A stretch of DNA of 64,000 nucleotides from Saccharomonospora amisosensis (GTDB lineage Bacteria > Actinomycetota > Actinomycetes > Mycobacteriales > Pseudonocardiaceae). Both the position numbers and the translations under genes were made by a program. Location of the stretch: the NCBI RefSeq assembly GCF_011761185.1, contig NZ_JAAOYM010000001.1, forward strand, positions 62,001 through 126,000, read 5' to 3'. Under the pieces are notes generated by a model. That model ran no database searches and was not told the DNA's origin. It saw only the letters and a list, made by a program, of their open reading frames with translations. Below, piece by piece: positions 1 through 64,000 of the stretch; position 1 is the stretch's first letter, and each line of letters opens with the position of its first letter.

Positions 1-1
1 C

Positions 2-130
2 CACGCCCAACTCAAGACCTGGCGCATCCTCCGCAAACCCCGCTGCTGCCCACGCCGCACAGAACGCATCGCCAAAGCCATCCACGTCCTACAGAACTAC
101 GAGGTCACCGCAGACGGCGCCGTGAGATGA
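2..130 (+). CDS. IS5-type transposase, C-terminal end (partial)
   Basis: The frame is open from the window edge to TGA at 128-130 and gives about 42 residues containing LKTWRILRK and KAIHVLQ. This resembles the C-terminus of DDE transposases of the IS5/HARBI1-like group. The 5' part lies outside the window, so catalytic residues cannot be checked. The stop codon sits directly against IS256-type coding sequence on the other strand, with no visible terminal inverted repeat, so the junction may be a recombination or deletion product rather than a clean insertion. Family assignment is from resemblance only. Confidence 0.55.
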   Translation, partial: HAQLKTWRILRKPRCCPRRTERIAKAIHVLQNYEVTADGAVR

Positions 131-510
131 CGGCGTCATGGAATCCTTCGACCCGTCGAGAGTATTTCGGCACGATCTGCGGGCGCGAAGGTGCCCTCCC
201 GATCACGCGGCACGGCAATGCGCACCTCTCCCACGTCGGTCCGCACCGTTTTCGCCGACGACCACTCATTGGTCCCGAATTTCTCGGCCGCATCACCCCT
301 CTCATAGCCGAGATGCTCGTCCAGTTCAGCGTTCAGCGCCGTCTCCAACACCGTCTTCGTCGACTGCCGCAGCAGTCCATCCGACCCGACCAGAGACACC
401 CCGTCCGCGCGCGCCCTGTCGATCAACTCCCGCGCGACCCGCAGGTCAAGACCGTCCTCGGCACCCGCCGCCGCGGCCGCAAAGCCGGCCGCCACCCCGT
501 TGTTCGTCAA
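126..510 (-). pseudogene. IS256-family (mutator-type) transposase, N-terminal remnant
   Basis: The translation shows the family's N-terminal signature: ARELIDRARADG, then DGLLRQSTKTVLETALNAEL and HLGYERGD, then the V-T-DVG-V--VPRDREGTF segment. A frameshift near 195-200 breaks the frame: the expected continuation QIVPKYSRRVEGFHDAVIS is found in another frame down to about 126. All the DDE catalytic region is missing, because the gene ends at the IS5-type tail at 1-130. It is a dead fragment, and the group II intron ends just upstream of its start. Confidence 0.8.
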
Positions 511-630
511 CCTCGATCCCTTCCAACCAGAGCACCCGCCCCAGCATGGTCAAGATCACCACCACCCGCTGAGTAGGCCAGGAGCGCGGTGCCGGGATTG
601 CTCTCGGTCCGTTTCTCCTGGCCTCTCGCC

Positions 631-664
631 GAACCCGCCGTGCGCCTCTCAACGCAACGGGCTC
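631..664 (-). ncRNA. Group II intron domain V catalytic hairpin
   Basis: Read on the minus strand, this is a 34-nt hairpin with 5' arm GAGCCCGTTGCG and 3' arm CGCACGGCGGGTTC. That is the size and layout of group II domain V, with the AGC catalytic triad in the 5' arm. It is followed by the longer domain VI hairpin at about 573-627. Position just downstream of the maturase reading frame fits the usual intron order. Confidence 0.8.
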
Positions 665-691
665 TCCACGGTTGTCTGCCGGTGGGCGTGG

Positions 692-2148
692 TTATGCAGG
701 CCAGGGGGCGGGGATCGTGGTGGCGCGCCAGCGATACCGGGTTACCGGGATGGCTGCGATCTTGCGCAGTTCGGTTGTGCCCGCGGTGATGGGAAGCCAC
801 TGCCCCGTGGGCATGGTGAACTTCCTGCGGACGTCCCGCCACCTCCAGCGGTGCCGCTCGCGCAGCATGCGGATGATTCGCCACCAGGCGAAGTTATCGA
901 GCATGCTGAACGTGTTCTTCGCGACCGCGTGCCGGAAGTAGTTGGCCCACCCGTGCATGATCAGGTTCAGCCTGGTCAGCACGTATTCCAGGTTCTGCTG
1001 CGATGTCCTGGGTGTCAGGGCACGGATCTTGGCCTTCAACGCTCGGATCGGCCGGGCACCGATGAAGGTATAGACGTGCCACTTGTTCGTGCCTCGCTTG
1101 CGCCGCCACTGGATGCGGAAGCCCAGGAAGTCGAACCCCTCGCTCAGGTGCACGATACGGGTCTTGGCCGGTGACAGCCGTAACCCCATCGGCGCCAGCA
1201 CCCGAGCGATATCTTCGCGCAGCGCCTCGGTGTGCTGCTCGGTCCCGTTGACCAGGACGACGAAGTCGTCCGCGTAGCGGACGACCCGCCAAGTCGGCAG
1301 CCCCCGGGCACGCAGGCGCGCCCGTCGATACTCGGTGGACATCGTCCCGCCGCCTTCCCACGACCCGTGCAGGCGCTCATCGAGCACCGACAAGGCGATG
1401 TTGGCCAGCAACGGAGACAAGATGCCCCCTTGCGGCGTGCCGGTGTGGGTGTTCTCGCGGTCGCCGAGTTCGGTCAGGACCCCGGCCTTGAGAAACGCCT
1501 TCACCAACGCCAGCACGCGTTTGTCCTTGATCCGTGCGCGAACGCGGTCCATCAGCGCGACGTGGTCGATCTCGTCGAAACACGCCGCGATGTCCGCGTC
1601 CAGCACCCACTGGTAGCCACGGCTGCCGAAGTGGTGGATCTCCGCAATCGCGTCCTGCGCTCGCCGCTTGGGCCGAAACCCGTAGGAGACCGGCTTAAAG
1701 TCGGCCTCGAAGATCGGTTCCAGCACCAGTTTCAACGCGGCCTGAACGACCCGGTCGGCGACGGTGGGAATCCCCAGCCGCCGTACCTTGCCCGACCCGC
1801 CCGGTTTGGGAATCTGACGCTCCCGCACCGGCAATGGTCTCGGAACGTGCCCGCCTTGAGCTGGGCACGCAGATCGTCCAGGAACCCCGGGACCCCTGAC
1901 CGCTGCTCGATGTCGGCGACGGTGAGTCCGTCGACGCCAGCGGTGCGGGCTCCCTGGTTGCCCGCGACCCGACCGAACGCCACTATCAGCGTCGCCGGGT
2001 CGTGCACGAAATTGAACAGGTCATCGAACCGGCGGCCAGGATCGGCCACCGCCCAACGGTGAAGCTTGGCCTGCATCTCCGATACCCGCGACCACGACCC
2101 CACGGCCTGGTCGGGAGCGCCACCATTCGGCGGCGCGTCTTCCGGCAT
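692..2148 (-). pseudogene. ltrA: Group II intron reverse transcriptase/maturase, frameshifted
   Basis: Two overlapping frames make one protein. The N-terminal 138-codon frame (2148 to about 1835) ends its homology at LKAGTF, and the 380-codon frame resumes at PLPVRERQIPKPGGSGKVRRLGIP. A net shift of two inserted or one lost base near 1835-1840 separates them. The second frame carries RT blocks: YGFRPKR, DADIAACFDEIDH, GTPQGGILSPLLANI, the active site RYADDFVVL, and a maturase (X) domain ending around WWRIIRMLRERH and WRDVRRKF. No HNH endonuclease domain is visible. As read, the intron cannot make full-length maturase unless frameshifting or a base-call error is involved. Confidence 0.85.
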
Positions 2149-2880
2149 TACAGCTCCTCGTCTTCTCGACTACCGCTGCCGCCCTTCCCCATGCGCGCAG
2201 GCTTTCCCCGGCTCCGAGTACTACGGCGGCTCCGCCCCGTCTCGGATCGATCAGCGGTCGGTGCGCTCAACCCCGCGTTCGCCGCCGGATGCGACGGACA
2301 GGGGTATGAACCGAGACGGTTCCCGTGTTCACTGTGATTCGCTCGGCGAAGGAGGAGCCCGACTGTGTCCCAGCGACCTCGCCAACGGGTACGCCGCAGA
2401 CTTTTCCCGTGGCCTCCCAGAACAGCTCTTGTATCCCGCGCTGGAAGTTCCCGCCACAACGGTACGCAGCGGGACGCGCCGCACCCGGCCCATATCCACC
2501 AGGTTCGAGCCGGTGTCCCTATTGAAGGACGTAAAACGCCGGTTCCTCGCGTACTCCTTTCCGCCACGCTCGCCGGACCCGCACCATCTGGCAGTACTGG
2601 CCACGCCCCGGCTTTGTCAGGGCTGCTCCCACCCTCCCCGGCACCACCCGGATCAGGCTGCCCTCAGCTACACCGCCCTGCTACGACAGGACAGCGGCGA
2701 AGGTCTCTCACCTCCACTCGAATCACAGCGCCTCACGGCGCAAACAAGATCACGGACAGTCCCACAGTCCCGCTTGGGGGTCAGCCGGGTGACTGATGGA
2801 CGGCCTCCGAGGGTCTGTCAAACAAGTTTCGGACGCGCCCCGGCCGCAGTCCTTCCGAGGGGCTGCGCTGGGAGCCGTGC

Positions 2881-3966
2881 TCAAGGGTGCTGGTGGGCGC
2901 GTCGGAAGTGGCTCGGTGAGTTGCCGGTCCATGCTTTGAAAGCGTGCGAGAAGTTGGTGACGTCGCTGTAGCCGAGTTCGGCGGCGACCTCACTGACCGA
3001 CGTGGACCGGTCGAGCAGCCGTATCTGGGCGCGGTCGAGCAGGGACTTCTGGAGGAGTTCGCGGAAGCTGGTTCCCTCCGCGGCGAGGCGGCGTTTCAGG
3101 GTACTCGAGGAGATCGAGAACTCATCCGCGATTGACTGGATTGTCTTCAACCCTGGCCTGTCCTCCAACAGCTCCCGCACTCTGCGGGTGAAGTCCTGGG
3201 TGCCAGCCCGACGTTCGAGCGCCTGCTGGAGGTCAGTTATGGCGACTTCGTAGGCGAGTGGGTCGGGGAAGCGGCAGGCCGTGTGCAGCGTCCGTGCAGG
3301 GATGTGCAGGTAGGACAAGGGGGCGTCGAAGACGAGCCGACGCCCTGGCCATGCCTCTCGAGACAGGACGCTCGGCTCCGGCCAGCGACTATGCATGGTC
3401 ACCTCCGACGTGTCGCCGACCAGCAGGTCGATCAACCGCATGAGGGCCAGCCCGCAGTAGGTGACGACTAGACAGTCCAGGTCGGGTTCTCCTGCGTTCC
3501 CGGACAGCCGAATCGTCAGGTCCTCCGGCTGGCGATCGAACTGGGTAATGACGGCCTTGGTGATAACCGGAAGATAGGTCAGCAGCTGCACGACCTCGGC
3601 GACGGTTCCTGCGCTGACCAGCGGCACGCTCATCGGCCCGAAGGACGTGAGCTGGGCCTGTTCCGCGCAGGCGATCCCCAGCCGTGTCGCCTGCTCGGCG
3701 TCGAGTTCGGGATAGACCTCGCGAAACCACCGCAGCGGTGCTTGCGCTTGGGTCTGGATCAGAGTCAGCTCGCCGGTTCCCTCGCGCGCCATTATGGCGC
3801 GGAACTCCTCCACGGCGTTCTGATCGATCGCTGAACTGCTCAGCAGTTGCACGAACACAAGAGATGGGACGCCTGGCTCGTCTCTCCACATGGCGATCCT
3901 CACGTGATCCGAACTCACAACAGGATGGCGCGGCTTCGACATGGCCTTGTCGGACGCCGACGACAA
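2881..3966 (-). CDS. AraC-family regulator of the CYP153 operon (putative)
   Basis: A protein of 361 residues. The first 220 or so match the arabinose-binding-like sensor half of the AraC type seen beside P450 operons. The C-terminal 100 hold the two AraC helix-turn-helix units: SIADEFSISSSTLKRRL, then SEVAAELGYSDVTNFSHAF and the closing GNSPSHFRR. It is transcribed away from the ferredoxin/P450/reductase operon with 47 bp between the starts, which suggests it controls that operon, perhaps responding to the substrate. An internal ATG nine codons in (MSKPRHP) is an alternative start. It may be paralogous in role to alkane-responsive AraC activators; the ligand is unknown. Confidence 0.85.
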   Translation of the reverse strand: MSSASDKAMSKPRHPVVSSDHVRIAMWRDEPGVPSLVFVQLLSSSAIDQNAVEEFRAIMAREGTGELTLIQTQAQAPLRWFREVYPELDAEQATRLGIACAEQAQLTSFGPMSVPLVSAGTVAEVVQLLTYLPVITKAVITQFDRQPEDLTIRLSGNAGEPDLDCLVVTYCGLALMRLIDLLVGDTSEVTMHSRWPEPSVLSREAWPGRRLVFDAPLSYLHIPARTLHTACRFPDPLAYEVAITDLQQALERRAGTQDFTRRVRELLEDRPGLKTIQSIADEFSISSSTLKRRLAAEGTSFRELLQKSLLDRAQIRLLDRSTSVSEVAAELGYSDVTNFSHAFKAWTGNSPSHFRRAHQHP

Positions 3967-4013
3967 TCATGAAGGAAGTGTCCGTCTTGTGGTCAAGAGT
4001 GGGGTAGTTGTCG

Positions 4014-4334
4014 ATGGCAGTCGTTACTTTCGTGTCGCACGACGGGGAGAAGCACGAGGCGCCCCTCGAGGAGGGCTGCTCGCTGATGCAAGTCGCGAAG
4101 AACAACGCCATTCCGGGCATCGATGGCGACTGCGGCGGAGAGGCCGCCTGCGGCACCTGCCACGTGATCGTGGATCCTGCCTGGGCCGACAAGGTCGGCC
4201 CGTCCGGTCCGGTGGAAGAGGAGATGCTGTCGATGAACCCCGAGCGACAGGCGACGTCTCGGCTGTCCTGCCAGACCAAGGCCTCCGAGTCATGGGATGG
4301 CCTGACCGTGCAACTGCCCGAATTCCAGATGTAG
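4014..4334 (+). CDS. 2Fe-2S ferredoxin (putidaredoxin/adrenodoxin type)
   Basis: A 106-residue electron carrier for the P450 encoded next to it. Cluster cysteines are at about residues 40, 46, 49 (spacing C-x5-C-x2-C in GDCGGEAACGTCHV) and 86 (RLSCQ), the adrenodoxin arrangement. The ATG at 4014 is preferred over TTG at 4008 because AGTGGGG lies about 10 bp upstream and the protein then begins MAVVTFVSHDG as expected. It is the first gene of a three-gene operon, and the P450 starts 17 bp after its stop. It would pass electrons from the FAD reductase to the P450. Confidence 0.92.
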   Translation: MAVVTFVSHDGEKHEAPLEEGCSLMQVAKNNAIPGIDGDCGGEAACGTCHVIVDPAWADKVGPSGPVEEEMLSMNPERQATSRLSCQTKASESWDGLTVQLPEFQM

Positions 4335-4351
4335 CAGGAGGTGTCGACGAG

Positions 4352-5740
4352 ATGAAGATCCCTGAAACAGTCAAGAGGAAGGTCGAGGCCGCCATCCCGC
4401 TGGATCGACAGGTCCAGGCCGCACACCTCTACGACAAGGGCCGACGCTGGCTGACCCGCACGAACGGGCAGAAGATGTTCGTCGAACGCCCGATCCCGCC
4501 GGTCGAAGAAGTCGCGCTCGAAGACATCGACCTCAGCAACCCGTTCCTCTACCGGCAGGGGCGCTGGGCCTCCTACTTCAAGCGCCTACGCGACGAGGCC
4601 CCGGTCCACTACCAGCCTCACAGTCCCTTCGGACCGTTCTGGTCGGTCACGCGTCACGCCGACATCATTGCGGTGGACAAGAACCACGAGGTCTTCTCCG
4701 CGGAACCTCTCATTGTCATCGGGGCGCCGCCGCGGTTCATGGACATCGCGATGTTCATCGCCATGGACCCGCCCAAGCACGACGTTCAGCGCCGCGCCGT
4801 CCAAGGGGTGGTGGCTCCGAAGAACCTCCGCGAGATGGAGGGCCTCATTCGCGAGCGCGTCAGGGACGTCCTGGACAACCTGCCCGTCAACGAACCCTTC
4901 GACTGGGTGAGCACCGTGTCGATCGAGCTCACCGCCCGCATGTTGGCGACGCTACTGGACTTCCCCTTCGAGCAGCGGCACAAGCTCGTCGAGTGGTCAA
5001 ACCTGGCCACCTCGATGGAGCAGGCCAACGGAGGCCCCTCCGACAACGACGAGCTGTTCCGCGGCATGGTGGGCATGGCGCGTGGACTCAGCGCATTGTG
5101 GCATGACAAGGCCGCCCGCCTCGCGGCCGGTGAAGAGCCCGGGTTCGACCTCATCACCATGCTGCAGAGGAATGAGAGTACCAAAGACCTGATCAAGCGT
5201 CCCATGGAGTTCGCTGGCAACCTGATCCTGCTCATCGTCGGGGGCAACGACACAACGCGCAACTCGATGAGTGGTGGCGTTCTCGCGCTGAACCAGTTCC
5301 CCGACCAGTTCGAGAAGCTCAAGGCCAATCCGGACCTGATCCCGAACATGGTCTCGGAGATCATCCGCTGGCAGACTCCGCTTGCCTACATGCGCCGGAT
5401 CGCCAAGACCGACACCGTGCTCAACGGCCAGTTCATCCGTAAGGGTGATAAGGTGGTAATGTGGTATGCGTCCGGCAACCGCGATGAGACTGTGTTCGAG
5501 CGACCGGACGAGTTGATCATCGACCGGCCCAACGCCCGCAACCACATCGCTTTCGGGTTCGGCGTGCACCGGTGCATGGGCAACCGGTTGGCCGAGCTGC
5601 AGCTGCGGATCCTCTGGGAGGAGATCCTCCCGCGCTTCGAGAGGATCGATGTAGTCGGGGAGCCGGAATACGTCCAGTCCAACTTCGTTCGGGGCATCAG
5701 CAAGCTGATGGTCGAGCTCACCCCCAAGGGCGCCGGATGA
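4352..5740 (+). CDS. Cytochrome P450, CYP153-like alkane/alicyclic hydroxylase
   Basis: A 462-residue soluble bacterial P450. Visible motifs: I-helix GGNDTTRN, ExxR in SEIIRWQTP, and the heme loop FGFGVHRCMGNRLAELQLR with the cysteine ligand. The stretches MSGGVLALNQFP, MVSEIIRWQTPLAYMRR and WYASGNRDE are close to what I know of the CYP153 family, which hydroxylates terminal carbons of medium-chain alkanes, fatty acids and also cyclohexane-type substrates. The start is set by CAGGAGGTG at 4335-4343. The gene is flanked by its own ferredoxin and reductase, the classic CYP153 operon layout. The substrate cannot be read from sequence. Confidence 0.9.
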   Translation: MKIPETVKRKVEAAIPLDRQVQAAHLYDKGRRWLTRTNGQKMFVERPIPPVEEVALEDIDLSNPFLYRQGRWASYFKRLRDEAPVHYQPHSPFGPFWSVTRHADIIAVDKNHEVFSAEPLIVIGAPPRFMDIAMFIAMDPPKHDVQRRAVQGVVAPKNLREMEGLIRERVRDVLDNLPVNEPFDWVSTVSIELTARMLATLLDFPFEQRHKLVEWSNLATSMEQANGGPSDNDELFRGMVGMARGLSALWHDKAARLAAGEEPGFDLITMLQRNESTKDLIKRPMEFAGNLILLIVGGNDTTRNSMSGGVLALNQFPDQFEKLKANPDLIPNMVSEIIRWQTPLAYMRRIAKTDTVLNGQFIRKGDKVVMWYASGNRDETVFERPDELIIDRPNARNHIAFGFGVHRCMGNRLAELQLRILWEEILPRFERIDVVGEPEYVQSNFVRGISKLMVELTPKGAG

Positions 5741-6939
5741 GCTCAGCGCGCACGGTGGTGGTCGGTGCCAGTCATGCCGGGGCACAGCTGGTCACCAGCC
5801 TCCGCCAGGAGGGCTGGTCCGGTGAAATCGTGCTGGTCGGTGACGAGTCGGTGCTGCCCTACCAGAGACCTCCTCTGTCGAAGGCTTACCTCGCTGGCAA
5901 GTGCTCGCTGACGGAGTTGGCCATTCGCTCCCAGGACTTCTACCTCAAGCAGGGCATCGAGTGCCTGGACGCCTGCGTGGAGGAGATCGATCGTTCGGCT
6001 CGCCAGGTCCTGCTCAGCACGGGGGACAGACTGTCCTATGACGCCCTGGCTCTCTGCACCGGCGCACGCCCACGACGCCTGCGTGCCGCCGGCACCCAGC
6101 TCGATGGGGTGCACTACCTACGTCGGTCATCCGATGTCAAGCGGATCCGCGAGCACGCCATCCCCGGACGTCGTGCCGTCATCGTCGGTGGTGGTTACAT
6201 CGGCCTGGAGACCGCCGCGTCGTTGCGCGCGCTGGGTCTTGACGTCACCGTGCTGGAGGCCGCAGACCGTGTCCTCGAGCGGGTGACCGCTCCTGAGGTG
6301 TCGGCATTCTTCACGCGCGTCCACCAACATGAGGGAGTCGACGTGCGGACGAGCGCATCGGTCGAGGCCCTGGTCGGCGACCACCGCGTCCGCGAGGCGG
6401 TCCTGGCGAGCGGCGAGCTTGTGGCAGCCGATCTCGTGATCATCGGGGTCGGTATCGAACCGACCACGGAACTGGCCGAGGCAGCCGGCCTGGCGGTGGA
6501 CGACGGGATCTTGATCGACGCGCACGCGCGCAGCAGTGATCCCACCATTGTGGCCGCCGGGGACTGCGCCTCGCAGGACATGCCACGCTACGGCCGACGG
6601 ATTCGCCTGGAGTCGGTGCCGAGCGCGGTGGAGCAGGCGAAGGTGGCAGCGGCGACCATCTGTGGAAAGGACAAGGAGGTCACAGCGCCCCCGTGGTTCT
6701 GGTCGGATCAGTATGACCTCAAGCTCCAGATCGCGGGACTCAACACGGGCTATGACGACATCGTCCTGAGCGGTGACCCGACCGCCGACCGCGATTTCAC
6801 CTGCTACTACCTCCGGAAGGGCGAGCTGATAGCCGCTGACTGTGTCAACCGTCCCCGGGACTTCATGACCACCAAGCGCATGCTCGGCCAGGGGACCGCA
6901 GTCGATATGGCCACCCTGAAAGCAAAGGTTGCGGTGTGA
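5737..6939 (+). CDS. NAD(P)H-dependent ferredoxin reductase for the P450
   Basis: A 400-residue FAD protein of the putidaredoxin/rubredoxin reductase type. FAD-binding VVVGASHAGAQLV is at the N-terminus, the NAD-binding VIVGGGYIGLETAAS in the middle, the second FAD signature IVAAGDCAS later, and a reductase C-terminal domain follows WFWSDQYDLKLQIAG. The ATG overlaps the P450 stop (ATGA at 5737-5740), implying translational coupling and a 1:1 operon role: NAD(P)H to FAD to ferredoxin to P450. The end of the three-gene operon is at 6939. Confidence 0.92.
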   Translation: MSSARTVVVGASHAGAQLVTSLRQEGWSGEIVLVGDESVLPYQRPPLSKAYLAGKCSLTELAIRSQDFYLKQGIECLDACVEEIDRSARQVLLSTGDRLSYDALALCTGARPRRLRAAGTQLDGVHYLRRSSDVKRIREHAIPGRRAVIVGGGYIGLETAASLRALGLDVTVLEAADRVLERVTAPEVSAFFTRVHQHEGVDVRTSASVEALVGDHRVREAVLASGELVAADLVIIGVGIEPTTELAEAAGLAVDDGILIDAHARSSDPTIVAAGDCASQDMPRYGRRIRLESVPSAVEQAKVAAATICGKDKEVTAPPWFWSDQYDLKLQIAGLNTGYDDIVLSGDPTADRDFTCYYLRKGELIAADCVNRPRDFMTTKRMLGQGTAVDMATLKAKVAV

Positions 6940-7126
6940 CGAAGCGGGCCGACCGCTGACCGTGGTCACCACCGAGGCACCGCCCAGTGCGGCGAACAAG
7001 GATGACTTGGATGTCGACAGCGTGGACGGCGGTGGGGCTTCTGTCTATCATTCTGGGCGTCGGTGAATCGCGTCGGTTGCAGACGTGAGGCACGCCCCCA
7101 GAGACGCACGCGGTCCTGCATAGTGG

Positions 7127-7545
7127 CTGGTGTTGCTCATTCGCAAACCGCTGCTGCTGGTGGCCAGGAGAGTGGACTGCCGCGGCACGGAACGCCTCGC
7201 CGAGACGGGAGGTGCGGTGCCGGCGGTCAGCCCTGTCTCCCGAACCGATCCGTTGTTCCCGGCGGAGATGATCCTGGACCAGAGGGCCGGATCCCCGGTT
7301 CATGGCAAAGACGAGCCCGTTTCAGAGCAGAGCTGTCGGCTGGTGGTTTCGGCCGGCCGGCCACATCGAGGTCGATCGTTCAACAGCCGAGCTGGGCTCC
7401 GCGCCGCGGTCGAAGCCGTGGATCGCGCGCGCCTCGTCGTCTACCCGAAAGGATCGATCACGAAGCGGCCGGAGGGACGTCTGATGTCGCTCAAGGATCG
7501 GGTACTGTTCGCATCGCGCTGGAGACGAGACGTCAGCTCCATTGA
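7127..7545 (+). pseudogene. PlsC-type 1-acylglycerol-3-phosphate acyltransferase, decayed
   Basis: No single frame is open, but three frames together spell an acyltransferase. One gives LLIRKPLLLVARR, then CRGTERLAETGGAVPAV and DPLFPAEMILDQ; another gives FQSRAVGWWFRPAGHIEVDRS; then AVEAVDRARLVVYPKGSITKRPEGRL, and finally GTVRIALET in a third. At least three frameshifts are needed. The HxxxxD motif expected after GGAVPAV reads SPVSRTD, so the catalytic histidine is lost too. It is a dead gene between the P450 operon and the TetR gene. Confidence 0.75.
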
Positions 7546-7734
7546 CTCCCGTTGCACAGTGGGGCGTGCAGACGATCGTGCCGGCCTACGAACGGAGGGT
7601 GGTGTTGGGCCGTCGTCGTCGGCAGTTGGTGCGGGGATACTAGCGGGCCTTTGTCCAGTTGTACAGCGTCACGACCAGGGGTGCCGACGACCACGCACGG
7701 TAGCTTGATCTTGTCCAGATCGGTGGCGGGAGTC

Positions 7735-7758
7735 GGTAGCGAGACAGAGATCGCTACC
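7735..7758. promoter_or_regulatory. Inverted repeat, probable TetR operator
   Basis: A perfect 8-bp inverted repeat GGTAGCGA-N8-TCGCTACC ends 9 bp before the ATG of the TetR-type gene at 7768. Symmetry, half-site length and position over the start region fit an autorepression site for that regulator. No experiment is implied; this is inference from position and symmetry. Confidence 0.5.
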
Positions 7759-7767
7759 CTGTCTTTC

Positions 7768-8379
7768 ATGCGGGCACACTCCATGCGTGAACGGTTCAGG
7801 GAGCACATGCGCTCGGCTGTACTCGAGGCTGCCCACGACTTGATCATCGACCGCGGCTGGGACCGGGTGCGCATGGGGGAGGTGGCGGACCGAGCCGGGG
7901 TGTCGCGGGCAGCTCTCTACAAGGAGTTCGGTGACAAGGCCGGCCTCGGAGAAGCCGTCGTGCTTCGGGAAGCCTCACGCTTCCTGGAGGGCATCCAGGG
8001 GGCGCTGGAGGCGCACGTCGGCGATGCGAAGCGCGGCATCGCCGCAGCCGTCGACTACACCTTGGACGAGGCGGGGCGTAGCCCCCTGCTCAAGGCGGTG
8101 CTCATCTCCAACCGCGACCTGAATGGGGGGAGCCAAGCGTCCACGGGGATGCTCCCACTGCTCACGACTTCCGCGCGACTCCTCGACCTCGCCTCCGACA
8201 CCCTGGCCGGATGGGTCGCGGAGAGTTACCCGAGTCTTCCCGAAAACGATGTCATCGACGCGGCCGACACCATGGTCCGCCTGACAGTCAGTCACCTGGC
8301 GCTGCCCAGGTGGGACCGAACCGCGACAGCACGCAAGATCTCAGAGGTCGCGGTCCGGTTCCTCTCCCTCGAATCGTGA
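7768..8379 (+). CDS. TetR/AcrR-family transcriptional regulator
   Basis: A 203-residue repressor-type protein. The N-terminal DNA-binding domain reads VLEAAHDLIIDRGWDRVRMGEVADRAGVSRAALYKEFGDK, a canonical TetR helix-turn-helix. The rest is an alpha-helical ligand-binding domain typical of actinobacterial lipid-metabolism TetRs, with no assignable ligand. ATG 7768 (MRAHSMRERF) is chosen; ATG 7783 is equally possible. A perfect inverted repeat lies directly upstream. Its natural targets may have been the decayed acyltransferase before it or the acyl-CoA ligase fragment after it, so it may now be orphaned. Confidence 0.85.
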   Translation: MRAHSMRERFREHMRSAVLEAAHDLIIDRGWDRVRMGEVADRAGVSRAALYKEFGDKAGLGEAVVLREASRFLEGIQGALEAHVGDAKRGIAAAVDYTLDEAGRSPLLKAVLISNRDLNGGSQASTGMLPLLTTSARLLDLASDTLAGWVAESYPSLPENDVIDAADTMVRLTVSHLALPRWDRTATARKISEVAVRFLSLES

Positions 8380-8471
8380 CCTGCGCCGGATTAGCATTAC
8401 GGAAGCAGTCTGAACTGAGCTCAGCGGCGTACTGCGTGTTCGTCTGCGCCCTGCTGCTGACGTAGCACCGT

Positions 8472-8705
8472 TTAGAGAACCTTGCCGGTCGCTGTGCGGT
8501 GCAACTCAGCCACGAACTCGACCCGGGTAGGGCACTTGAAGTGGGCAAGCCGCCCCCGGGCGTACGCGATGAGCTCCTCGGCCGTCGCCTCGGCGGCGTT
8601 CTGGAGCGCCACGGTGGCCACTGGCGTCTCGCCCCAGCGGATGTCGAGGACGCCGACGACGGCCACTTCACGGACGGCCGGGTGCCGGTAGAGCTCTCCT
8701 GCTCG
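8472..8705 (-). pseudogene. Acyl-CoA synthetase (AMP-binding) C-terminal remnant
   Basis: About 75 residues of the C-terminal lid domain of a FadD-type ligase remain: GELYRHPAVREVAVVGV, then WGETPVATVAL, ELIAYARGRLAHFKCP and the TATGKVL end with the catalytic lysine. Everything upstream (P-loop, AMP-binding core) is gone, and the sequence beyond 8705 shows no homologous frame. It is a leftover of a lost gene on the minus strand and converges with the TetR gene. Confidence 0.75.
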
Positions 8706-8846
8706 ACAGTATCTCCGACAGGGCCCAGTCAGGGCGCCGATCCGGGCGCCGTGGCCTTGAGCGTCTTCGAAGCCAGCACCGTCGCTGGCCTCAACGCGGG
8801 CCGTCCGCCGATCCATCCGTCGACGCAGCGCGCTTCTCCGCCGCGA

Positions 8847-10757
8847 TCAGCGAGCCGGTCCTCGACGGTCTCGCGACACCTGGCAGTGGGACTGTCCGAT
8901 AAGTTGATCAGACAGCCCCATCTGGAGTTCCTGGGCGGTGGAGATGCCGAGGGTACGGATCTTGCGGTACAGGGTGGCGCGGCCGATGCCCAAGATTCTT
9001 GCCGCTTGCGTCCGGTTGTTGCCGACGCTGGCTAGTGTTTCGATGATCAGTTCGCGTTCCGACTGGTCCATTACGGATAGTTGTCGTTGGTGTGCACGTT
9101 TGAGCACCCAGGTCGGTAGGTGGTGCGGTTGGATCTCCTGGCCGTCGCTGGCGTTGAGTGCGGCGGCAAGGGCGTCTCGTAACTCGGCGATGTTGCCCGG
9201 CCACGGGCTACGCATCAGTGCTTGGAGCGTTGGCAGGCTGCAGTGTGCGGTGGGTTGACCGGCGAGTTCCGTGAGCAGAACCGGCGTCAGGTCGGCGATG
9301 TCCTCGGTGTGCTGGGCCAGCGGCGGAACCCACAGGTGGTGCGGGTAGGACGCGAGGGCTTGTTCGAGCCACTCATTGGTGTGGGTCGTGGTTTGGGCGG
9401 TGACGATGAGTCGTCCGGTTGTCGATGCGGACGTGGGATGGGGGCTGGTCGCCGCGAGGGCCCGCAACTGCGCCTGCGCCTGTGTCGGAAGGTATTCGAT
9501 TCGCCGTACGATGACGTTGTCGCCTTGCCCAAGGGTTTCGTTGGCCCGGATGATCAGGTTCTTGGGCGCGGTCTCGGTGGGGTCGGCGGCGTTGAAAACC
9601 CGCAGTCCCCGGGCGGGACTGGACAGTTCGTGCAGATACTTGGCCAGGTAGAGCTTTCCGCTGCCCGGCTCGCCCGTGATCGCTACCGGATCGGGGAGCT
9701 GAGCCAGTTCCTGGATACGCGTGGTGATGCGGCGCCACTGTGGGCTGCGTCCCGCTGGAGGCGTGATGCCCGTGCTGGTGGCCGTCACGGATGGGTGGGA
9801 GCCCGTGCTGACGTGGCGGGGCCGGATCGGATCGAGGTACAGCACGACTCCGGCAGGGTGGTGGGATCCGGTCGTGACGGGTTCGCACCGGACACGGTAC
9901 CGCCCGTGCGTGAGGTCCACGCTTACTTCGGAGCGCTGGGTACGGGCCAACTGTGTGGACGCGTCCCAGAGTACCGCCTGGTCGTGGGGTGTGAGATTGC
10001 CGCTGGCGATGGGGTTGGTGAGGATCATGTTCGGGTTGAGGCCGAGTATGGCGCCTCGATGCAGACGGCGGGCACGGGTGAACGCCTCGACGAGGGCGAC
10101 ATCGGCGGGGGAGGACAGGTGGCTCAACCGGGTTTCGATGTGCTGTACCGATTCGGAGAGCAGAGCGGGGATGAGCGGATTGTAGTCGTCAGCGAGGCAG
10201 GTAATGTCGAGAACTCCCTCGACGGCTCGGGTGACCGGGTTGTGGATGGGGACCCCAACGCACGACAGGTGGCGTAGGAAGTCCGCGTAGTGTTCTTCGC
10301 CGCGAACCGCGACCGTTCGAGCTTCCTCCAGGACTGTGCCTAACCCGTTGGTGCCGGCATACTCCTCCGCGAAGGCGAACCCAGGGGCCGCGTGTGCGTT
10401 GTCCAATGCGCTGTACAGCGGCTTCTCGCCAACCCAGCGCCGCACAATCCGCGCCTGCCGGTCGGCGAGCAGGATGCTGGTGGAGGTATCGGCCAGGGAA
10501 CTGGCGAGACGTTCCACAACCGGCGTGGCCGCCTTCAGCAGTCGGCTGTCACTGTCGAAGTCCGGATCGTAGGGTAGTTCAGCCTTCTTGTCAGGGGTTA
10601 TTCCGCAGGCTGCGGACCGGCGCCATGACAGCGCGATCTCGGCACGTACGGACAGCTGCGGGGGCTCGTGGCGTGCCTCAGGTGTGGCCGTCCCGCCTGA
10701 GGCACGGCCACCGGGTGCGACTGAGGTGGGCTCCATTGCCTGCACTCCATCGTCCAC
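8847..10757 (-). CDS. AcoR/MimR-like activator (GAF, degenerate AAA+, Fis-type HTH)
   Basis: A 636-residue regulator. The N-terminal sensor contains SVRAEIALSWRRSAACGI and a GAF domain (FAEEYAGTNGLGTVL, SCVGVPIHNP). The central region resembles the AAA+ domain of sigma-54 activators with a Walker A VAITGEPGSGK, but I see no GAFTGA loop and no clear Walker B. The C-terminus is a Fis-type helix-turn-helix (NNRTQAARILGIGRATLYRKI). Actinobacteria generally lack sigma-54, so proteins of this type act differently. It is divergent from the catabolic operon starting at 11067, with two operator-like repeats between, and is probably its inducer-responsive activator. Confidence 0.85.
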   Translation of the reverse strand: MDDGVQAMEPTSVAPGGRASGGTATPEARHEPPQLSVRAEIALSWRRSAACGITPDKKAELPYDPDFDSDSRLLKAATPVVERLASSLADTSTSILLADRQARIVRRWVGEKPLYSALDNAHAAPGFAFAEEYAGTNGLGTVLEEARTVAVRGEEHYADFLRHLSCVGVPIHNPVTRAVEGVLDITCLADDYNPLIPALLSESVQHIETRLSHLSSPADVALVEAFTRARRLHRGAILGLNPNMILTNPIASGNLTPHDQAVLWDASTQLARTQRSEVSVDLTHGRYRVRCEPVTTGSHHPAGVVLYLDPIRPRHVSTGSHPSVTATSTGITPPAGRSPQWRRITTRIQELAQLPDPVAITGEPGSGKLYLAKYLHELSSPARGLRVFNAADPTETAPKNLIIRANETLGQGDNVIVRRIEYLPTQAQAQLRALAATSPHPTSASTTGRLIVTAQTTTHTNEWLEQALASYPHHLWVPPLAQHTEDIADLTPVLLTELAGQPTAHCSLPTLQALMRSPWPGNIAELRDALAAALNASDGQEIQPHHLPTWVLKRAHQRQLSVMDQSERELIIETLASVGNNRTQAARILGIGRATLYRKIRTLGISTAQELQMGLSDQLIGQSHCQVSRDRRGPAR

Positions 10758-10810
10758 GGGGTGTGACGTGATCGTCCGACCAGAGTAGGGCGGAATCCCG
10801 TTGGCCCGAT

Positions 10811-10827
10811 TGTCTCACTTTGAGACA
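10811..10827. promoter_or_regulatory. Operator-like repeat TGTCTCA-N3-TGAGACA (site 1)
   Basis: A perfect 7-bp inverted repeat TGTCTCA-CTT-TGAGACA lies 54 bp upstream of the regulator start in the divergent promoter region. Its symmetry and location suggest a binding site for the adjacent AcoR/MimR-like protein. A second, weaker copy is at 10964-10980. Confidence 0.6.
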
Positions 10828-10963
10828 CAGGTCACCTTTGCTTGACGCGGCTTGAGTGGGCTCCGCCCAGAAGTCGTTGACCTGAACCTTCGGCCATCAT
10901 GTGCCCGACACGCTGCGAAAACGCGCGGTCGACCCCGCTCGGCCAGACGCGAGGCATGGTCGT

Positions 10964-10980
10964 TGTCTCACATTGATACG
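10964..10980. promoter_or_regulatory. Operator-like repeat (site 2, imperfect)
   Basis: TGTCTCA-CAT-TGATACG repeats the layout of site 1, with an intact left half and a right half matching five of seven positions. It lies 87 bp upstream of the first operon gene, on the operon side of the divergent region. Two sites about 153 bp apart could support looping or separate control of regulator and operon. Confidence 0.5.
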
Positions 10981-11066
10981 GCGTGCTCGTCCGCGTGGCG
11001 GGTAACAATCTGTTTCCACAGGTGAAACCTCGGCCCAACTCGCGAGATCGGACGAATGGAGTGTTT

Positions 11067-11423
11067 GTGTCTGATTCGAAGTGTGATTTGCGGTCTATCC
11101 TGCTCCCCGCGTCCGATTTGGAAAGTTCGTTGGCCTTTTATCGAGATGGATTGGGGCTCGGTGTCCGGATGCGGGATCGGGACGACTATGCCGAACTCTC
11201 CGCCGGGTCGATAAAGCTCGCCTTGGCGATTCCGGCTGACCATCCGGTGCCGGAGTCGGCGTTGCCGGTGTTCCGGAGCGAGGACGTCTCGGTTGCGGTG
11301 TCCCGGCTGCTGGCGGCCGGTGCGACGGTGTTGTCCGGGCCGGTTGAGGGGGCGCACGAGATTCGGGCGGTATTGCGGGACCCCAGCGGGAACCCTTTCG
11401 TGGTCTACCGAAGCCGGGCTTGA
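11067..11423 (+). CDS. VOC-family (glyoxalase/dioxygenase fold) protein
   Basis: A small protein of 118 residues with the two beta-alpha-beta modules of the vicinal oxygen chelate fold: RSILLPASDLESSLAFYRDGLGLGV at the start and VLRDPSGNPFVVYRS at the end. GTG 11067 is preferred over GTG 11061 because AATGGAG precedes it by about 6 bp. It is the first gene of the catabolic operon. The metal-ligand pattern is not complete enough to name a reaction, and it may bind or isomerise a pathway intermediate or serve the monooxygenase that follows 28 bp later. Confidence 0.75.
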   Translation: MSDSKCDLRSILLPASDLESSLAFYRDGLGLGVRMRDRDDYAELSAGSIKLALAIPADHPVPESALPVFRSEDVSVAVSRLLAAGATVLSGPVEGAHEIRAVLRDPSGNPFVVYRSRA

Positions 11424-11451
11424 CCAGTTAACCGATGTGAGGAGTAAGTTT

Positions 11452-12636
11452 ATGAAGGAGATTTTGTTCTACCTGCCAGCCGTGGGTAGTTATGACCAGA
11501 TGAAGAAGGGCTTCGCTGGGGTCAACGACAAGAACTACCAGAACATGCTCTTCCAGATCACCAAGCAGGCGCAACTGGCTGACGATCTCGGGTACTGGGG
11601 CGTCGCGTTTACGGAGCACCATTTCCACATCGAAGGCTTCGAGGAGTCGAACAACCCGATCCTGCTCGATCTGTACATCGCGATGCAGACACAGCGGATC
11701 AAGGTCGGGCAGATGGCGAACGTGCTGCCGTTCCAGAATCCGATTCGGCTGGCCGAGGACCTCGCGATGCTCGACCAGATGACGCGCGGACGCTCCTTCG
11801 TCGGGATCGCCAGGGGGTATCAGAAGCGGTGGGCGGACGTGCTCGGGCAGACGTACCACGTCGGCGCCACGTTCTCCGACAAGTCGGAACGTGATGTGGC
11901 CAACCGCAAGCGGTTCAACGAGCACTGGGAGATCATGAAGGCGTTGTGGAGCGAGCGCACGACGTCTCTGAAGACCGAGAACTGGCAGGTTCCGCCACCG
12001 GGAATCGATTTCAATCACGAAGCGGTGAACGCGTATGGGGGCGGGCAGGACAAGCAGGGTGTGATCACCGAGGTCGGCATCGCCCCGAAACCGTATCAGA
12101 AGCCGTGGCCGCAGGTGTTCCAGCCGTTCAGCTTCAGCGAGGAGTCCTTCCGGTTCTGTGCTCGTGAGGGCATCGTCCCAATCGTGATGAACACCAATGA
12201 CGAGGTCATTTCTCGGTTGCTGGACGTGTATCAGGAGGAGGCCGAGGCGGCGGGTCGGGGGGCGTTCAAGCGCGGCCAGGGGGTAGGCATTTTCCGCGAT
12301 GTGCTGGTGTCACGAGACGCCGACGAGGCCCATTACTGGGCCCGGCGCGGTAATGGTTTCATCTTCCCGAACTGGTTCGGGCCGATGGGCTTTTCCGAAG
12401 TGATGCGCAATCCCGGCGAGACCGGCCAGATCGGGTCCGACTACGACACTCTGTGTGAGCGTGGGTTCGAGTTCGTCGGTACGCCCGACGACATCAACCG
12501 CCAGATCGAGAAGTTGGTGTCGCAGCACGACCCTGAGTATCTGCTGCAGTGGCAGTACCCAGGACCGATTCCGCACGACGTGCAGATGCGCAGCATCGAG
12601 CTGTGGGCCTCCGAGATCGCTCCGAACTGGCTGTGA
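11452..12636 (+). CDS. Luciferase-like (LLM) flavin-dependent monooxygenase
   Basis: A 394-residue TIM-barrel protein of the bacterial luciferase superfamily: YWGVAFTEHHFHIEGF near the N-terminus, NVLPFQNPIRLAEDLAMLDQMTRGRSFVGIARGYQ in the middle, and the end VGTPDDINRQIEKL. Members use reduced FMN from a partner reductase to oxidise aldehydes, ketones (Baeyer-Villiger) or other substrates. The partner genes here are the flavin reductase at 17061 and RibBA at 15751. ATG 11452 follows GAGGAGTAAG. The spread of domains and the lactonase-like hydrolase downstream favour a ketone-to-lactone reaction, but that is inference. Confidence 0.88.
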   Translation: MKEILFYLPAVGSYDQMKKGFAGVNDKNYQNMLFQITKQAQLADDLGYWGVAFTEHHFHIEGFEESNNPILLDLYIAMQTQRIKVGQMANVLPFQNPIRLAEDLAMLDQMTRGRSFVGIARGYQKRWADVLGQTYHVGATFSDKSERDVANRKRFNEHWEIMKALWSERTTSLKTENWQVPPPGIDFNHEAVNAYGGGQDKQGVITEVGIAPKPYQKPWPQVFQPFSFSEESFRFCAREGIVPIVMNTNDEVISRLLDVYQEEAEAAGRGAFKRGQGVGIFRDVLVSRDADEAHYWARRGNGFIFPNWFGPMGFSEVMRNPGETGQIGSDYDTLCERGFEFVGTPDDINRQIEKLVSQHDPEYLLQWQYPGPIPHDVQMRSIELWASEIAPNWL

Positions 12637-12644
12637 GGCACGTG

Positions 12645-12689
12645 GCCGCCGCAGCCGGACCATTCCTCTCGCCGATCGGCTGCGGCGGC
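12645..12689 (+). repeat. Perfect 13-bp hairpin in the operon, after the monooxygenase gene
   Basis: GCCGCCGCAGCCG at 12645-12657 and its exact complement at 12677-12689 flank a 19-nt loop between the monooxygenase stop and the next start at 12719. No T-run follows, so it is more likely an mRNA stability element or weak attenuator that sets a higher level of the upstream two genes than a full terminator. Confidence 0.55.
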
Positions 12690-12718
12690 GGATCCCTCTG
12701 TCAGAACTGGAGACACTG

Positions 12719-13885
12719 ATGAGTAGCCGTGTTCTACCGATAGATGTGATGCGGGTTTCGCCGGACCTGGAACCGCTCCGGTCCGAGGTACGTGCGTTTC
12801 TCGATTCCGAGATCCGGCGAGGTGCGTTCACCCCCCAATGTGATTCCTGGTTGACCGGCTGGGATGAGCCGTTCTCGCGGCGGCTGGCTGAGCAGGGGTG
12901 GGTTGGCATGACCATTCCGCGCCGGTACGGCGGCCAGGGACGGACGGTGCTGGATCGGCAAGTGGTACTTGAAGAGCTCCTCGCCGCGGGGGCCCCGGTG
13001 GCGGCGCACTGGATCGCTGACCGCCAGACCGCCCCCTCGCTGTTGCGCTACGGCAGCGAACAGCAGCGGGCGGAGTTCCTGCCTGAGATCGCGGCGGGAC
13101 GCTGCTACTTCGCCATCGGCATGAGCGAACCGGACAGCGGCTCCGACTTGGCTTCCGTGCGGACACGAGCGGTCAGAGTGGCTGGCGGTTGGCGGCTGAC
13201 CGGGACGAAGGTGTGGACCAGCGGAGCACATCGGGCGCAGTGGTTCTTCGTGCTCGCCAGAAGCGCACCGGATTCCGGAGAGCGGCACGCCGGGCTGAGC
13301 CAGTTCATCGTGAACCTGCGTGCCGAGGGTGTCACCGTACGGCCGATCCGGCTGCTCACCGGTGAGCACGAGTTCAACGAGGTACGGCTGGACGGAGTGT
13401 TCGTCCCGGATCGGTATGTGCTGGGTGAGATCGGCAGCGGTTGGGGCCAGGTCACCTCTGAGCTGGGTTATGAACGCAGCGGACCGGAACGCCTGCTCAC
13501 CACCTTCCCCCTGCTGGCCGCGCTCGTCTCCGAGGTACGCCGACGCGCGGACCGAGACCCGGCGGCAGTCGTCGAGATCGGCGCGCTCACGTCCCGCCTG
13601 CTCACCCTGCGGCAGTTGTCGTTGTCTGTCGCAGGAGTGCTCGCGGCGGGCAAACCCGCCGACGTGGCCGCCGCGCTGGTCAAGGATCTGGGCACCCGGT
13701 TCGAACAGGAGGTGGCCGAGCGGGCGCGGATACTCGCCGACGAGATGCTGGATCCGGACGCGGCGCCGGGCACGTTCACCGGCCACCTTGTTCGCGGTCT
13801 GCTTCATTCCCCCGGATACACCCTGCGCGGTGGCACCAACGAGGTGCTGCGCGGGGTCGTCGCCAAGGCGTTGGAGCGCGCATGA
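12719..13885 (+). CDS. Acyl-CoA dehydrogenase, subunit 1
   Basis: A 388-residue FAD enzyme that introduces a 2,3-double bond into an acyl-CoA. Visible family features: AEQGWVGMTIPRRYGGQG, the substrate/FAD segment AIGMSEPDSGSDLASVRT, GTKVWTSGAHRAQWF, and the C-terminal GGTNEVLRG. ATG 12719 fits the family N-terminus. Its stop overlaps the start of a second, shorter acyl-CoA dehydrogenase (ATGA), a pattern seen for actinobacterial heteromeric dehydrogenases where two halves together form one active site set. Confidence 0.9.
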   Translation: MSSRVLPIDVMRVSPDLEPLRSEVRAFLDSEIRRGAFTPQCDSWLTGWDEPFSRRLAEQGWVGMTIPRRYGGQGRTVLDRQVVLEELLAAGAPVAAHWIADRQTAPSLLRYGSEQQRAEFLPEIAAGRCYFAIGMSEPDSGSDLASVRTRAVRVAGGWRLTGTKVWTSGAHRAQWFFVLARSAPDSGERHAGLSQFIVNLRAEGVTVRPIRLLTGEHEFNEVRLDGVFVPDRYVLGEIGSGWGQVTSELGYERSGPERLLTTFPLLAALVSEVRRRADRDPAAVVEIGALTSRLLTLRQLSLSVAGVLAAGKPADVAAALVKDLGTRFEQEVAERARILADEMLDPDAAPGTFTGHLVRGLLHSPGYTLRGGTNEVLRGVVAKALERA

Positions 13886-14943
13886 ACGAGGAGTTGCACG
13901 CGATCGCGGCGACCGCGGCTCAGATCTGCTCGGAGTGGACGCCGGAGGCCGCGGCCCGGTACTCAGGCGGGTGGGCTGACGAGGTATGGGACTCCTTGAC
14001 AAAGGCGGAGTTCACCGTGCTGCCGGTGCCCGAGTCCTCTGGTGGGGCCGGGGCGGGGCTGGCCGAGGCCGCGGTCGTGGTGCACGAGATCGGACGCGCC
14101 GCGGTGCCGGTGCCATTGGCGGAGACGGCGCTGCTGGCAGGGTGGCTACTGGCCGCAGCCAGCCGGACGGTTCCGACCGGTCCGCTGACCGCGTCGGCGC
14201 CCACGGACATGACGGTCGACCGATGCCCTGGGGGGTACCGGTTGACGGGGAAACTGTCCAGGGTTCCCTACGGCCACCTGGCCGAGCGGGTCGCGGTGCT
14301 GCTTGACCGTGCCGAGCCGCTGGTGGCGGTCCTGGACTCGCCGAGGGAAGCGTGGGAACGTGGCCGTAACCTGGCCGGAGAGCCCCGGGATACTTTGCTG
14401 CTGCAGGACACTTTCGTGCCGGGCGAGGACGTCACCGAAGTGGACGCCACGATTTCCGGCAGGGCATTTCGGGTTCGCGGTGCGCTTGGCCGGGCACTGT
14501 TGCTCAGCGGGGCCATGGAAGCCGCACTCGATTCGACGATCACCTACGCCGGGCAGCGGGAGCAGTTCGGCCGCCCGATTTCCCGGTTCCAGGCCGTCAG
14601 CCATCACCTCGCGGCGATGGCCGGGGAGGCGGCGGCCAGCACCACGGTCGCGATGTCGGCCGCCACAGCTGGTCAGCAACCGGACTGGATCCTCACGGCA
14701 GCGGCCAAGGCGCAGGCCGGTCGTGCCGCGGGCGTGGTGGCGCGACTGGCCCATCAGGTACACGGCGCGCTTGGCTTCACCGACGAGCATCCGTTGCGGC
14801 TGATCACCACCCGCTTGTGGTCATGGCGCGACGAGTTCGGCAATGAGCGGTTCTGGGAGCGGGAACTCGGCGCGGCTGCCTGCGCCGCACCAGATCTGTG
14901 GACGCTTGTGACCGACCCGGCGGAGGTGCGCGCAAATGGCTGA
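13882..14943 (+). CDS. Acyl-CoA dehydrogenase, subunit 2
   Basis: A 353-residue partner of the preceding dehydrogenase, starting in the ATGA overlap at 13882. The C-terminal family signature YAGQREQFGRPISRFQAVSHHLA and HQVHGALGFTDEHPL are clear, while the N-terminal half is divergent. Tandem unequal acyl-CoA dehydrogenases in actinobacteria often assemble as alpha2beta2 and act on cyclic or branched CoA esters, for example in sterol side-chain and ring degradation. That would fit an unusual substrate here. Confidence 0.88.
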   Translation: MNEELHAIAATAAQICSEWTPEAAARYSGGWADEVWDSLTKAEFTVLPVPESSGGAGAGLAEAAVVVHEIGRAAVPVPLAETALLAGWLLAAASRTVPTGPLTASAPTDMTVDRCPGGYRLTGKLSRVPYGHLAERVAVLLDRAEPLVAVLDSPREAWERGRNLAGEPRDTLLLQDTFVPGEDVTEVDATISGRAFRVRGALGRALLLSGAMEAALDSTITYAGQREQFGRPISRFQAVSHHLAAMAGEAAASTTVAMSAATAGQQPDWILTAAAKAQAGRAAGVVARLAHQVHGALGFTDEHPLRLITTRLWSWRDEFGNERFWERELGAAACAAPDLWTLVTDPAEVRANG

Positions 14944-15736
14944 CCTGGAGTACTCCCGGGCTGACGCGGTCGCCACCATTATGCTCAACCGCCCCGAGCG
15001 GAAGAACGCCTTCACCCTTCAGATGGTGCGTCACTGGGCGGACGCGCTGCACGAGGCGGCCAAGGACGATCAGGTGCGGGCGGTCGTGGTGCGCGGTGCA
15101 GGCGGCGCGTTCTGCTCCGGTATCGACCTCGACGAGTTGACCTCCGTGGATCCGGCGCCGCTGTCGCGTCGGCGGATGCTCACCGACGAGGTACACCGGG
15201 TGGCACGCGCCCTGGAGGCCCTGGACAAACCGGTGATCGCGGCGGTACAGGGGACCGCGGTGGGCGCCGGTCTGGACATGGCGCTGATGTGCGACATCCG
15301 TCTGGTCGGCGAGTCGGCCCGGTTGAGCGAAGGCTACATTCACGCGGGCCTCATCCCAGGCGATGGTGGCTGCCTGTGGCTTCCCCGGCTGGTCGGCGTT
15401 GCCCGCGCACTCGAACTCCTGCTCACCGGCGACGTGGTAGACGGCCCGAGGGCGGAGCGAATCGGACTCGCCAACCACTGCTACCCCGACGGCGAATTGC
15501 TCACCCGCACCTACGAGCTCGCCGCCCGCCTCGCGGCACTGCCCCCGGTGGCGGTCGGCTTCATCAAGCGTGCGACATACGAGTCGTTGCACCTGGACGC
15601 GCGAACGCACTTGAACATGATCGCCTCACACATGGCCGTCGTGCAATCCACGGAGGACTCGGCCGCGACGTTGGCGGCGCTGCGCGCCAAGCGGAAAAAA
15701 GGTGTCAAACGATCCGAGCCCAAACTCCCAGAGTGA
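14936..15736 (+). CDS. Enoyl-CoA hydratase/isomerase (crotonase)
   Basis: A 266-residue crotonase: [14 protein letters not shown], the oxyanion-hole segment [12 protein letters not shown], and [22 protein letters not shown]. The start overlaps the previous gene by 8 bp. The conserved glutamates of true hydratases are not obvious (the [14 protein letters not shown] region carries an aspartate), so isomerase or hydrolase activity on a CoA thioester is possible. It follows the two dehydrogenases, as expected for a beta-oxidation-like step. Confidence 0.88.
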
Positions 15737-15750
15737 AACGGTGTCGACGA

Positions 15751-17064
15751 ATGCGACAGATGCAATGTCACGAGCGGTCCGCGCGGCCGATCCAGGTGTC
15801 CGGCTCCCAGAACACCGACGAGGCCGACACGGCGGTGCGCGCGGCGGTGGCCGCCTTCGCCCGGGGCGAGTTCGTCGTCGTGATCGACGATGAGGATCGC
15901 GAGAACGAGGGTGATCTGATCATCGCGGCGGAAACCGTCACCAGTGCACAGATAGCCTTCCTGGTGCGCCACACGAGCGGCCTCGCCTGTGTGGCCATGG
16001 ACGGGCAACGGCTGGACCAACTCCGCCTGGAACCGATGGTGGCCATGGGCGACGATCCCCGCGGCACCGCGTTCACCGTCTCGGTGGATCTGCGCGAGGG
16101 CACCACCACCGGCATTTCCGCCGCAGACCGAGCGGCGACCATCCGGGCACTGAGCGACCCGGCGGCCGGTCCGCACGACTTCACCCGGCCCGGCCATGTT
16201 TTCCCGCTTCGCGCTCGGCCCGGCGGCGTGCTCAAACGGGCTGGGCACACCGAGGCCGCAGTAGACTTAGCGCGGCTGGCCGGGAAGCGACCCGCCAGCG
16301 TGCTCGCTGAGATCGTCAACGACGACGGCACAGTGTCCCGCAGGCCACAGCTGGCCGCCTTCGCCCGACGTCACGGGCTCACCGTGCTCACCATCGCGGA
16401 TCTGATCCGCTACCGTCAGCGCACCGAGCGCCTCGTCGAACGCACATCGCAGGCACCGTTGCCGACACCCTACGGCACCTTCGACGCGTTCTGCTACACC
16501 TCCCTGCTCGACGGCACCGAGCACCTCGCCCTCGTGGCGGGGGACGGCGCGAACCGCGACGAGGTCCTCGTCCGCGTGCACTCCGAGTGCCTCACTGGCG
16601 ACGTCCTGGGTTCGGCGCGTTGCGACTGCGGGGAGCAACTACGCCAGGCGTTGCGCGAAATCGCCGAGGCAGGCAGCGGCGTCCTGGTGTACCTGCGAGG
16701 TCAGGAAGGCCGCGGCATCGGGCTCGGGCACAAGCTCCGTGCCTACACCCTGCAGGACCAGGGATTGGACACCGTCGACGCGAACCTGGCCCTTGGCCTG
16801 CCGGTGGACAGCCGCGAGTACGGTGTGGGCGCTCAGATCCTGGCCGACCTCGGCGTCCACTCGATTCGCCTGATGACCAACAACCCGGCCAAATACTCGG
16901 GGCTTTCGGGCTACGACATCACGATCGCATCGCGCGTACCGCTCATCGTCACGGCCGGTGAGCACAACGCCGCCTATCTGATGACCAAACGAGACCGGCT
17001 GGGACACCGGCTGGATCCGGTCGGCGGCACGCCGACAACCGCCCGGGAGCAGTCGCAGCCATGA
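15751..17064 (+). CDS. ribBA: Bifunctional RibBA (DHBP synthase / GTP cyclohydrolase II)
   Basis: A 437-residue fusion for the two entry steps of riboflavin synthesis. The N-terminal DHBP synthase shows [26 protein letters not shown] and the STTGISA-type segment [14 protein letters not shown]. The C-terminal GTP cyclohydrolase II shows [21 protein letters not shown] (zinc cysteines), [19 protein letters not shown] and [16 protein letters not shown] at 15733 overlapping the previous stop and an ATG at 15760 are alternative starts. Its place between crotonase and flavin reductase implies dedicated supply of flavin to the luciferase-like monooxygenase, not housekeeping. Confidence 0.92.
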
Positions 17065-17579
17065 CCGAGACCACCGCACGCAGCCAACAGGGCCCTCCGG
17101 CGCATGAGACGTTCGCGGCGCAGTTTCGCGAGGCGATGTCCCGGTTCCCCAGCGGAGTCACCATCGTGACCACGACCGACCACTGCGGAGCGAGGTGGGG
17201 ATTCACCGCGAGCGCCTTCTGCTCCGTATCCGCGGAACCGCCGCTGGTGCTGGCCTGTCTGGCCGTCTCCGCCGACAGCTACCGTGCCTTCCGCACCTCA
17301 AGCAAGTGGGTGGTCAACATCCTCGGCGAAGAGCATGCTCCCCTGGCGAACCGGTTTGCCACCAAGGGAGCGGACAAGTTCGCCGGTGGCGAATTCGACA
17401 CGGACGCCGACGGTCTGCCGGTGTTGCCAGAGGCGGTGGCGTCCCTGGTGTGCCGGACGCAGGCCCGCCAGCCGGCCGGTGATCACGTGATCCTCATCGG
17501 CGAAGCGGTCAACGTGCGGCTGCGCGATCAAAACCCCCTTGTCTACTACGCCCGGGACTTCGCCCGGCTTTCCGCCTGA
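17061..17579 (+). CDS. Flavin reductase (partner of the LLM monooxygenase)
   Basis: A 172-residue flavin reductase of the split-barrel FMN-binding family: [48 protein letters not shown] and the end [12 protein letters not shown]. Such proteins pass reduced FMN to class C or class D two-component monooxygenases. ATGA overlap with ribBA couples flavin synthesis and reduction. It is the obvious reductase component for the monooxygenase at 11452. A decayed paralogue of the ribA-reductase pair lies at 23340-24165. Confidence 0.92.
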
Positions 17580-17631
17580 CAGCGAGGCGGAAAGCCGGTA
17601 CACCCGGCACCGAATTCGAAGGGAGAGCAGC

Positions 17632-19266
17632 GTGGACAGTCTCATGATGGACCGGCCGCTGCAACTGAAGACGCTGTTGTGGCGCGCGGAACGGCTCTTC
17701 GGGCACAAACAGATCATCACGCGGCACGACGACGGCTACCGCCGCTATACCTACGCCGAATTCGGGAAGCGAGTTCGGCGGCTGGCTGACGCGCTGAACC
17801 GGCTCGGCGTACGCACCGGTGACCGGGTGGGCACGTTGGGCTGGAACACCGACCAGCACTACGAAGCCTACTTCGCGGTGCCCTGCATGGGCGCGGTGCT
17901 GCACACCATCAACATCCGGCTATCCCCGGACCAGATCGGGTACGTCATCGAACACGCCGGGGACAGCGTGCTCCTGGTCAGTCCTGAACAGCTGCCGATG
18001 CTGGAACAGATCCGCGACCGGCTCACCAATGTGAAAGCAGTGGTCGTGTTCGGGGATGGCCAGCCGCCGACGACCGCGCTGGGACCGGTCTACGGGTACG
18101 AGGAGTTGCTCGCCGACGCCGACGAGGAGATCGAGTTCCCCGATGTTGACGAGGACAGCCCAGCCGGAATGTGCTACACGTCGGGCACCACGGGGGAACC
18201 CAAGGGCGTGGTGTACAGCCACCGCAGCACCGTGCTGCACGCCCTGATCCTGTGCCTGCAGGGATCGATCGGCGTCGCCGAGCGGGAGACCTATCTCCTG
18301 GTGACGCCGATGTCCCACGTCAACTCGTGGGGCATGCCGTACGCCTGCGCCCTGCAAGGAGCATCGCTGGCGTTGCCGGGAACGCAGCCACGACCGCACC
18401 ACTACCTGGAGATCATCGAGCACGCCCGAGTCAGTGTCTGCGTCGCCGCGGTGACGGTCGGCATGCTCATGCGCCAGGAACTCGAATCCGGACGGCAATC
18501 CTACGTTCTCGACTCGCTGCACACCTTGTGGCTGGGCGGCCAGGCGCCCCCGATCGGCGAGATACGGTGGTGGCAGCAAGCACACGGTGTGCACGTGTGC
18601 CAGGGCTGGGGCATGACCGAGGCGTCGCCGCTGCTCACCTTCACCACCCTCACCAGCCAGTTCACCGACCTCGACGACGAGGGGAAGTTCCGCCTGCTCG
18701 GCACCCAAGGCCAGCCGATGCCGCTCGTGGAGATCAAGCTGGTCGACGACCACGGCGAAGAGCTGCCCTGGGATGGCAAACACGCCGGTGAGATCCTCGC
18801 GCGCTCCCCCTGGGTGGCCCGCGCCTACTACCACGACACACGTTCCCAGGACAGCTTCGCTGGTGGCTGGTTCCACACCGGCGACGTCGGCGTCATCGAC
18901 CAGAACGGCTACCTGTGGCTGGTCGATCGCGTCAAAGACCTGATCAAAAGCGGTGGCGAATGGATCTCGTCAGTCGATTTGGAGAACGCACTCATGGGGC
19001 ATCCGGAAGTCCGGGAAGCCGCGGTGGTAGCCGCACCGGATCCGGTCTGGCTGGAGCGACCGATTGCCATCGTCGCCACCAACTCGCCGGTGGCGTCCGA
19101 CGATCTCACCGAATTCCTCCGTGAGAAGTTCCCCAAGTTCTGGTTGCCGGACCGCTTCGTGTTCGTCGACGAGGTACCCAAGACCGGAGTCGGAAAATTC
19201 AACAAGAAGCTGCTCCGTAAACAAATTGCCGCCGGAAACAACCACAGCACGGACAAGACCCCCTGA
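17632..19266 (+). CDS. Acyl-CoA synthetase (AMP-forming)
   Basis: A 544-residue adenylate-forming ligase. P-loop CYTSGTTGEPKGVVYSHRS is at about residue 180, GWGMTEASPL in the middle, VGVIDQNGYLWLVDRVKDLIKSGGEW at the hinge, and KTGVGKFNKKLLRK carries the C-terminal catalytic lysine. GTG 17632 follows AAGGGAGAG and is preferred; ATG 17644 and 17647 are alternatives. It would convert the carboxylic acid made by the oxidative half of the pathway to its CoA ester for the dehydrogenases and crotonase. The medium-chain FadD-type subgroup is likely; the substrate is unknown. Confidence 0.9.
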   Translation: MDSLMMDRPLQLKTLLWRAERLFGHKQIITRHDDGYRRYTYAEFGKRVRRLADALNRLGVRTGDRVGTLGWNTDQHYEAYFAVPCMGAVLHTINIRLSPDQIGYVIEHAGDSVLLVSPEQLPMLEQIRDRLTNVKAVVVFGDGQPPTTALGPVYGYEELLADADEEIEFPDVDEDSPAGMCYTSGTTGEPKGVVYSHRSTVLHALILCLQGSIGVAERETYLLVTPMSHVNSWGMPYACALQGASLALPGTQPRPHHYLEIIEHARVSVCVAAVTVGMLMRQELESGRQSYVLDSLHTLWLGGQAPPIGEIRWWQQAHGVHVCQGWGMTEASPLLTFTTLTSQFTDLDDEGKFRLLGTQGQPMPLVEIKLVDDHGEELPWDGKHAGEILARSPWVARAYYHDTRSQDSFAGGWFHTGDVGVIDQNGYLWLVDRVKDLIKSGGEWISSVDLENALMGHPEVREAAVVAAPDPVWLERPIAIVATNSPVASDDLTEFLREKFPKFWLPDRFVFVDEVPKTGVGKFNKKLLRKQIAAGNNHSTDKTP

Positions 19267-19304
19267 CGCGAAACCAAGTCAAGACGACACCAAGGAGAAA
19301 CGAC

Positions 19305-20087
19305 ATGAACACGGGAACAGCCAACCGGATGTGGGCTTTGCCGGGGGCGGAATTCACACTCGACACCGGCATCATGATCGTCAACGGGCAGGGACAGGTC
19401 ACCATTCCGGTACCGTCCTTTCTCATCGAACACGACCGGGGGCTGGTCCTGTTCGACACCGGCATCGCGTTCGAGGCGGCCGAGGACCCGCACGCCGTCT
19501 ACGGCGACCTCGCGGACCTCGTCGGACTCGCCTACGGCCCGGAGGACCGTGTGGACCGGAAACTCGAGGCGCTTGGCTACAAGCCCTCGGCCATCGATCA
19601 CGTGATCGTCTCGCACGCGCATTTCGACCATGCCGGCGGCATCCGGCTCTTCCCCGACGCTCAGCTGTACATCGGTGAAGGCGACCTGCCCTACTCGTAC
19701 TGGCCGTTGCCCGCAGCCAAACCCTTCTTCCGGACCGCGGATTTCGACACGACGCGTGACTGGAAATGGAACCAGCTCTCGACGGATCATGACCTGTTCG
19801 GCGACGGCAGCATCGTCATCCACCGCATGCCAGGTCACACCCCCGGCAACACCAGCGTGCTGGTGCGGCTGCCCAACCAGACGTTCCTGCTCACCGGTGA
19901 CACCGTCCACCTCCGCCAGGCCCTCACCGAAGACCTTCCGATGCCGTCGGACTACAACACCTTGCAGGCGGTCCGCTCGATCCGTCGCCTCAAGCAGCTC
20001 GCGAGGGCGCACGATGCCACGGTGTGGATCTCCCACGATCCCGAGGACTGGGCGACGCTCAAGCACGCACCCGCTTGCTACGACTGA
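19305..20087 (+). CDS. Metallo-beta-lactamase-fold hydrolase, lactonase-like
   Basis: A 260-residue protein with the metal motif VSHAHFDHAGG (H104, H106, D108, H109), a further PGHTPGN histidine and LLTGDTVH. Length, VPSFLIEHDRGLVLFDTG and layout match the N-acyl homoserine lactonase-like branch (AttM/AiiA relatives), which opens lactone rings. It follows CAAGGAGAAACG. In this operon it would fit as the lactone hydrolase after a Baeyer-Villiger step. A second copy of the family is decayed at 24220-25001. Confidence 0.85.
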   Translation: MNTGTANRMWALPGAEFTLDTGIMIVNGQGQVTIPVPSFLIEHDRGLVLFDTGIAFEAAEDPHAVYGDLADLVGLAYGPEDRVDRKLEALGYKPSAIDHVIVSHAHFDHAGGIRLFPDAQLYIGEGDLPYSYWPLPAAKPFFRTADFDTTRDWKWNQLSTDHDLFGDGSIVIHRMPGHTPGNTSVLVRLPNQTFLLTGDTVHLRQALTEDLPMPSDYNTLQAVRSIRRLKQLARAHDATVWISHDPEDWATLKHAPACYD

Positions 20088-20091
20088 CACC

Positions 20092-20517
20092 ATGGCTGTT
20101 CTCGTCGAATACTCGTGCACGTCGTGCCGTGCACGACACGAAGCATGGGTGGAACACCCAATCCCCGCGGCCACCAGCTGCGTGCGGTGCGCGCGCCCGG
20201 CACGCCGCCGGTTCGGAGGTGCGCTGTTGCGCGGTACACCCTCAACCGACGTCGCCCGGCATCCTGGCGGCACAAACTGCCAGCACGGACCAAGCATCCC
20301 CGGTGCGTGCACGCTCCTCCCGACAGCGGCACGCTCACTGGCCGCACGCGCTCGCGGGGACAATCGAGCTCTGGAAGCGGAGATCGCCCACCAGGAAGCC
20401 GCCATCGCCGCAGGAACGCTCGACCCCACCGCGACGCCGGTCACGCCGTACCACGGCCACCAGCCGCCGCCGACTGCCGCTCCCAGAAACGACTCCTCAC
20501 CAGGACCCGGCGTGTAG
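20092..20517 (+). CDS. FmdB-like zinc-ribbon protein
   Basis: A 141-residue small protein with an N-terminal zinc ribbon (YSCTSCRARHE, then SCVRCARPARR; C-x2-C and C-x2-C) and a low-complexity, proline-rich tail. It starts 4 bp after the hydrolase stop, so it is co-transcribed. FmdB-type ribbons accompany several actinobacterial enzymes and may aid assembly or regulation; no reaction is known. Confidence 0.65.
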   Translation: MAVLVEYSCTSCRARHEAWVEHPIPAATSCVRCARPARRRFGGALLRGTPSTDVARHPGGTNCQHGPSIPGACTLLPTAARSLAARARGDNRALEAEIAHQEAAIAAGTLDPTATPVTPYHGHQPPPTAAPRNDSSPGPGV

Positions 20518-20618
20518 CGAAACGGAACCCTTGCGACTCACCGCAGGACCGCGCCGCCAGTAGGCCTGTCGCCTGTTCCGCAGGCACAGCAACAGGCGTG
20601 GCGAGAAAGGAAGAATAC

Positions 20619-21722
20619 ATGTTCGAGGGCCGGATCGCGCAATTCAACGCACCCGAGCAGCCATTTGAGCTGCGGCGCGTCGCGCTACCGTCGATTGGAC
20701 CGGACGAAGTGCTGGTGAAGGTACACCGAGCCAACATCTGCGGCTCAGACCTGCACGCCTGGCACGGTTCGTTCGTCACCCGCGGGCTCGGCGGGACGCT
20801 ACCAACCGTGCTCGGCCACGAGATGGTCGGTTCGGTGGCCGCAACCGGCGAACGAGTCACCGAGGACTCCAACGGCGCGCCGGTGCAGACGGGCACACGG
20901 GTGGTGTTCCCCTACTTCTTTCCCTGCCACCGGTGTCGGAGCTGCCTGGCGGGACGGCGCGTGTCCTGTCAGAAGCTGACGATGGCCATGCTCGGCGACG
21001 CCAGCAGACCACCCTACTTCGTTGGTGGCTACGGTGACTACTTTCTGCTCCCCGCCGGCGCGGTGCTCTACACCGTGCCGGACACGCTGCCTGACGAAGT
21101 GGTGTCGGGGGTCAACTGTGCGCTGTCGCAGATGATCTACGGACTGGAGCGAGCCGACCTGAGCTTCGGCGAACGCGTCATCATACAGGGGGCTGGCGGG
21201 CTCGGGCTGTTCGCGACGGCGATTGCCCGTGCCCGCGGGGCCGCGCAGGTCATCGTGGTCGACGCGGTCCCCGAGCGGTTGGAACTGGCCCGCGCATTCG
21301 GAGCTGACGAGGTGATCAGCCTCGCTGATCATCCCGATCCGGCGGATCGTATCCGGCGGGCGCGCAAGTTGACCGACGGCGGCGCGGACGTGGTGGTAGA
21401 GGTGGCCGGCACCCCGGCCGTGGTGCCGGAAGGCCTGAAGATGCTCGCCCAGAGCGGCCGCTACCTGGAAGTCGGCAACATCAACATGGGACAAACCTAC
21501 GCAGCCGACCCATCCCGACTGGTCACCGCGAACAAGAGCATCATCGGCGTCTCGCTGTACGAACCCACAGCGCTGAGCCAAGCGCTCTCCTTTCTCGCGG
21601 CCAACCAGCACCGGCTCCCGCTGGACCAGTTCACCACCACGACGTTTCCTCTGGAAGACATCAACGCGGCGTTCGCCGCGGCGGACAGCCGCAAGGTCGT
21701 GCGCGCCAGCATCGTGATGTGA
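20619..21722 (+). CDS. Zinc-dependent alcohol dehydrogenase (MDR family)
   Basis: A 367-residue medium-chain dehydrogenase. Catalytic zinc region NICGSDLHAWHG and LGHEMVGSV; structural zinc lobe CHRCRSCLAGRRVSC; the NAD-binding GAGGLGLFATAIARARGA followed by VVDAVPERLE (the acidic residue favours NAD). ATG 20619 follows GAAAGGAAG. It would oxidise a secondary or primary alcohol, either the P450 product to a ketone or a hydroxyacid to a semialdehyde. It is separated from the zinc-ribbon gene by 101 bp. Confidence 0.9.
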   Translation: MFEGRIAQFNAPEQPFELRRVALPSIGPDEVLVKVHRANICGSDLHAWHGSFVTRGLGGTLPTVLGHEMVGSVAATGERVTEDSNGAPVQTGTRVVFPYFFPCHRCRSCLAGRRVSCQKLTMAMLGDASRPPYFVGGYGDYFLLPAGAVLYTVPDTLPDEVVSGVNCALSQMIYGLERADLSFGERVIIQGAGGLGLFATAIARARGAAQVIVVDAVPERLELARAFGADEVISLADHPDPADRIRRARKLTDGGADVVVEVAGTPAVVPEGLKMLAQSGRYLEVGNINMGQTYAADPSRLVTANKSIIGVSLYEPTALSQALSFLAANQHRLPLDQFTTTTFPLEDINAAFAAADSRKVVRASIVM

Positions 21723-21760
21723 GACCACCACAACGACCACCGACCGGGAAGGCCGCAGCA

Positions 21761-23200
21761 TTGGACCAGCACGACAGAACACAGCACTACATCGGCGGGC
21801 AATGGGTGCAACCCAGCGGGACAGACCGCATCGCCGTGGTCAACCCGGCCACCGAGCAGATCATCGGACACGTGCCGACCGGAACCGTCGACGACGTCGA
21901 CCGTGCGGTGACAGCGGCGCGGAACGCGTTCGATCCCGGTGTGTCCATGGCCGAGCGCCGAGACCGGGTGGCCCGGCTGGTCGCGGCTCTGGAGCCCCGA
22001 CTGCCGGACATCGCCACCACCATCGGACAGGAGATCGGCGCGCCACTGAAGGTGCAGCGCGGTGTGCAGACCGCCGTGCCCATGGCGATCGCCAGCAGCT
22101 ATCGGGGCCTGCTCGAGGAAACGAACTTCGAAGAGCAGGTCGGCAACTCATTGGTGATCCGGGAGCCCTACGGGGTGGTCGGGGCCATCACACCGTGGAA
22201 CTACCCGCTGTATCAGGTGGTCGCGAAAGTGCTGCCGGCTGTCGCGGCGGGATGCACCGTCGTCCTCAAGCCAAGCGAGGTGGCGCCCCTGTCGGTGTAC
22301 CAGTTCATGGAGGCGGCACACGAGGCCGGCCTACCGCCGGGAGTCCTGAACCTGGTGACGGGATACGGACCAGAGGTCGGCGAGGCGGTAGCCGGTCATC
22401 CCGGAGTCGACCTCGTCTCCTTCACCGGTTCGACGGCGACCGGCAGGCGCGTCGCCTCGATCGCCGCGGACACCATCAAGAAGGTATGCCTCGAACTCGG
22501 CGGAAAGTCCGCCAACATCATCCTCGACGACGCCGACCTCGACACCGCCGTCAAAGTCGGCGTGGGCAACGCATTCCTCAACTCCGGCCAGACCTGCGCG
22601 GCATGGACCCGGATGCTCGTGCCCGAATCACGCTACGACGAGGCGCTCCTGCTCGCACGCCAGGCCGCGCAACGCTACACCGTCGGTGACCCGTTCGACC
22701 CAGCGACCAGACTCGGCCCGCTGGCCTCACAGACCCAGCAAGCACGCGTCCGCGGGTACATCGAACGTGCCGTCGCGGACGGAGCCCGACTCGTCACCGG
22801 CGGCCCCGAGCCCGTACTTGAGCGCGGCTACTTCATCGCCCCCACCGTGCTCGCCGACGTGCACAGCGACTCCGAACTAGCACAACAGGAAGTCTTCGGA
22901 CCAGTACTGGCCGTCATGAGCTACCGCGATGACGGCGAGGCAGTCCGGATCGCCAACGACACGATGTACGGGCTCTCCGGCGCCATCTGGTCGGCGGACC
23001 ACCGGCGCGCGATCGCCCTCGCCCGCCGGATACAGACCGGACAGCTCGACATCAACGGCGCCCCCTACAACCCACGCGCACCATTCGGTGGCTACAAGAA
23101 GTCCGGCATCGGCCGCGAACTCGGTCCCGCCGGCCTCAAGGAATACCTCCAGACAAAATCAGTCCAGCTGCCGGACTCGGTCATCAGCCAGCAAGAGTAG
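21761..23200 (+). CDS. Aldehyde dehydrogenase (NAD(P)+)
   Basis: A protein of about 479 residues: TPWNYPLYQVVAKVLPAVAAGCTVVLKPSE, VSFTGSTATGRRV, catalytic glutamate in LELGGKSANII and catalytic cysteine in NSGQTCAAWTR; the end FGGYKKSGIGRELG is typical. TTG 21761 (LDQHDRTQHYIGGQW) is chosen because GGGAAGG lies 8 bp upstream; GTG 21719, overlapping the previous stop, would add 14 residues. Last gene of the operon, it would convert an aldehyde or semialdehyde to the acid that the acyl-CoA synthetase activates. Confidence 0.88.
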   Translation: MDQHDRTQHYIGGQWVQPSGTDRIAVVNPATEQIIGHVPTGTVDDVDRAVTAARNAFDPGVSMAERRDRVARLVAALEPRLPDIATTIGQEIGAPLKVQRGVQTAVPMAIASSYRGLLEETNFEEQVGNSLVIREPYGVVGAITPWNYPLYQVVAKVLPAVAAGCTVVLKPSEVAPLSVYQFMEAAHEAGLPPGVLNLVTGYGPEVGEAVAGHPGVDLVSFTGSTATGRRVASIAADTIKKVCLELGGKSANIILDDADLDTAVKVGVGNAFLNSGQTCAAWTRMLVPESRYDEALLLARQAAQRYTVGDPFDPATRLGPLASQTQQARVRGYIERAVADGARLVTGGPEPVLERGYFIAPTVLADVHSDSELAQQEVFGPVLAVMSYRDDGEAVRIANDTMYGLSGAIWSADHRRAIALARRIQTGQLDINGAPYNPRAPFGGYKKSGIGRELGPAGLKEYLQTKSVQLPDSVISQQE

Positions 23201-23339
23201 TAGGGAAATCTCAGGTTTCTGGCGCAGCCCAAAATAGACATTCCAGAGTTTGTCTCACCGTGGCCATGAAGGCAGGCCGCAGTGTCTGCGCCGAGTACCG
23301 TGCGCGTCACGAGCTGCCGTCGCTTCCTCGTGTCACACT

Positions 23340-23790
23340 GGGGCGTCGAAAATCTCCTCCGCGCGTAGACGACTGGTGTCTCGGGCCGAGTGAGCGTGTT
23401 GGATGGATGCGGCCGACCAGGATCGTATGGTCGCCGCCCCGGGTAACGCGCCTCGACCCGCACTCAACCGTCGCCACCGCATTCTGAAGGCGGGGCGTTC
23501 CAAGTACGCCCTCCTTTCGTCGCAACCGAACGGCGAAGCCGGTATGGCGCGGGCCTAGGATGCTGACGGCGAACCGGTGGGTGCGCCCGAAGGCGGAGTG
23601 ACAGTCGGCCGACCTGTCGAGGCATACCAGAACAAGCGGGGACTGACGGACGGGGCCCGCGAACGCGCTCGCGGTGAAACCCAGCGACGGCCGGCCGCGT
23701 CGACGGTGGTGACTATCGTGACCCGCTGGGGAACTGGCTCGTGGCTTCCCGGAACAGCCCTTCGTCCACAAGCAGACCGCACTCACTCAT
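23340..23790 (-). pseudogene. Flavin reductase, decayed
   Basis: Starting at ATG 23790 (MSECGLLVDEGLFREATSQFPSG), frames then switch to give [58 protein letters not shown] and GGDHTILVGRI. The order equals an intact split-barrel flavin reductase with several frameshifts. It directly follows the decayed RibA part, reproducing the ribBA-reductase order of the live operon on the opposite strand. Confidence 0.8.
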
Positions 23791-24165
23791 GTCGCTTCTC
23801 CGGCGGCGACGAGGGTGAGGCCGAGCAGGTCCCCATCTTTCCTGCTTCGTTCGCGGGTACCGAATGTTGTGCGACGTGTGCTCGCACACCACGGGCACCC
23901 CTTCGACGATCCCTATTCCATATCCCGCGCCCTGCGCATTTGGCAGGGTCGTTGGTGAGCCGCCACATCCGCTTGACGCGGAGATCCCGCAGGATCTGTG
24001 CCCCAATGCGGTACTCCCGGTTATCGGCAGGTTGCCCGATCGCCTGGTTCCCCTCCGCTGTGTCCAGCCCGTCGTGCTGCAAGGTGTAGGCCCGCAGCTT
24101 GTGGCCGTGCTGCGAGATCGGTCGCCCCCTTCCTGGGCGCTCAGCGCTACCGTACTGTCTGCCAT
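23783..24165 (-). pseudogene. GTP cyclohydrolase II (RibA part), decayed
   Basis: Pieces in different frames spell the C-terminal third of Rib[75 protein letters not shown] and HNIRYPRTKQERWG. The upstream RibB half and the zinc region are missing. Its stop overlaps the start of the decayed flavin reductase. It represents a second, lost flavin-supply pair. Confidence 0.8.
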
Positions 24166-24219
24166 GGTCGCTCCGTCTCCTTCAGGGCGCCGCTGGTCCC
24201 AAACCCGTCGGAGATGGGG

Positions 24220-25001
24220 CTACTCGTAGCAGGCGGGCGTGCTCGAACTCCGCACAGTCCTGTCATGACTGATCCACACCGTGGCGTCCGCGGTGTCGCG
24301 GCGCAACTGCAGTCGCCTGATCGACCGCAGCGACTCCTCCGTGCTGGCGTCATACGGCGTGGGAGCCACCGTCTCCAAAGCCTCACGCAGGTGGACGGTG
24401 TCCCCGGTGAGGACGAAGTTACGACCCGGAAGGCGCACCAGCAGGCTCAGCTCCCCGGGCGTGTGCCCCGGAGTGAAAAGGATGACCAGACTGCCGTCGC
24501 CGAGACGTCGACGTCACAGCGCGGTACCTCCCGCCACCGGGTGCCCCGCACCGCGTCCAGGTCCTCCCGCCGGAATAACGCCGCACCCGCGGGGTCCGGC
24601 CAATACGCGTACCGCATGTCACCTTCACAGACGAAGAACTCCGCATCGGGGAACAGGTGCAGCCCGCCCGTGTGGTCGAAGTGGGTATGCGAGGCGATCA
24701 CGTATCTCACGTCCGAGCTTCGGTACCCGAGCGCCTCGAGCTGCCGGTCCACCGTCTGCTCGGGGGTGTACCGAAGGCCGAGGAACGCGGCCAGCTCGCC
24801 ATACACGCCCTCAGGATCCTGGGCCGCAGCAGGAACCAGGCCCGTGTCGAAGAGTACCAGACCCTTCGGATGCTCGATCAGATACGCCGGCATCAGGATC
24901 GTGGTCTCTCACAAAGCGCCGACCATCAGAATCGACTTGTCGAGGGTGAACGTCGGCGAGTCCAATGCCCACAACCGCTTGGCCGTGGTGAATCCAGTCA
25001 T
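24220..25001 (-). pseudogene. Metallo-beta-lactamase-fold lactonase-like protein, broken
   Basis: ATG 25001 has a good site (GAGGAGG) and begins MTGFTTAKRLWALDSPTFTL, but an in-frame TGA falls after MVGAL, before MPAYLIEHPKGLVLFDTG. The frame then runs through IASHTHFDHTGGLHLFPD and shifts near 24480 to give FVLTGDTVHLREAL and ATVWISHD to the stop at 24220. Metal-binding motifs match the intact paralogue at 19305. One nonsense and one frameshift mark it as dead. Confidence 0.85.
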
Positions 25002-25031
25002 TCCGAATACCTCCTCGCGATACGCTCGCGG

Positions 25032-25590
25032 TCACGCCACGGGAGTGCGAGGCTGGACGTCGAAGTCGAGAGGGCTCGTCCTTCACCGGATTGCCGCCAC
25101 ACTCACGGTGCAGCACCGGCATGATCTCCTCGGCAAAGTAGGACATCTGGTCCTCGACCTCCTGGCAAGCGAAGCCGCCGAGTTCGAACCACGCGTGGAA
25201 CATGAAGCCGTCGTAGCCACACTCCTGCTTGACCTTCATGATCGTGTCGATCAGGTACAGCTTGGAGCCGTGAATCGCGGTCTCCTTCTGCCGCAGCAGG
25301 TCCGCAGTGACCTTCATGCTCAGGTCGTAAAACGGCTCGTCGGCCTCGGCGAGCACGGCCGCGAAACCGAAGGGCCCGTAGTAGTCCCACTGCAGCTCCA
25401 TCGCCCGGCCCGCGCAGTCCATGTCGCCGAGGCCCTTGTCGACGACGTGGATATAGCGGCAGGTCACCACGCTGCGGCGCCTCTCCGCGTCCCAGCCGTA
25501 CTTGAACCGCCCCCGGTCAAGACGGTCAGGCCAGCCCGCCTTCTCCGCGGCGTCCTTGTACAGCTCGATGTTCTCCTTCAGCCGGGAGAG
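25032..25590 (-). pseudogene. Luciferase-like monooxygenase, C-terminal remnant
   Basis: About the last 185 residues of an LLM protein remain: LKENIELYKDAAEKAGW, YIHVVDKGLGDMDCAG, LLRQKETAIHGSKLYLIDTI, MFHAWFELGGF and FAEEIMPVLHREC. A frameshift near 25085 moves the true end to LDFDVQPRTPVA with TGA at 25032-25034. The N-terminal half is cut at about 25590, where a crotonase on the other strand begins mid-gene. It is followed 30 bp later by the broken lactonase, a gene pairing like the live operon. Confidence 0.8.
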
Positions 25591-26321
25591 AAGCTCAACG
25601 CGTTCACCCCCGAAACGCTCGTCGAGCTCACCGACGCGGTCGCCCGTGCCGCCGAGGACGGCCAGGTGGGCGTGATCGTGTTGACCGGCGCAGGAGAGCG
25701 AGCCTTCTCCGCCGGCGGTGACGTCGCCACCGAGAGCGCGCGGACGATCTCCGCCGCGGCAGGAGCCGACGCCTTCGACGAGAGGTGCGAACGGCTGTAC
25801 CAGGCGTTGCGAGGTTGCCTGAAACCGGTGATCGCCCGGGTGGACGGATACGCGATCGGGGCGGACACCACATGGCGTACATGTGCGACTTCACGATCTC
25901 CTCGGACGGGTCAGTGTTCGGGCAGAACGGGCCGCGCGTGGCCAGCACGGCCGAGGGATGGATCGTCAGCCACCTCTGGTCCGTCGTCGGCATGAAACGG
26001 GCCAAGGAGATCTGGATGTTGTGTCGGCGCCACGACGCTCAGCAAGCTCTCCAGTGGAGCTTGGTCAACTCGGTCGTACCGGCGGATGAACTCGACACCG
26101 AGGTCCGGCGCTGGTGCGACGAACTGCTGGCGTTGAGCCCCACGGTACTGAAGCTGGTGAAGAAGTCGTTCGACGACTCCCTGGCACCGGTTCGCAAGGC
26201 GCAGGACCGGTTCAAGATCCTCGACCAGGTCAACCCCGGCTTCTGGACTTGGGGTGAGCAGACCGAGGGCGCATCGGCGTTCCTGGAGAAGCGCGCCCCC
26301 GGCTTCTCCCCGTGGCGGTGA
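25588..26321 (+). pseudogene. Crotonase (MenB/BadI-like CoA hydrolase or synthase), truncated and frameshifted
   Basis: The reading starts inside the protein at EKLNAFTPETLVELTDAV, continues GVIVLTGAGERAFSAGGDV and VIARVDGYAIG, then shifts frame near 25872 to GGHHMAYMCDFTISSD, IFGQ-like VFGQNGPRVAS, KRAKEIWMLCRR and the long C-terminus ending EKRAPGFSPWR at 26321. The motifs GAGERAFSAGGD and the REIW-LCR block are shared with naphthoyl-CoA synthase and 2-ketocyclohexanecarboxyl-CoA hydrolase (BadI) relatives, so an alicyclic-ring role is possible. The 5' end is missing at the head-to-head junction. Confidence 0.75.
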
Positions 26322-26326
26322 GTACG

Positions 26327-26866
26327 ATGGGAACGCCCACGGAGAACGGCTACGTTCGGGTCAAGGTCGAACGGGCGGTCGCGGTCCTGACTGTCGACCG
26401 GCCACCCGCCAACGCGCTCGACCGGCAACTCGTGGACCAGCTCAGCCGGGCGGCCACCTCACTTGTGCGGCGGGGAGACGTCGGTGCCGTCGTGATCACC
26501 AGCACCCGGTCCAGGTTCATCGCCGGCGCCGACATCAAGATGTTGCGCGGGCTCGATGACTCATTGTTTCCGAGGTTCGTCAGCGCGATCCAGCGCGGTT
26601 TCGACGACTTGCAACGGCTGCCGATGCCGAGGATCGCGGCGGTCAACGGTCCGGCCGTGGGTGGCGGGCTGGAGCTGGCCCTGGCCTGCGACCCGCGGTT
26701 CGTGGCCGAAGGGACCCGGCTGGGCCTGCCCGAGGTGCGGTTGAGGCTGCTTCTCGGGGCGGGCGGCACGCAGCGACTGGTAGAGGCCGTCGGTAAGGGC
26801 CCTACGCTGGAGTTGCTCTACACCGGTAGGGCGGTCACCCCCGAAGAGGGGTTGCGTCTCGGGCTA
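26327..26866 (+). pseudogene. Enoyl-CoA hydratase, 3'-truncated by an insertion sequence
   Basis: From ATG 26327 (MGTPTENGYVRVKVER; GTG 26318 overlapping the previous stop is an alternative) about 180 residues of a crotonase are intact: RPPANALDRQLVDQL, RFIAGADIKML, AAVNGPAVGGGLELALACD, GLPEVRLRLLLGAGGTQRL. The reading is cut after PEEGLRLGL by the IS5 element at 26867. The C-terminal 60-80 residues are not found after the insertion. Confidence 0.85.
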
Positions 26867-26940
26867 GGGCCTGTTTCAATGCGCTGAGCTGGGAGGTCTT
26901 TTGCTGCGGAGGGTTTGCGGCGTTTCGTTGGCCAAATAGG

Positions 26941-26997
26941 CGAGGTCTCCGGTAGATCGATCAACGACCAAGAAGATCGAGAACACCGGAGACCTCG
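26941..26997 (+). repeat. Perfect 13-bp hairpin hiding the transposase ribosome site
   Basis: CGAGGTCTCCGGT at 26941-26953 pairs exactly with ACCGGAGACCTCG at 26985-26997. The downstream arm contains the GGAG ribosome-binding site and touches the GTG start at 26997. In a long read-through mRNA this fold would mask the start, a known way in which insertion sequences avoid activation by host transcription. Confidence 0.65.
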
Positions 26998-27902
26998 TGG
27001 CCAGCGTAGCGGCGGCGGGGCGAGCCGACTTGACCGACGCGCAGTGGGCAGTACTGGAACCGTTGCTGCCGGTCGGTCAGAAGCCGGGTCGCCCACCGAA
27101 GTGGACCAAGCGTCAACTCATCGACGGGATTCGGTGGCGAGTACGTGTGGGCTCTCCCTGGCGCGATGTCCCACCGGTGTATGGGTCCTGGCAGAGTGTC
27201 TATGGGTTGTTCCGGCGCTGGCAGCGCGCTGGTGTGTGGGCGGTGACCCTGGCGGCATTGCAGAGCAGGGCCGACGCAGCCGGTGTGATCACGTGGGACG
27301 TGAGCGTGGATTCCACGATCAACCGAGCGCATCAGCATGCGGCGGGCGCGCGGGCCGAGAGCGAGGTGCAAAAGGAACCGCCGGGTGGGGTGGGCGCGCC
27401 CGAACCCGCTGACCACGCGTTGGGCCGGTCTCGAGGTGGATGGACCACCAAGCTGCATCTGACGACCGAACAGGGGCACAGACCGCTGTCGCTGCTGGTG
27501 ACGGCGGGGCAGCGTGGGGACAGTCCGCAGTTCGAGGCGGTGCTGGCTGGCATCCAGGTCGCCCGAACCGGTGGTGGACGAGCCCGGACCCGACCAGATC
27601 GGGTGCTGGCGGATAAGGCCTACAGTTCCCGCGCCAACCGGGCCCACCTGCGCAGACGTGGGATCGCATGCACCATCCCCCAGCCTGCCGATCAGATCCG
27701 GCATCGCCGCAGGCGTGGACGCAACGGCGGTCGACCACCAGCCTTCGACCCGCACACCTACAAACAGCGACACGCGGTCGAATGCGGAATCAACCGCCTC
27801 AAACGTCACCGAGCCCTCGCCACCCGATACGACAAGCTCGCCGTCCGCTACGAAGCCACCATCCACATCGCCGCAATCAACGAGTGGCTACCTCGCTTAT
27901 GA
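26997..27902 (+). CDS. IS5-family transposase
   Basis: A 301-residue DDE transposase: N-terminal [14 protein letters not shown] and [23 protein letters not shown], first catalytic aspartate in [15 protein letters not shown], then [17 protein letters not shown], second aspartate in [13 protein letters not shown] and the glutamate in [25 protein letters not shown] single uninterrupted frame starts at GTG 26997. The gene seems functional. It is of the same family as, but distinct from, the broken copy at 27914. Confidence 0.93.
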
Positions 27903-27913
27903 AACAGGCTCTA

Positions 27914-28343
27914 GGTCGTGTCCTGTAATTCATCGTAGCCAGAGGATGATGGCGGCGATGGTGAGTTCTGCCTGGTAGTAGGCGGCGCGTTTGGCGTAGC
28001 GGGTGGCTAGGTCGCGGAACTGTTTGAGCCGGTTGAAGCAGCGTTCGACGACGTTGCGCTGCTTGTACAACTCGGCATCGAAGGCGGGCGGGCGTCCGCC
28101 CCGTGAGCCGTGCGCGGCGCGGCGGGTCGAGGGGTGCGAATAGGCCTTGTCGGCGATGACCACCTCGGGACGGCGGCGCGGGCGACCAGGCCCGGTGCGA
28201 GCGACACGGATCCCGTCCAGCAGCGGCACCAATTGTGGATTGTCACCAGCCACCCCCGGGTGAGCACAACCCGCATGGGCAGCCCGCGTCCCTCGACCAC
28301 GAGGTGGATCTTGGTGCTCAATCCGCCGCGGGAACTGTCGCCG
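27914..28343 (-). pseudogene. IS5-family transposase, C-terminal remnant
   Basis: On the minus strand, DSSRGGLSTKIHLVVEGRGLPMRVVLT is followed by a frameshift near 28258, then GDNPQLVPLLDGI, VVIADKAYSHPSTRRA, an apparent internal deletion, [37 protein letters not shown] to the stop near 27930. The N-terminal third is gone where the IS21 element begins. Its outer end (GGTCGTGTCCTGTAATT at 27914) meets the TA of the neighbouring IS5 copy. Confidence 0.85.
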
Positions 28344-28829
28344 GATCCTGAAAACTGACCCCCTGTGGTACTCCGAAAGTTGACCCCCTCCTAGATCTTG
28401 GAGGGTGCTGAAGTTGGAGGATTGGGCTGAGATCCGCCGCTTGTATCGGGCGGAGGGTGTGCCGATCAAGGAGATCGCGCGGCGGCTGGGGGTGGCGCGT
28501 AACACGGTGCGGGCGGCGCTGCGGTCGGACGGGCCGCCGAAGTACCAACGGGCGCGCCGTGGTTCGGTGGCCGACGCGTACGAGCCGCAGATTCGTGCGC
28601 TGTTGCGGGAGTGGCCGAGGATGCCGACGCCGGTGATCTCGCAGCGGATCGGCTGGCCGTACTCGGAAGGGCCGTTGAAGAAGCTGCTGGCACGCATCCG
28701 CCCGGAGTACGTGGGTATCGATCCGGTGGACCGGGTGACCTACCAGCCCGGCGAGCTCGCGCAGTGCGATCTACTTATCCGCGAACCGGCCACTGGTCAC
28801 GTGGTCTGGAACGATGGCTTGCTGCTCGT

Positions 28830-29120
28830 AGACCCCTGAGTGCGATTGGGCCAGTAGTCCTCACCACAGGCCGTGGGCGGTCGGGCAGCAGCCTGCGGCG
28901 GCCGGATTCCGGTGTGTCTTCCGGGGTCCGGCCGCCGCGACCGGGTGGAATGTTCGTGGTTCGAGCCGCCCGCACGATCCGACGCCTCGTCATTCGCGAG
29001 TTTCGAGTTCTGACGTAGACCGGCGCCGTGCTGGTGCGCTGGGATCGCGAACAGCTCATCGGAGGCAAGCCCGTGAGGCTCGTAAGTAGGTCGCTGCGCG
29101 TTCTCGCCTGGATTTCGGAC
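28830..29120 (+). ncRNA. Predicted IS110 bridge RNA with four readable guides
   Basis: Target loop: AGTGCGAT at 28839-28846 equals the target left side at 28763-28770, and ACCACAG at 28863-28869 is the reverse complement of the right side CTGTGGT at 30421-30427. Donor loop: ATCGGAGG at 29058-29065 equals the element's right end at 30412-30419, and TAAGTAG at 29083-29089 is the reverse complement of CTACTTA at 28771-28777. All four segments occur in the order and polarity known for IS110/IS621 bridge RNAs. The outer RNA ends are estimates; expression likely needs the circular form's joined ends. Confidence 0.82.
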
Positions 29121-29152
29121 CAACCGAACAACACCTGATGTGGAGGGACGGA

Positions 29153-30400
29153 TTGAACCGGTACTGTGGGATCGACTGGGCCGAGGGCCATCACGACATC
29201 GCGGTCATCGATAACGAGGGCACGCTGCTATGCAAGAAGCGGATCGGCGACGACCCTGGCGGTCTGACCGAGCTGATCCAACTGCTCGCCGGTGTCGGAG
29301 ACACGGACGAGGACCCGATTCCCGTCGCAATCGAAACACCACGGGGCCTGTTGGTCGCTGCGCTACGCGCGACGGGTCGGCCCGTTTTCGCGATCAACCC
29401 GATGGCCGTGGCTCGCTACCGCGAACGCTACACCGTCGCTCGCGCCAAGTCCGACCACGCTGACGCCATGACCTTGGCGAACATCCTGCGCGTCGATGCA
29501 CACCTGCACCGCCGTCTTCCGGCCGACAGTGAGCTCGCCCAGGCCGTCGCGGTGCTCGCTCGCGCACAGCAAGACGCGGTCTGGCGGCGCATCAGGGCCG
29601 GCAACGAACTGCGATCGTTGCTGCGCGAGTACTACCCCGCGATGCTTGACGCCTTCGCAGCCAAGTCCGCTACCAACCTCGCCAAGCCCGAGGCGCGAGC
29701 GGTGCTTGCCATCGCCCCGACGCCGGCTCAGGCCATGAAGGTAACCAAGGCACGAGTGGCAGCGGCATTGCGTCGGGCGGGCCGTCGCCGGGGCGTCGAG
29801 CAGCTCGCCGCCACGATCGTCGACAAGCTGCGGAAGCCTGGCCTGCGGCAACCGGCTCTGGTGGAGAAGGCGATGGGGCGCCAGGCATTGGTCTTGCTCG
29901 CGATGCTCGATACCGCCTGCACCGGCGCCAACGACCTGGAGCAGGCCTCGGCCGAAGAGTTCCGCAAACACCCGGACCACGCCATCATCACAAGCTTCCC
30001 TGGTCTGGCCGATCTCACCGGAGCCCGCATTCTCGCCGAACTCGGCGATGACCGCACCCGATTCGGCGACGCCCGTGCGTTGAAGGCCTACGCCGGATCC
30101 GCTCCGGTCACCCGGGCGTCCGGCAAGGCCATTGCGATTACGCACAGACGCGTCAAGAACGACCGACTCGCTGCGGTCGGCTGGGTTTGGGGCACCACCC
30201 TCGTCGTTCTCCCGGGACCTGCGCAACAGCACTACCGACGCCGACGGGACCACGGCGACGCACACGCACCCGCGGTCCGTCACCTGTTCAATAAGATACT
30301 GGGCCAGCTCTACCACTGCCTACAGACCGACCAGACCTACGACCCAATCAAGGCCTTCGGGCATCCAGACAGCGCACCGCGTGAACCCATAGCCACTTGA
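29153..30400 (+). CDS. IS110-family transposase (DEDD/serine recombinase)
   Basis: A protein of about 415 residues. N-terminal RuvC-like DEDD domain: YCGIDWAEGHHDIAVID, IETPRGLLVAAL, and KSDHADAMTLANIL. C-terminal Tnp20 domain: ITSFPGLADLTGARILAELGD and YAGSAPVTRASGKA with the catalytic serine. TTG 29153 has GGAGGGA 5 bp upstream; ATG 29138 would add five residues. A short stretch GTTLVVLPG near residue 345 looks frame-shifted and back relative to relatives, so activity is uncertain. It acts with the bridge RNA encoded just upstream. Confidence 0.88.
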   Translation: MNRYCGIDWAEGHHDIAVIDNEGTLLCKKRIGDDPGGLTELIQLLAGVGDTDEDPIPVAIETPRGLLVAALRATGRPVFAINPMAVARYRERYTVARAKSDHADAMTLANILRVDAHLHRRLPADSELAQAVAVLARAQQDAVWRRIRAGNELRSLLREYYPAMLDAFAAKSATNLAKPEARAVLAIAPTPAQAMKVTKARVAAALRRAGRRRGVEQLAATIVDKLRKPGLRQPALVEKAMGRQALVLLAMLDTACTGANDLEQASAEEFRKHPDHAIITSFPGLADLTGARILAELGDDRTRFGDARALKAYAGSAPVTRASGKAIAITHRRVKNDRLAAVGWVWGTTLVVLPGPAQQHYRRRRDHGDAHAPAVRHLFNKILGQLYHCLQTDQTYDPIKAFGHPDSAPREPIAT

Positions 30401-31316
30401 CAAATAGCCAAATCGGAGGTCTGTGGTTTCCCGCGCCGCGGATCCCGGTCGGGCCGGGCCAGCAGCGGATGCTGCCGGTGCTGGTGATGACGCTGGCGTT
30501 TTCCCGGTTCATGGCCGCGACGATGATCCCGTCCCGGCAGGCCGGCGACATCCTCTCGGGGATGTGGGCGCTGATCTGCGGGATCGGCCGGGTGACCAAG
30601 ACGCTGTTGTGGGACCGGGAGTCCGCGATCGGTGGTGGCGGGCGGGTCAGCACACCGGCAGCGGCGTTCGCCGGCACGCTGGCCACCCAGATCCGGTTGG
30701 CGCCGCCGCGTGATCCGGAGTTCAAGGGCATGGTGGAGCGCCACAACGGATTCCTGGAGACCTCGTTCCTGCCCGGCCGGACGTTCGGCTCGCCAGCGGA
30801 CTTCAACGAGCAGCTCACCGAGTGGCTGGCCCGGGCCAACACCCGCACCGTGCGCTCGATCCAGGGACGCCCGGTGGATCTGCTGGAGGTGGACTACCAA
30901 GCGATGCTGCCGCTGCCACCGGTCGCCCCACCGATCGGCCTGACCCATCGAGTGCGGCTGCCGCGTGACTACCACGTGCGTGTCGACACCGTTGACTACT
31001 CCGTCGATCCGCGGTGCATCGGCCGGTTCGTGGACGTGACCGCCTCCCTGCGGGAAGTGACGGTGGTCTGTGACGGGCAGGTCGTGGCCCGCCACGAGCG
31101 GTCCTGGGCCAAACACGGCGTGGTCACCGACCCGGGCCACGCCGCCACCGCGCAGCAGATGCGCCAGGCACTGGCCGAGGATCGGCAACGACGTCAGGCA
31201 GCTACCCGCCACCATGCCGACGGCCACGCCGTCATGCTGCGGGCCCTGCCGGACTACGACGCCCTGTTCGGCGTCGACTTCAACCCGTCCGCACCAGTGA
31301 CGAAAGCGAGGAACGA

Positions 31317-32129
31317 GTGACCACAACCACCACGGCGGCACCCGTCGCCGGGCCGAAGGACGGCCTGCCCTCGATGATCGCCTACCTCACCCGGGTGCTG
31401 AAGACACCCACCATCGGCGCGTTCTGGGAAGAACTGGCCGCCCAGGCCCGCGACGAGAACTGGTCGCACGAGGAGTACCTCGCCGCGCTCCTGCAGCGCC
31501 AGGTCGCCGACCGGGAGTCCAAAGGCACCATCATGCGCATCCGCACCGCGCACTTCCCGCAGGTCAAAACCCTGGAGGACTTCAACCTCGACCACCTGCC
31601 GTCGCTGCGCCGCGACGTGCTCGCGCACCTGGCCACCACCACCTTCGTCGCCAAGGCCGAGAACGTCATCCTGCTGGGCCCGCCCGGCATCGGCAAGACA
31701 CACCTGGCCATCGGACTGGGCGTCAAGGCCTGCCACGCCGGCTACTCGGTGCTGTTCGACACCGCCAGCAACTGGATCGCCAGGCTGTCCGCCGCCCACC
31801 ACGCCGGCCAACTGGAGGCCGAGCTGAAGAAGATCCGTCGCTACAAACTGATCATCGTCGACGAGGTCGGCTACATCCCCTTCGACCAGGACGCAGCCAA
31901 CCTGTTCTTCCAGCTCGTCGCCTCCCGCTACGAACAAGGCTCGATCATGGTTACCTCAAACCTGCCCTTCGGACGCTGGGGCGAAACGTTCTCCGACGAC
32001 GTCGTCGCCGCCGCCATGATCGACCGGCTCGTCCACCACGCCGAGGTCCTCACCCTCACCGGCGACTCCTACCGCACACGGCAACGCCGCGAACTACTCG
32101 CCAAAGACAACCGCGCCAAACACGACTAA
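31317..32129 (+). CDS. istB: IS21 helper ATPase IstB
   Basis: A 270-residue AAA+ ATPase: Walker A LLGPPGIGKTHLAIGLG, Walker B YKLIIVDEVGYIPF, sensor region IMVTSNLPFGRWGETF and a C-terminal DRLVHHAEVLTLTGDSYR. The GTG start overlaps the istA stop. It selects targets and stimulates IstA; with istA split the element cannot move by itself. Confidence 0.93.
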   Translation: MTTTTTAAPVAGPKDGLPSMIAYLTRVLKTPTIGAFWEELAAQARDENWSHEEYLAALLQRQVADRESKGTIMRIRTAHFPQVKTLEDFNLDHLPSLRRDVLAHLATTTFVAKAENVILLGPPGIGKTHLAIGLGVKACHAGYSVLFDTASNWIARLSAAHHAGQLEAELKKIRRYKLIIVDEVGYIPFDQDAANLFFQLVASRYEQGSIMVTSNLPFGRWGETFSDDVVAAAMIDRLVHHAEVLTLTGDSYRTRQRRELLAKDNRAKHD

Positions 32130-32140
32130 CCCCAAGGGGG

Positions 32141-33343
32141 TCAACTTTCCCGGAACCGCACGGGGTCAGTTTTCTGCGTCCGTTGACACCAGGCTCGCCC
32201 TCCGGGGTGCCCGCAGGGTAGATGACCAGCTTGGGCTCGTATTGATCGCGCTTGGATGACCAAGCGCGGGCCTCGTTCACACAGGTGCTCGGTCAACTCC
32301 GCGGCAGCCGGGCCATGGCCGATCGCCCCCAGCTCCCAACGCACGCCGTCACCGCTCTCCAGTCGACGGGCTGTGAGATACACCAGCGAGCCGCCATCAA
32401 CCAACGCCGGACGCCAGTACCCTCCAATCGGGTTGACAACCTCAGGCACGGCATCTGGGTGGGCGCTGATGCGGCACACGCGCTGATCGGTGACGGTAAG
32501 CCGTAGCCAGAACCCGTCATGGCTCTCGTCGGGGGCAATGGTGATGCCGGACCAGGCGACGCTGCGCGGCTGGTCGAGCACTCCGCGCAATGTGCTGAGG
32601 TCCACGGCTTGATCACGGTCCCAGTGGAGCTTGACCCTCTCATCGGCGGTGATCGAGCCGCTGAGTTCGCCCTCGTACTCTCCACGGAGGTACACGAAAC
32701 CGCACAGGTGGAGCGAATCGGAGACCAGACGGCCGTCGGTGTAGGTGAAGCTGACGCTGCGTCCCTGGCCCCGCCACCGCAGCGGCGCAACCAACCGCGC
32801 TTCGGGGGCAAGCTGCTTCCACCACGAGACGGGGATGTCCCACGGTGAAACGGTGGCGATCACGCGGTCGTACGGAGCGTGGGAGGGGTACCCGAGCCCA
32901 CCGTCTCCGGTGATCACGTGCACGCCACCGTAACCGGTGGCAGCCAACGCTTGCGAGGCTTTCGCCGTCACGTCGGGATCGATGTCGACGGTGGTCACCA
33001 GGTCCGCGCGACCAGTCAACTGGGCGAGCAGGCTGGCGTTATACCCGGTTCCCGCGCCGATCTCGAGGATGCGGTTGCCAGGTTCGACATCGAGCTGGTC
33101 GAGCATGGCCGCGACCAGCCATGGCGCCGACGCGCAGGACAGCGACCGACCATCCTCGAACCGATGGGTGACCACCGCCTGCCACGGGTCGTAGGCGACC
33201 GCCAAGTCGGCATCCGGCACGAACTCGTGGCGTGGCGTGTCACGCAGAACCCGCTCGACCGCGCCCTGTCGCGCGTGTCCCGCCTTTCGAATCCGCTCGA
33301 CCATCTCCGCGCGCAGCGCGTCGGGCGACGTCGTGGTCTGCAT
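32141..33343 (-). CDS. fxlM: FxLD-system methyltransferase (second copy), 3' end damaged
   Basis: An isoaspartate-methyltransferase-like enzyme: VLRDTPRHEFVPD, SAM site RILEIGAGTGYNASLLAQL, DRVIATVSPWDIPVSWW and a long C-terminal domain. At about 32277 the frame slips: the natural ending (NEARAWSSKRDQYEPKLVIYPAGTPEGE) continues in another frame, and the last codons run into the IS21 end at 32174. The catalytic domain is whole, so some activity is possible. It is the last gene of the lanthipeptide cluster and 45 bp after the unknown protein at 33389. Confidence 0.8.
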   Translation of the reverse strand: MQTTTSPDALRAEMVERIRKAGHARQGAVERVLRDTPRHEFVPDADLAVAYDPWQAVVTHRFEDGRSLSCASAPWLVAAMLDQLDVEPGNRILEIGAGTGYNASLLAQLTGRADLVTTVDIDPDVTAKASQALAATGYGGVHVITGDGGLGYPSHAPYDRVIATVSPWDIPVSWWKQLAPEARLVAPLRWRGQGRSVSFTYTDGRLVSDSLHLCGFVYLRGEYEGELSGSITADERVKLHWDRDQAVDLSTLRGVLDQPRSVAWSGITIAPDESHDGFWLRLTVTDQRVCRISAHPDAVPEVVNPIGGYWRPALVDGGSLVYLTARRLESGDGVRWELGAIGHGPAAAELTEHLCERGPRLVIQARSIRAQAGHLPCGHPGGRAWCQRTQKTDPVRFRES

Positions 33344-33388
33344 CGCTCCCCTTCGTGTGCAACGGTTCTTCAGGTTCTTCAGTGCTGG

Positions 33389-34549
33389 TCAGTGGCCAAC
33401 GCGCACCTGATTCTCCACACGTGGAGAACGGATCCCTCGCGGCGACATGGCTCCGGCCATGTTGCGCACCATGACTTCTTCGGCATCAGCAAGGGCCTGG
33501 ATGAGATCTTCCTGCAGCGTGGCGGGAAGCATGCCGCTCCCGAGCGCGCAGGCGTCGACCAGTTCGGTCAGTTCGCGGGTTTGGTTGTGGGTGAGTAGGT
33601 CGCGGCAGCCCGTGTGGGCGAGTACGTCGCGGGCGGCGTATCCGTCCCGTGTAGTAGTTGTGTAGTCGATCAGATCGGCGGCGATCCGGTGCGCGTGTGA
33701 CACGTCGACGGTGCCGAGCGCGTCGAAAAAGGACAGACCAAGCCGCGTTCGGAAGACCGCCAAACCGGGCACCGAGATAACGAAGTCGTGATACTGGGCC
33801 ACAAGTGACGGCACGTCGACGACACCCGAAGCACCATGGCACTGGACAGTCAGGCACGCGGTTACGGCGTTTTCCCAGGGTTCTCCTGGTGTCGTGTCGG
33901 CCAGCAGAGCAAGGGCGCTGTCGGTGTCGCCGGATACCGCGTGGGCGATGACCGCGACCTGGCGGCCGTCGAGCATCCGCCGGCCGATGCCGTGGTAGTC
34001 GTCCAGTCGGGCGCGTGCTTCCGCCCACCGCCCAGCGGCAGCGAGAGCGCGTGAGCCGGTGGCCAGTAGAACCGCCCACAACCAGCTGCGGATCTGCTGG
34101 TGTGTCTCGAACGAGTCGGTGAGGTTGGCCGGGATCTCGGTGCCGTCGATGTCGGCACCGGTGCGGGATGAGACCGCAGTGAACAGAGTGTCCATCAAGG
34201 CGAAGGCACGCTCGCCGTGGCCCTCGCGGGTGTAGAGGCGGGCGAGGTTGGTGATCGGTTCGAGGGCGAGGCGAGCTACCTGTGTGCCCAGGGGGCAGGC
34301 GCGCAGGTAGATGTTCACCTGCTGGTGGCACCACTGCCGGGCCAGGTCGGGAAGACCGCAGTCGGAAGCGACGAGCGCGGCCTGATTGTGCACTGCGGCT
34401 GCCTCGGTGAGGTCGCCGGTGCGGACGGCCTCACGAGCTCGGCCATACAGGTCGGCCACCCTCCTATGCAGCGGGACGCAGGCCGGGCGGCTGCGGGCGA
34501 CGAGGGGGAAGCGGCGGGCGAACTGGCCGGTCGGGTCCATGCCGATCAT
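33389..34549 (-). CDS. Unknown TPR-like helical protein of the FxLD cluster
   Basis: A 386-residue protein starting in the ATGA overlap with the methyltransferase gene before it. It is alanine- and leucine-rich with repeated helical pairs (AREAVRTGDLTEAAAVHNQAALVASD, LAAAGRWAEARARLDDYHGI, SGDTDSALALLAD) resembling TPR units. No enzymatic motif is visible. Its fixed position between two methyltransferase genes argues for a cluster-specific role, such as scaffold, regulator or leader-peptide binding. Confidence 0.7.
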   Translation of the reverse strand: MIGMDPTGQFARRFPLVARSRPACVPLHRRVADLYGRAREAVRTGDLTEAAAVHNQAALVASDCGLPDLARQWCHQQVNIYLRACPLGTQVARLALEPITNLARLYTREGHGERAFALMDTLFTAVSSRTGADIDGTEIPANLTDSFETHQQIRSWLWAVLLATGSRALAAAGRWAEARARLDDYHGIGRRMLDGRQVAVIAHAVSGDTDSALALLADTTPGEPWENAVTACLTVQCHGASGVVDVPSLVAQYHDFVISVPGLAVFRTRLGLSFFDALGTVDVSHAHRIAADLIDYTTTTRDGYAARDVLAHTGCRDLLTHNQTRELTELVDACALGSGMLPATLQEDLIQALADAEEVMVRNMAGAMSPRGIRSPRVENQVRVGH

Positions 34550-35808
34550 TCCCAGGTGACGGTCATGGGCTTGGTCGGACGGTCCAAGACAACCCGACTG
34601 GCGGTCGCGTCCGGCTGGGGCGGAGCGTCCGGAATAGCGAAACGGACGGTAGCCGAGCGGAAGCCCCGGTCCCAGGTGGCGATCTCGGTGGCGACCTGCT
34701 TGGCCAGTTCCTGTCCGCCGATGCCGTGGCCGATGACGCCGGCCTCGTAGCGCCTGCCGCCGTCCGGGCCGGGCTCAGCCGGGCGGATGGTGAGGTAGGC
34801 AAGGCTGCCGTCGGCGGCGGTGGTGGCCATCGCTACCGAGGGGAACATGGGCCGTACGAGGCCGCTGTCCTTCGCGGCAGGGGCGACCTCCATGCGCATG
34901 AGGGGGTTGGGTAGGTGGCATGCCAACCACAGGTCCAGCCACTCGAAGGACTCCATCGGGACGAAGTGCACGCCAGTCCACACCTCGTGAGCGGGGGTGT
35001 CGAACACTCCGGCGAGTGCATCCGGGTCGGTGGCGTGGTTGTTGTCCTTGTGGGTCTGCAACGTCACGTCGCCGGGGGAGAGTCCGGTGCCGGTGAGGTC
35101 GAGGACGCGGCGGGCGTCGTCGCCGAGGCCCCGTAGGGGCATGAAGATCGCCATCTCGCTGCCCAGGCTGCTCCAGCCGTCCTGGTCGCGTTCGAAGACG
35201 ATGCTGCGCGAGGCGCACCCGCGCAGGCGCACCGGGGCCACCAGACGTCCACCGGGGGCGAGCTGGTCGAGCCACGCGGCGGGAACCTCATGGGCGCCCA
35301 CGGTGGCGATGATGCGGTCGAAGGGCGCGGTCTCCGGGTGGCCGAGCGCGCCGTCAGCGGCGACCGCCTCGACGTTGTCGTTACCGGCTGCGGCGAGATG
35401 CTCGCGAGCACTGGTAACGAGGTCCTCGTCTATGTCGACGGTGGTGACGTGCCCGCTCGGGCCGGTGAGGGTGGCCATCAGGGCGGCGTTGTAGCCGGTC
35501 GCCGCGCCGAGTTCGAGCAGCCTCTCGCCGGGCTGGATGCCGAGTTGTTCGAGCATCATGGCGACGATCTTGGGCTGCGATGCGGCGCTGATACGAGTGC
35601 CGTCGCCCTGGTACTTGGTGTAGACGGGCTCGTCGGCATACGCCTCGGCCAGCGCGACGTCGGGCAGGAACAGGTGGCGCGGCACCCGCCGGAACGCCGC
35701 CTCGATGGCATCGGTCCGAATCGTGCCGTCCTTGACGAGCCGGTCGGCGAGCTGGGCGCGCAGTTCGTCGGCGGAGTCGGTGGAGGCGTCGCTGACCGTG
35801 ATTGTCAT
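34546..35808 (-). CDS. fxlM: FxLD-system methyltransferase (PIMT-like)
   Basis: A 420-residue SAM enzyme: AAFRRVPRHLFLPDVALAEAY, SAASQPKIVAMMLEQLG, SAM site LLELGAATGYNAALMATL, VDIDEDLV, FDRIIATVGAHEVPAAWLDQLAPGG. It belongs to the protein-L-isoaspartate O-methyltransferase-like family found with FxLD lanthipeptides. By analogy to lanthipeptide PIMTs it may methylate an aspartate in the modified peptide, leading through aspartimide to isoaspartate; the Asp-Gly in the precursor fits. ATGA overlaps join it to both neighbours. Confidence 0.9.
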   Translation of the reverse strand: MTITVSDASTDSADELRAQLADRLVKDGTIRTDAIEAAFRRVPRHLFLPDVALAEAYADEPVYTKYQGDGTRISAASQPKIVAMMLEQLGIQPGERLLELGAATGYNAALMATLTGPSGHVTTVDIDEDLVTSAREHLAAAGNDNVEAVAADGALGHPETAPFDRIIATVGAHEVPAAWLDQLAPGGRLVAPVRLRGCASRSIVFERDQDGWSSLGSEMAIFMPLRGLGDDARRVLDLTGTGLSPGDVTLQTHKDNNHATDPDALAGVFDTPAHEVWTGVHFVPMESFEWLDLWLACHLPNPLMRMEVAPAAKDSGLVRPMFPSVAMATTAADGSLAYLTIRPAEPGPDGGRRYEAGVIGHGIGGQELAKQVATEIATWDRGFRSATVRFAIPDAPPQPDATASRVVLDRPTKPMTVTWE

Positions 35809-36656
35809 TGCGGGGCCCTAACAGTGTCGGAGGTGGTGGTCCCGGCTGGTGCCTGCCGGGTAGGCGTGCTGTGGAAGACGGCGTTGACGGCCAGCGCGGC
35901 GAGCGTGGCCTGGTCAGGTCCGGAAAGGCCTGCGCGGTTGGCGTGGAAGATGAAGTGGTGCGCCAAGACCGCGCGCAGACCTCGCTCGAGATGTCCGTTA
36001 CGAGCGAGTTCGGCGAGTCGGCGGCCCGCCGCATCGAACGCCGCCCACCACGTCTCGGGAACCTGGTCGGGTGCCACGTCGACGAATCTGTGCGTGTTGG
36101 TGGTCATCAATCGCCGCACGGCCTGGCTCAACCGCTCGATGCGTTGGCAGTCGGTGTGGTCGTCGTGGACGGTGGGCCGGAGTGCGGCCACCTTGGCCCA
36201 GACGTCGCCCTGCTCGAACCAGTCCAACCCAGCGGCACGCAGCATCGCGCTGAACAACAGGACGGTGGTCTCCCGCTGGCCCAAGGCGGCTGGTGTCGTG
36301 ACGCGAGCCAGACAGTGGCGGCTGTCGTGGTGAAACAGCGTGTGCGCGATGTCCATCCCGGCGGGACCACCGAAGGCGACGGTCTCGGGTTCGTAGATGC
36401 TACGGCTCCAGTCGGCGACCTTCCCGCCAGCTTCCAGCTCGGCCAGCAGCGTGTCGACCGCGGTCGTGTCGGGATTTACCGGCTGGTAACGCAGCCGCCA
36501 GGCTGGCGTCTTGCGCAGGTGCCACCACGTGTCGAGTTCGCCGTCCTGCTGCGCCTGGTCGAGGGCGGGCGCTAACACGGTCGCGACAGTGTGCTCAGCA
36601 TCGGGCGGGTCGGCGAACTTGACCAGGTAGTGGTGCCAGCGGCTGTCCGGCGGCAT
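35805..36656 (-). CDS. Thiopeptide-type bacteriocin biosynthesis protein (LanB elimination domain)
   Basis: A 283-residue protein matching the C-terminal glutamate-elimination domain of split LanB dehydratases: start SRWHHYLVKFADPPDAEHTVATVLAP, then DTWWHLRKTPAWRLRYQP, SIYEPETVAFGGPAGMDIAHTLFHHDSR, and the C-terminal segment ending FHANRAGLSGPDQATLAALA. It would remove glutamate from glutamylated Ser/Thr to give dehydroalanine/dehydrobutyrine. The glutamylation half is the large LanB at 37928. The start ATG 36656 is 27 bp after the LanC gene. Confidence 0.85.
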   Translation of the reverse strand: MPPDSRWHHYLVKFADPPDAEHTVATVLAPALDQAQQDGELDTWWHLRKTPAWRLRYQPVNPDTTAVDTLLAELEAGGKVADWSRSIYEPETVAFGGPAGMDIAHTLFHHDSRHCLARVTTPAALGQRETTVLLFSAMLRAAGLDWFEQGDVWAKVAALRPTVHDDHTDCQRIERLSQAVRRLMTTNTHRFVDVAPDQVPETWWAAFDAAGRRLAELARNGHLERGLRAVLAHHFIFHANRAGLSGPDQATLAALAVNAVFHSTPTRQAPAGTTTSDTVRAPQ

Positions 36657-36683
36657 CGGCTCAGGGTCTCCTTTCTGGTCGGT

Positions 36684-37931
36684 TCAGGTGATCAGTAGGC
36701 AGGTGTCCCAGTCCGTTGTGGGCTCGATCGCGGCGGTGAGGGCGGCCAAGCCGACCCCCGCGGTACCTTCCAGCACGCCGGGGCTGTCTGGTGCGGCGTT
36801 GGTGCGAGTGCGGCTGAGCAGGTCGTTGGTCATTGCGTTGAGCCGGGTCGCGGCGGGGCCTGTCGTGTCGGTGGCGGCGCGGGCGGTGATGCGGGCGAGT
36901 CCGGCGTAGCCGTGGCACAGCGAGGTGTCGCTGACCAGCCTATGCTGGGCCGGGTCGGTCAGTGCGCTGATCAGGGCATCTTCGGCGATCTGGCGGCGCA
37001 TCTCGTCGCCCAGAGCCAGGGCGGCGAGGTGCAGGGCGCGTGCGATGCCCGCTGTTCCGTAGCACCAGCTCGGGCGGCGGTTGGCACCGCTGTGCCGCAC
37101 GTGCGTAGGCATCGATCGCGCTTCGTCGCTGGTGATCATGTAGGGCCAGCGTTCCCCGCCGGGAGTGTCGCTGCTCCATAAGTCCAGCCACGCGCAGATC
37201 CTTTCGACCGCCTCGCGCTGCCCGTCCACGCTGATGCCTCGGCGCAGGGCCTGGGCCAACAGTGCCAGCGGGCCGCCGATGCCGTGCGCGAGGCCGAAGT
37301 TGCCGTGGCCGCCAGGAAACTCGTCGTCCACGCGGCCGGTGGGACCGGTCAGGGTCCACCATCCCGGCAGCGCCTCGCCCTCGATCATTACCGGTTGTGT
37401 GAGGCGCACCAAGGCGCCCAGCACAGCCCCCATAGCGGTGCTGCCGGGGTCGTGGTGCAGCAGGTACGCGCCGAGACCGGCGAGGCCCCGGATCGTGTCG
37501 AACTCGGCCAGCAACGGCAACACCCCGGCGTCCATGCGCGTGTGCGCGGTGTCGGCGCGGGCATGGGCATCCGCGGCGATCTGCCGTGCCAACGGCCCGA
37601 GGGCGGACCGGTACGTGCCGGGGCGGACCGCAGCGGCGCCCGCGAGGGCGCGGGCGACGGCTGGCGCGCCATAGAATCCGCCAGTACTCGCCCCTGCCGT
37701 GACCGGCTTGCCGACGGCGATGGCTAGCCACTCGTGGGCGCGGTCGAACGGCCGGATTCCGACCGCCGCCAGTTCGATGTGCAGCAGCGCTATGCCGGGT
37801 GCCCCGTGAGCCAGGGACTGGTGCCACCACGGCTGGTCGGTGGGCAAGTCGGCGGCGCCGGGCTGTGCGAGGCGGTCGGCGACCTCCGCCGCGAACTCGA
37901 CCGCAGCGTCCGAGGCGAGACTGGCGTTCAT
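36684..37931 (-). CDS. Lanthionine synthetase (LanC-type cyclase)
   Basis: A 415-residue cyclase that joins cysteine thiols to dehydrated residues. Motifs: GLAHGIGGPLALLAQ, WCYGTAGIARALHLA and SLCHGYAGLARI, giving the zinc-binding Cys, Cys-His set. The start ATG 37931 (MNASLASDAAVEFA) overlaps the LanB stop region (37928) and is preferred over upstream starts inside LanB. It acts after dehydration by the two LanB parts. Confidence 0.93.
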   Translation of the reverse strand: MNASLASDAAVEFAAEVADRLAQPGAADLPTDQPWWHQSLAHGAPGIALLHIELAAVGIRPFDRAHEWLAIAVGKPVTAGASTGGFYGAPAVARALAGAAAVRPGTYRSALGPLARQIAADAHARADTAHTRMDAGVLPLLAEFDTIRGLAGLGAYLLHHDPGSTAMGAVLGALVRLTQPVMIEGEALPGWWTLTGPTGRVDDEFPGGHGNFGLAHGIGGPLALLAQALRRGISVDGQREAVERICAWLDLWSSDTPGGERWPYMITSDEARSMPTHVRHSGANRRPSWCYGTAGIARALHLAALALGDEMRRQIAEDALISALTDPAQHRLVSDTSLCHGYAGLARITARAATDTTGPAATRLNAMTNDLLSRTRTNAAPDSPGVLEGTAGVGLAALTAAIEPTTDWDTCLLIT

Positions 37932-40900
37932 CGCGGCCCTCCCGTGCGGGCCGCGAATGTCAGGGCCGCAGCCCGCGCCAGGTAGAGGGACACCGCTTTG
38001 TCCTCGGGCTCGACGCCGCTGGCCCGCAGGAAGTGGGTGTGCAGCAACGAACCCAAGGCGGCGTCCAGGTCGACGCCCTCGGCGTCGGCCCCGGACAAGC
38101 GCGCTCGGTAAGCCGCCAGAGTCTCGGCTCGCTCGGCCCACGTCGCAACGATCGCTGCCCCGCCCGGTGCACCACGCAGAGCGCGGAAGTTTTCGCAGGG
38201 GTCGGCCAAGCGCCGTGCCTCGGCGAACACCGGCCGAGGAACAACGGCAGGCGGCTTCGCCGGGACGTGGTCGATCAGCCACCGCATCCCCGCCTCGATC
38301 CCTCCGGTGAACGCGATGGCGATGGCGGCGAAGTTCGCCGCAACCAGGGCGTGGTGGTCAGCGCGCATGGGCTGGGCGAGCTGGGCAAGCACAGCCTGGG
38401 AGTCGGCGGTGAAGACCGCCTCGGCGGCGGCCAGCGCCGCGCCCGCACCCCAGCGGCCAGTCTCCGGGTAGGAGGTCGCGAAGGTCACTTCGCGCAGCAA
38501 GCCCAGACGACGGAGTCGCTCGGTCCAGGCGCTGACCCGACCGGCGGCCTCGCCGAACACGGCCGGTTCCGAACTGGGCAGCGCGATCCGCAGGCGCAGG
38601 TAGTGCTCTTCGCCTTCACGGAACCGCAGGAACCACCACTGCGGCTGGTCCTTGCCCCACTCCTTGAGCAGCGTGGGCAAATACTCGGTGAGCACGGTGT
38701 TCTGGCGTTGCCGGTTGCCGTAGAGCTTGGCGAACAGCAGCGGCGAGGCACCAGGCGACAGGCCATGCTCACCGGGCCGAACGATCCGCAGCGGTGTCGG
38801 GCGTGACGGTCGCACCGTGGCCTGCGGCTGGCGGGCGGCCAGCGGCACGACGACCTCGTGGGCACGGCCGTCGAACCATCCGGTGGCATCCTCGATGGGG
38901 CCTTCCTCCAGCACCGCATAGGGACTGGTGATCAGGTGCTCGCGCAGCAGCACTCGGTGAGCGTCCTCGGCGAGATCGAGAGGCAACCGCCAGTCCCCGT
39001 CGGCCAGGAGCACCGCCTGCGGGAGGCGACGGCAGGTACGCCAGTTGGCCAGCGCGGCGTCCCAAGCCTCCCAGTCGGCGGTCCGGTCGGGAAGCTCCGC
39101 AGCAGACAGCCGCCACCGTGCCGGGGACAGCACGACGCGGCCGGAACGGAGCCGGGGCAGGAACGGCAGGGTGGCCGCCGCGCCCCAGTCGAAGTCGGTG
39201 ACCTCCGCGTCGTCAGCGCGAGTGAGTTCTACGAGGAAGCGAGCCAGCGGTGGGGTGTGCTTGCGCAGGTTGAGTGCATGCGTAGCCCACACGTCCACCC
39301 TCGCACCGAGGCTAGGAGCGGTCAGGTACAGCCGGTCACTGTCACAACTGACCGCCAAGTCCGCCGGCGTGAGCACTGTTCCTGCGTCGGTACCGCGATG
39401 CTCGGCGAGGCTGACGACTCTCGGCAGAACCCGGACGGTGCGGGCGACGTGCGCGGTGGCGGGGTCCAGCGGTGGAAACGACAACTGGGCCGATAGGGCT
39501 TCGTCCGGTCCCCGCGGGGCAAACAGCGGTTCAGTCAACGCCTGGCGGTCATGCTCGTCGAACAGGTACAGGAAGCGACCGGTGACGATGCTGGCGGACC
39601 GAGAGACCGAGGTAACCGCGAGCTGAAACTTCCCCTCCTGCAAGGCCAGCATGCTCGGGCAGTCCACGCGGGCACACAGCTCCAGATGCGAGGGCAGTCG
39701 CACCGAGTGCACCGGCACCTGCTCGAGCTCGGCGATCAAAGGCTCATCGAGGACAACTTCGTGGTGTCCGTCCAATGCTGCGGCTTGGGCGACCGCCAGT
39801 AGGTGCTCGTCCCGAGACCTCCGCTGCGGGCGGGCGGCGGTCTTGGTTGCACCGGGATAGCCGTCGGGCCAGCCGATACCGCTGTCCGCGACGACGTCCA
39901 ACAGCGGAACCTGTGAACCGGCGCCGAACCGCTGGTAGAAGCGCCGGTGATAGTCCGCCCACGTTGTCGTACTCCTGGGGTGGGAACTCAGACGTGCCAA
40001 CAGCCGTGCGGCACGTTCGGCTTCACAGGCGACCGCGTTGGGAAGCACCACGTCCAGGTCCAGCCGCAGGTCGACCGTGACGGGGTTTCGCCGCGACGCA
40101 GTCAGACAGCGCATGGCAGCAGCGGCGTCGGCGCGCAGGTTGCGCCGAGTCCCTGCGCTGCCGTGCCGATGCTGCCGCAACTGGCCGTAAATGTCGTTCA
40201 GCGTCGCGCGCTGCTCGGCCGCGACCTCGCCGACCGCCGCCAGCGCGCGCACCAGGTGCCCCAGAGCATCGGGCTCAGTGCTCGGCGCGTGAAGGTTGGT
40301 GACAAGCGCACGGCGTGTGACCAGCGTGGTGAGCAGGTCGGTCACCGTGCCTGCTGCGGCGTGTGGAAAGTCGGTCTGCACTTTCGTGCGCAGGTCACCG
40401 AAGCGGATCGGGTCTCGCGCCGCGCACACGGCCGTGCGTACTGGGCCGGTGTATCGGAGTTCGACTTCGACAGCGCCGGTGCCCCGGTTGTCGGTGGCCG
40501 GCTGGTAGGGCACAACAAGACGCTCGCCTCGCACCATCAACGTGGTGTTGGCGACGACGAGCAACCGCTCCAGGACCGCGGGCTGCCCTTCCAGGTGGCT
40601 GATGACCTCGGCCAGCCATCCGGCGTCAGCCCCAGCAACTGCCTGGTGATCATCACCCGAACGCTGGGATGGAACCGAGGCGAACCGTGCGGCGGAGACC
40701 CCGGCAAACAGGCCGTTAGGAGTCGGACGGCCGGTCAACCGCACCAAGTAGCGCACCACTGACAATGTCGCGCGTCGTAGGTCTCGCTCGCTGCCAACCC
40801 CTGCGCCACACAGGCTGTGGACGCGCTCAGCAAGCACTGGGCTCGCGAGACTGATGGCATCGCGGACCGCGCCGACTCTCCACACCTGACGGAGCCAATC

Positions 40901-41041
40901 AACCCATTCAGTAGCAGTCCCGGCCCCGCTCGCCGTCAACGTCGGCCACGGCGGGAGTTCTAGATCGCCCTGAGCGACAGCTCGGACCAACACGCCACTC
41001 GCGGCTCGGAAACCGACGCGGTCGGACAAGGCCGTGGACAC
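37928..41041 (-). CDS. Lantibiotic dehydratase LanB, glutamylation domain
   Basis: A large enzyme of about 1037 residues using glutamyl-tRNA to glutamylate Ser/Thr of the precursor: N-terminal FRAASGVLVRAVAQGDLELPPW, LRRATLSVVRYLVRLTGRPTPNGLFAGV, YHRRFYQRFG, LDLDVVLPNAV, and later LPFLPRLRSGRVVLSPARW. GTG 41041 (MSTALSDRVGF) after AAAGG fits the family; starting at 41176 would overlap the precursor gene. The elimination domain is the separate protein at 35805, the split layout typical of FxLD and thiopeptide systems. 82 bp separate it from the precursor gene. Confidence 0.9.
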   Translation of the reverse strand: MSTALSDRVGFRAASGVLVRAVAQGDLELPPWPTLTASGAGTATEWVDWLRQVWRVGAVRDAISLASPVLAERVHSLCGAGVGSERDLRRATLSVVRYLVRLTGRPTPNGLFAGVSAARFASVPSQRSGDDHQAVAGADAGWLAEVISHLEGQPAVLERLLVVANTTLMVRGERLVVPYQPATDNRGTGAVEVELRYTGPVRTAVCAARDPIRFGDLRTKVQTDFPHAAAGTVTDLLTTLVTRRALVTNLHAPSTEPDALGHLVRALAAVGEVAAEQRATLNDIYGQLRQHRHGSAGTRRNLRADAAAAMRCLTASRRNPVTVDLRLDLDVVLPNAVACEAERAARLLARLSSHPRSTTTWADYHRRFYQRFGAGSQVPLLDVVADSGIGWPDGYPGATKTAARPQRRSRDEHLLAVAQAAALDGHHEVVLDEPLIAELEQVPVHSVRLPSHLELCARVDCPSMLALQEGKFQLAVTSVSRSASIVTGRFLYLFDEHDRQALTEPLFAPRGPDEALSAQLSFPPLDPATAHVARTVRVLPRVVSLAEHRGTDAGTVLTPADLAVSCDSDRLYLTAPSLGARVDVWATHALNLRKHTPPLARFLVELTRADDAEVTDFDWGAAATLPFLPRLRSGRVVLSPARWRLSAAELPDRTADWEAWDAALANWRTCRRLPQAVLLADGDWRLPLDLAEDAHRVLLREHLITSPYAVLEEGPIEDATGWFDGRAHEVVVPLAARQPQATVRPSRPTPLRIVRPGEHGLSPGASPLLFAKLYGNRQRQNTVLTEYLPTLLKEWGKDQPQWWFLRFREGEEHYLRLRIALPSSEPAVFGEAAGRVSAWTERLRRLGLLREVTFATSYPETGRWGAGAALAAAEAVFTADSQAVLAQLAQPMRADHHALVAANFAAIAIAFTGGIEAGMRWLIDHVPAKPPAVVPRPVFAEARRLADPCENFRALRGAPGGAAIVATWAERAETLAAYRARLSGADAEGVDLDAALGSLLHTHFLRASGVEPEDKAVSLYLARAAALTFAARTGGPR

Positions 41042-41123
41042 CGGGCACCTTTCCAGAGGAGACAGAGGGATGCCGGGCACCCACCCACCATGCTGCGGGC
41101 GGGCGTCCGGCCATTCGGGACAA

Positions 41124-41309
41124 TCAGGCGGCGCTGATGCAGGTCGACTTCTCGCACGTATGCCCGCAGCCGTCATCCGTCATGTTGATCAAATGCGCCG
41201 GGTCCACCACCTCGACCAGCGTGATGTCGAGATCGAACTCCGAGCCCGTCGCGACCTCCGCGGCAGGCGTAGTCACCGTGGTCTGCGACCACTCCGTCTG
41301 AACCGTCAC
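41124..41309 (-). CDS. fxlA: FxLD-family lanthipeptide precursor
   Basis: A 61-residue precursor with the defining FDLD at residues 25-28 (SEFDLDITLVEVVDP), the same leader element bound by LanB-type enzymes. The C-terminal core has Cys at 48, 52 and 57, Thr at 44, 51 and 56, and Ser at 55 and 59, enough for up to three thioether rings. The Asp-Asp-Gly at 45-47 is a plausible site for the methyltransferases. GTG 41309 is fixed by GAAGGAGGATTT just upstream. It is the first gene of the minus-strand cluster. Confidence 0.92.
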   Translation of the reverse strand: MTVQTEWSQTTVTTPAAEVATGSEFDLDITLVEVVDPAHLINMTDDGCGHTCEKSTCISAA

Positions 41310-41664
41310 AAATCCTCCTTCGTGAGTTTCACGCTCCGAGTCCGGCGAGTGGGACACCACCGCCAACAGACACACCAGCCCGGAACTCAACTCGATGTGC
41401 CTAGTGCTCCCGCCAACGCACGCGCGAGCCGAATCCATCGAAGTGGAGGGCAGCCCCACCACCACACACCTCTCAACGACACGTCCCGGTGAAAAACGTT
41501 TCCAGATGCTCGGGCTGTGCCAAGGCGAAGCTCGCCCGACCGCAGCGATGCCAGCCAACTCCTAATGATCATCGACAGCCAGAGCGACCATGCGGCGACG
41601 ATGCGTCGTCAATGAGGCGTTGCGCCCCATGACTTGCACAAACACCTTGTTCACGGGGCCGGTT
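41310..41664. other. Promoter region of the lanthipeptide cluster, no gene seen
   Basis: No convincing coding frame, RNA gene or terminator is visible. It separates the precursor gene start from the stop of the next minus-strand gene and must hold the cluster promoter, but I cannot place -35/-10 boxes with confidence. Confidence 0.5.
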
Positions 41665-42132
41665 TCACTTGGTTCCGTGGCGCTCCTGGTTGATCTGGTT
41701 CACTCTGTGCACGGAGACGCCGGCGACGTTGGCGACGCTCTTGCGCTTCTCCCCTGCGTCGCAGGCTGCGCGGATGGCGGTGCGCCACACGCTGTCCGCA
41801 TGGTTGGTCTCGGCCATGGCTCGTTCCCGTTCCTTGGTGGCGTGGGCCAGCTGCCCGAGTGCCGTAGGGTCTGGGTCCTCCATCGCGCGGCCAGGGAGGT
41901 TGAAGGCGCGGGACACGGCTTGCTCGATGTCGCCGCAGGCGATGCCGCCCTCTTCGGCGACGGTGAATCCGAGTTCCAGGAGCAGGAACCCGATGCGCCG
42001 CAGCCAGGGTAGGGAGTCGTTGTCGCCCGCGTCTTTGCGGGCGTACCAGGGGCCGGTCTCGCGTTCGACCGCACGCCGCAGTCGCGCGAGCACAATGTCC
42101 AGGTCTGCTGGTGGCGGGCTACCTTCGGTCAT
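41665..42132 (-). CDS. Hypothetical protein with C-terminal HTH-like segment
   Basis: A 155-residue protein, with ATG 42132 set by GGAAGAG. It is helical and charged (LDIVLARLRRAVERETGPWYARKDAGDND, WLRRIGFLLLELGFTVAEEGG) and ends with AACDAGEKRKSVANVAGVSVHRVNQINQE, which looks like a helix-turn-helix. I do not recognise the family. It lies at the end of a run of small minus-strand genes of unknown role. Confidence 0.65.
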   Translation of the reverse strand: MTEGSPPPADLDIVLARLRRAVERETGPWYARKDAGDNDSLPWLRRIGFLLLELGFTVAEEGGIACGDIEQAVSRAFNLPGRAMEDPDPTALGQLAHATKERERAMAETNHADSVWRTAIRAACDAGEKRKSVANVAGVSVHRVNQINQERHGTK

Positions 42133-42250
42133 GACTCTTCCAAGATTCGTAGCGAACTGCACGTCAGGTTGGGTTTCGGCAAGGTGAGACCCGGCAGGTG
42201 AGGGAAAGGGGGTAGCCGACCGCACCGACCGGGGGCTTTCCCTGCCGCGC

Positions 42251-42718
42251 TCACGGCTCGGCAGGGAAAGCGATCATCCGACGCCCCAACTCGGCCACTT
42301 CCTGCCCCGTAGCGTTGATCGCGTGCCAGTCATCCGGCGCGGCCTGATCCAGGTGCACGAGCGCGCCGATCACGGCGTACCACTGCTGACGCAGCGCATC
42401 CACCTCGACCGGCGTGGCCGGTGGCGCGGCCTCGTCCCACGACATGTGACGGCAACACTCCAAGATCCCGCGACCGCGGTCGTGCAGATCCTCCATCTGG
42501 CCGTGGCTGCGGCTGCACCACTCGGACAAGGTCTCGACCATGGCGTGCCACTGCTGATGCGACATCAGCCCGACCGTCTGAGGCACGCAGGCGGATCCGT
42601 CCGGCTGGTTGGCCACGGCGCCGGCGAACGTGGCGGCCCGATCGGTCAGGACCAGCAACGCCGGCGCCAACTGAGCGAGGGGGGCGAGGGAAGCGGCTGT
42701 GTGTTGTTGTTGTTCCAC
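42251..42718 (-). CDS. Hypothetical protein, 155 residues
   Basis: GTG 42718 with CTGGAG about 10 bp upstream is taken as start, so the gene follows the previous stop by 7 bp. The sequence is helical, with WHAMVETLSEWCSRSHGQMEDLHDRGRGILECCRHM and QWYAVIGALVHLDQAA. No motif is assignable. It is co-directional and tightly packed with the neighbouring small genes. Confidence 0.6.
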   Translation of the reverse strand: MEQQQHTAASLAPLAQLAPALLVLTDRAATFAGAVANQPDGSACVPQTVGLMSHQQWHAMVETLSEWCSRSHGQMEDLHDRGRGILECCRHMSWDEAAPPATPVEVDALRQQWYAVIGALVHLDQAAPDDWHAINATGQEVAELGRRMIAFPAEP

Positions 42719-42725
42719 GGTGTCG

Positions 42726-43028
42726 TCATCTCCAGGTCTTGTTCCGCAGGCCGTGCAGCACACGCCGCACGAGTTCCTGATCAGGCGGTGTTGGGTTGTA
42801 GAAGGCTCGACGGGCATCCGCCACCACAGTGCGTGGCCTCAGCCGCCGGGGCAGTTGCCGCATCCTCGGCGCTTCGTGTCGCTGTTCAACGACCGCGAGG
42901 TCGTGACATGCGGGCCAGATCGGCTGTGTCTCGGCCAGCGTGGGCGCCACCGCCCGCATCGGCTCGGTCGGCTGACCAGGGTTGATCCACTCGCCGAAAC
43001 GCTGGCGCGTCGTCTGGCTGTCGGTCAC
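42726..43028 (-). CDS. Hypothetical protein, 100 residues
   Basis: ATG 43028 overlaps the previous stop (ATGA at 43025-43028), which supports the frame as real. The middle reads EPMRAVAPTLAETQPIWPACHDLAVVEQRHEAP and the end ELVRRVLHGLRNKTWR. I do not recognise it. It is part of the small-gene operon. Confidence 0.6.
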   Translation of the reverse strand: MTDSQTTRQRFGEWINPGQPTEPMRAVAPTLAETQPIWPACHDLAVVEQRHEAPRMRQLPRRLRPRTVVADARRAFYNPTPPDQELVRRVLHGLRNKTWR

Positions 43029-43252
43029 CGCGCCGGGGCAGGCTCATGCTCGCCACCGTCGCCGAAGCTGGCCCGCAACGCGCGGGCGAGTTCGTCACAG
43101 TCGGCGGCCAGTTGCAGGGCCTTCTCCCCGCTCGCGAAACCGGTGGGGGCACCGGCGGTGACCGCGAGGTCGTAGGCGATGCGCTCCGCGCGGGTGACCG
43201 TGCGGCGAATCAAGGGATACAAGGCGACGGCAGGGGTTCGCGCGGTGCTCAC
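43025..43252 (-). CDS. Hypothetical protein, 75 residues
   Basis: GTG 43252 overlaps the stop of the upstream gene and its own stop overlaps the next start, so it sits in a tightly coupled operon. The sequence has helical RRTVTRAERIAYDLAV and QLAADCDELARALRASFGDG. No recognised domain. Confidence 0.6.
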   Translation of the reverse strand: MSTARTPAVALYPLIRRTVTRAERIAYDLAVTAGAPTGFASGEKALQLAADCDELARALRASFGDGGEHEPAPAR

Positions 43253-43587
43253 CGGTACTCCTCCACGAACTCGAGGGCGCACGTGAAACACCCGAAACCG
43301 ACCGGCACCGTGGTGCCATCCATGTCGGTGACACGAACCGTCGCGCCGCACAAGGTGTCGCAAACCCCGTCGGGTGGTGGCGACATGAGCGCAGTGAGAT
43401 GCTGTATCCGGCCGATCACTGGTTTGAAACCAGGCACGTTGGCGAAGTCCGGCAAGGTCAAGTCGATGGACTCGGCCACGTTCCTGATGTCGCCAGCAGG
43501 GGCGGCGCGGGGACGCACTTTCCTCGCGGTGCAGACGCCGCGGTTCTGTGATCGGACGCGGAACCGGCGTCGCCAGATCTTCCTCAT
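43249..43587 (-). CDS. Hypothetical protein with Cys pairs, 112 residues
   Basis: ATG 43587 after GGGAGA is preferred over ATG 43614. The N-terminus is arginine-rich (MRKIWRRRFRVRSQNRG). The C-terminal half has VCDTLCGATVRV and GFGCFTCALEF, four cysteines that could bind zinc. Function unknown; it is coupled to the next gene through an overlap. Confidence 0.6.
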   Translation of the reverse strand: MRKIWRRRFRVRSQNRGVCTARKVRPRAAPAGDIRNVAESIDLTLPDFANVPGFKPVIGRIQHLTALMSPPPDGVCDTLCGATVRVTDMDGTTVPVGFGCFTCALEFVEEYR

Positions 43588-43697
43588 CGTGTTCTCCCTG
43601 AAGACACGCGACACGCGTGCCTGTAGCTCGTGACTGGATGCTGTGATGTCGGCCGCGCACAGGCGGAGCAGGGTCCGTGCCCCGGCGGTGTCGCGTT

Positions 43698-43991
43698 TCA
43701 GCCAGCCGGAAGGGACAACAGCCCCTCGACCACATCAGCGAGGGAGCCTTCGCTGCGCCACAGTTCATGACCGTCCCAAGCCCAGCGCACAGCGACCGCG
43801 TTGTATCGGTCGAACACCTTCAAACCATCCACGCAGGTCGGCCAGTAGCAGGCGGCGTCGAGGCGCACGAGGCAGAAGGTCTCGCTGATTCTGTGCACGA
43901 ACTCCCACCCTGAATCGACCATGTCGATCAGGCATTGCAGCTCCGGGTACAGGCGCACCGACTCCCGATGTGCAGCGGCGGTCGTTATCAC
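43698..43991 (-). CDS. Hypothetical protein, 97 residues
   Basis: GTG 43991 (MITTAAAHRESVRLYPEL) is a plausible start; the upstream extension to 44090 overlaps the promoter of the divergent regulator. It contains WEFVHRISETFCLVRLDAACYW and WAWDGHELWRSEGSLADVV. Not recognised. It is the first gene of the minus-strand small-gene run and is divergent from the regulator at 44137. Confidence 0.6.
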   Translation of the reverse strand: MITTAAAHRESVRLYPELQCLIDMVDSGWEFVHRISETFCLVRLDAACYWPTCVDGLKVFDRYNAVAVRWAWDGHELWRSEGSLADVVEGLLSLPAG

Positions 43992-44136
43992 GCTGGGGAC
44001 GCTAGGGCCGCGCACTCGGACAGCGGGAGGTCGCAAGGGGGTCTCTTGGGGGACGTTGTGGGGACATAGCCACCGGAAGGCGGGACACAAGCCGTTCGCT
44101 TGCTTACTGTGGCATCAATCGTCGGGAAGGGGAGCT

Positions 44137-45447
44137 GTGCACCAACAGCCACGAACTCGGCTTGAACAACTCGTGCAGGGTGCCCACCTCGCCCTACCCG
44201 AGTTCTGCCGCCAGTACCGCCGGGTGGCGATCACCGTGGGAGAACACGCGGACATCACGCCCCGGCAAGCGCGGCGATGGCTGTCAGGGGTGGCTAGCCT
44301 TCCTCGACCACAGGCCCGACGGGTACTTCAAAGCTGGTGGGAAGAACCGGTGGAAGAGTTGTTCGGCCCACCGCTCCAGACCAATCCGGTCCGGAAAGTC
44401 TATGCACGGGAGCTACTGATGATGACGGGACGAGAATCCTCCAACCACGCACTCAACGCGGCGTCGGCCATCGAACCAGCGGCGCTGGAGTCCCTGCACG
44501 CAGAAGCAGCCCGACTGTCGCGGGTTCACCTGAGCAACTCGCCGGTCCAGCAACTACGGGAGCTGGTCGAGCTGCGCGACCGCGTGTACACACAACTCGA
44601 CCGGACCCACAAGCCGCGGCAGAAAGCCGAGCTGTACCTCATCGCGGGGCAGGTGTGCGGGTTGCTGTCCGGGGTCGCGTTCGACCTGGGGCACGGCGAC
44701 AGCGCCGAAGAACTGGCGAGGGCCGCGTTTACCTACGGAAACGTGATTGACCACGGTTCGTTGTGCGCGTGGGCACGAACGTTGACCATGACTGTGCTGT
44801 TGTGGAGCGGCCGTTACCGGGAGGTCATCAGCGTGGCCGACGGCGCGGAAGGCGTCGCCCCACACGGGACTGCTCGGGCAAGGCTGCACGCGATTCGTGC
44901 CCGAGCGTTCGCGCACCTTGGGGCCGAACGGGAGGTGCGTGACGACCTCGCTGCAAGCGCCAGCGAATTGGACCGGGCTGGCGGGGACGAGTTGCTGGAC
45001 GGGGTCGGGGGCGAGATGGCTTTTGACCGTGCACGCCGCGCCTTGTCCGCCAGCGCCGCTTTCGTGGCGCTGCGCGACGGCACCCAGGGTGAACCGGAAG
45101 CCAACCAAGCCATCGCTCTGTTCGCGGACAAGCCTGCCCACGAACAGTGGCAGGCCGCGCAGTGGTCAGCCAGGGCGGACCTGGCGGCGTTGCGGTTGTT
45201 CGCCCGTGACCTCGCCGGGGCGGAAGCGGCGCTCGCCAACGTGACGAACCTGCCCGAGGAACACCGCACGAACGCCCTTACACAGCGGTTGCTGTCCATC
45301 AGCCATTTACTCAGCGGGCGTGACTTCGCACGTGCACCCGAGGCCATCACCATCCTCGAAGCTATTGACGCGTTTACGGACCGGGCGTTGCCGTCCACGT
45401 CGGCGTCGCTGGAAATCCCCAGCGCGAGAGAACTACCGAGCGCGTAA
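44137..45447 (+). CDS. XRE/TPR-type transcriptional regulator
   Basis: A 436-residue protein. The N-terminus (LPEFCRQYRRVAITVGEHADITPRQARRWLSG) is a DNA-binding helix-turn-helix in the style of actinobacterial regulators with C-terminal TPRs. The remainder consists of helical repeats (AELYLIAGQVCGLLSGVAFDLGH, ARLHAIRARAFAHLGAEREVRDDL). GTG 44137 follows GGGAAGGGGAG. It is divergent from the small-gene operon, which it may control, and its 3' end overlaps the convergent epimerase gene by 15 bp. Confidence 0.78.
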   Translation: MHQQPRTRLEQLVQGAHLALPEFCRQYRRVAITVGEHADITPRQARRWLSGVASLPRPQARRVLQSWWEEPVEELFGPPLQTNPVRKVYARELLMMTGRESSNHALNAASAIEPAALESLHAEAARLSRVHLSNSPVQQLRELVELRDRVYTQLDRTHKPRQKAELYLIAGQVCGLLSGVAFDLGHGDSAEELARAAFTYGNVIDHGSLCAWARTLTMTVLLWSGRYREVISVADGAEGVAPHGTARARLHAIRARAFAHLGAEREVRDDLAASASELDRAGGDELLDGVGGEMAFDRARRALSASAAFVALRDGTQGEPEANQAIALFADKPAHEQWQAAQWSARADLAALRLFARDLAGAEAALANVTNLPEEHRTNALTQRLLSISHLLSGRDFARAPEAITILEAIDAFTDRALPSTSASLEIPSARELPSA

Positions 45448-46467
45448 CACGCGTCGATGCCCTGCCAGGATCGCGGCCTCCTCCTCCGGAGTGATCCCGA
45501 GTTCGGAGGCGCGGTCACTGGCAACCAAATGACCGCCGTCCGCAAGCCACGCGGCGGTGTCACGGACCGTTTCGACGATCGGCCGCGTGGTGAGCCCAGC
45601 AGCGCGGGCCCGCGACGAGTCCACGGCCCACGCGCCCGCGTGAGTGCGCCACAACGGCAACCCTGTCCACTGCTTCACATGGTGCGCCAACAGGATTTTG
45701 GGATGCACCCAGTGCACCTCGGTCCCGTCCGGCGCAGGCGCGGCCTCCCGGCAGGCGTGGATGAAATCGGCAAACGTGTCCGAGCCATCGCCGGTGACGT
45801 TGAACGTGCCCGGCGGCGCCGACAGCACGAACGACGCAACGTCACGCACGTCGACAGGCTGAATCGCCCGGTCGGCAGGTTGGGGCGCCACCACGTTCCC
45901 GCCACGCCGCATGCGGTTCAACCACCAGGCCGTGCGCCCCACATACTCTCCCGGTCCGAGGATCACGCCGGGGCGCGCAATCACCGCACGCTCCCGCCCG
46001 AACGTCTCCAACACAGCGACTTCGCATCCGGCTTTGCCGAAACCGTACGTCGTGGGTGCGGGATCACCGTTGTAGCCGGGTTCGGGACCGGCCGTTGCAG
46101 AACACGGCAGCGTGGGGGAATCCTCGGTCAGCGGCTGAGTAGGCCAGCCTTCGTACGCCGACACCGACGACACCACGACGTACCGCGCGGCAACCGGCTC
46201 CAGTACCTGAGCTGCAGCCAGTGTTTCCCGTGGCGTGTAAGCCAGGTTGTCCACCACGAGGTCGAACGGGCCGCGCTCGGTCAGCCTGCGCATGGCCATC
46301 GGGTCCCCGTAATGACCGTGGACAACCTCAACGCCGTCCGGGGCCGCGCCGGACTCAGGACGACCACGCCGGAACACCGTGACATGCCATCCGCCCTGGA
46401 CAGCGGTTTCAGCGACGGTGCGGCCAAGGAACCAGGAACCACCGAGGACCAACAGGCGACCAGGCAT
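45433..46467 (-). CDS. NAD-dependent epimerase/dehydratase-like protein
   Basis: A 344-residue extended short-chain dehydrogenase: GRLLVLGGSWFLGRTVAE is the NAD-binding glycine-rich loop, VVVSSVSAYEG the Ser/Tyr region and TYGFGKAGCE the YxxxK-like stretch, here YGFGK. The end is LGITPEEEAAILAGHR. ATG 46467 is preferred on the family N-terminus; ATG 46476 and 46479 are alternatives. The substrate, a nucleotide sugar or isoflavone-reductase-like compound, cannot be told. Confidence 0.8.
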   Translation of the reverse strand: MPGRLLVLGGSWFLGRTVAETAVQGGWHVTVFRRGRPESGAAPDGVEVVHGHYGDPMAMRRLTERGPFDLVVDNLAYTPRETLAAAQVLEPVAARYVVVSSVSAYEGWPTQPLTEDSPTLPCSATAGPEPGYNGDPAPTTYGFGKAGCEVAVLETFGRERAVIARPGVILGPGEYVGRTAWWLNRMRRGGNVVAPQPADRAIQPVDVRDVASFVLSAPPGTFNVTGDGSDTFADFIHACREAAPAPDGTEVHWVHPKILLAHHVKQWTGLPLWRTHAGAWAVDSSRARAAGLTTRPIVETVRDTAAWLADGGHLVASDRASELGITPEEEAAILAGHRRVLRAR

Positions 46468-46722
46468 GACGGTCATCATGCCGACCGCGGGAAGCGCGGC
46501 ACAAGCACTACACACTTGCCGACGAAGTTGGCGGGAACGGACGATTACGGCCGTCGTGTTCTGCGGGAGCGGCGACGTGCGCGCGCAGGGTCGCGTCGCG
46601 GATGACGCGGCGGTTGATCATCAGCGTTCCAGACCGGTGCGCAGGACCGTCGAAGTCCAGTAAGTGCTGTCGATGTCCTGGGCTATGCGTACAGATGAAC
46701 GTGCCTGGTCGCGTGCTCAGTG

Positions 46723-47220
46723 TCAGGTGGTGATCGCTTCCAACCTGGCGATGAGTTCGCGGTCCGGGCTGACGTTTCTGCTGTACAGCGGGCTACAAGG
46801 GGTCGCGGCCAGCCAGGCCGAGAGTTCGACGAGGTCCACCGTGGAATCATCGTGGTGGTGGATCTCGGCCAGGCGAGTGAACTCAGTCATGACGCCCACC
46901 ACGCTGCGGTTCGCGGTACCACCGAGCTGAGCGGTCTGCATGTGCTGCCGTTCCTGATCGACGAACGAGACGGGAGCCTGGTAGACGGTCAGCGCAGTGC
47001 TGATCTGCTCGGCGATCCTGCTGGTCAGGGTCGCCGCAGGTGCCAATGGCAGCAACACGGGCAGCAACGTCGTCTCGTTGACCAGCAGGGCGGCCCGTGG
47101 CCGCCAGAACAGGACGGTGGCATACCACGGACCCAGCAACGTCGTGCCCCGATCGTCGTCTCGCGCGGTTGACGGACCCGCCAGGCGCAGCAGCTTCTTG
47201 GTGGCACGCACGGTCAGCAC
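46723..47220 (-). CDS. DUF6933-like hypothetical protein
   Basis: A 165-residue protein. GTG 47220 with GGGAGAGGATG upstream gives MLTVRATKKLLRLAGP, matching the start I associate with DUF6933. It continues LGPWYATVLFWRPRAALLVNETTLLPVLLPLAP and ends with DRELIARLEAI. It has no catalytic motif. It stands alone between the epimerase and the deleted methyltransferase. Confidence 0.65.
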   Translation of the reverse strand: MLTVRATKKLLRLAGPSTARDDDRGTTLLGPWYATVLFWRPRAALLVNETTLLPVLLPLAPAATLTSRIAEQISTALTVYQAPVSFVDQERQHMQTAQLGGTANRSVVGVMTEFTRLAEIHHHDDSTVDLVELSAWLAATPCSPLYSRNVSPDRELIARLEAITT

Positions 47221-47321
47221 CCACCCATCCTCTCCCACCCACGACTGCGGCGGGCCAGGCACCGGCTACGGATGAGGGCGACGTTGCCGGGCACTGCGGC
47301 AACGTCGCCCTTCGCCGTGAG

Positions 47322-47909
47322 TCACGCGGCACCGTGGGCATCGGCCGTGCTGAGGAGTTCGGGACCTGTCGCGTGAGCACCGGCGAGTGCGACAAGCGCT
47401 TCGTCGAGCGGGCGCCGGACGGCGGAGTTCAGGGCGGCGCACTCGCTGTCGATCTTCGTCGCGGACTTCTGGATCGTGGCGGACAGCTCAACGGAACCCG
47501 AGCCAGCGCGTCTACAGACTGAGACGCTCGCTGTGGCGGGGGCTGGCAGCGTGACAGTACGGTCCAAGGTGACGGTGGCCGTGGCCTTGGGACGGCGTTT
47601 AGAACGAGCGATTCTGATCGACGGTCTCGGCCGGTCGATGCTGTTCTGGTCGGTGTCCCGGTGCAGCGTGACGTGCTCGGTGATGCTGCCGGTCTTCTCC
47701 CCGGTCGGCACGATGCCGATCATGGGCACGAACCCGCAGAGCTGGCTGTTCTCGGCCCGCAGAGGCGTGTCGTGGCGGACGACGGCGACGCTGCGGGTCT
47801 GGCTGCGCCAGCGCAGCGGAACCACGAGCGTGCCGCCGGGGGCGAGCTGGTCGAACCAGGCCGGGCAGGTCCCATGGCAGGCCGCGGGCAGGAACTGGTG
47901 CCGGGGCAC
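47322..47909 (-). pseudogene. FxLD-type methyltransferase, internally deleted
   Basis: The frame joins the N-terminal family motif FRAVPRHQFLPAA directly to PAWFDQLAPGGTLVVPLRWRSQTRSVAV, which lies much further on in intact homologues. The SAM-binding domain between them is missing. The C-terminal domain (GFVPMIGIVPTGEKTGSITEHV) follows to the stop at 47322. The frame is still open but cannot bind SAM. Upstream it is cut by a strong hairpin. Confidence 0.75.
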
Positions 47910-47920
47910 GGCCCGGAACG

Positions 47921-47953
47921 TCGGTCACCTGCGCTCGGAACGCAGGTGACCGA
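47921..47953. repeat. Perfect 13-bp inverted repeat with 7-nt loop
   Basis: TCGGTCACCTGCG at 47921-47933 and CGCAGGTGACCGA at 47941-47953 form a strong hairpin with loop ctcggaa. It marks the edge of the deleted methyltransferase and precedes the serine-recombinase remnant. It could be a terminator without T-run or the end of a lost mobile element. Confidence 0.6.
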
Positions 47954-48029
47954 CGACCGTGGGATGATCTTGTCGTGGGGGCGTGGCCAGGAGGACGAAC
48001 GAACCCGCCATGCCCTAAGCCCGCTATAG

Positions 48030-48290
48030 CTGGCAGCGGCGGCCGATCAGATCGCCGAGATCATCACCAGCCGCACCCACAACCAGATCAAGGCACTAGT
48101 CGAAGCCCTCGTCGCCAAAGTCACCATCACCGGACCCGACCGGCTCAACCCGGTCTTCCGCATCCCCAACACCGCAACAACGACAGGACCGCACCGTCCC
48201 TACCAGCGGAAACGGCCCCGAACGGAGTGGTTCGCGCAATGGTTAAATCGGTGGGCCGCCAGGGGCTCGAACCCTGGACCCAGGGATTAA
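48030..48290 (+). pseudogene. Serine recombinase (integrase) C-terminal remnant
   Basis: The frame reads ADQIAEIITSRTHNQIKALVEALVAKVTITGPDRLNPVFRIP, which matches the C-terminal end of large serine recombinases of actinobacterial integrated elements, then runs antisense through the tRNA gene to TAA at 48288. Catalytic and zinc domains are absent. Its place against a tRNA gene suggests a former integrated element whose bulk has been lost. Confidence 0.6.
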
Positions 48291-48324
48291 AAGTCCCTTG
48301 CTCTACCAACTGAGCTAGCGGCCC
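48252..48324 (-). tRNA. tRNA-Lys (anticodon UUU)
   Basis: A 73-nt cloverleaf on the minus strand: acceptor GGGCCGC/GCGGCCC, D-loop GCTCAGTTGGTAGAGC, anticodon stem AGGGA/TCCCT with loop CTTTTAA (anticodon TTT), T-arm CAGGG-TTCGAGC-CCCTG, discriminator A at 48252. CCA is not encoded. It is adjacent to an integrase remnant, so the tRNA 3' end may be an attachment site. Confidence 0.95.
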
Positions 48325-48689
48325 ATACACAGTTTAGCGGGACGCCATGGGGCGTCTGCCAACCCCTGGGCGCGCTCGTTCAGCGAGCTTGGTTGGGTCT
48401 TGGACTCCATGCGGATGGCGGCTGACTGTCCTGGCGTCGCTGGCCCCGCAGCCGGGTGGCCATGCTGGGTTCTGGAAACCTTTGCCACCGCACCTGCAAA
48501 GACTGGCGAATCCAGATCGTTCCTGGTCTGAAGCGCTGCCGGAAGGCGCAGGCTGTCCCTGCGCAGAGAGCGATATCTCCCGTACCGATCGTATTGTCCC
48601 GGAACGGGTGTCGGCGTCCTATGAGTGCGACCCCAACGTTCGGCTCGTGAAGCAGCATCGGGTCGAAGTTGTCGGGCTGGTTGCGATGG
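48325..48689. other. No recognisable gene
   Basis: Long open frames exist on both strands but carry no motif I recognise and have amino-acid composition typical of antisense GC-rich frames. It probably holds the tRNA promoter and the lost 5' end of the toxin pseudogene. Confidence 0.4.
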
Positions 48690-49259
48690 CCCATGACGCG
48701 AGCCGCGAGGAACTCATCCAGATACCAGCGATACTGGACCGCTGTGCTGAGCGAATCAGAAGCTACGCCAGCGGCATCGGGGCGAACCCAGCGGCGAGGA
48801 CAGTGGGCGCCACGACCGACTCGGTGCCTACCCAACCAGGTGGAAGGGCACGCTCGGCCCCGCCTCGCCCCCCACGTCCGGGCAAAACGCACGGGCGATG
48901 GTGCGACAGCGACGGTAACGCCGTGGTGCTGGAGAGCGGAAAGGGCGGTGAGTACTACGAGGCGACCCGCGCACGGGGGGTAGCACTGGGACTCGCCAAA
49001 AGGCATCCCGAACGCGGAACCCTCCATCGCCCGCCACGTCGAGACCCAGTTTGTCTCGCGGATGATCGATCAGGGCATCGAGTACGCCGAGATCGAGATC
49101 AACAGGCCGGTATGCGGAACTACTCCAAAGGACCAGCAGTAGATGGAGACGTGCGACAAGCAACTACCTCGGTTCCTACCGCCAGGATGGACACTGATCG
49201 TCAAGGACGGATCAAACCCGACGGGCAGGAAGTACGTCGGGCAAGAGGCGGAGAAATGA
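48690..49259 (+). pseudogene. SCP1.201/DddA-like deaminase toxin, broken
   Basis: The N-terminal helical part (REELIQIPAILDRCAERIRSYASGIGA) leads to GKTHGRWCDSDGNAVVLESGKGGEYYEA. After an extra base in the A-run at 48998-49001 the frame shifts to IARHVETQFVSRMIDQGIEYAEIEINRPVCG. The His-Val-Glu at 49035-49043 and the following Cys pair (PVCG and ETCDKQLPRFLPPG) are the zinc-deaminase core. An in-frame TAG at 49140-49142 splits it. The end ...GQEAEK overlaps the immunity gene start. It is related to interbacterial cytidine deaminase toxins. Confidence 0.75.
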
Positions 49260-49675
49260 GCATCACCTCAGGCTGGGCCGTGACCCATCCGGACGGCACC
49301 TATGAAGGCAAGAACACGACCCTGCGGACACCACAAGACGTCGCGGCGTTCGTCGCCAAAGTCGCCGCCGCGGACCCGTACGCCGACTCCATCCGCGTGA
49401 TCCACAACGACCGGCCACTCGCGGATGCGGAACAGGGCTTCACAGATCATGACGTCTTCGCCGCAGTGGTGGACGGCTTCGGCTACCTCAGCCACCAGGA
49501 CCAGGACAACGCCAAGGCCTTCCCGGTCGGGGACCCGGATTCCGCTGGATGCGAGTTCGACGACGAAGACTTCCCCGCAGGGTCAGGCTTACCGCTTGAT
49601 CAATTCACCACAGCGCTCGTGGAATTCCTACACACCACCGAACGACCCACCAACGTGCGGTGGACAAGCGGATAG
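49256..49675 (+). CDS. Imm1-family immunity protein
   Basis: A 139-residue protein, starting in the ATGA overlap with the toxin remnant after GAGGCGGAG. It has SGWAVTHPDGTYEGKNTTLRTPQDVAAFVAKV and the C-terminal LPLDQFTTALVEFLHTTERPTNVRW typical of the Imm1 family, which neutralises polymorphic toxins including deaminases. The gene is intact although its partner toxin is dead, so it may still protect against toxins of related strains. Confidence 0.78.
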   Translation: MSITSGWAVTHPDGTYEGKNTTLRTPQDVAAFVAKVAAADPYADSIRVIHNDRPLADAEQGFTDHDVFAAVVDGFGYLSHQDQDNAKAFPVGDPDSAGCEFDDEDFPAGSGLPLDQFTTALVEFLHTTERPTNVRWTSG

Positions 49676-49729
49676 CCACCATCGGCACCGGCCAAGGCAA
49701 GCGGATCCGGCAACCGTGTCCAGCCCGAG

Positions 49730-50110
49730 CTACCCGGCAGCCACGATGGTGAACTGGCCATGCCGGGCTCCCGCAGTGAACGCAGCCCATTCGCTCGAGG
49801 TGTAGGTCAGGGCCACGCCGCCGCTGCTCGCTCGAAGCCGGACGGCTCCGTCATCAAGGTGCTCGATCCGCACGGCATGGTTACTACCAGCCGCTGCGAC
49901 CCCCAAAACCTCGTCGACGAAGCCCTGCCACTCAGTCACCGAGATGCTGATCACGGGCCCAACCTCGAGATCCTTGCTGTCGCGCAGATGGACCAAAGGT
50001 CCGTCGAAGCGGACTTCCACGCACGTTTCCTGTGACGGGCTGAAGCGTGATTTGAACCAGTCCGTGTACACCCATACGGCGCTACCTGGAGTCTCTGGGT
50101 GAGAGTTCAT
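49730..50110 (-). CDS. DUF397-type protein with two repeats
   Basis: A 126-residue protein containing two DUF397-like units: WFKSRFSPSQETCVEVRF...VHLRDSKD...ISVTEWQGFVDEV and a second ending GVALTYTSSEWAAFTAGARHGQF. DUF397 proteins are encoded beside XRE/DUF5753 regulators and are thought to act as small effectors or antagonists. Its start overlaps the stop of the XRE gene by 4 bp. Confidence 0.85.
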   Translation of the reverse strand: MNSHPETPGSAVWVYTDWFKSRFSPSQETCVEVRFDGPLVHLRDSKDLEVGPVISISVTEWQGFVDEVLGVAAAGSNHAVRIEHLDDGAVRLRASSGGVALTYTSSEWAAFTAGARHGQFTIVAAG

Positions 50111-50982
50111 GATGTGGCCCCCAACTCACTACGGATCTGCTGGACAAGCTCAAGTGACCGAGCAGTATCGAGTGCGACTGACTCGAACACTTCATCAAAA
50201 CTCGCTGAGCACTCGCGGATGACCTGCGGTTTGTCGATGAGGTTCCCGGTGATGGCGGTCTCCTGCCAAACCAGATCAGGTAGCAGCACGTTGTCGAAGC
50301 TGAGCATCGTCAGCGGTCCACCGATCAACGGATGCGCATCGGCAGCGAAGGGTACGACATGGAGGTCCACAGTGCTGTCGGCGCGGCTGCAAACCCCGAT
50401 GAGGCGGTCAAGCTGGCGACCCAGCGCGGGGCCGCCGACCTTCTGGCGCAGCGCTGCCTCACCCAGCAGTACGTCCATACGCAAGCGTGGCTCGTCCTCG
50501 AGAAGGGCCTGACGAGCCAGGCGGGTCTCCAACCGAGGCCCGACGTCCACGGGTTTGATGTAGGGGCTCCCGGCACGAATCGTCGCGCGGGCGTACTCGC
50601 TCGTTTGCAGCAGTCCAGGAACCGCAATGGGGGACCACACGCGAACCCCGCTGGCGCCGGCCTCGATGCCCAGGAATCGCAGGAACTCTTCGCTGTAGAG
50701 CTCGCTGTAGTCGTGCCACCAGTTGCGCTGTTCGGCATTGCCACGCAGGGTTTGCAGCAGGTCGCGTTCTGCCTCAGTGAGTTCGTAGGTCTCTGCCAAC
50801 TGGGTAAGCTTGCTCGCGGTGATACGCCGCTTCCCCGCTTCTATCGCGGAGAAGTTGGATGGGGCGATCCCGACTGACTTGGCTACCGAGGTGGCAGTGA
50901 GCCCCAGATCCCTTCGAGCCTGCCGCAACCGAATGCCCAGCTCCCACGCCTGCAGCGTGCTCGACACCGGCCGCGTCGCCAT
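50107..50982 (-). CDS. XRE-family regulator with DUF5753 (Scr1-type)
   Basis: A 291-residue regulator: helix-turn-helix ELGIRLRQARRDLGLTATSVAKSVGIAPSNFSAIEAGKR, then the DUF5753 domain with VWSPIAVPGLLQTSEYARATI, RQALLEDEPRLRMDVLLGEAALRQKVGG and VVPFAADAHPLIGGPLTMLSF. ATG 50982 follows GGAGAGG. It forms an operon with the DUF397 gene, a pairing common in Streptomyces and Pseudonocardiaceae. A perfect palindrome lies about 92 bp upstream. Confidence 0.9.
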   Translation of the reverse strand: MATRPVSSTLQAWELGIRLRQARRDLGLTATSVAKSVGIAPSNFSAIEAGKRRITASKLTQLAETYELTEAERDLLQTLRGNAEQRNWWHDYSELYSEEFLRFLGIEAGASGVRVWSPIAVPGLLQTSEYARATIRAGSPYIKPVDVGPRLETRLARQALLEDEPRLRMDVLLGEAALRQKVGGPALGRQLDRLIGVCSRADSTVDLHVVPFAADAHPLIGGPLTMLSFDNVLLPDLVWQETAITGNLIDKPQVIRECSASFDEVFESVALDTARSLELVQQIRSELGATS

Positions 50983-51073
50983 TCTGACCTCTCCAGTGCT
51001 CGTGGGCTGACTCCGCACATCTTTTCGCAGAGTACGCCACCAGCCGATAACAACACCCATCTGGTCGATATGG

Positions 51074-51091
51074 CTCTGATAATTATCAGAG
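51074..51091. promoter_or_regulatory. Perfect 18-bp palindrome upstream of the XRE gene
   Basis: CTCTGATAATTATCAGAG is fully symmetric and sits in an AT-rich stretch of an otherwise GC-rich region, between the XRE gene (minus) and the hypothetical gene at 51211 (plus). It is a likely operator for the XRE regulator or another dimeric repressor. Confidence 0.6.
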
Positions 51092-51210
51092 TAAGTTCGA
51101 CATTATCTAGACCATGTATTCGCCGCCCTTGCACATTGCCGAGCTGCTGGGCTGCGGAGCGGAGGTGGAGACCTCCCGAATAGGCACGTCAAACGCACTT
51201 AGGAGCGGCG

Positions 51211-51705
51211 ATGAGGCTAGGAAGCCGACAACGACGCCATGGAGTACTGGCCCTGCTCGCACGGCTACGATGGCAACCGAATCCGCAAGCATGGACGGTG
51301 CCATGCCGAGACGAGGACGGGCGGCGGGGGCATGTCCGGGTGTCAGTGGGCGAACGCGGTCCCCAGCTGACGTTCAACGGGGCAGGGAAAGCGGTATTCG
51401 ATCCGCTTGCTACGGGGCGCCTGCGCGGGGCGCTTCGCGAAGCGATCGAAATCCATGCGCGACTGGCTAATTCAGATGCTCAGCCAGAGCCTCGGCGACA
51501 TCCGGGACCCGCTGCCACACCACACTCAGCGGAATCCGAAACACGCGCGGACGCTACCGAGCGGGTTCAGGTGACGTTGACCTCGACGGTCCAGGATCAC
51601 GAAGCACACGGTCGCCACGTTCGCCACCACACGCCCAAGCCGACACCACCTCGGCTGGTTGACCCTACGGACACGGGTGAAGTGCCCCTGCGAGAGGTGG
51701 CCTGA
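51211..51705 (+). CDS. Hypothetical protein, 164 residues
   Basis: The segment GHVRVSVGERGPQLTFNGAGKAVFDPLATGRLRGALREAIE resembles small actinobacterial proteins found beside XRE/DUF397 pairs, with a FDP(L)xxGRLRxALR core. The C-terminal half is low-complexity and histidine/threonine-rich and may be out of frame. The start is uncertain. No function is known. Confidence 0.5.
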   Translation: MRLGSRQRRHGVLALLARLRWQPNPQAWTVPCRDEDGRRGHVRVSVGERGPQLTFNGAGKAVFDPLATGRLRGALREAIEIHARLANSDAQPEPRRHPGPAATPHSAESETRADATERVQVTLTSTVQDHEAHGRHVRHHTPKPTPPRLVDPTDTGEVPLREVA

Positions 51706-51912
51706 CATGGGCGCCGCAACGCACATTCCTCACAGGTATGACCCGAAACCGTCAGCCCAGAGTCCAAGCTACCGCCCCCGCAGGCAATGGCGCCGTCACC
51801 GAGCGCGCGAGAGCAGTGATCTGCATTCGACGAGAACCGAAGGCCACCGCAAGAGTTGTCCTCGGCCAGTATTCGAAGCGCGGAAGCCGACACCCACTGC
51901 GGAAACTCGCAA

Positions 51913-52113
51913 ATGACACGCGATACCACGGAAGGTTCAGAGCCGACGGTGCTCTTCGAGCAGGTCCTCCAAGACTTGAACAAGCCCGAAGCCAACGCTG
52001 TCCCGCAGCGAGTATCCGGGTTCCGCGATTGGTGGGTCCCTATGGTCGAACCAGTGCTGCCTCACGTGGATGCGGCTGAAGACCCAGGCGGGCGCGACGA
52101 TCGATGCCGTTGA
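51913..52113 (+). CDS. Small hypothetical protein (doubtful)
   Basis: A 66-residue frame (MTRDTTEGSEPTVLFEQVLQDLNKPEANAVPQ...) with acidic, helical composition unlike a shadow frame. The ribosome site is weak and the end overlaps the convergent MAB_1171c gene by about 50 bp. It may be the truncated start of a larger gene. Confidence 0.3.
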   Translation: MTRDTTEGSEPTVLFEQVLQDLNKPEANAVPQRVSGFRDWWVPMVEPVLPHVDAAEDPGGRDDRCR

Positions 52114-53243
52114 CGCATACGGCGTTGGCGATCGAGTGCGCGGGACAGTGCGAGCAGTTCTTGTGTGTCGGCGTCCATTCCGTCGGCTGCCGGGGCGGCG
52201 ATCACGGAGACCGGTGATACTTGCGTTGCCTGGGCGCTACGGTCGAGGGCGTCCCGGACCAGTTCTGCTTGCCGAGTTGGGGTCTTGGTGGCGTCGGCTG
52301 GCTCGGTGATGTAGGGGCTGAGGCAGACCAGGCCGTCGCGGCATTCGATAACTCGTCGGTAGTAGCGCAGTCTCATCTGGCGGATGTGGAAGGCCTCGCG
52401 GATCGGGTGTGTCGGTGGGAATAGTGCGATGTTGGGAAACCGGTCACATACTGCCGTCCACAGGGGCCGTAGTTGCCGGTAGCGGCAGCGTACCTCGAAC
52501 CACAAGCGTGTTTTCACGATGCCTGTTCGTATGCCGGGATAGCCGACCCCGATGAAGAAGACACCGATGCCGGTCGCCAGGAGCGGGGTTGTCCATGTTC
52601 CTGTGCCCGGCAGTGGGTCTGTTCCCAGTGTGAGGCGTCCGGAGGTAGAGATCGAGCGTGGCAGGTGTGTTCCAACGCAGCACACCACGAGCCCGGCGGC
52701 GGCCACACGCAGGCTCAGCTGGGCGCGGGAGCGGGTGTGGCTGGCTGCGCTCCAGGCGAGGTAGGCGCCGCGCGCTGTCGCGTAGGCCAGGTAGACGTTG
52801 CCGATCAAGTAGAACGTCAGCACTGCCGGGTCGTTGTCGTGGGTGCCTTCGTAGCTGGCACCGCGAATGGCGGGGTTGGTCGCGGCGAAGGTGGCGATGA
52901 GCCCGGCGCTGGTCAGCAGCGCGAGCGCGACCTCAAGGGGTCCTCGGGAGCTCACCATCGACGGGGACACAGCCGATTGCAGCAGCACGATCAGCAGTGC
53001 GAAGAAGAACGTGAGGATCACATTCTGAATCAGTTTCGGGAACTGGCTCGGGAAGTACTCCGGCGATCGGGCGAGGCTGAAGGCGAGCTGCGCCGACAGT
53101 GCGAGGAACACCAGGGCGACGCAGGTGGTGACCACACGCAGGTCCTTCTCGTGCGGAGCGCGGAGGAGTTGAGAGGTCTTCCATATCACGGCGATCGCCG
53201 AGGCGGCCCACATGACGACGCTCGCCACGACCATCAGAGCCAT
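52062..53243 (-). CDS. MAB_1171c-family membrane protein
   Basis: A 393-residue protein with about seven to eight hydrophobic segments in the first 230 residues (for example VVASVVMWAASAIAVIW, VILTFFFALLIVLLQ, LLATGIGVFFIGVGY) and a soluble tail with WTAVCDRFPNIAL and IREAFHIRQMRLRYYRRVIECRDGL. This layout matches the MAB_1171c/DUF6545 putative transporters, which in actinomycetes lie beside ImmA/IrrE-like genes, as here. The start overlaps the stop of the metallopeptidase gene by 10 bp. Confidence 0.82.
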   Translation of the reverse strand: MALMVVASVVMWAASAIAVIWKTSQLLRAPHEKDLRVVTTCVALVFLALSAQLAFSLARSPEYFPSQFPKLIQNVILTFFFALLIVLLQSAVSPSMVSSRGPLEVALALLTSAGLIATFAATNPAIRGASYEGTHDNDPAVLTFYLIGNVYLAYATARGAYLAWSAASHTRSRAQLSLRVAAAGLVVCCVGTHLPRSISTSGRLTLGTDPLPGTGTWTTPLLATGIGVFFIGVGYPGIRTGIVKTRLWFEVRCRYRQLRPLWTAVCDRFPNIALFPPTHPIREAFHIRQMRLRYYRRVIECRDGLVCLSPYITEPADATKTPTRQAELVRDALDRSAQATQVSPVSVIAAPAADGMDADTQELLALSRALDRQRRMRQRHRSSRPPGSSAAST

Positions 53244-53782
53244 CCTTGATGGTCGTCGAAGGCGCCTTGGAGTCGCCGGGCAGTAGCGGTTTTGCGGTCC
53301 GGGGAGATCCGCAGCGCCTCAAGGAGGGTCGCCCACTCCTTGATGACCGTTGCCACCATCTCGGCTTCGCGTTCGTGTACGGGACCGTAACTGTCTCGGC
53401 GGAGGGCGCGTCGCACTGTCTCGGGTGGAATGTCGGGGAAGATCGCGCTCCATACGTCGTTGTCGTTCTCGTCGCTGCCGTGGCCGCTGATGATGTGGCC
53501 GATCTCGTGCAGAATGATGTGTTCTTGGTGGGCTGTGGTGGTGTCCTTCTGATACAGGATGTAGTCGGCGTCCACGGTAGCGATCCACAGGCCGAACACG
53601 CCGGGTGCCGGCAACGGGTAGGGGATGAGCTTGATGGGACGACGTCGATGCTCAGCCAGCCGGTCGCAGAGCACCCGCACATCGAGCGGTGTGTCGATGC
53701 GAAGCTCCCGCAGGAGTCTCCTCACTCCGCGGCGCAGTTGGAGGTCGTTACGCCACCCTCTGGCCCCGACCTCGCCTTTCAT
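53234..53782 (-). CDS. ImmA/IrrE-like zinc metallopeptidase
   Basis: A 182-residue protein with the zinc motif HIILHEIGHIISGHG (HExxH) and the upstream LRIDTPLDVRVLCDRLAEHRRRPI. Such proteins cleave or sense repressors of the XRE class. The start overlaps the hydrolase stop by 4 bp, and the XRE regulator two genes upstream is the likely partner. No signal peptide is present, so it acts in the cytosol. Confidence 0.85.
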   Translation of the reverse strand: MKGEVGARGWRNDLQLRRGVRRLLRELRIDTPLDVRVLCDRLAEHRRRPIKLIPYPLPAPGVFGLWIATVDADYILYQKDTTTAHQEHIILHEIGHIISGHGSDENDNDVWSAIFPDIPPETVRRALRRDSYGPVHEREAEMVATVIKEWATLLEALRISPDRKTATARRLQGAFDDHQGWL

Positions 53783-54642
53783 GACGATTCTGCCTGTGTG
53801 AACAGACGTCTGAGCTCAGCGGCGGTAGCCCATGGGTGACTGATCAGTCCGTTGTGTCCTCCGGGGAGTTCGATCAGGGTGCGGCCCAGTTCGTGTGCGA
53901 GGTGGGCGGCGCACCGGTACTCCCACTGGCCACGGGACGCCGTGCCACCGGTGGGGATGATCGTGGTCGAGCCTGCCACGGCCGCGATCTGGGCGGCATC
54001 CAAGGTCGCTGCTCGCACCGCGGGAAAGTCATGGTGAAAGAAGTGGCTGAGGGTGGTATCGATGTCGCCTATCGGCGGGGCCGGGCGAGCTCCCTCCTCG
54101 GCGACCGCCTGGCCGTTACCGGTGAGGGACGCCATGTGCCGAATAGCTGCCCGGACGTCCTGGCGAGCCAGGTCGGCCACCCGGTCCAGCGCCGCCTCCT
54201 GTGCCGGATCGTGGACCACGGCGCTCATCGGAGGCTCGTGCGCGACCAACGTTGCGACGAGCCCGGGATGCTGCACTGCCAGATGAAGCCCGATCAGCGC
54301 ACCGATACTGGCGCCGACCACGCGGGCCGGTTCCCGGCACACCGCCGTCAACAGTGCCGCCGCGTCGGCGGCGTGCAGTGACATCGCGATCGGTGGCGCC
54401 TCGACGGAGGCGGGGCTTCGCGACAGGCCACGGCGATCGTAGGAGATCACCCGATAATGCTGTGCGAGTGTTTCGGCGAGTTGCGCGGTCGCGCCCGCCT
54501 CGCCCACACCGCCTTGAATGATCAGCACCGGAGGACCTTCGCCACACGACTCGTAGTAGAGCTCCGCGCCTTCGGTCGCGATCGTCCCCTGCTGCCCACG
54601 TTGCACTACCGACCGACTCCCCTGGTTGATGTCGATAAGCAA
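53779..54642 (-). CDS. Alpha/beta hydrolase
   Basis: A 287-residue hydrolase: GPPVLIIQGGVGEAGATAQ, DRRGLSRSPAS, the nucleophile elbow VVGASIGALIGLHL (GxSxG) and the C-terminal catalytic histidine in LPGGHNGLISHP. The family includes esterases and haloperoxidase-like enzymes. It lies between the XRE regulator and the ImmA/IrrE gene in one operon direction. The substrate is unknown. Confidence 0.82.
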   Translation of the reverse strand: MLIDINQGSRSVVQRGQQGTIATEGAELYYESCGEGPPVLIIQGGVGEAGATAQLAETLAQHYRVISYDRRGLSRSPASVEAPPIAMSLHAADAAALLTAVCREPARVVGASIGALIGLHLAVQHPGLVATLVAHEPPMSAVVHDPAQEAALDRVADLARQDVRAAIRHMASLTGNGQAVAEEGARPAPPIGDIDTTLSHFFHHDFPAVRAATLDAAQIAAVAGSTTIIPTGGTASRGQWEYRCAAHLAHELGRTLIELPGGHNGLISHPWATAAELRRLFTQAESS

Positions 54643-54698
54643 TCATCGGCAATTCCGAGAATCCTTGTCCACGCCACAGCGACGCCGGACCACACGGT

Positions 54699-55118
54699 TC
54701 ACCCGGACGAGTCGTCGGTATCCCGGTGAGCCTGGAAGTCGATGTACTCCATCACGCTACGTAGCTTGTCCGGGGAAAGCTGACTCGCGCGAGCGGCGAT
54801 CCGCCGCACGTTGTTGTCCCCCAACTTCGCGAGCAGCTCGTGCTGCCGGTTCAGCTCCCGGCCTCTCGCGGAGTCGTTGAAGAACTCCAACTCGACACCG
54901 AAGAACGCGGCGATCTTCACCACGAGTCCATGGCTGGGCTCGGACTTGCCTTTGAGCAAGTCGTAGATGTAGCCCTTCGATACCCCGATTTTCTCGGCGA
55001 CCTCCGCCTTCGAGTATTGCGTGCCGTCCTCGCGTTTCACGCTGCTGAAGAGGCGGTCGAACTTCATGGCGAACGTGTCGCCAGCTCGCTGTTCCGACGT
55101 GGCCAACTGCTCCCACAC
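54699..55118 (-). CDS. XRE-family regulator (HTH), 139 residues
   Basis: Helix-turn-helix YSKAEVAEKIGVSKGYIYDLLKGKSEPSHGLVVKIAAFFGVELEFF, followed by a helical tail RRIAARASQLSPDKLRSVMEYIDFQ. GTG 55118 is used; ATG 55067 (MKFDRLFSS) is an alternative. It is the first gene of the minus-strand block with hydrolase, ImmA/IrrE and MAB_1171c genes and probably governs it, possibly relieved by the metallopeptidase. Confidence 0.85.
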   Translation of the reverse strand: MWEQLATSEQRAGDTFAMKFDRLFSSVKREDGTQYSKAEVAEKIGVSKGYIYDLLKGKSEPSHGLVVKIAAFFGVELEFFNDSARGRELNRQHELLAKLGDNNVRRIAARASQLSPDKLRSVMEYIDFQAHRDTDDSSG

Positions 55119-55383
55119 CTTCCCTTGTCGGGGTTCAGCTCTATCAGACTATTGGGGTCAAGCAGTCCGAAATAATTGACACCCGGATCGGTTCACCTTA
55201 CGCTCGATCTCCATAGTCAACTATATCGGACACAGCGGCTTTGGGGAACGGTCTGGGCGGAGATCCGGCCCGTGCCACACACAGCCAGGCCCGATGTTCG
55301 CCGTAGCCAAGGAGAACGGGCAGGTGCCCGTGACGCTTCTTCACCGGCGTGCTGGGGAGGCTGATCTTCTCGGGGGGAGGAGC

Positions 55384-57666
55384 ATGAGGTCGATCAACTG
55401 TTTCGCTGCGGCGGTGCATCGCTTGCTGCGGGAGAGAGGTATGACATTGGAGGACGTGGCGGCGAAGGCGAACTACAGCCCGAGCTACCTGTCCAAGATG
55501 ATGCACGGGCGGCGCCGGTTGCTGCCTGCCGTGGTCAGCAAGATCGACAAGGTGCTGGACGCCGATGGGGAGCTGGAGCGGATCGCGCTGTTCCAGGACG
55601 CCGACCGAGTCGCACCACCGCGGCCGAGGCAGCTGCCGCCCGCGGCGGCCGAGTTCGTCGGGCGCGAGGACTACCTGCGCCAGCTGGACGACGCGTTGAT
55701 CGCACATGACCAGCCCGGCGTCGCACTGACCGTCGTGATCGAGGGCGGTTTCTGGGTCGGCAAGACTGAGCTGGCGCTGCGATGGGCTGCTCGGGTGGAG
55801 CGGCGTTTCGACGGCGGGTGCTTGTATGCCGACATGCGTGGTCTGGCCCCCGGCGTGCCCGCTGATCCCGGTGAGGTGCTGGATGCGTTCCTGCGAGCCC
55901 TCGGCGCCGGGAGCGAGGCTCTGCGCGGCACCCTCGCCGATCGCGCCGCGCGGTACCGGTCGCTGCTCGCGCAGCGGCCCGCCCTGGTTGTGCTCGACAA
56001 CGTCGCAGGCTACGAACAGATCCAACACCTGCTGCCCGGCGCGGGCAGTGCCGTGGTTATCACCAGCCGCGAGCACCAATCAACCTTGCTGCTGCGCAGC
56101 GGCGGCCTGCACCTCGAACTGGCCCCGCTGAGCCCGGATGAGGCGCTCACGTTGTTGCGCCGACGACTCGGCGACGCCCGGGTGAACGCGGATCAGGCCG
56201 CCGCCGAGGCCATGGTGCGCCGATGCGGGCGCCTGCCTGCGGCCGTGTTGATCGCGGCCGAGCACATCCGCGAGCGTCGCCACGGCTCGCTGAGCGAACT
56301 CGCCGACAGGCTGGCCACCACGGAAGGCCGGCTGAATCTGTTCAGCTCGTCGGATCCCACGACCAACATCCATAGCGTGCTCGACGTGTCCTACCTCGCC
56401 CTGCCGCCACAGGAGCGACGGGTGTTCCGACTGCTGGGTGTCAGCCCTGCCCATCTCGCCAGCGCCGAGTCCACGGCCGCGCTTACCGGTTTGAACGTTG
56501 CCGCCGCACGGGACACGCTCGGCGTGCTGCGCCACGCGCACCTTCTCGATAACGCCCAGGCGGGCCGGATGCGCATGAACCACCTGCTGCGCGCCTACGC
56601 CTCCCAGCGGGCCATCGACGAGGAGCCGCCATCCGAAGTGGAGCGTGCGCACGATCGTGTGCTGCGCTGGTACATCGCGACCGCCTGGAATGCCAGCAAC
56701 GCGCTGGCTCCGCATTGGTCAGGGCCTGCGCTGGCCCCGGAAGACGGTGGTGACATCGAACCGCTGAAGTTCACCGACAGCGGCTACGACGGCGCGGTCG
56801 CCTGGTGCGAGGACGAGGTCCAGACAGCGATCGACATCGCCCGCCACGTCCGTAGCCGTGCTGCGGGCGACGCGGTGTGGCTGCTGCCGACGCTGTTCCT
56901 GCCGTACTTCTACCTGACCAAGAACTGGGGAACCTGGCTGACCGCGGCGACCGAAAGCCTCGCCGCCGCCCGCAGGCTCGACAGCCAGCGGGGTATCGCC
57001 TGGTGCCTGCACAGCCTGGGCTGGGCCCAACACGAACTCGGACGTACCGACGAGGCCGTGACCAACCTTCGCGAGGCACTGCGGCTACGCACCGAACTCG
57101 GCCACACCGACCGCGAACGGGGTTGGACTGCCTTCTCCCTCGGCGCGGCCTACCTCGCGCAGGCCCTGCATCAGGAAGCCCAAGACTGCTTCGCCATGGC
57201 CGACACACTCTTCGCCGCACAAACCTTCGACTTCGGTCTCGCATTCACCCGCGCCGTTCTGGCCCGCCTGCACCACGCATCCGGCGACACCGCATCGGCG
57301 ACCCGGGCAGCAATGCAAGCTCTCAACCACGCCCAGAAAGTGCCCTCCCCACCCGTGCTCAGCCTCGCCCACCACCACTACGGACTGCTCCTGCTCCAGC
57401 AACGGCAGCACCGGATCGCGCTGACCCATCTCGACACCGCGCTCAAGCTCCGTCGCGCCGGACGCGAACGCTGGGGAGAAGCCGAAACCCTGATCGCCCG
57501 CGCCGAAACCCTCGCCGCCCTGGGCGAGCCGGAGCGCGCCCGCGATTCCTACCGCGAGGCTGCCACCATCCTCGAAACCCTGCACGATCCCCGCGCGCTC
57601 GACATCCACCTGCGAATCGCCACCCTCAACGCCCGCCTGCGGGACAGCGACGACCTGGTGGTCTGA
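55384..57666 (+). CDS. XRE-NB-ARC-TPR signal-transduction regulator (STAND)
   Basis: A 760-residue protein. N-terminal XRE domain (MTLEDVAAKANYSPSYLSKMMHGRR), then a nucleotide-binding module with Walker A IEGGFWVGKTELAL, Walker B RPALVVLDNV and PLSPDEALTLLRRRLGD, and a C-terminal set of TPR units (GRTDEAVTNLREALRLRTELG, HRIALTHLDTALKLRR). The start ATG 55384 follows GGGGGGAGG. It is of the AfsR-like STAND type lacking a SARP domain. The 11-bp repeats and secreted-protein gene downstream may be under related control. Confidence 0.85.
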   Translation: MRSINCFAAAVHRLLRERGMTLEDVAAKANYSPSYLSKMMHGRRRLLPAVVSKIDKVLDADGELERIALFQDADRVAPPRPRQLPPAAAEFVGREDYLRQLDDALIAHDQPGVALTVVIEGGFWVGKTELALRWAARVERRFDGGCLYADMRGLAPGVPADPGEVLDAFLRALGAGSEALRGTLADRAARYRSLLAQRPALVVLDNVAGYEQIQHLLPGAGSAVVITSREHQSTLLLRSGGLHLELAPLSPDEALTLLRRRLGDARVNADQAAAEAMVRRCGRLPAAVLIAAEHIRERRHGSLSELADRLATTEGRLNLFSSSDPTTNIHSVLDVSYLALPPQERRVFRLLGVSPAHLASAESTAALTGLNVAAARDTLGVLRHAHLLDNAQAGRMRMNHLLRAYASQRAIDEEPPSEVERAHDRVLRWYIATAWNASNALAPHWSGPALAPEDGGDIEPLKFTDSGYDGAVAWCEDEVQTAIDIARHVRSRAAGDAVWLLPTLFLPYFYLTKNWGTWLTAATESLAAARRLDSQRGIAWCLHSLGWAQHELGRTDEAVTNLREALRLRTELGHTDRERGWTAFSLGAAYLAQALHQEAQDCFAMADTLFAAQTFDFGLAFTRAVLARLHHASGDTASATRAAMQALNHAQKVPSPPVLSLAHHHYGLLLLQQRQHRIALTHLDTALKLRRAGRERWGEAETLIARAETLAALGEPERARDSYREAATILETLHDPRALDIHLRIATLNARLRDSDDLVV

Positions 57667-57873
57667 AGACCAAGCAGCTCGCCACACTCCTTCCCAACGC
57701 CACCGGTTCGTTTGGGGAAGCGACGCGCTGGTGATCTGCTTCCTGGTCGGACCTGGAAGTTGGCCTGTTCAAGTGCCGACTGATAACGCTTACTCGATAC
57801 GCCAGGAATGCCACCAGCGATGACGATCTACTGCTCAGGAATGCGGATCGACGCTGCTGAGAATCGCTCTCAT
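57667..57873. other. Intergenic, no gene seen
   Basis: Nothing recognisable; it contains the end of the regulator transcript and leads to the phased repeats. Confidence 0.4.
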
Positions 57874-57923
57874 CTGGACAGGATTGGGACAGGACCGGGA
57901 CAAGAACAGGACAACTTTGTCCT
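57874..57923. promoter_or_regulatory. Four direct repeats at exact 11-bp spacing plus a palindrome
   Basis: GGACA occurs at 57876, 57887, 57898 and 57909, exactly 11 bp apart, within 11-mers such as TTGGGACAGGA. The last copy is part of a perfect 7-bp inverted repeat AGGACAA-CT-TTGTCCT (57908-57923). Heptamer repeats with 11-bp periodicity are the signature of SARP-type binding sites. The repeats lie about 200 bp upstream of the secreted DUF6355 gene. Confidence 0.6.
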
Positions 57924-58121
57924 CGTCGATTCGTTCCCGAGTAAGCCAGCACAGTCCAGAGTGGAGGTATGCGAATCGGCCCACTGTAAAGCATCTCCGG
58001 CACATGTTGGCAGATCCTGAATGGACCGGTGAGCGTAAAGATCCACTTTCGCGGGTGTTCGAACTCGACCCGCATCAGCACACATATCCCATCGTGACGC
58101 CACTATTTTTGGAGGACACGA

Positions 58122-58493
58122 ATGCCAGCTTCGACACACCCTTCCCGCCACCGCGTTCGGACCGCCGCGACAGGGCTCGCGCTCGCCGTCCTGGCCGTCG
58201 GCGGTTCATTCGCCGGTACCGGGACCGCGTCGGCCGCTGCTGGCGCGCACTCGGCGAGTTCACCGTCCGCCAGGGAGGCTTGCGGTTACCTCGGTTTTGC
58301 CAAGTACCGCCACTGTGACGGCGGCACCGGATCCACCGTCATGCTCGATGTCATTGACATCCTCGGCGGCGGCCACGCCCGCTGCGTCGGTCCCGGGATC
58401 AGCGATCTGCAGGGCGGTATCCGCTGGAGGGTGGTCGATGCCTACTGGAACGGCGGGGTCGGCTGCATCCCCGGTTTCTACGGGTCCGATTAG
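58122..58493 (+). CDS. Secreted DUF6355-type protein
   Basis: A 123-residue exported protein: basic N-terminus, hydrophobic core TGLALAVLAVGGSFAGTG and AxA cleavage near TASAAAG. The mature part has ACGYLGFAKYRHC, ARCVGPGISDLQGG and GVGCIPGFY, matching the CG...Y.HC...RCVGPG pattern of DUF6355, a family found near natural-product genes. GGAGGACACG sets the ATG. It has four or five cysteines, probably in disulfides. Confidence 0.82.
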   Translation: MPASTHPSRHRVRTAATGLALAVLAVGGSFAGTGTASAAAGAHSASSPSAREACGYLGFAKYRHCDGGTGSTVMLDVIDILGGGHARCVGPGISDLQGGIRWRVVDAYWNGGVGCIPGFYGSD

Positions 58494-58686
58494 CGATTCA
58501 ACGGTCCGCTGGAGCGGCGGCGAAATTCGAGGTGTTCACGTTGCCGACCTCCAGCGCGTCCGGGAGGAGCCCGACTCCCGGACCGGACCGGTGTGGCGGG
58601 CGTTGCGACGCGCCCTGTGACGGCAAGCCCGCCACACCGGTCCTACCCCCGCCGATGCTGTCCGCACTCAGGGAAGGCGCGCACCC

Positions 58687-58914
58687 ATGGCTCACTACCT
58701 ACTGGCTTGCGCCGACACTCACTCGCTCGACGAACTCGACGACGCGACCCTGGACGATCTGATCGCCGATCCCGACACCGTGCCCCGCTACGTCTGGTGC
58801 GAGGCGTGCACCACCTGGCGGCCCGTCGCTGAACTCGTCGTGTCCACCGCAACGGCCACGCGAAGCGGTTCGTCCGGCCTTGACCACTCGGCCGATCGGA
58901 GAGGATCACGATGA
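58687..58914 (+). CDS. Small hypothetical protein, 75 residues
   Basis: MAHYLLACADTHSLDELDDATLDDLIADPDTVPRYVWCEACTTWRPV has acidic, helical composition and a C-x2-C pair, unlike a shadow frame, and CAGGGAAGG lies upstream. The C-terminal part is Ser/Arg-rich. Not recognised; it sits just before the convergent peptidase gene. Confidence 0.45.
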   Translation: MAHYLLACADTHSLDELDDATLDDLIADPDTVPRYVWCEACTTWRPVAELVVSTATATRSGSSGLDHSADRRGSR

Positions 58915-58961
58915 CCGCGACCCCGACCACGTGGGCCCGCTCCGGCCAGCCCGGCACGGCC

Positions 58962-59621
58962 TCAGCCGCCTGCCACCACGACAGCGGTCAGTACACCGGC
59001 GAGCAGGCACGGACCGAAGGGCACCGTGTCCGAACTCTGCGCACCTCGGGACTGTGCGAACCGCAAGACTCCGAGGAACAGCGCCGCGCAGGCCAACGAC
59101 ACGAGCAGCGTTGCCATAACGACGAGCCAGCCCGACCAGCCCGCCACCAGACCGGCGACGGCGGCAAGCCGCACATCGCCGGCACCGATCCCACCCGGAA
59201 CGATCAACGCGCCCATCAAGAACAACCCGCTGGAGGCCGCCATCGCGGCCACCGCGCGAATCCCCGGCGCAGCTTCGCCACGGACAAGACACAGCACCAC
59301 CAGGGTGCCCAGGACACCGGTCAGCAGCGGGTACACCAGCAGCCGGGGCAGGCGCCGATCAGTGCAGTCGATGATCGCCAGCGGCACCCCCAGCAGCACC
59401 AGCAGCCAGTACGGGGCCAGCTCCCACCTCGGCCCGATCCGCCACGCGAGCACCGCGAGCACGCCGCCGGTCACCGCGGCAGCCAGCCACCACGAGCCGA
59501 GGACCCGAGGCGCGCCTTCGGGAACGGATCGCCGGGTGAGTTCGCTCAGCGCCGCCCCGTACGCCGCGCCCGCCCCCGCGTAGGCGAGCAGCCAGCCGAC
59601 GGTCACCGCGGCCTCGTCCAC
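58962..59621 (-). CDS. Prepilin peptidase (A24 type)
   Basis: A 219-residue membrane protein with about six to seven hydrophobic segments. The two catalytic aspartates are in AIIDCTDRRLPRLL and GGIGAGDVRLAAVAG (GxGD). It would process type IV/Flp prepilins. Though on the opposite strand, its nearness to the Tad-like genes at 60-64 kb suggests it serves them. The N-terminal methyltransferase-type domain of full-length PilD is absent, as in CpaA/TadV forms. Confidence 0.85.
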   Translation of the reverse strand: MDEAAVTVGWLLAYAGAGAAYGAALSELTRRSVPEGAPRVLGSWWLAAAVTGGVLAVLAWRIGPRWELAPYWLLVLLGVPLAIIDCTDRRLPRLLVYPLLTGVLGTLVVLCLVRGEAAPGIRAVAAMAASSGLFLMGALIVPGGIGAGDVRLAAVAGLVAGWSGWLVVMATLLVSLACAALFLGVLRFAQSRGAQSSDTVPFGPCLLAGVLTAVVVAGG

Positions 59622-59873
59622 CGGGCCAGGGCAGCGGAGGCGAGGAGCGGCCGGAGCCGGCCGGGTACGGATGGTCTGGCCATGGCTTCATGCTGGCCAC
59701 ACCGCGCGCCCACCGCATGGTCCTTCACGCGAATGTGTGGATCTCGCGGGTGGCCGAAGGCCCTGAGCGGCACGTCCCGCGCGGCTTTCGACCCAACCAC
59801 CTGCGCGCGGTGTATGACGATCTCGCGGCTCGTCCGCCATTGTCCGCGACTGTCATCAAGCAGGGGGAACACG

Positions 59874-60443
59874 ATGAATCCGCGCCGCAACACCCGTCAG
59901 ATGCTGGTCATCACCGGTGTGACCCTGGCCTTGGGTGTGGCCGCCTGCGCTTCCAACGGCAGTACGTCCCCCGCGCCGTCCACGACGGCAGTTTCCTCCC
60001 AACCCAGCACGACACCCATCTCGCCCGTCGAGAGCGCGAAGCAGCAGGCGCTGGCGGCTTACCACGGCATGTGGCAGGACGTCGCCGAGGCGGCGACCAC
60101 ATCGGACTGGCAGTCGCCCCGCCTGGCCGACCACGCCACCGGTGACGCACTGTCGGTGCTGTCGCGCCAGCTGTACGCCGATCACTACAACGGCCTGGTC
60201 AGCAAGGGAAAGCCGGTCAACAGCCCGGTCGTTGAGTCCGTGGAACCGTCGAACGAACCCAAAATCGTCTTGATTCGGGATTGCTCGGACGCGGGCGACT
60301 GGTTGAAGTACCGCGCGGACAACGGGCAACCGGCCGACGACCAACCCGGGGGCAAGCACCTGATCAACGCCGAGGTGAAGCTGGCGGTTGACGGCTCGTG
60401 GCGGGTGACCCGGTTCGCGGTGCAAGGAACCGGATCATGTTGA
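59874..60443 (+). CDS. Lipoprotein of the Tad-like locus
   Basis: A 189-residue lipoprotein: basic N-terminus, hydrophobic LVITGVTLALGVAACAS with the lipobox cysteine, then a Ser/Thr/Pro-rich linker and a compact NTF2-like-looking domain (KQQALAAYHGMWQDVAEAATTSDW, NAEVKLAVDGSWRVTRFAVQG). CAGGGGGA precedes ATG 59874. Its stop overlaps the next start. Similar small lipoproteins precede Tad-like clusters in Pseudonocardiaceae. Confidence 0.8.
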   Translation: MNPRRNTRQMLVITGVTLALGVAACASNGSTSPAPSTTAVSSQPSTTPISPVESAKQQALAAYHGMWQDVAEAATTSDWQSPRLADHATGDALSVLSRQLYADHYNGLVSKGKPVNSPVVESVEPSNEPKIVLIRDCSDAGDWLKYRADNGQPADDQPGGKHLINAEVKLAVDGSWRVTRFAVQGTGSC

Positions 60444-61450
60444 CCGCCAGAGGCCTGGGCGCCCTCACGGTGTTGACCTCCGCCGCGATGCTGGCGAGCG
60501 TCGAACCCGCCCTGGCCGGTGACTGGTACGGCGACTGGTACGGCGACATTGACTGCGGCCAGAGTTCCTACGCCGGATGCGAACTCGGAGCGGGACAACA
60601 CGGTCGCGACACACCCGCACCACCGGTCCCGCACCCCGGTGAGCCCACGGCACCAGGCGCTGCCCCGCACTCCGCGCCCGGTGACCGGATCCTCGGCGAG
60701 GACACCGAGCAGCCGCGTTGCTCGTACGTGCGCAGCGACTACCGGGCACCGGCCCACGGTGTGCGGACGGCCGGCTACCGGCCACGTCCCTCGGGTTCGG
60801 CCCCCGTGCGGTTCGTGTCGCACCCGCTCCTGCGGCCTCACGGTGCGGTGTCGATGCGAGCACAGGACCAGGGCGGCGCGTGGTATGTCTACCGGTGTTC
60901 CGGCCAAGGAACGCATGATGCGTTGTACCGGGCGCCGGTATGGATTCGGGATGGCCAGGTGCCGGGCGCGGCACCGTCGCCGGAACAACTCGCCCGGCGG
61001 GCCCGGGCGCAGCTGCGGTTGCCGGATCCGGCGATCGCCTCCAGCCCAGCGGGTACGCAGCTGGTGCGGCTTCCGACGTGGTTGTGGCTGGACCGGGCGA
61101 TGTGGCAGCCGCGATCGGCGACGGCGTCGGTGCCTGCGGTCTCGGTCACCGCGACGGCGAGCCCGACCTCGGTGTCCTGGGTCATGGGCGATGGCAGCAC
61201 CGTGACCTGCTTCGGGCCCGGCACGCCCTTTCCCGCTCACGGGGACCCGCGGGCGGCCTCGCCGGATTGCGGGCACACCTTTCAGCGGTCGTCGGCCACA
61301 AGCCCCGGCGAGCGGTTCCCGGCGACGGCGACCGTGTCGTGGCGCATCACCTGGTCCGGCGGCGGGGCATCGGGCACGCTCCCGGACCTGGCCACCACCA
61401 CGGCGGTCTCCTTCCGGGTCGCCGAGTCCCAAGCCCTCGGCACCGGGTAA
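60437..61450 (+). CDS. Secreted PKD-like protein of the Tad-like locus
   Basis: A 337-residue exported protein with signal peptide LGALTVLTSAAMLASVEPALA. The mature part has a Pro-rich linker, then WLWLDRAMWQPRSATASVPAVSVTATASPTSVSWVMGDGSTVTC, a PKD-like fold with the GDG turn, and CGHTFQRSSA. ATG 60437 overlaps the lipoprotein stop. It is probably surface-exposed or part of the secretion apparatus; no enzymatic motif is present. Confidence 0.8.
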   Translation: MLTARGLGALTVLTSAAMLASVEPALAGDWYGDWYGDIDCGQSSYAGCELGAGQHGRDTPAPPVPHPGEPTAPGAAPHSAPGDRILGEDTEQPRCSYVRSDYRAPAHGVRTAGYRPRPSGSAPVRFVSHPLLRPHGAVSMRAQDQGGAWYVYRCSGQGTHDALYRAPVWIRDGQVPGAAPSPEQLARRARAQLRLPDPAIASSPAGTQLVRLPTWLWLDRAMWQPRSATASVPAVSVTATASPTSVSWVMGDGSTVTCFGPGTPFPAHGDPRAASPDCGHTFQRSSATSPGERFPATATVSWRITWSGGGASGTLPDLATTTAVSFRVAESQALGTG

Positions 61451-61576
61451 CCCCCTCGCCGCCCGCTTTCAACTGAATCAGTTCTTTTCGTTGCTGTTTC
61501 CTGACCGCGTATCGGCGGTGGCTCTGCCACCGGGGCGCATACGTGGTGCGGGCGATCTATGCCTGGAGGTCTGAAC

Positions 61577-62281
61577 GTGACCAGCACCGACACTCCCGCA
61601 CATGGCCACGGCCCGACCGGTGAAGCCCGGCCGTCGTGGCTGGATCGTTCCGGCTCCCCGTCGTCAGCTTCGCGCCGTGGCCGTCGACGCCGCCTGCCGC
61701 ACCTGGTGGCGGGAGCGCTGCTGGTCGTGTTGTGCGTCGGGGGAGCGGTGTGGTGGACCACCAGCACTGGGGAGCGGGCCCCGATGCTGGCGCTGGCCCG
61801 GCCGGTCACGGTCGGGCAGGTGCTGACGCGGGCGGACCTGCGCAGTGTCGACATCTCCGCGGCGCCGGGCGCGGCCTTGATTCCGGCGGACCAGGCGACC
61901 GACGTGGTGGGGCGGCCGATGGCGACCAGCCTCGGGCCTGGGGCGCTGCTGACCCCGGACGCCGTGGGCGGCGCCGCGATTCCCGCCGCCGGGCGAGCGG
62001 TGGTCGCGGTTGGAGTCCAGCCAGGACAGTTCCCGCCCGAGCTGGCCGCCGGAGCCCCTGTCGCCGTCGTCGTCACCGCCGGTACCGCGACGAACACCAC
62101 AGCGCAAGAACAAAGTCCTGGTACGTCGTGGCGCGCCACGGTCGTGAGCCTCACGCCCGCGGGCGCGGATCAGACCACCGTGGTGTCGCTGGACCTGGAC
62201 CACACCGCGGCCTCACAGCTGGCGCAGGTCCCGGCCGAGCAGCTCGCGCTGGTGATGCGACCCGCGGGCGGTGACCGCTGA
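61577..62281 (+). CDS. SAF-domain protein (CpaB/RcpC-like)
   Basis: A 234-residue protein with one membrane segment (LVAGALLVVLCVGGAVWWTT) and an SAF domain (LARPVTVGQVLTRADLRSVDIS, GRPMATSLGPGALLTPDAV), the core of CpaB/RcpC pilus-assembly proteins. GTG 61577 with GGAGG is preferred to ATG 61559. It probably lies in the periplasmic side of a Tad-type machine. Coupled to the next gene by TGATG. Confidence 0.85.
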   Translation: MTSTDTPAHGHGPTGEARPSWLDRSGSPSSASRRGRRRRLPHLVAGALLVVLCVGGAVWWTTSTGERAPMLALARPVTVGQVLTRADLRSVDISAAPGAALIPADQATDVVGRPMATSLGPGALLTPDAVGGAAIPAAGRAVVAVGVQPGQFPPELAAGAPVAVVVTAGTATNTTAQEQSPGTSWRATVVSLTPAGADQTTVVSLDLDHTAASQLAQVPAEQLALVMRPAGGDR

Positions 62282-63186
62282 TGCTCATCGCGCTGTGCTC
62301 GGTCAAAGGCTCGCCGGGAGTGACCACCCTGGCCGTCGCGCTGGCCCTGCAGTGGCCGCACGCCGACAGCACCCGCCTGCTGGTCGCCGAGGTCGACCCG
62401 GCCGGAGGCGATCTGGCGATGCGGTTCGGCCTGCCGGTCACCCCGGGGCTGGTCAGCCTCACCGCCGCCGCGCGCCGTACCCGCGACCCGGCGCCGGTGT
62501 GGGAGTACACCCAGGCCCTGCCCGGCGGCGCCCGGGTGCTGGTAGCCCCGCCTGGCGGCGCGCACGCCCGCGCCGCGCTCCACACCCTGGCCACCGCGCC
62601 GGACGGGCCGAGGCTGCACGCCGCCGCCCGCGAACCGGCGGTGGTGGTGCTGGCGGATTGCGGACGCGTCGATCCCGGTTCACCGGCCGAGCCGATCGCG
62701 CGCCGCGCGGACGCGCTGGTAGTGGTGACCGGCACCCAGGCAGACGATCTCGCCCACACGGCAGCGCGCCTGCAGGAGCTGGCGCGCTGGACCCCACGCC
62801 CGGCACTGCTGCTGACCGGCCACGGCTATTCGACCGCCGATGTGGAGCGGGAGCTGGGTGTGCCCACGATCGGCCGCCTCCCGTACGACCCGGCCGCTGC
62901 CGCCAGTGTGACGGGGCATCCGCCCCCACCGGCCCGCCACCGCGGCCGCAGCGCACTCGCCCGCCAGGTCGCCACCCTCGCCCGCACCCTCGCCGGGCCC
63001 CCTGCGACGCACGCGACCGCAGCGGTGGCAGGCGTGCCCGCCCAACAGGTGCGCCAACCCGACGGCGCGGCGGTCATCACCCCACCCGCACACGGGCCCC
63101 ACCTGCTGCGTCCACTGCCCACACCCAGCGACCCGCCTCGTAACGGCCACCAGCCCAGCACCGCTTGGAGGGAGCCACCCGCATGA
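62281..63186 (+). CDS. ParA/MinD-like ATPase (CpaE-like)
   Basis: A 301-residue P-loop protein. Deviant Walker A LCSVKGSPGVTTLAVALAL keeps the first lysine (KG) but has valine where the second P-loop lysine is normally found. AEVDPAGGDLAMRFG is the Walker A'/switch, and VVLADCGRVD the Walker B region. The C-terminal tail is Pro/His-rich. CpaE/TadZ proteins localise Tad machinery. Overlaps link it to the SAF and TadA genes. ATPase function is uncertain because of the altered P-loop. Confidence 0.82.
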   Translation: MLIALCSVKGSPGVTTLAVALALQWPHADSTRLLVAEVDPAGGDLAMRFGLPVTPGLVSLTAAARRTRDPAPVWEYTQALPGGARVLVAPPGGAHARAALHTLATAPDGPRLHAAAREPAVVVLADCGRVDPGSPAEPIARRADALVVVTGTQADDLAHTAARLQELARWTPRPALLLTGHGYSTADVERELGVPTIGRLPYDPAAAASVTGHPPPPARHRGRSALARQVATLARTLAGPPATHATAAVAGVPAQQVRQPDGAAVITPPAHGPHLLRPLPTPSDPPRNGHQPSTAWREPPA

Positions 63187-64000
63187 CACCGACCGACCAC
63201 CCAGCGCCCCCCGCCAGCGCGGCCAACGGGCCGAACGAGGCCGAGCAGCGATTGCGCACCCGGCTGCGGCAGTCGCTGAGCGCGGATCTGCCCGGCCGAG
63301 CCGAGGCTTCCTCCAGCCCCAACGGCGGCACGTTGAGCCTGGCACGGCGGCGGGAGATCGGCCGCGAGATCCTCGACACCGCGATCGCCGCGCACAGCGA
63401 GGCCGAGCTGCTCGCCGGTCGCGCCTTGGTGGACTCGACCACCGAGCAACGCCTCGTCGAGCAGGTGCTGGACGAGGTGTTCGGCCTCGGCGGGCTGCAA
63501 CCGCTGCTGGCCGACCCGTCGGTGGAGACGATCGCGGTCAACCGCTATGACCGGGTGTTCGTCCACCACAGCGACGGCCGCCGAGTCCAGGCCGCGCCGG
63601 TCGCCTCCTCGAACGAGGAACTGACCGAGCTGATCCGCACACTGGCGGCCCGCGCCTCGTCGCAGGAGCGCCGATTCGACCGCGGCGCACCCGCGCTGAA
63701 CCTGCAGCTGCCCGGCGGCGAACGCCTGTTCGCTGTCCTGGGACTCACGGCGGGCGGGGTGACGGCCTGCACGATCCGCCGACACGGTTATCTCACCGCC
63801 ACCCTCGCGCAGCTGCGCCGCCGCGGAACCCTGGACGTCGGCTTGGAGCGGTTCCTGCGCGCGGTCGTGCGGGCGCGCAAGAACCTGCTGATCACCGGGG
63901 GCACCGGAGCCGGGAAAACCACTTTGCTGCGGGGATTGGCGGCCGAGCTGGACCCGACCGAACGCATCGTCACCGTTGAGGACGCCTTCGAACTCGGCCT
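63183..64000 (+). CDS. TadA/CpaF-family secretion ATPase (partial)
   Basis: The gene starts in the ATGA overlap at 63183 and runs off the window. Visible: RLVEQVLDEVFGLGGLQPLLADPSVETIAVNRYDRVFVH, PGGERLFAVLG, IRRHGY, Walker A NLLITGGTGAGKTTLLRGLAAEL at about residue 237, and the following IVTVEDAFELGL. This is the hexameric ATPase of Tad/type II-IV secretion machines. Further Tad genes are expected beyond 64000. Confidence 0.92.
   Translation, partial: MTPTDHPAPPASAANGPNEAEQRLRTRLRQSLSADLPGRAEASSSPNGGTLSLARRREIGREILDTAIAAHSEAELLAGRALVDSTTEQRLVEQVLDEVFGLGGLQPLLADPSVETIAVNRYDRVFVHHSDGRRVQAAPVASSNEELTELIRTLAARASSQERRFDRGAPALNLQLPGGERLFAVLGLTAGGVTACTIRRHGYLTATLAQLRRRGTLDVGLERFLRAVVRARKNLLITGGTGAGKTTLLRGLAAELDPTERIVTVEDAFELG

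What the first reader, a model, noticed from the sequence alone, without database searches (positions are those of the whole stretch)
28773..30427. IS110 bridge RNA whose target and donor guides can be read directly
The IS110 copy splits istA, so both target halves and both element ends are known. In the non-coding left end, AGTGCGAT (28839) equals the left target, ACCACAG (28863) is the complement of CTGTGGT at the right target, ATCGGAGG (29058) equals the element right end, and TAAGTAG (29083) is the complement of the CTACTTA left end. Four guide matches in correct order, with CT as core, make a chance explanation unlikely. It also predicts other istA genes as targets.
Basis: partly seen in the sequence, partly recalled or inferred. 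Interest (0 to 1): 0.8.

Follow-up and report, generated by a model that had tools for sequence, protein, structure and literature searches.

The report
RNA-guided jumping gene targeting another transposase
A small mobile DNA element of the IS110 family carries a guide RNA whose four pairing segments match its own two ends and the exact spot, in the active-site codons of another mobile element's transposase, where it sits; this is a well-documented new example of a mechanism first described in 2024, not a new mechanism.

Summary
An intact 1,648-bp IS110-group element (window 28773-30420) with one extra CT at its ends splits istA of an IS21 element. Its non-coding left end holds four guide words in the IS621 order, and none of the window's 6,391 CT sites matches both target guides by chance. 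I tested the stated refutation: in about 37 homologous elements (49-77% identical recombinase) with different targets, the right-target guide follows the element's own flank (mean 4.27 matched nt beyond the core versus 2.31 when flanks are swapped), and 9/47 match perfectly over 21 nt against 0/282 nulls. Donor guides change together with the element ends. The donor-binding loop is supported by strong covariation (79 compensatory cells versus 23.6 shuffled). The target covers the codons of the first catalytic Asp of IstA. Uninterrupted istA genes in other genomes of the family carry the same 15-mer; the host genome and its sister have no free copy left. Catalytic-codon targeting is already published for ISEc21 (IS3, second D), so this is a new member of a known kind. 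Less expected: target and donor loops lie 140-369 nt apart with a covarying extra domain, and at least 21 of 37 relatives sit in other transposable elements.

The parts
28773..30420 (+). IS110-group insertion sequence, 1,648 bp, flanked by one CT on each side
   Evidence: Ends read; five identical copies in two genomes; homology of relatives stops at this right end plus CT
28763..28772 (+). Left target AGTGCGAT plus core CT, in istA codons Cys-Asp(catalytic)-Leu
   Evidence: D aligns with D124 of IS5376 IstA, the first D of the DDE triad (PMC10122671)
30421..30427 (+). Core CT plus right target GTGGT (Leu-Trp codons of istA)
   Evidence: translation across the junction QCD|LWFP
28811..28897 (+). 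Target-binding loop region of the bridge RNA; inner hairpin 28848-28851 with 28857-28860
   Evidence: Inner hairpin found de novo with compensatory changes in all 4 pairs
28839..28846 (+). Left target guide AGTGCGAT
   Evidence: same position in relatives with other targets
28863..28869 (+). Right target guide ACCACAG, complement of CTGTGGT
   Evidence: right-flank test in relatives
28952..29050 (+). Conserved structured linker domain between the two loops
   Evidence: Alignment A4, three helices, 93% paired, 25 compensatory cells versus 8.1 shuffled, 0/500
29030..29117 (+). Donor-binding loop region: outer stem 29046-29049/29097-29100 and 29052-29055/29093-29096, inner hairpin 29068-29071/29077-29080
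   Evidence: 36 sequences, 97% of cells paired, covariation 0.465 versus 0.236 shuffled
29058..29065 (+). Left donor guide ATCGGAGG (equals the element right end)
   Evidence: changes with the right end in relatives (ATCGGATG, ATGAGATG, GTGAGATG)
29083..29089 (+). Right donor guide TAAGTAG (complement of CT + left end ACTTA)
   Evidence: changes with the left end in relatives (TCATTAG/AATGA, CTATTAG/AATAG, TTATTAG/AATAA)
29138..30400 (+). DEDD recombinase gene; likely true start TTG 29153 behind GGAGG 29142-29146. DEDD = D13, E66, D106, D109; Ser = S328
   Evidence: Pfam DEDD_Tnp_IS110 and Transposase_20; invariant residues; aligned with IS621 8wt6
30397..30402 (+). TTGACA, -35 of a promoter formed only in the circle; the -10 (TCTACT, TCTAAT in most relatives) spans the joined ends 17-18 nt away
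   Evidence: TTGAC near the right end in all 38 elements listed
28336..32188 (+). Host IS21 element (istA 28405-31320 interrupted, istB 31317-32129)
   Evidence: ends TGTCGCC...GTTGACA

Best explanation
This is an IS110-group insertion sequence that excises as a scarless circle. Joining its ends creates a promoter that transcribes the left end as a bridge RNA and then the recombinase. The recombinase uses the target-binding loop (LTG pairing with the bottom strand, RTG with the top strand) to find AGTGCGAT-CT-GTGGT, and the donor-binding loop (LDG, RDG) to hold its own joined ends ATCGGAGGT-CT-ACTTA. A tetramer with DEDD plus serine active sites exchanges strands at the CT core, so the element lands between the catalytic-Asp and Trp codons of IS21 istA. 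Shown here: ends, guides, target, guide-target co-change in relatives, donor co-change, donor-loop fold by covariation, intact catalytic residues, multiple identical copies. Inferred from IS621 and ISEc21: RNA expression, circle formation, chemistry.
For: guides, chance; recombinase, DEDD and Ser aligned with IS621; guides follow targets and ends in relatives: 25/47 with at most 1 mismatch in 21 nt versus 5/282 null; 9/47 perfect versus 0/282; donor-loop covariation; target-loop hairpin; circle-junction promoter in relatives; copies in two divergent istA types at the same codon; uninterrupted istA with the same site. Mechanism: PMC11208160, PMC11208158, PMC11187229.
Against: No transcript, circle or transposition event was observed. 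The minimum-energy fold of the single sequence does not display both loops cleanly. The outer stem of the target loop was not recovered in the consensus of the divergent set. Several distant relatives gave no four-guide solution. The window element's own -10 is a poor match (TCTACT).
Confidence: 0.94

Rival explanations
1. The site is chosen by protein-DNA recognition and the four guide words are coincidence or leftovers of the ends.
For: No experiment was done here; short words of 7-8 nt occur by chance elsewhere in the window.
Against: Word pairs at loop spacing match no other CT site of the window; relatives with similar recombinases sit in different targets that match their own guides; covarying loop structure.
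Confidence: 0.02
2. IS1111-group element (subterminal inverted repeats, guide RNA downstream of the gene).
For: Same broad recombinase family.
Against: The guides lie upstream of the gene and the bottom-strand guide precedes the top-strand guide, the IS110 arrangement (PMC11208160, PMC11187229); only about 20 bp lie between stop codon and right end; no inverted repeat is visible between the two ends.
Confidence: 0.01
3. The bridge RNA here works as two separate RNAs (target-loop RNA and donor-loop RNA) instead of one bispecific molecule. This is a variant of the best explanation, not exclusive of it.
For: 188 nt between RTG and LDG here, 140-369 nt in relatives, as long as the whole 177-nt IS621 RNA; in the IS621 synaptic complex the two loops come from different RNA molecules (PMC11208158); the abundant ISEc21 RNA is only 74 nt.
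Against: No sign of separate promoters or processing was tested; a conserved linker domain adjoins the donor loop, which fits one long RNA as well.
Confidence: 0.3

Closest known systems
IS621 (Escherichia coli) bridge recombinase, PMC11208160 and PMC11208158
   Same: Recombinase family, DEDD and Ser residues, CT core, left-end RNA with LTG-RTG then LDG-RDG, junction promoter
   Different: Targets istA instead of REP; longer recombinase (420 aa versus a 328-residue IS621 chain); loops separated by 188 nt with an extra conserved domain; IS621 RNA is 177 nt in all
ISEc21 (IS110 family), PMC11187229
   Same: Upstream non-coding region; target lies in codons around a catalytic Asp of another element's DDE transposase; no duplication at the site
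   Different: ISEc21 hits the second D of IS3-family transposases, this one the first D of IS21 IstA; the donor guides can also be read here
IS4321/IS5075 (IS1111 group; Partridge and Hall 2003, known here only as a citation in the papers read)
   Same: Guided insertion into other mobile elements; several relatives here sit in the end of an IS256-type element
   Different: IS1111 group, RNA downstream, targets Tn21 terminal inverted repeats
IS117-annotated actinobacterial IS110 elements
   Same: About 65% nucleotide identity in the recombinase gene region
   Different: Match does not extend into the left end; target not compared

Membership tests
IS110 group (bridge-RNA IS110) | DEDD RuvC-like domain plus Tnp domain with catalytic Ser | tested here: met
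   Pfam hits; D13, E66, D106, D109, S328 invariant and aligned with IS621
IS110 group (bridge-RNA IS110) | Long non-coding left end upstream of the gene, short right end | tested here: met
   365-380 nt left, about 20 nt right
IS110 group (bridge-RNA IS110) | Target and donor guides in order LTG, RTG, LDG, RDG around a short core | tested here: met
IS110 group (bridge-RNA IS110) | Internal donor-binding loop in the RNA | tested here: met
   Covariation in 36 sequences
IS110 group (bridge-RNA IS110) | Internal target-binding loop in the RNA | tested here: inconclusive
   Inner hairpin between LTG and RTG supported by compensatory changes; outer stem seen in many single folds but not in the consensus
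IS110 group (bridge-RNA IS110) | Promoter reconstituted in the circular form | tested here: inconclusive
   TTGACA-17/18-TCTAAT across the joined ends in most of 38 elements; weaker -10 in the window element; activity not testable
IS110 group (bridge-RNA IS110) | RNA expressed and bound by the recombinase; circle formed | not testable with these tools
   Needs RNA-seq, RNP pull-down, junction PCR
IS1111 group | RNA downstream of the gene | tested here: not met
   Guides are upstream
IS1111 group | Subterminal inverted repeats of 7-17 bp | not tested
   None seen on inspection of the ends, but no systematic search was run

The most novel reading that the evidence does not exclude
A clade of actinobacterial IS110 elements with a bipartite bridge RNA: target loop and donor loop far apart (140-369 nt), joined by a separate conserved domain and perhaps acting as separate RNAs, whose target guides have repeatedly been reprogrammed onto conserved parts of other transposable elements (DDE motif codons, element ends), making them specialised parasites of transposons.
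Probability: 0.35. Interest if true: 0.6.

Novelty: new member of a known kind. Interest (0 to 1): 0.42.

Why it matters
It gives a natural series of about 38 related elements in which target guide, target, donor guide and donor can all be read. That shows how bridge RNAs are retargeted in nature, and supplies new recombinase-RNA pairs from high-GC hosts. It also extends the ISEc21 observation: guides aimed at catalytic codons hit sites that the victim transposon cannot easily change.

Tried and rejected
Rfam: no bridge RNA family hit for the window. Single-sequence folding of the left end: very stable but ambiguous, dominated by a GC-rich hairpin in the linker. PDB search with the single recombinase: no hit; the profile of 14 relatives found IS621 and ISCro4. 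A tRNA T-arm-like target in L056/L084 was considered, but ARAGORN and Rfam call no tRNA there. My first left-end search was biased by self-matches and was redone with order and distance constraints and with a null. An apparently strong helix between the linker and the 5' arm of the donor stem is conserved but hardly covaries, so it is not used.

Full report
Observation. istA of an IS21 element is split at CAGTGCGAT-CT; the insert runs 28773-30420 and is followed by CT-GTGGTTTCC. The left non-coding end holds AGTGCGAT (28839), ACCACAG (28863), ATCGGAGG (29058) and TAAGTAG (29083), each once. None of 6,391 CT sites on either strand of the window matches both target words at a loop-like spacing; the reconstructed empty site does. 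In Markov copies of the left end the target words co-occurred at 5e-5 and the donor words never (20,000 trials).

The element. The 420-aa product hits Pfam DEDD_Tnp_IS110 and Transposase_20. Among 14 aligned relatives the DEDD residues (D13, E66, D106, D109) and S328 are invariant. A profile of these finds IS621 (8wt6) and ISCro4 (9t56) in the PDB, with the serine aligned to the IS621 catalytic serine (role, PMC11208158). Homologues start near MNRYCGID, so TTG 29153 behind GGAGG is the likelier start. The own genome has three identical copies and a sister species two.

Test of the guides on relatives. The right end is recognised by its motif alone, so the right flank is an unbiased target. Across 48 loci the complement of CT plus right flank is found in the left end with a mean of 4.27 further nt versus 2.31 for swapped flanks; 56% versus 5% reach 5 nt. 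A joint search for left end, LTG, RTG and RDG gave 25 of 47 loci with at most one mismatch in 21 nt against 5 of 282 with flanks of other loci, and 9 perfect against 0. At two mismatches the null rises to 14%, so single weak cases are not secure. Donor guides change with the ends: ACTTA/TAAGTAG, AATGA/TCATTAG, AATAG/CTATTAG, AATAA/TTATTAG, AATCG/CGATTAG on the left, and ATCGGAGG, ATCGGATG, ATGAGATG, GTGAGATG on the right.

Structure. For 36 donor-loop regions RNAalifold finds, unaided, a 12-bp outer stem, LDG and RDG facing each other, and a 4-bp inner hairpin. 97% of cells pair, with 79 compensatory cells versus 23.6 in shuffles and a collapse when slid. In the target loop the inner hairpin between LTG and RTG is found with changes on both sides in all four pairs; its outer stem shows in many single folds but not in the consensus. 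Between the loops lie 188 nt (140-369 in relatives), more than the whole 177-nt IS621 RNA. The last 100 nt of this linker form a conserved domain with its own covarying helices (0/500 shuffles on all measures).

Promoter. The right ends carry TTGAC(A), and the joined ends supply TCTAAT at 17 or 18 nt in most of 38 elements, as expected for a promoter made by circle formation (PMC11208160, PMC11187229). In the window element the -10 is TCTACT.

Target. Joined across the insert, istA reads QCDLWFP, and the D aligns with D124 of IS5376 IstA, the first D of its DDE triad (PMC10122671). Uninterrupted istA genes of the same bacterial family keep the 15-mer: 5 of 28 sites exactly, 13 with one mismatch, mostly at codon third positions such as GAT/GAC. 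The 20-mer site with at most 2 mismatches was found in 34 of 297 family genomes but not in the host genome or its sister. In the host the element occupies two divergent istA types at the same codon.

Targets of relatives. Pfam scans and flank comparison place at least 21 of 37 relatives in other transposable elements: the end of an IS256-type element (L006, L037, L058, L059, L061, L065, L072, L088), a DDE_Tnp_4/1 transposase (L051, L062, L078, L081, L092), an IS110-type transposase (L068, L106), IS3 genes (L023, L030, L086, L094), a rve integrase-type gene (L035) and DDE_Tnp_1 (L093). Some assignments rest on similarity to a scanned relative or on reading the sequence (L030, L062, L078, L092 and all IS256-type cases but L065), and many of these share ancestry, so this is a tendency, not a rate. 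No matched background was run.

Comparison and verdict. Siddiquee et al. showed that ISEc21 targets the codons around the second D of IS3 transposases, so neither the guide mechanism nor catalytic-codon targeting is new. What is added is a fully readable element in a new host group, the IS21 first-D target, a comparative test across relatives, and an unusually long two-part RNA. I read only text and legends of the papers, not their figures, so a long-linker bridge RNA may already be pictured there.

Noticed in passing
window 28331-28335 and 32189-32193; L138, L139, L140, L141: IS21 arms look shuffled among three IS110 copies: 5-bp repeats GGAAC (window left, 31k copy right) and CCAGG (window right, 161k copy left) pair up between copies, as if identical, inverted IS110 copies had recombined and inverted the DNA between them.
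   Followed up: partly
window 28747-28772 and the same place in L133-L137: About 25 bp left of the insert are identical among all copies within each of the two species but differ between the species, while sequence further out is identical between species; looks like gene conversion spilling out of the element.
   Followed up: partly
window 28952-28970 with 29040-29052: The 5' arm of the donor-loop stem can instead form a 14-bp helix with TCGTGGTTCGAGC in the linker; 96% paired in 17 relatives but with little covariation. A switch or chance; unexplained.
   Followed up: partly
window 28895-28940: GC-rich perfect hairpin of about 16 bp in the linker between the two loops; blastn homology to relatives begins only after it.
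   Followed up: no
L011, L016, L049 right flanks: Targets lie at the edge of a repeat of roughly 90-140 bp that occurs in inverted orientation in different loci, possibly a small repeat or MITE.
   Followed up: no
window 27930-28335: The IS21 appears to be inserted in a second, broken IS5-type transposase gene next to an intact one at 26997-27902: a pile-up of nested elements.
   Followed up: no
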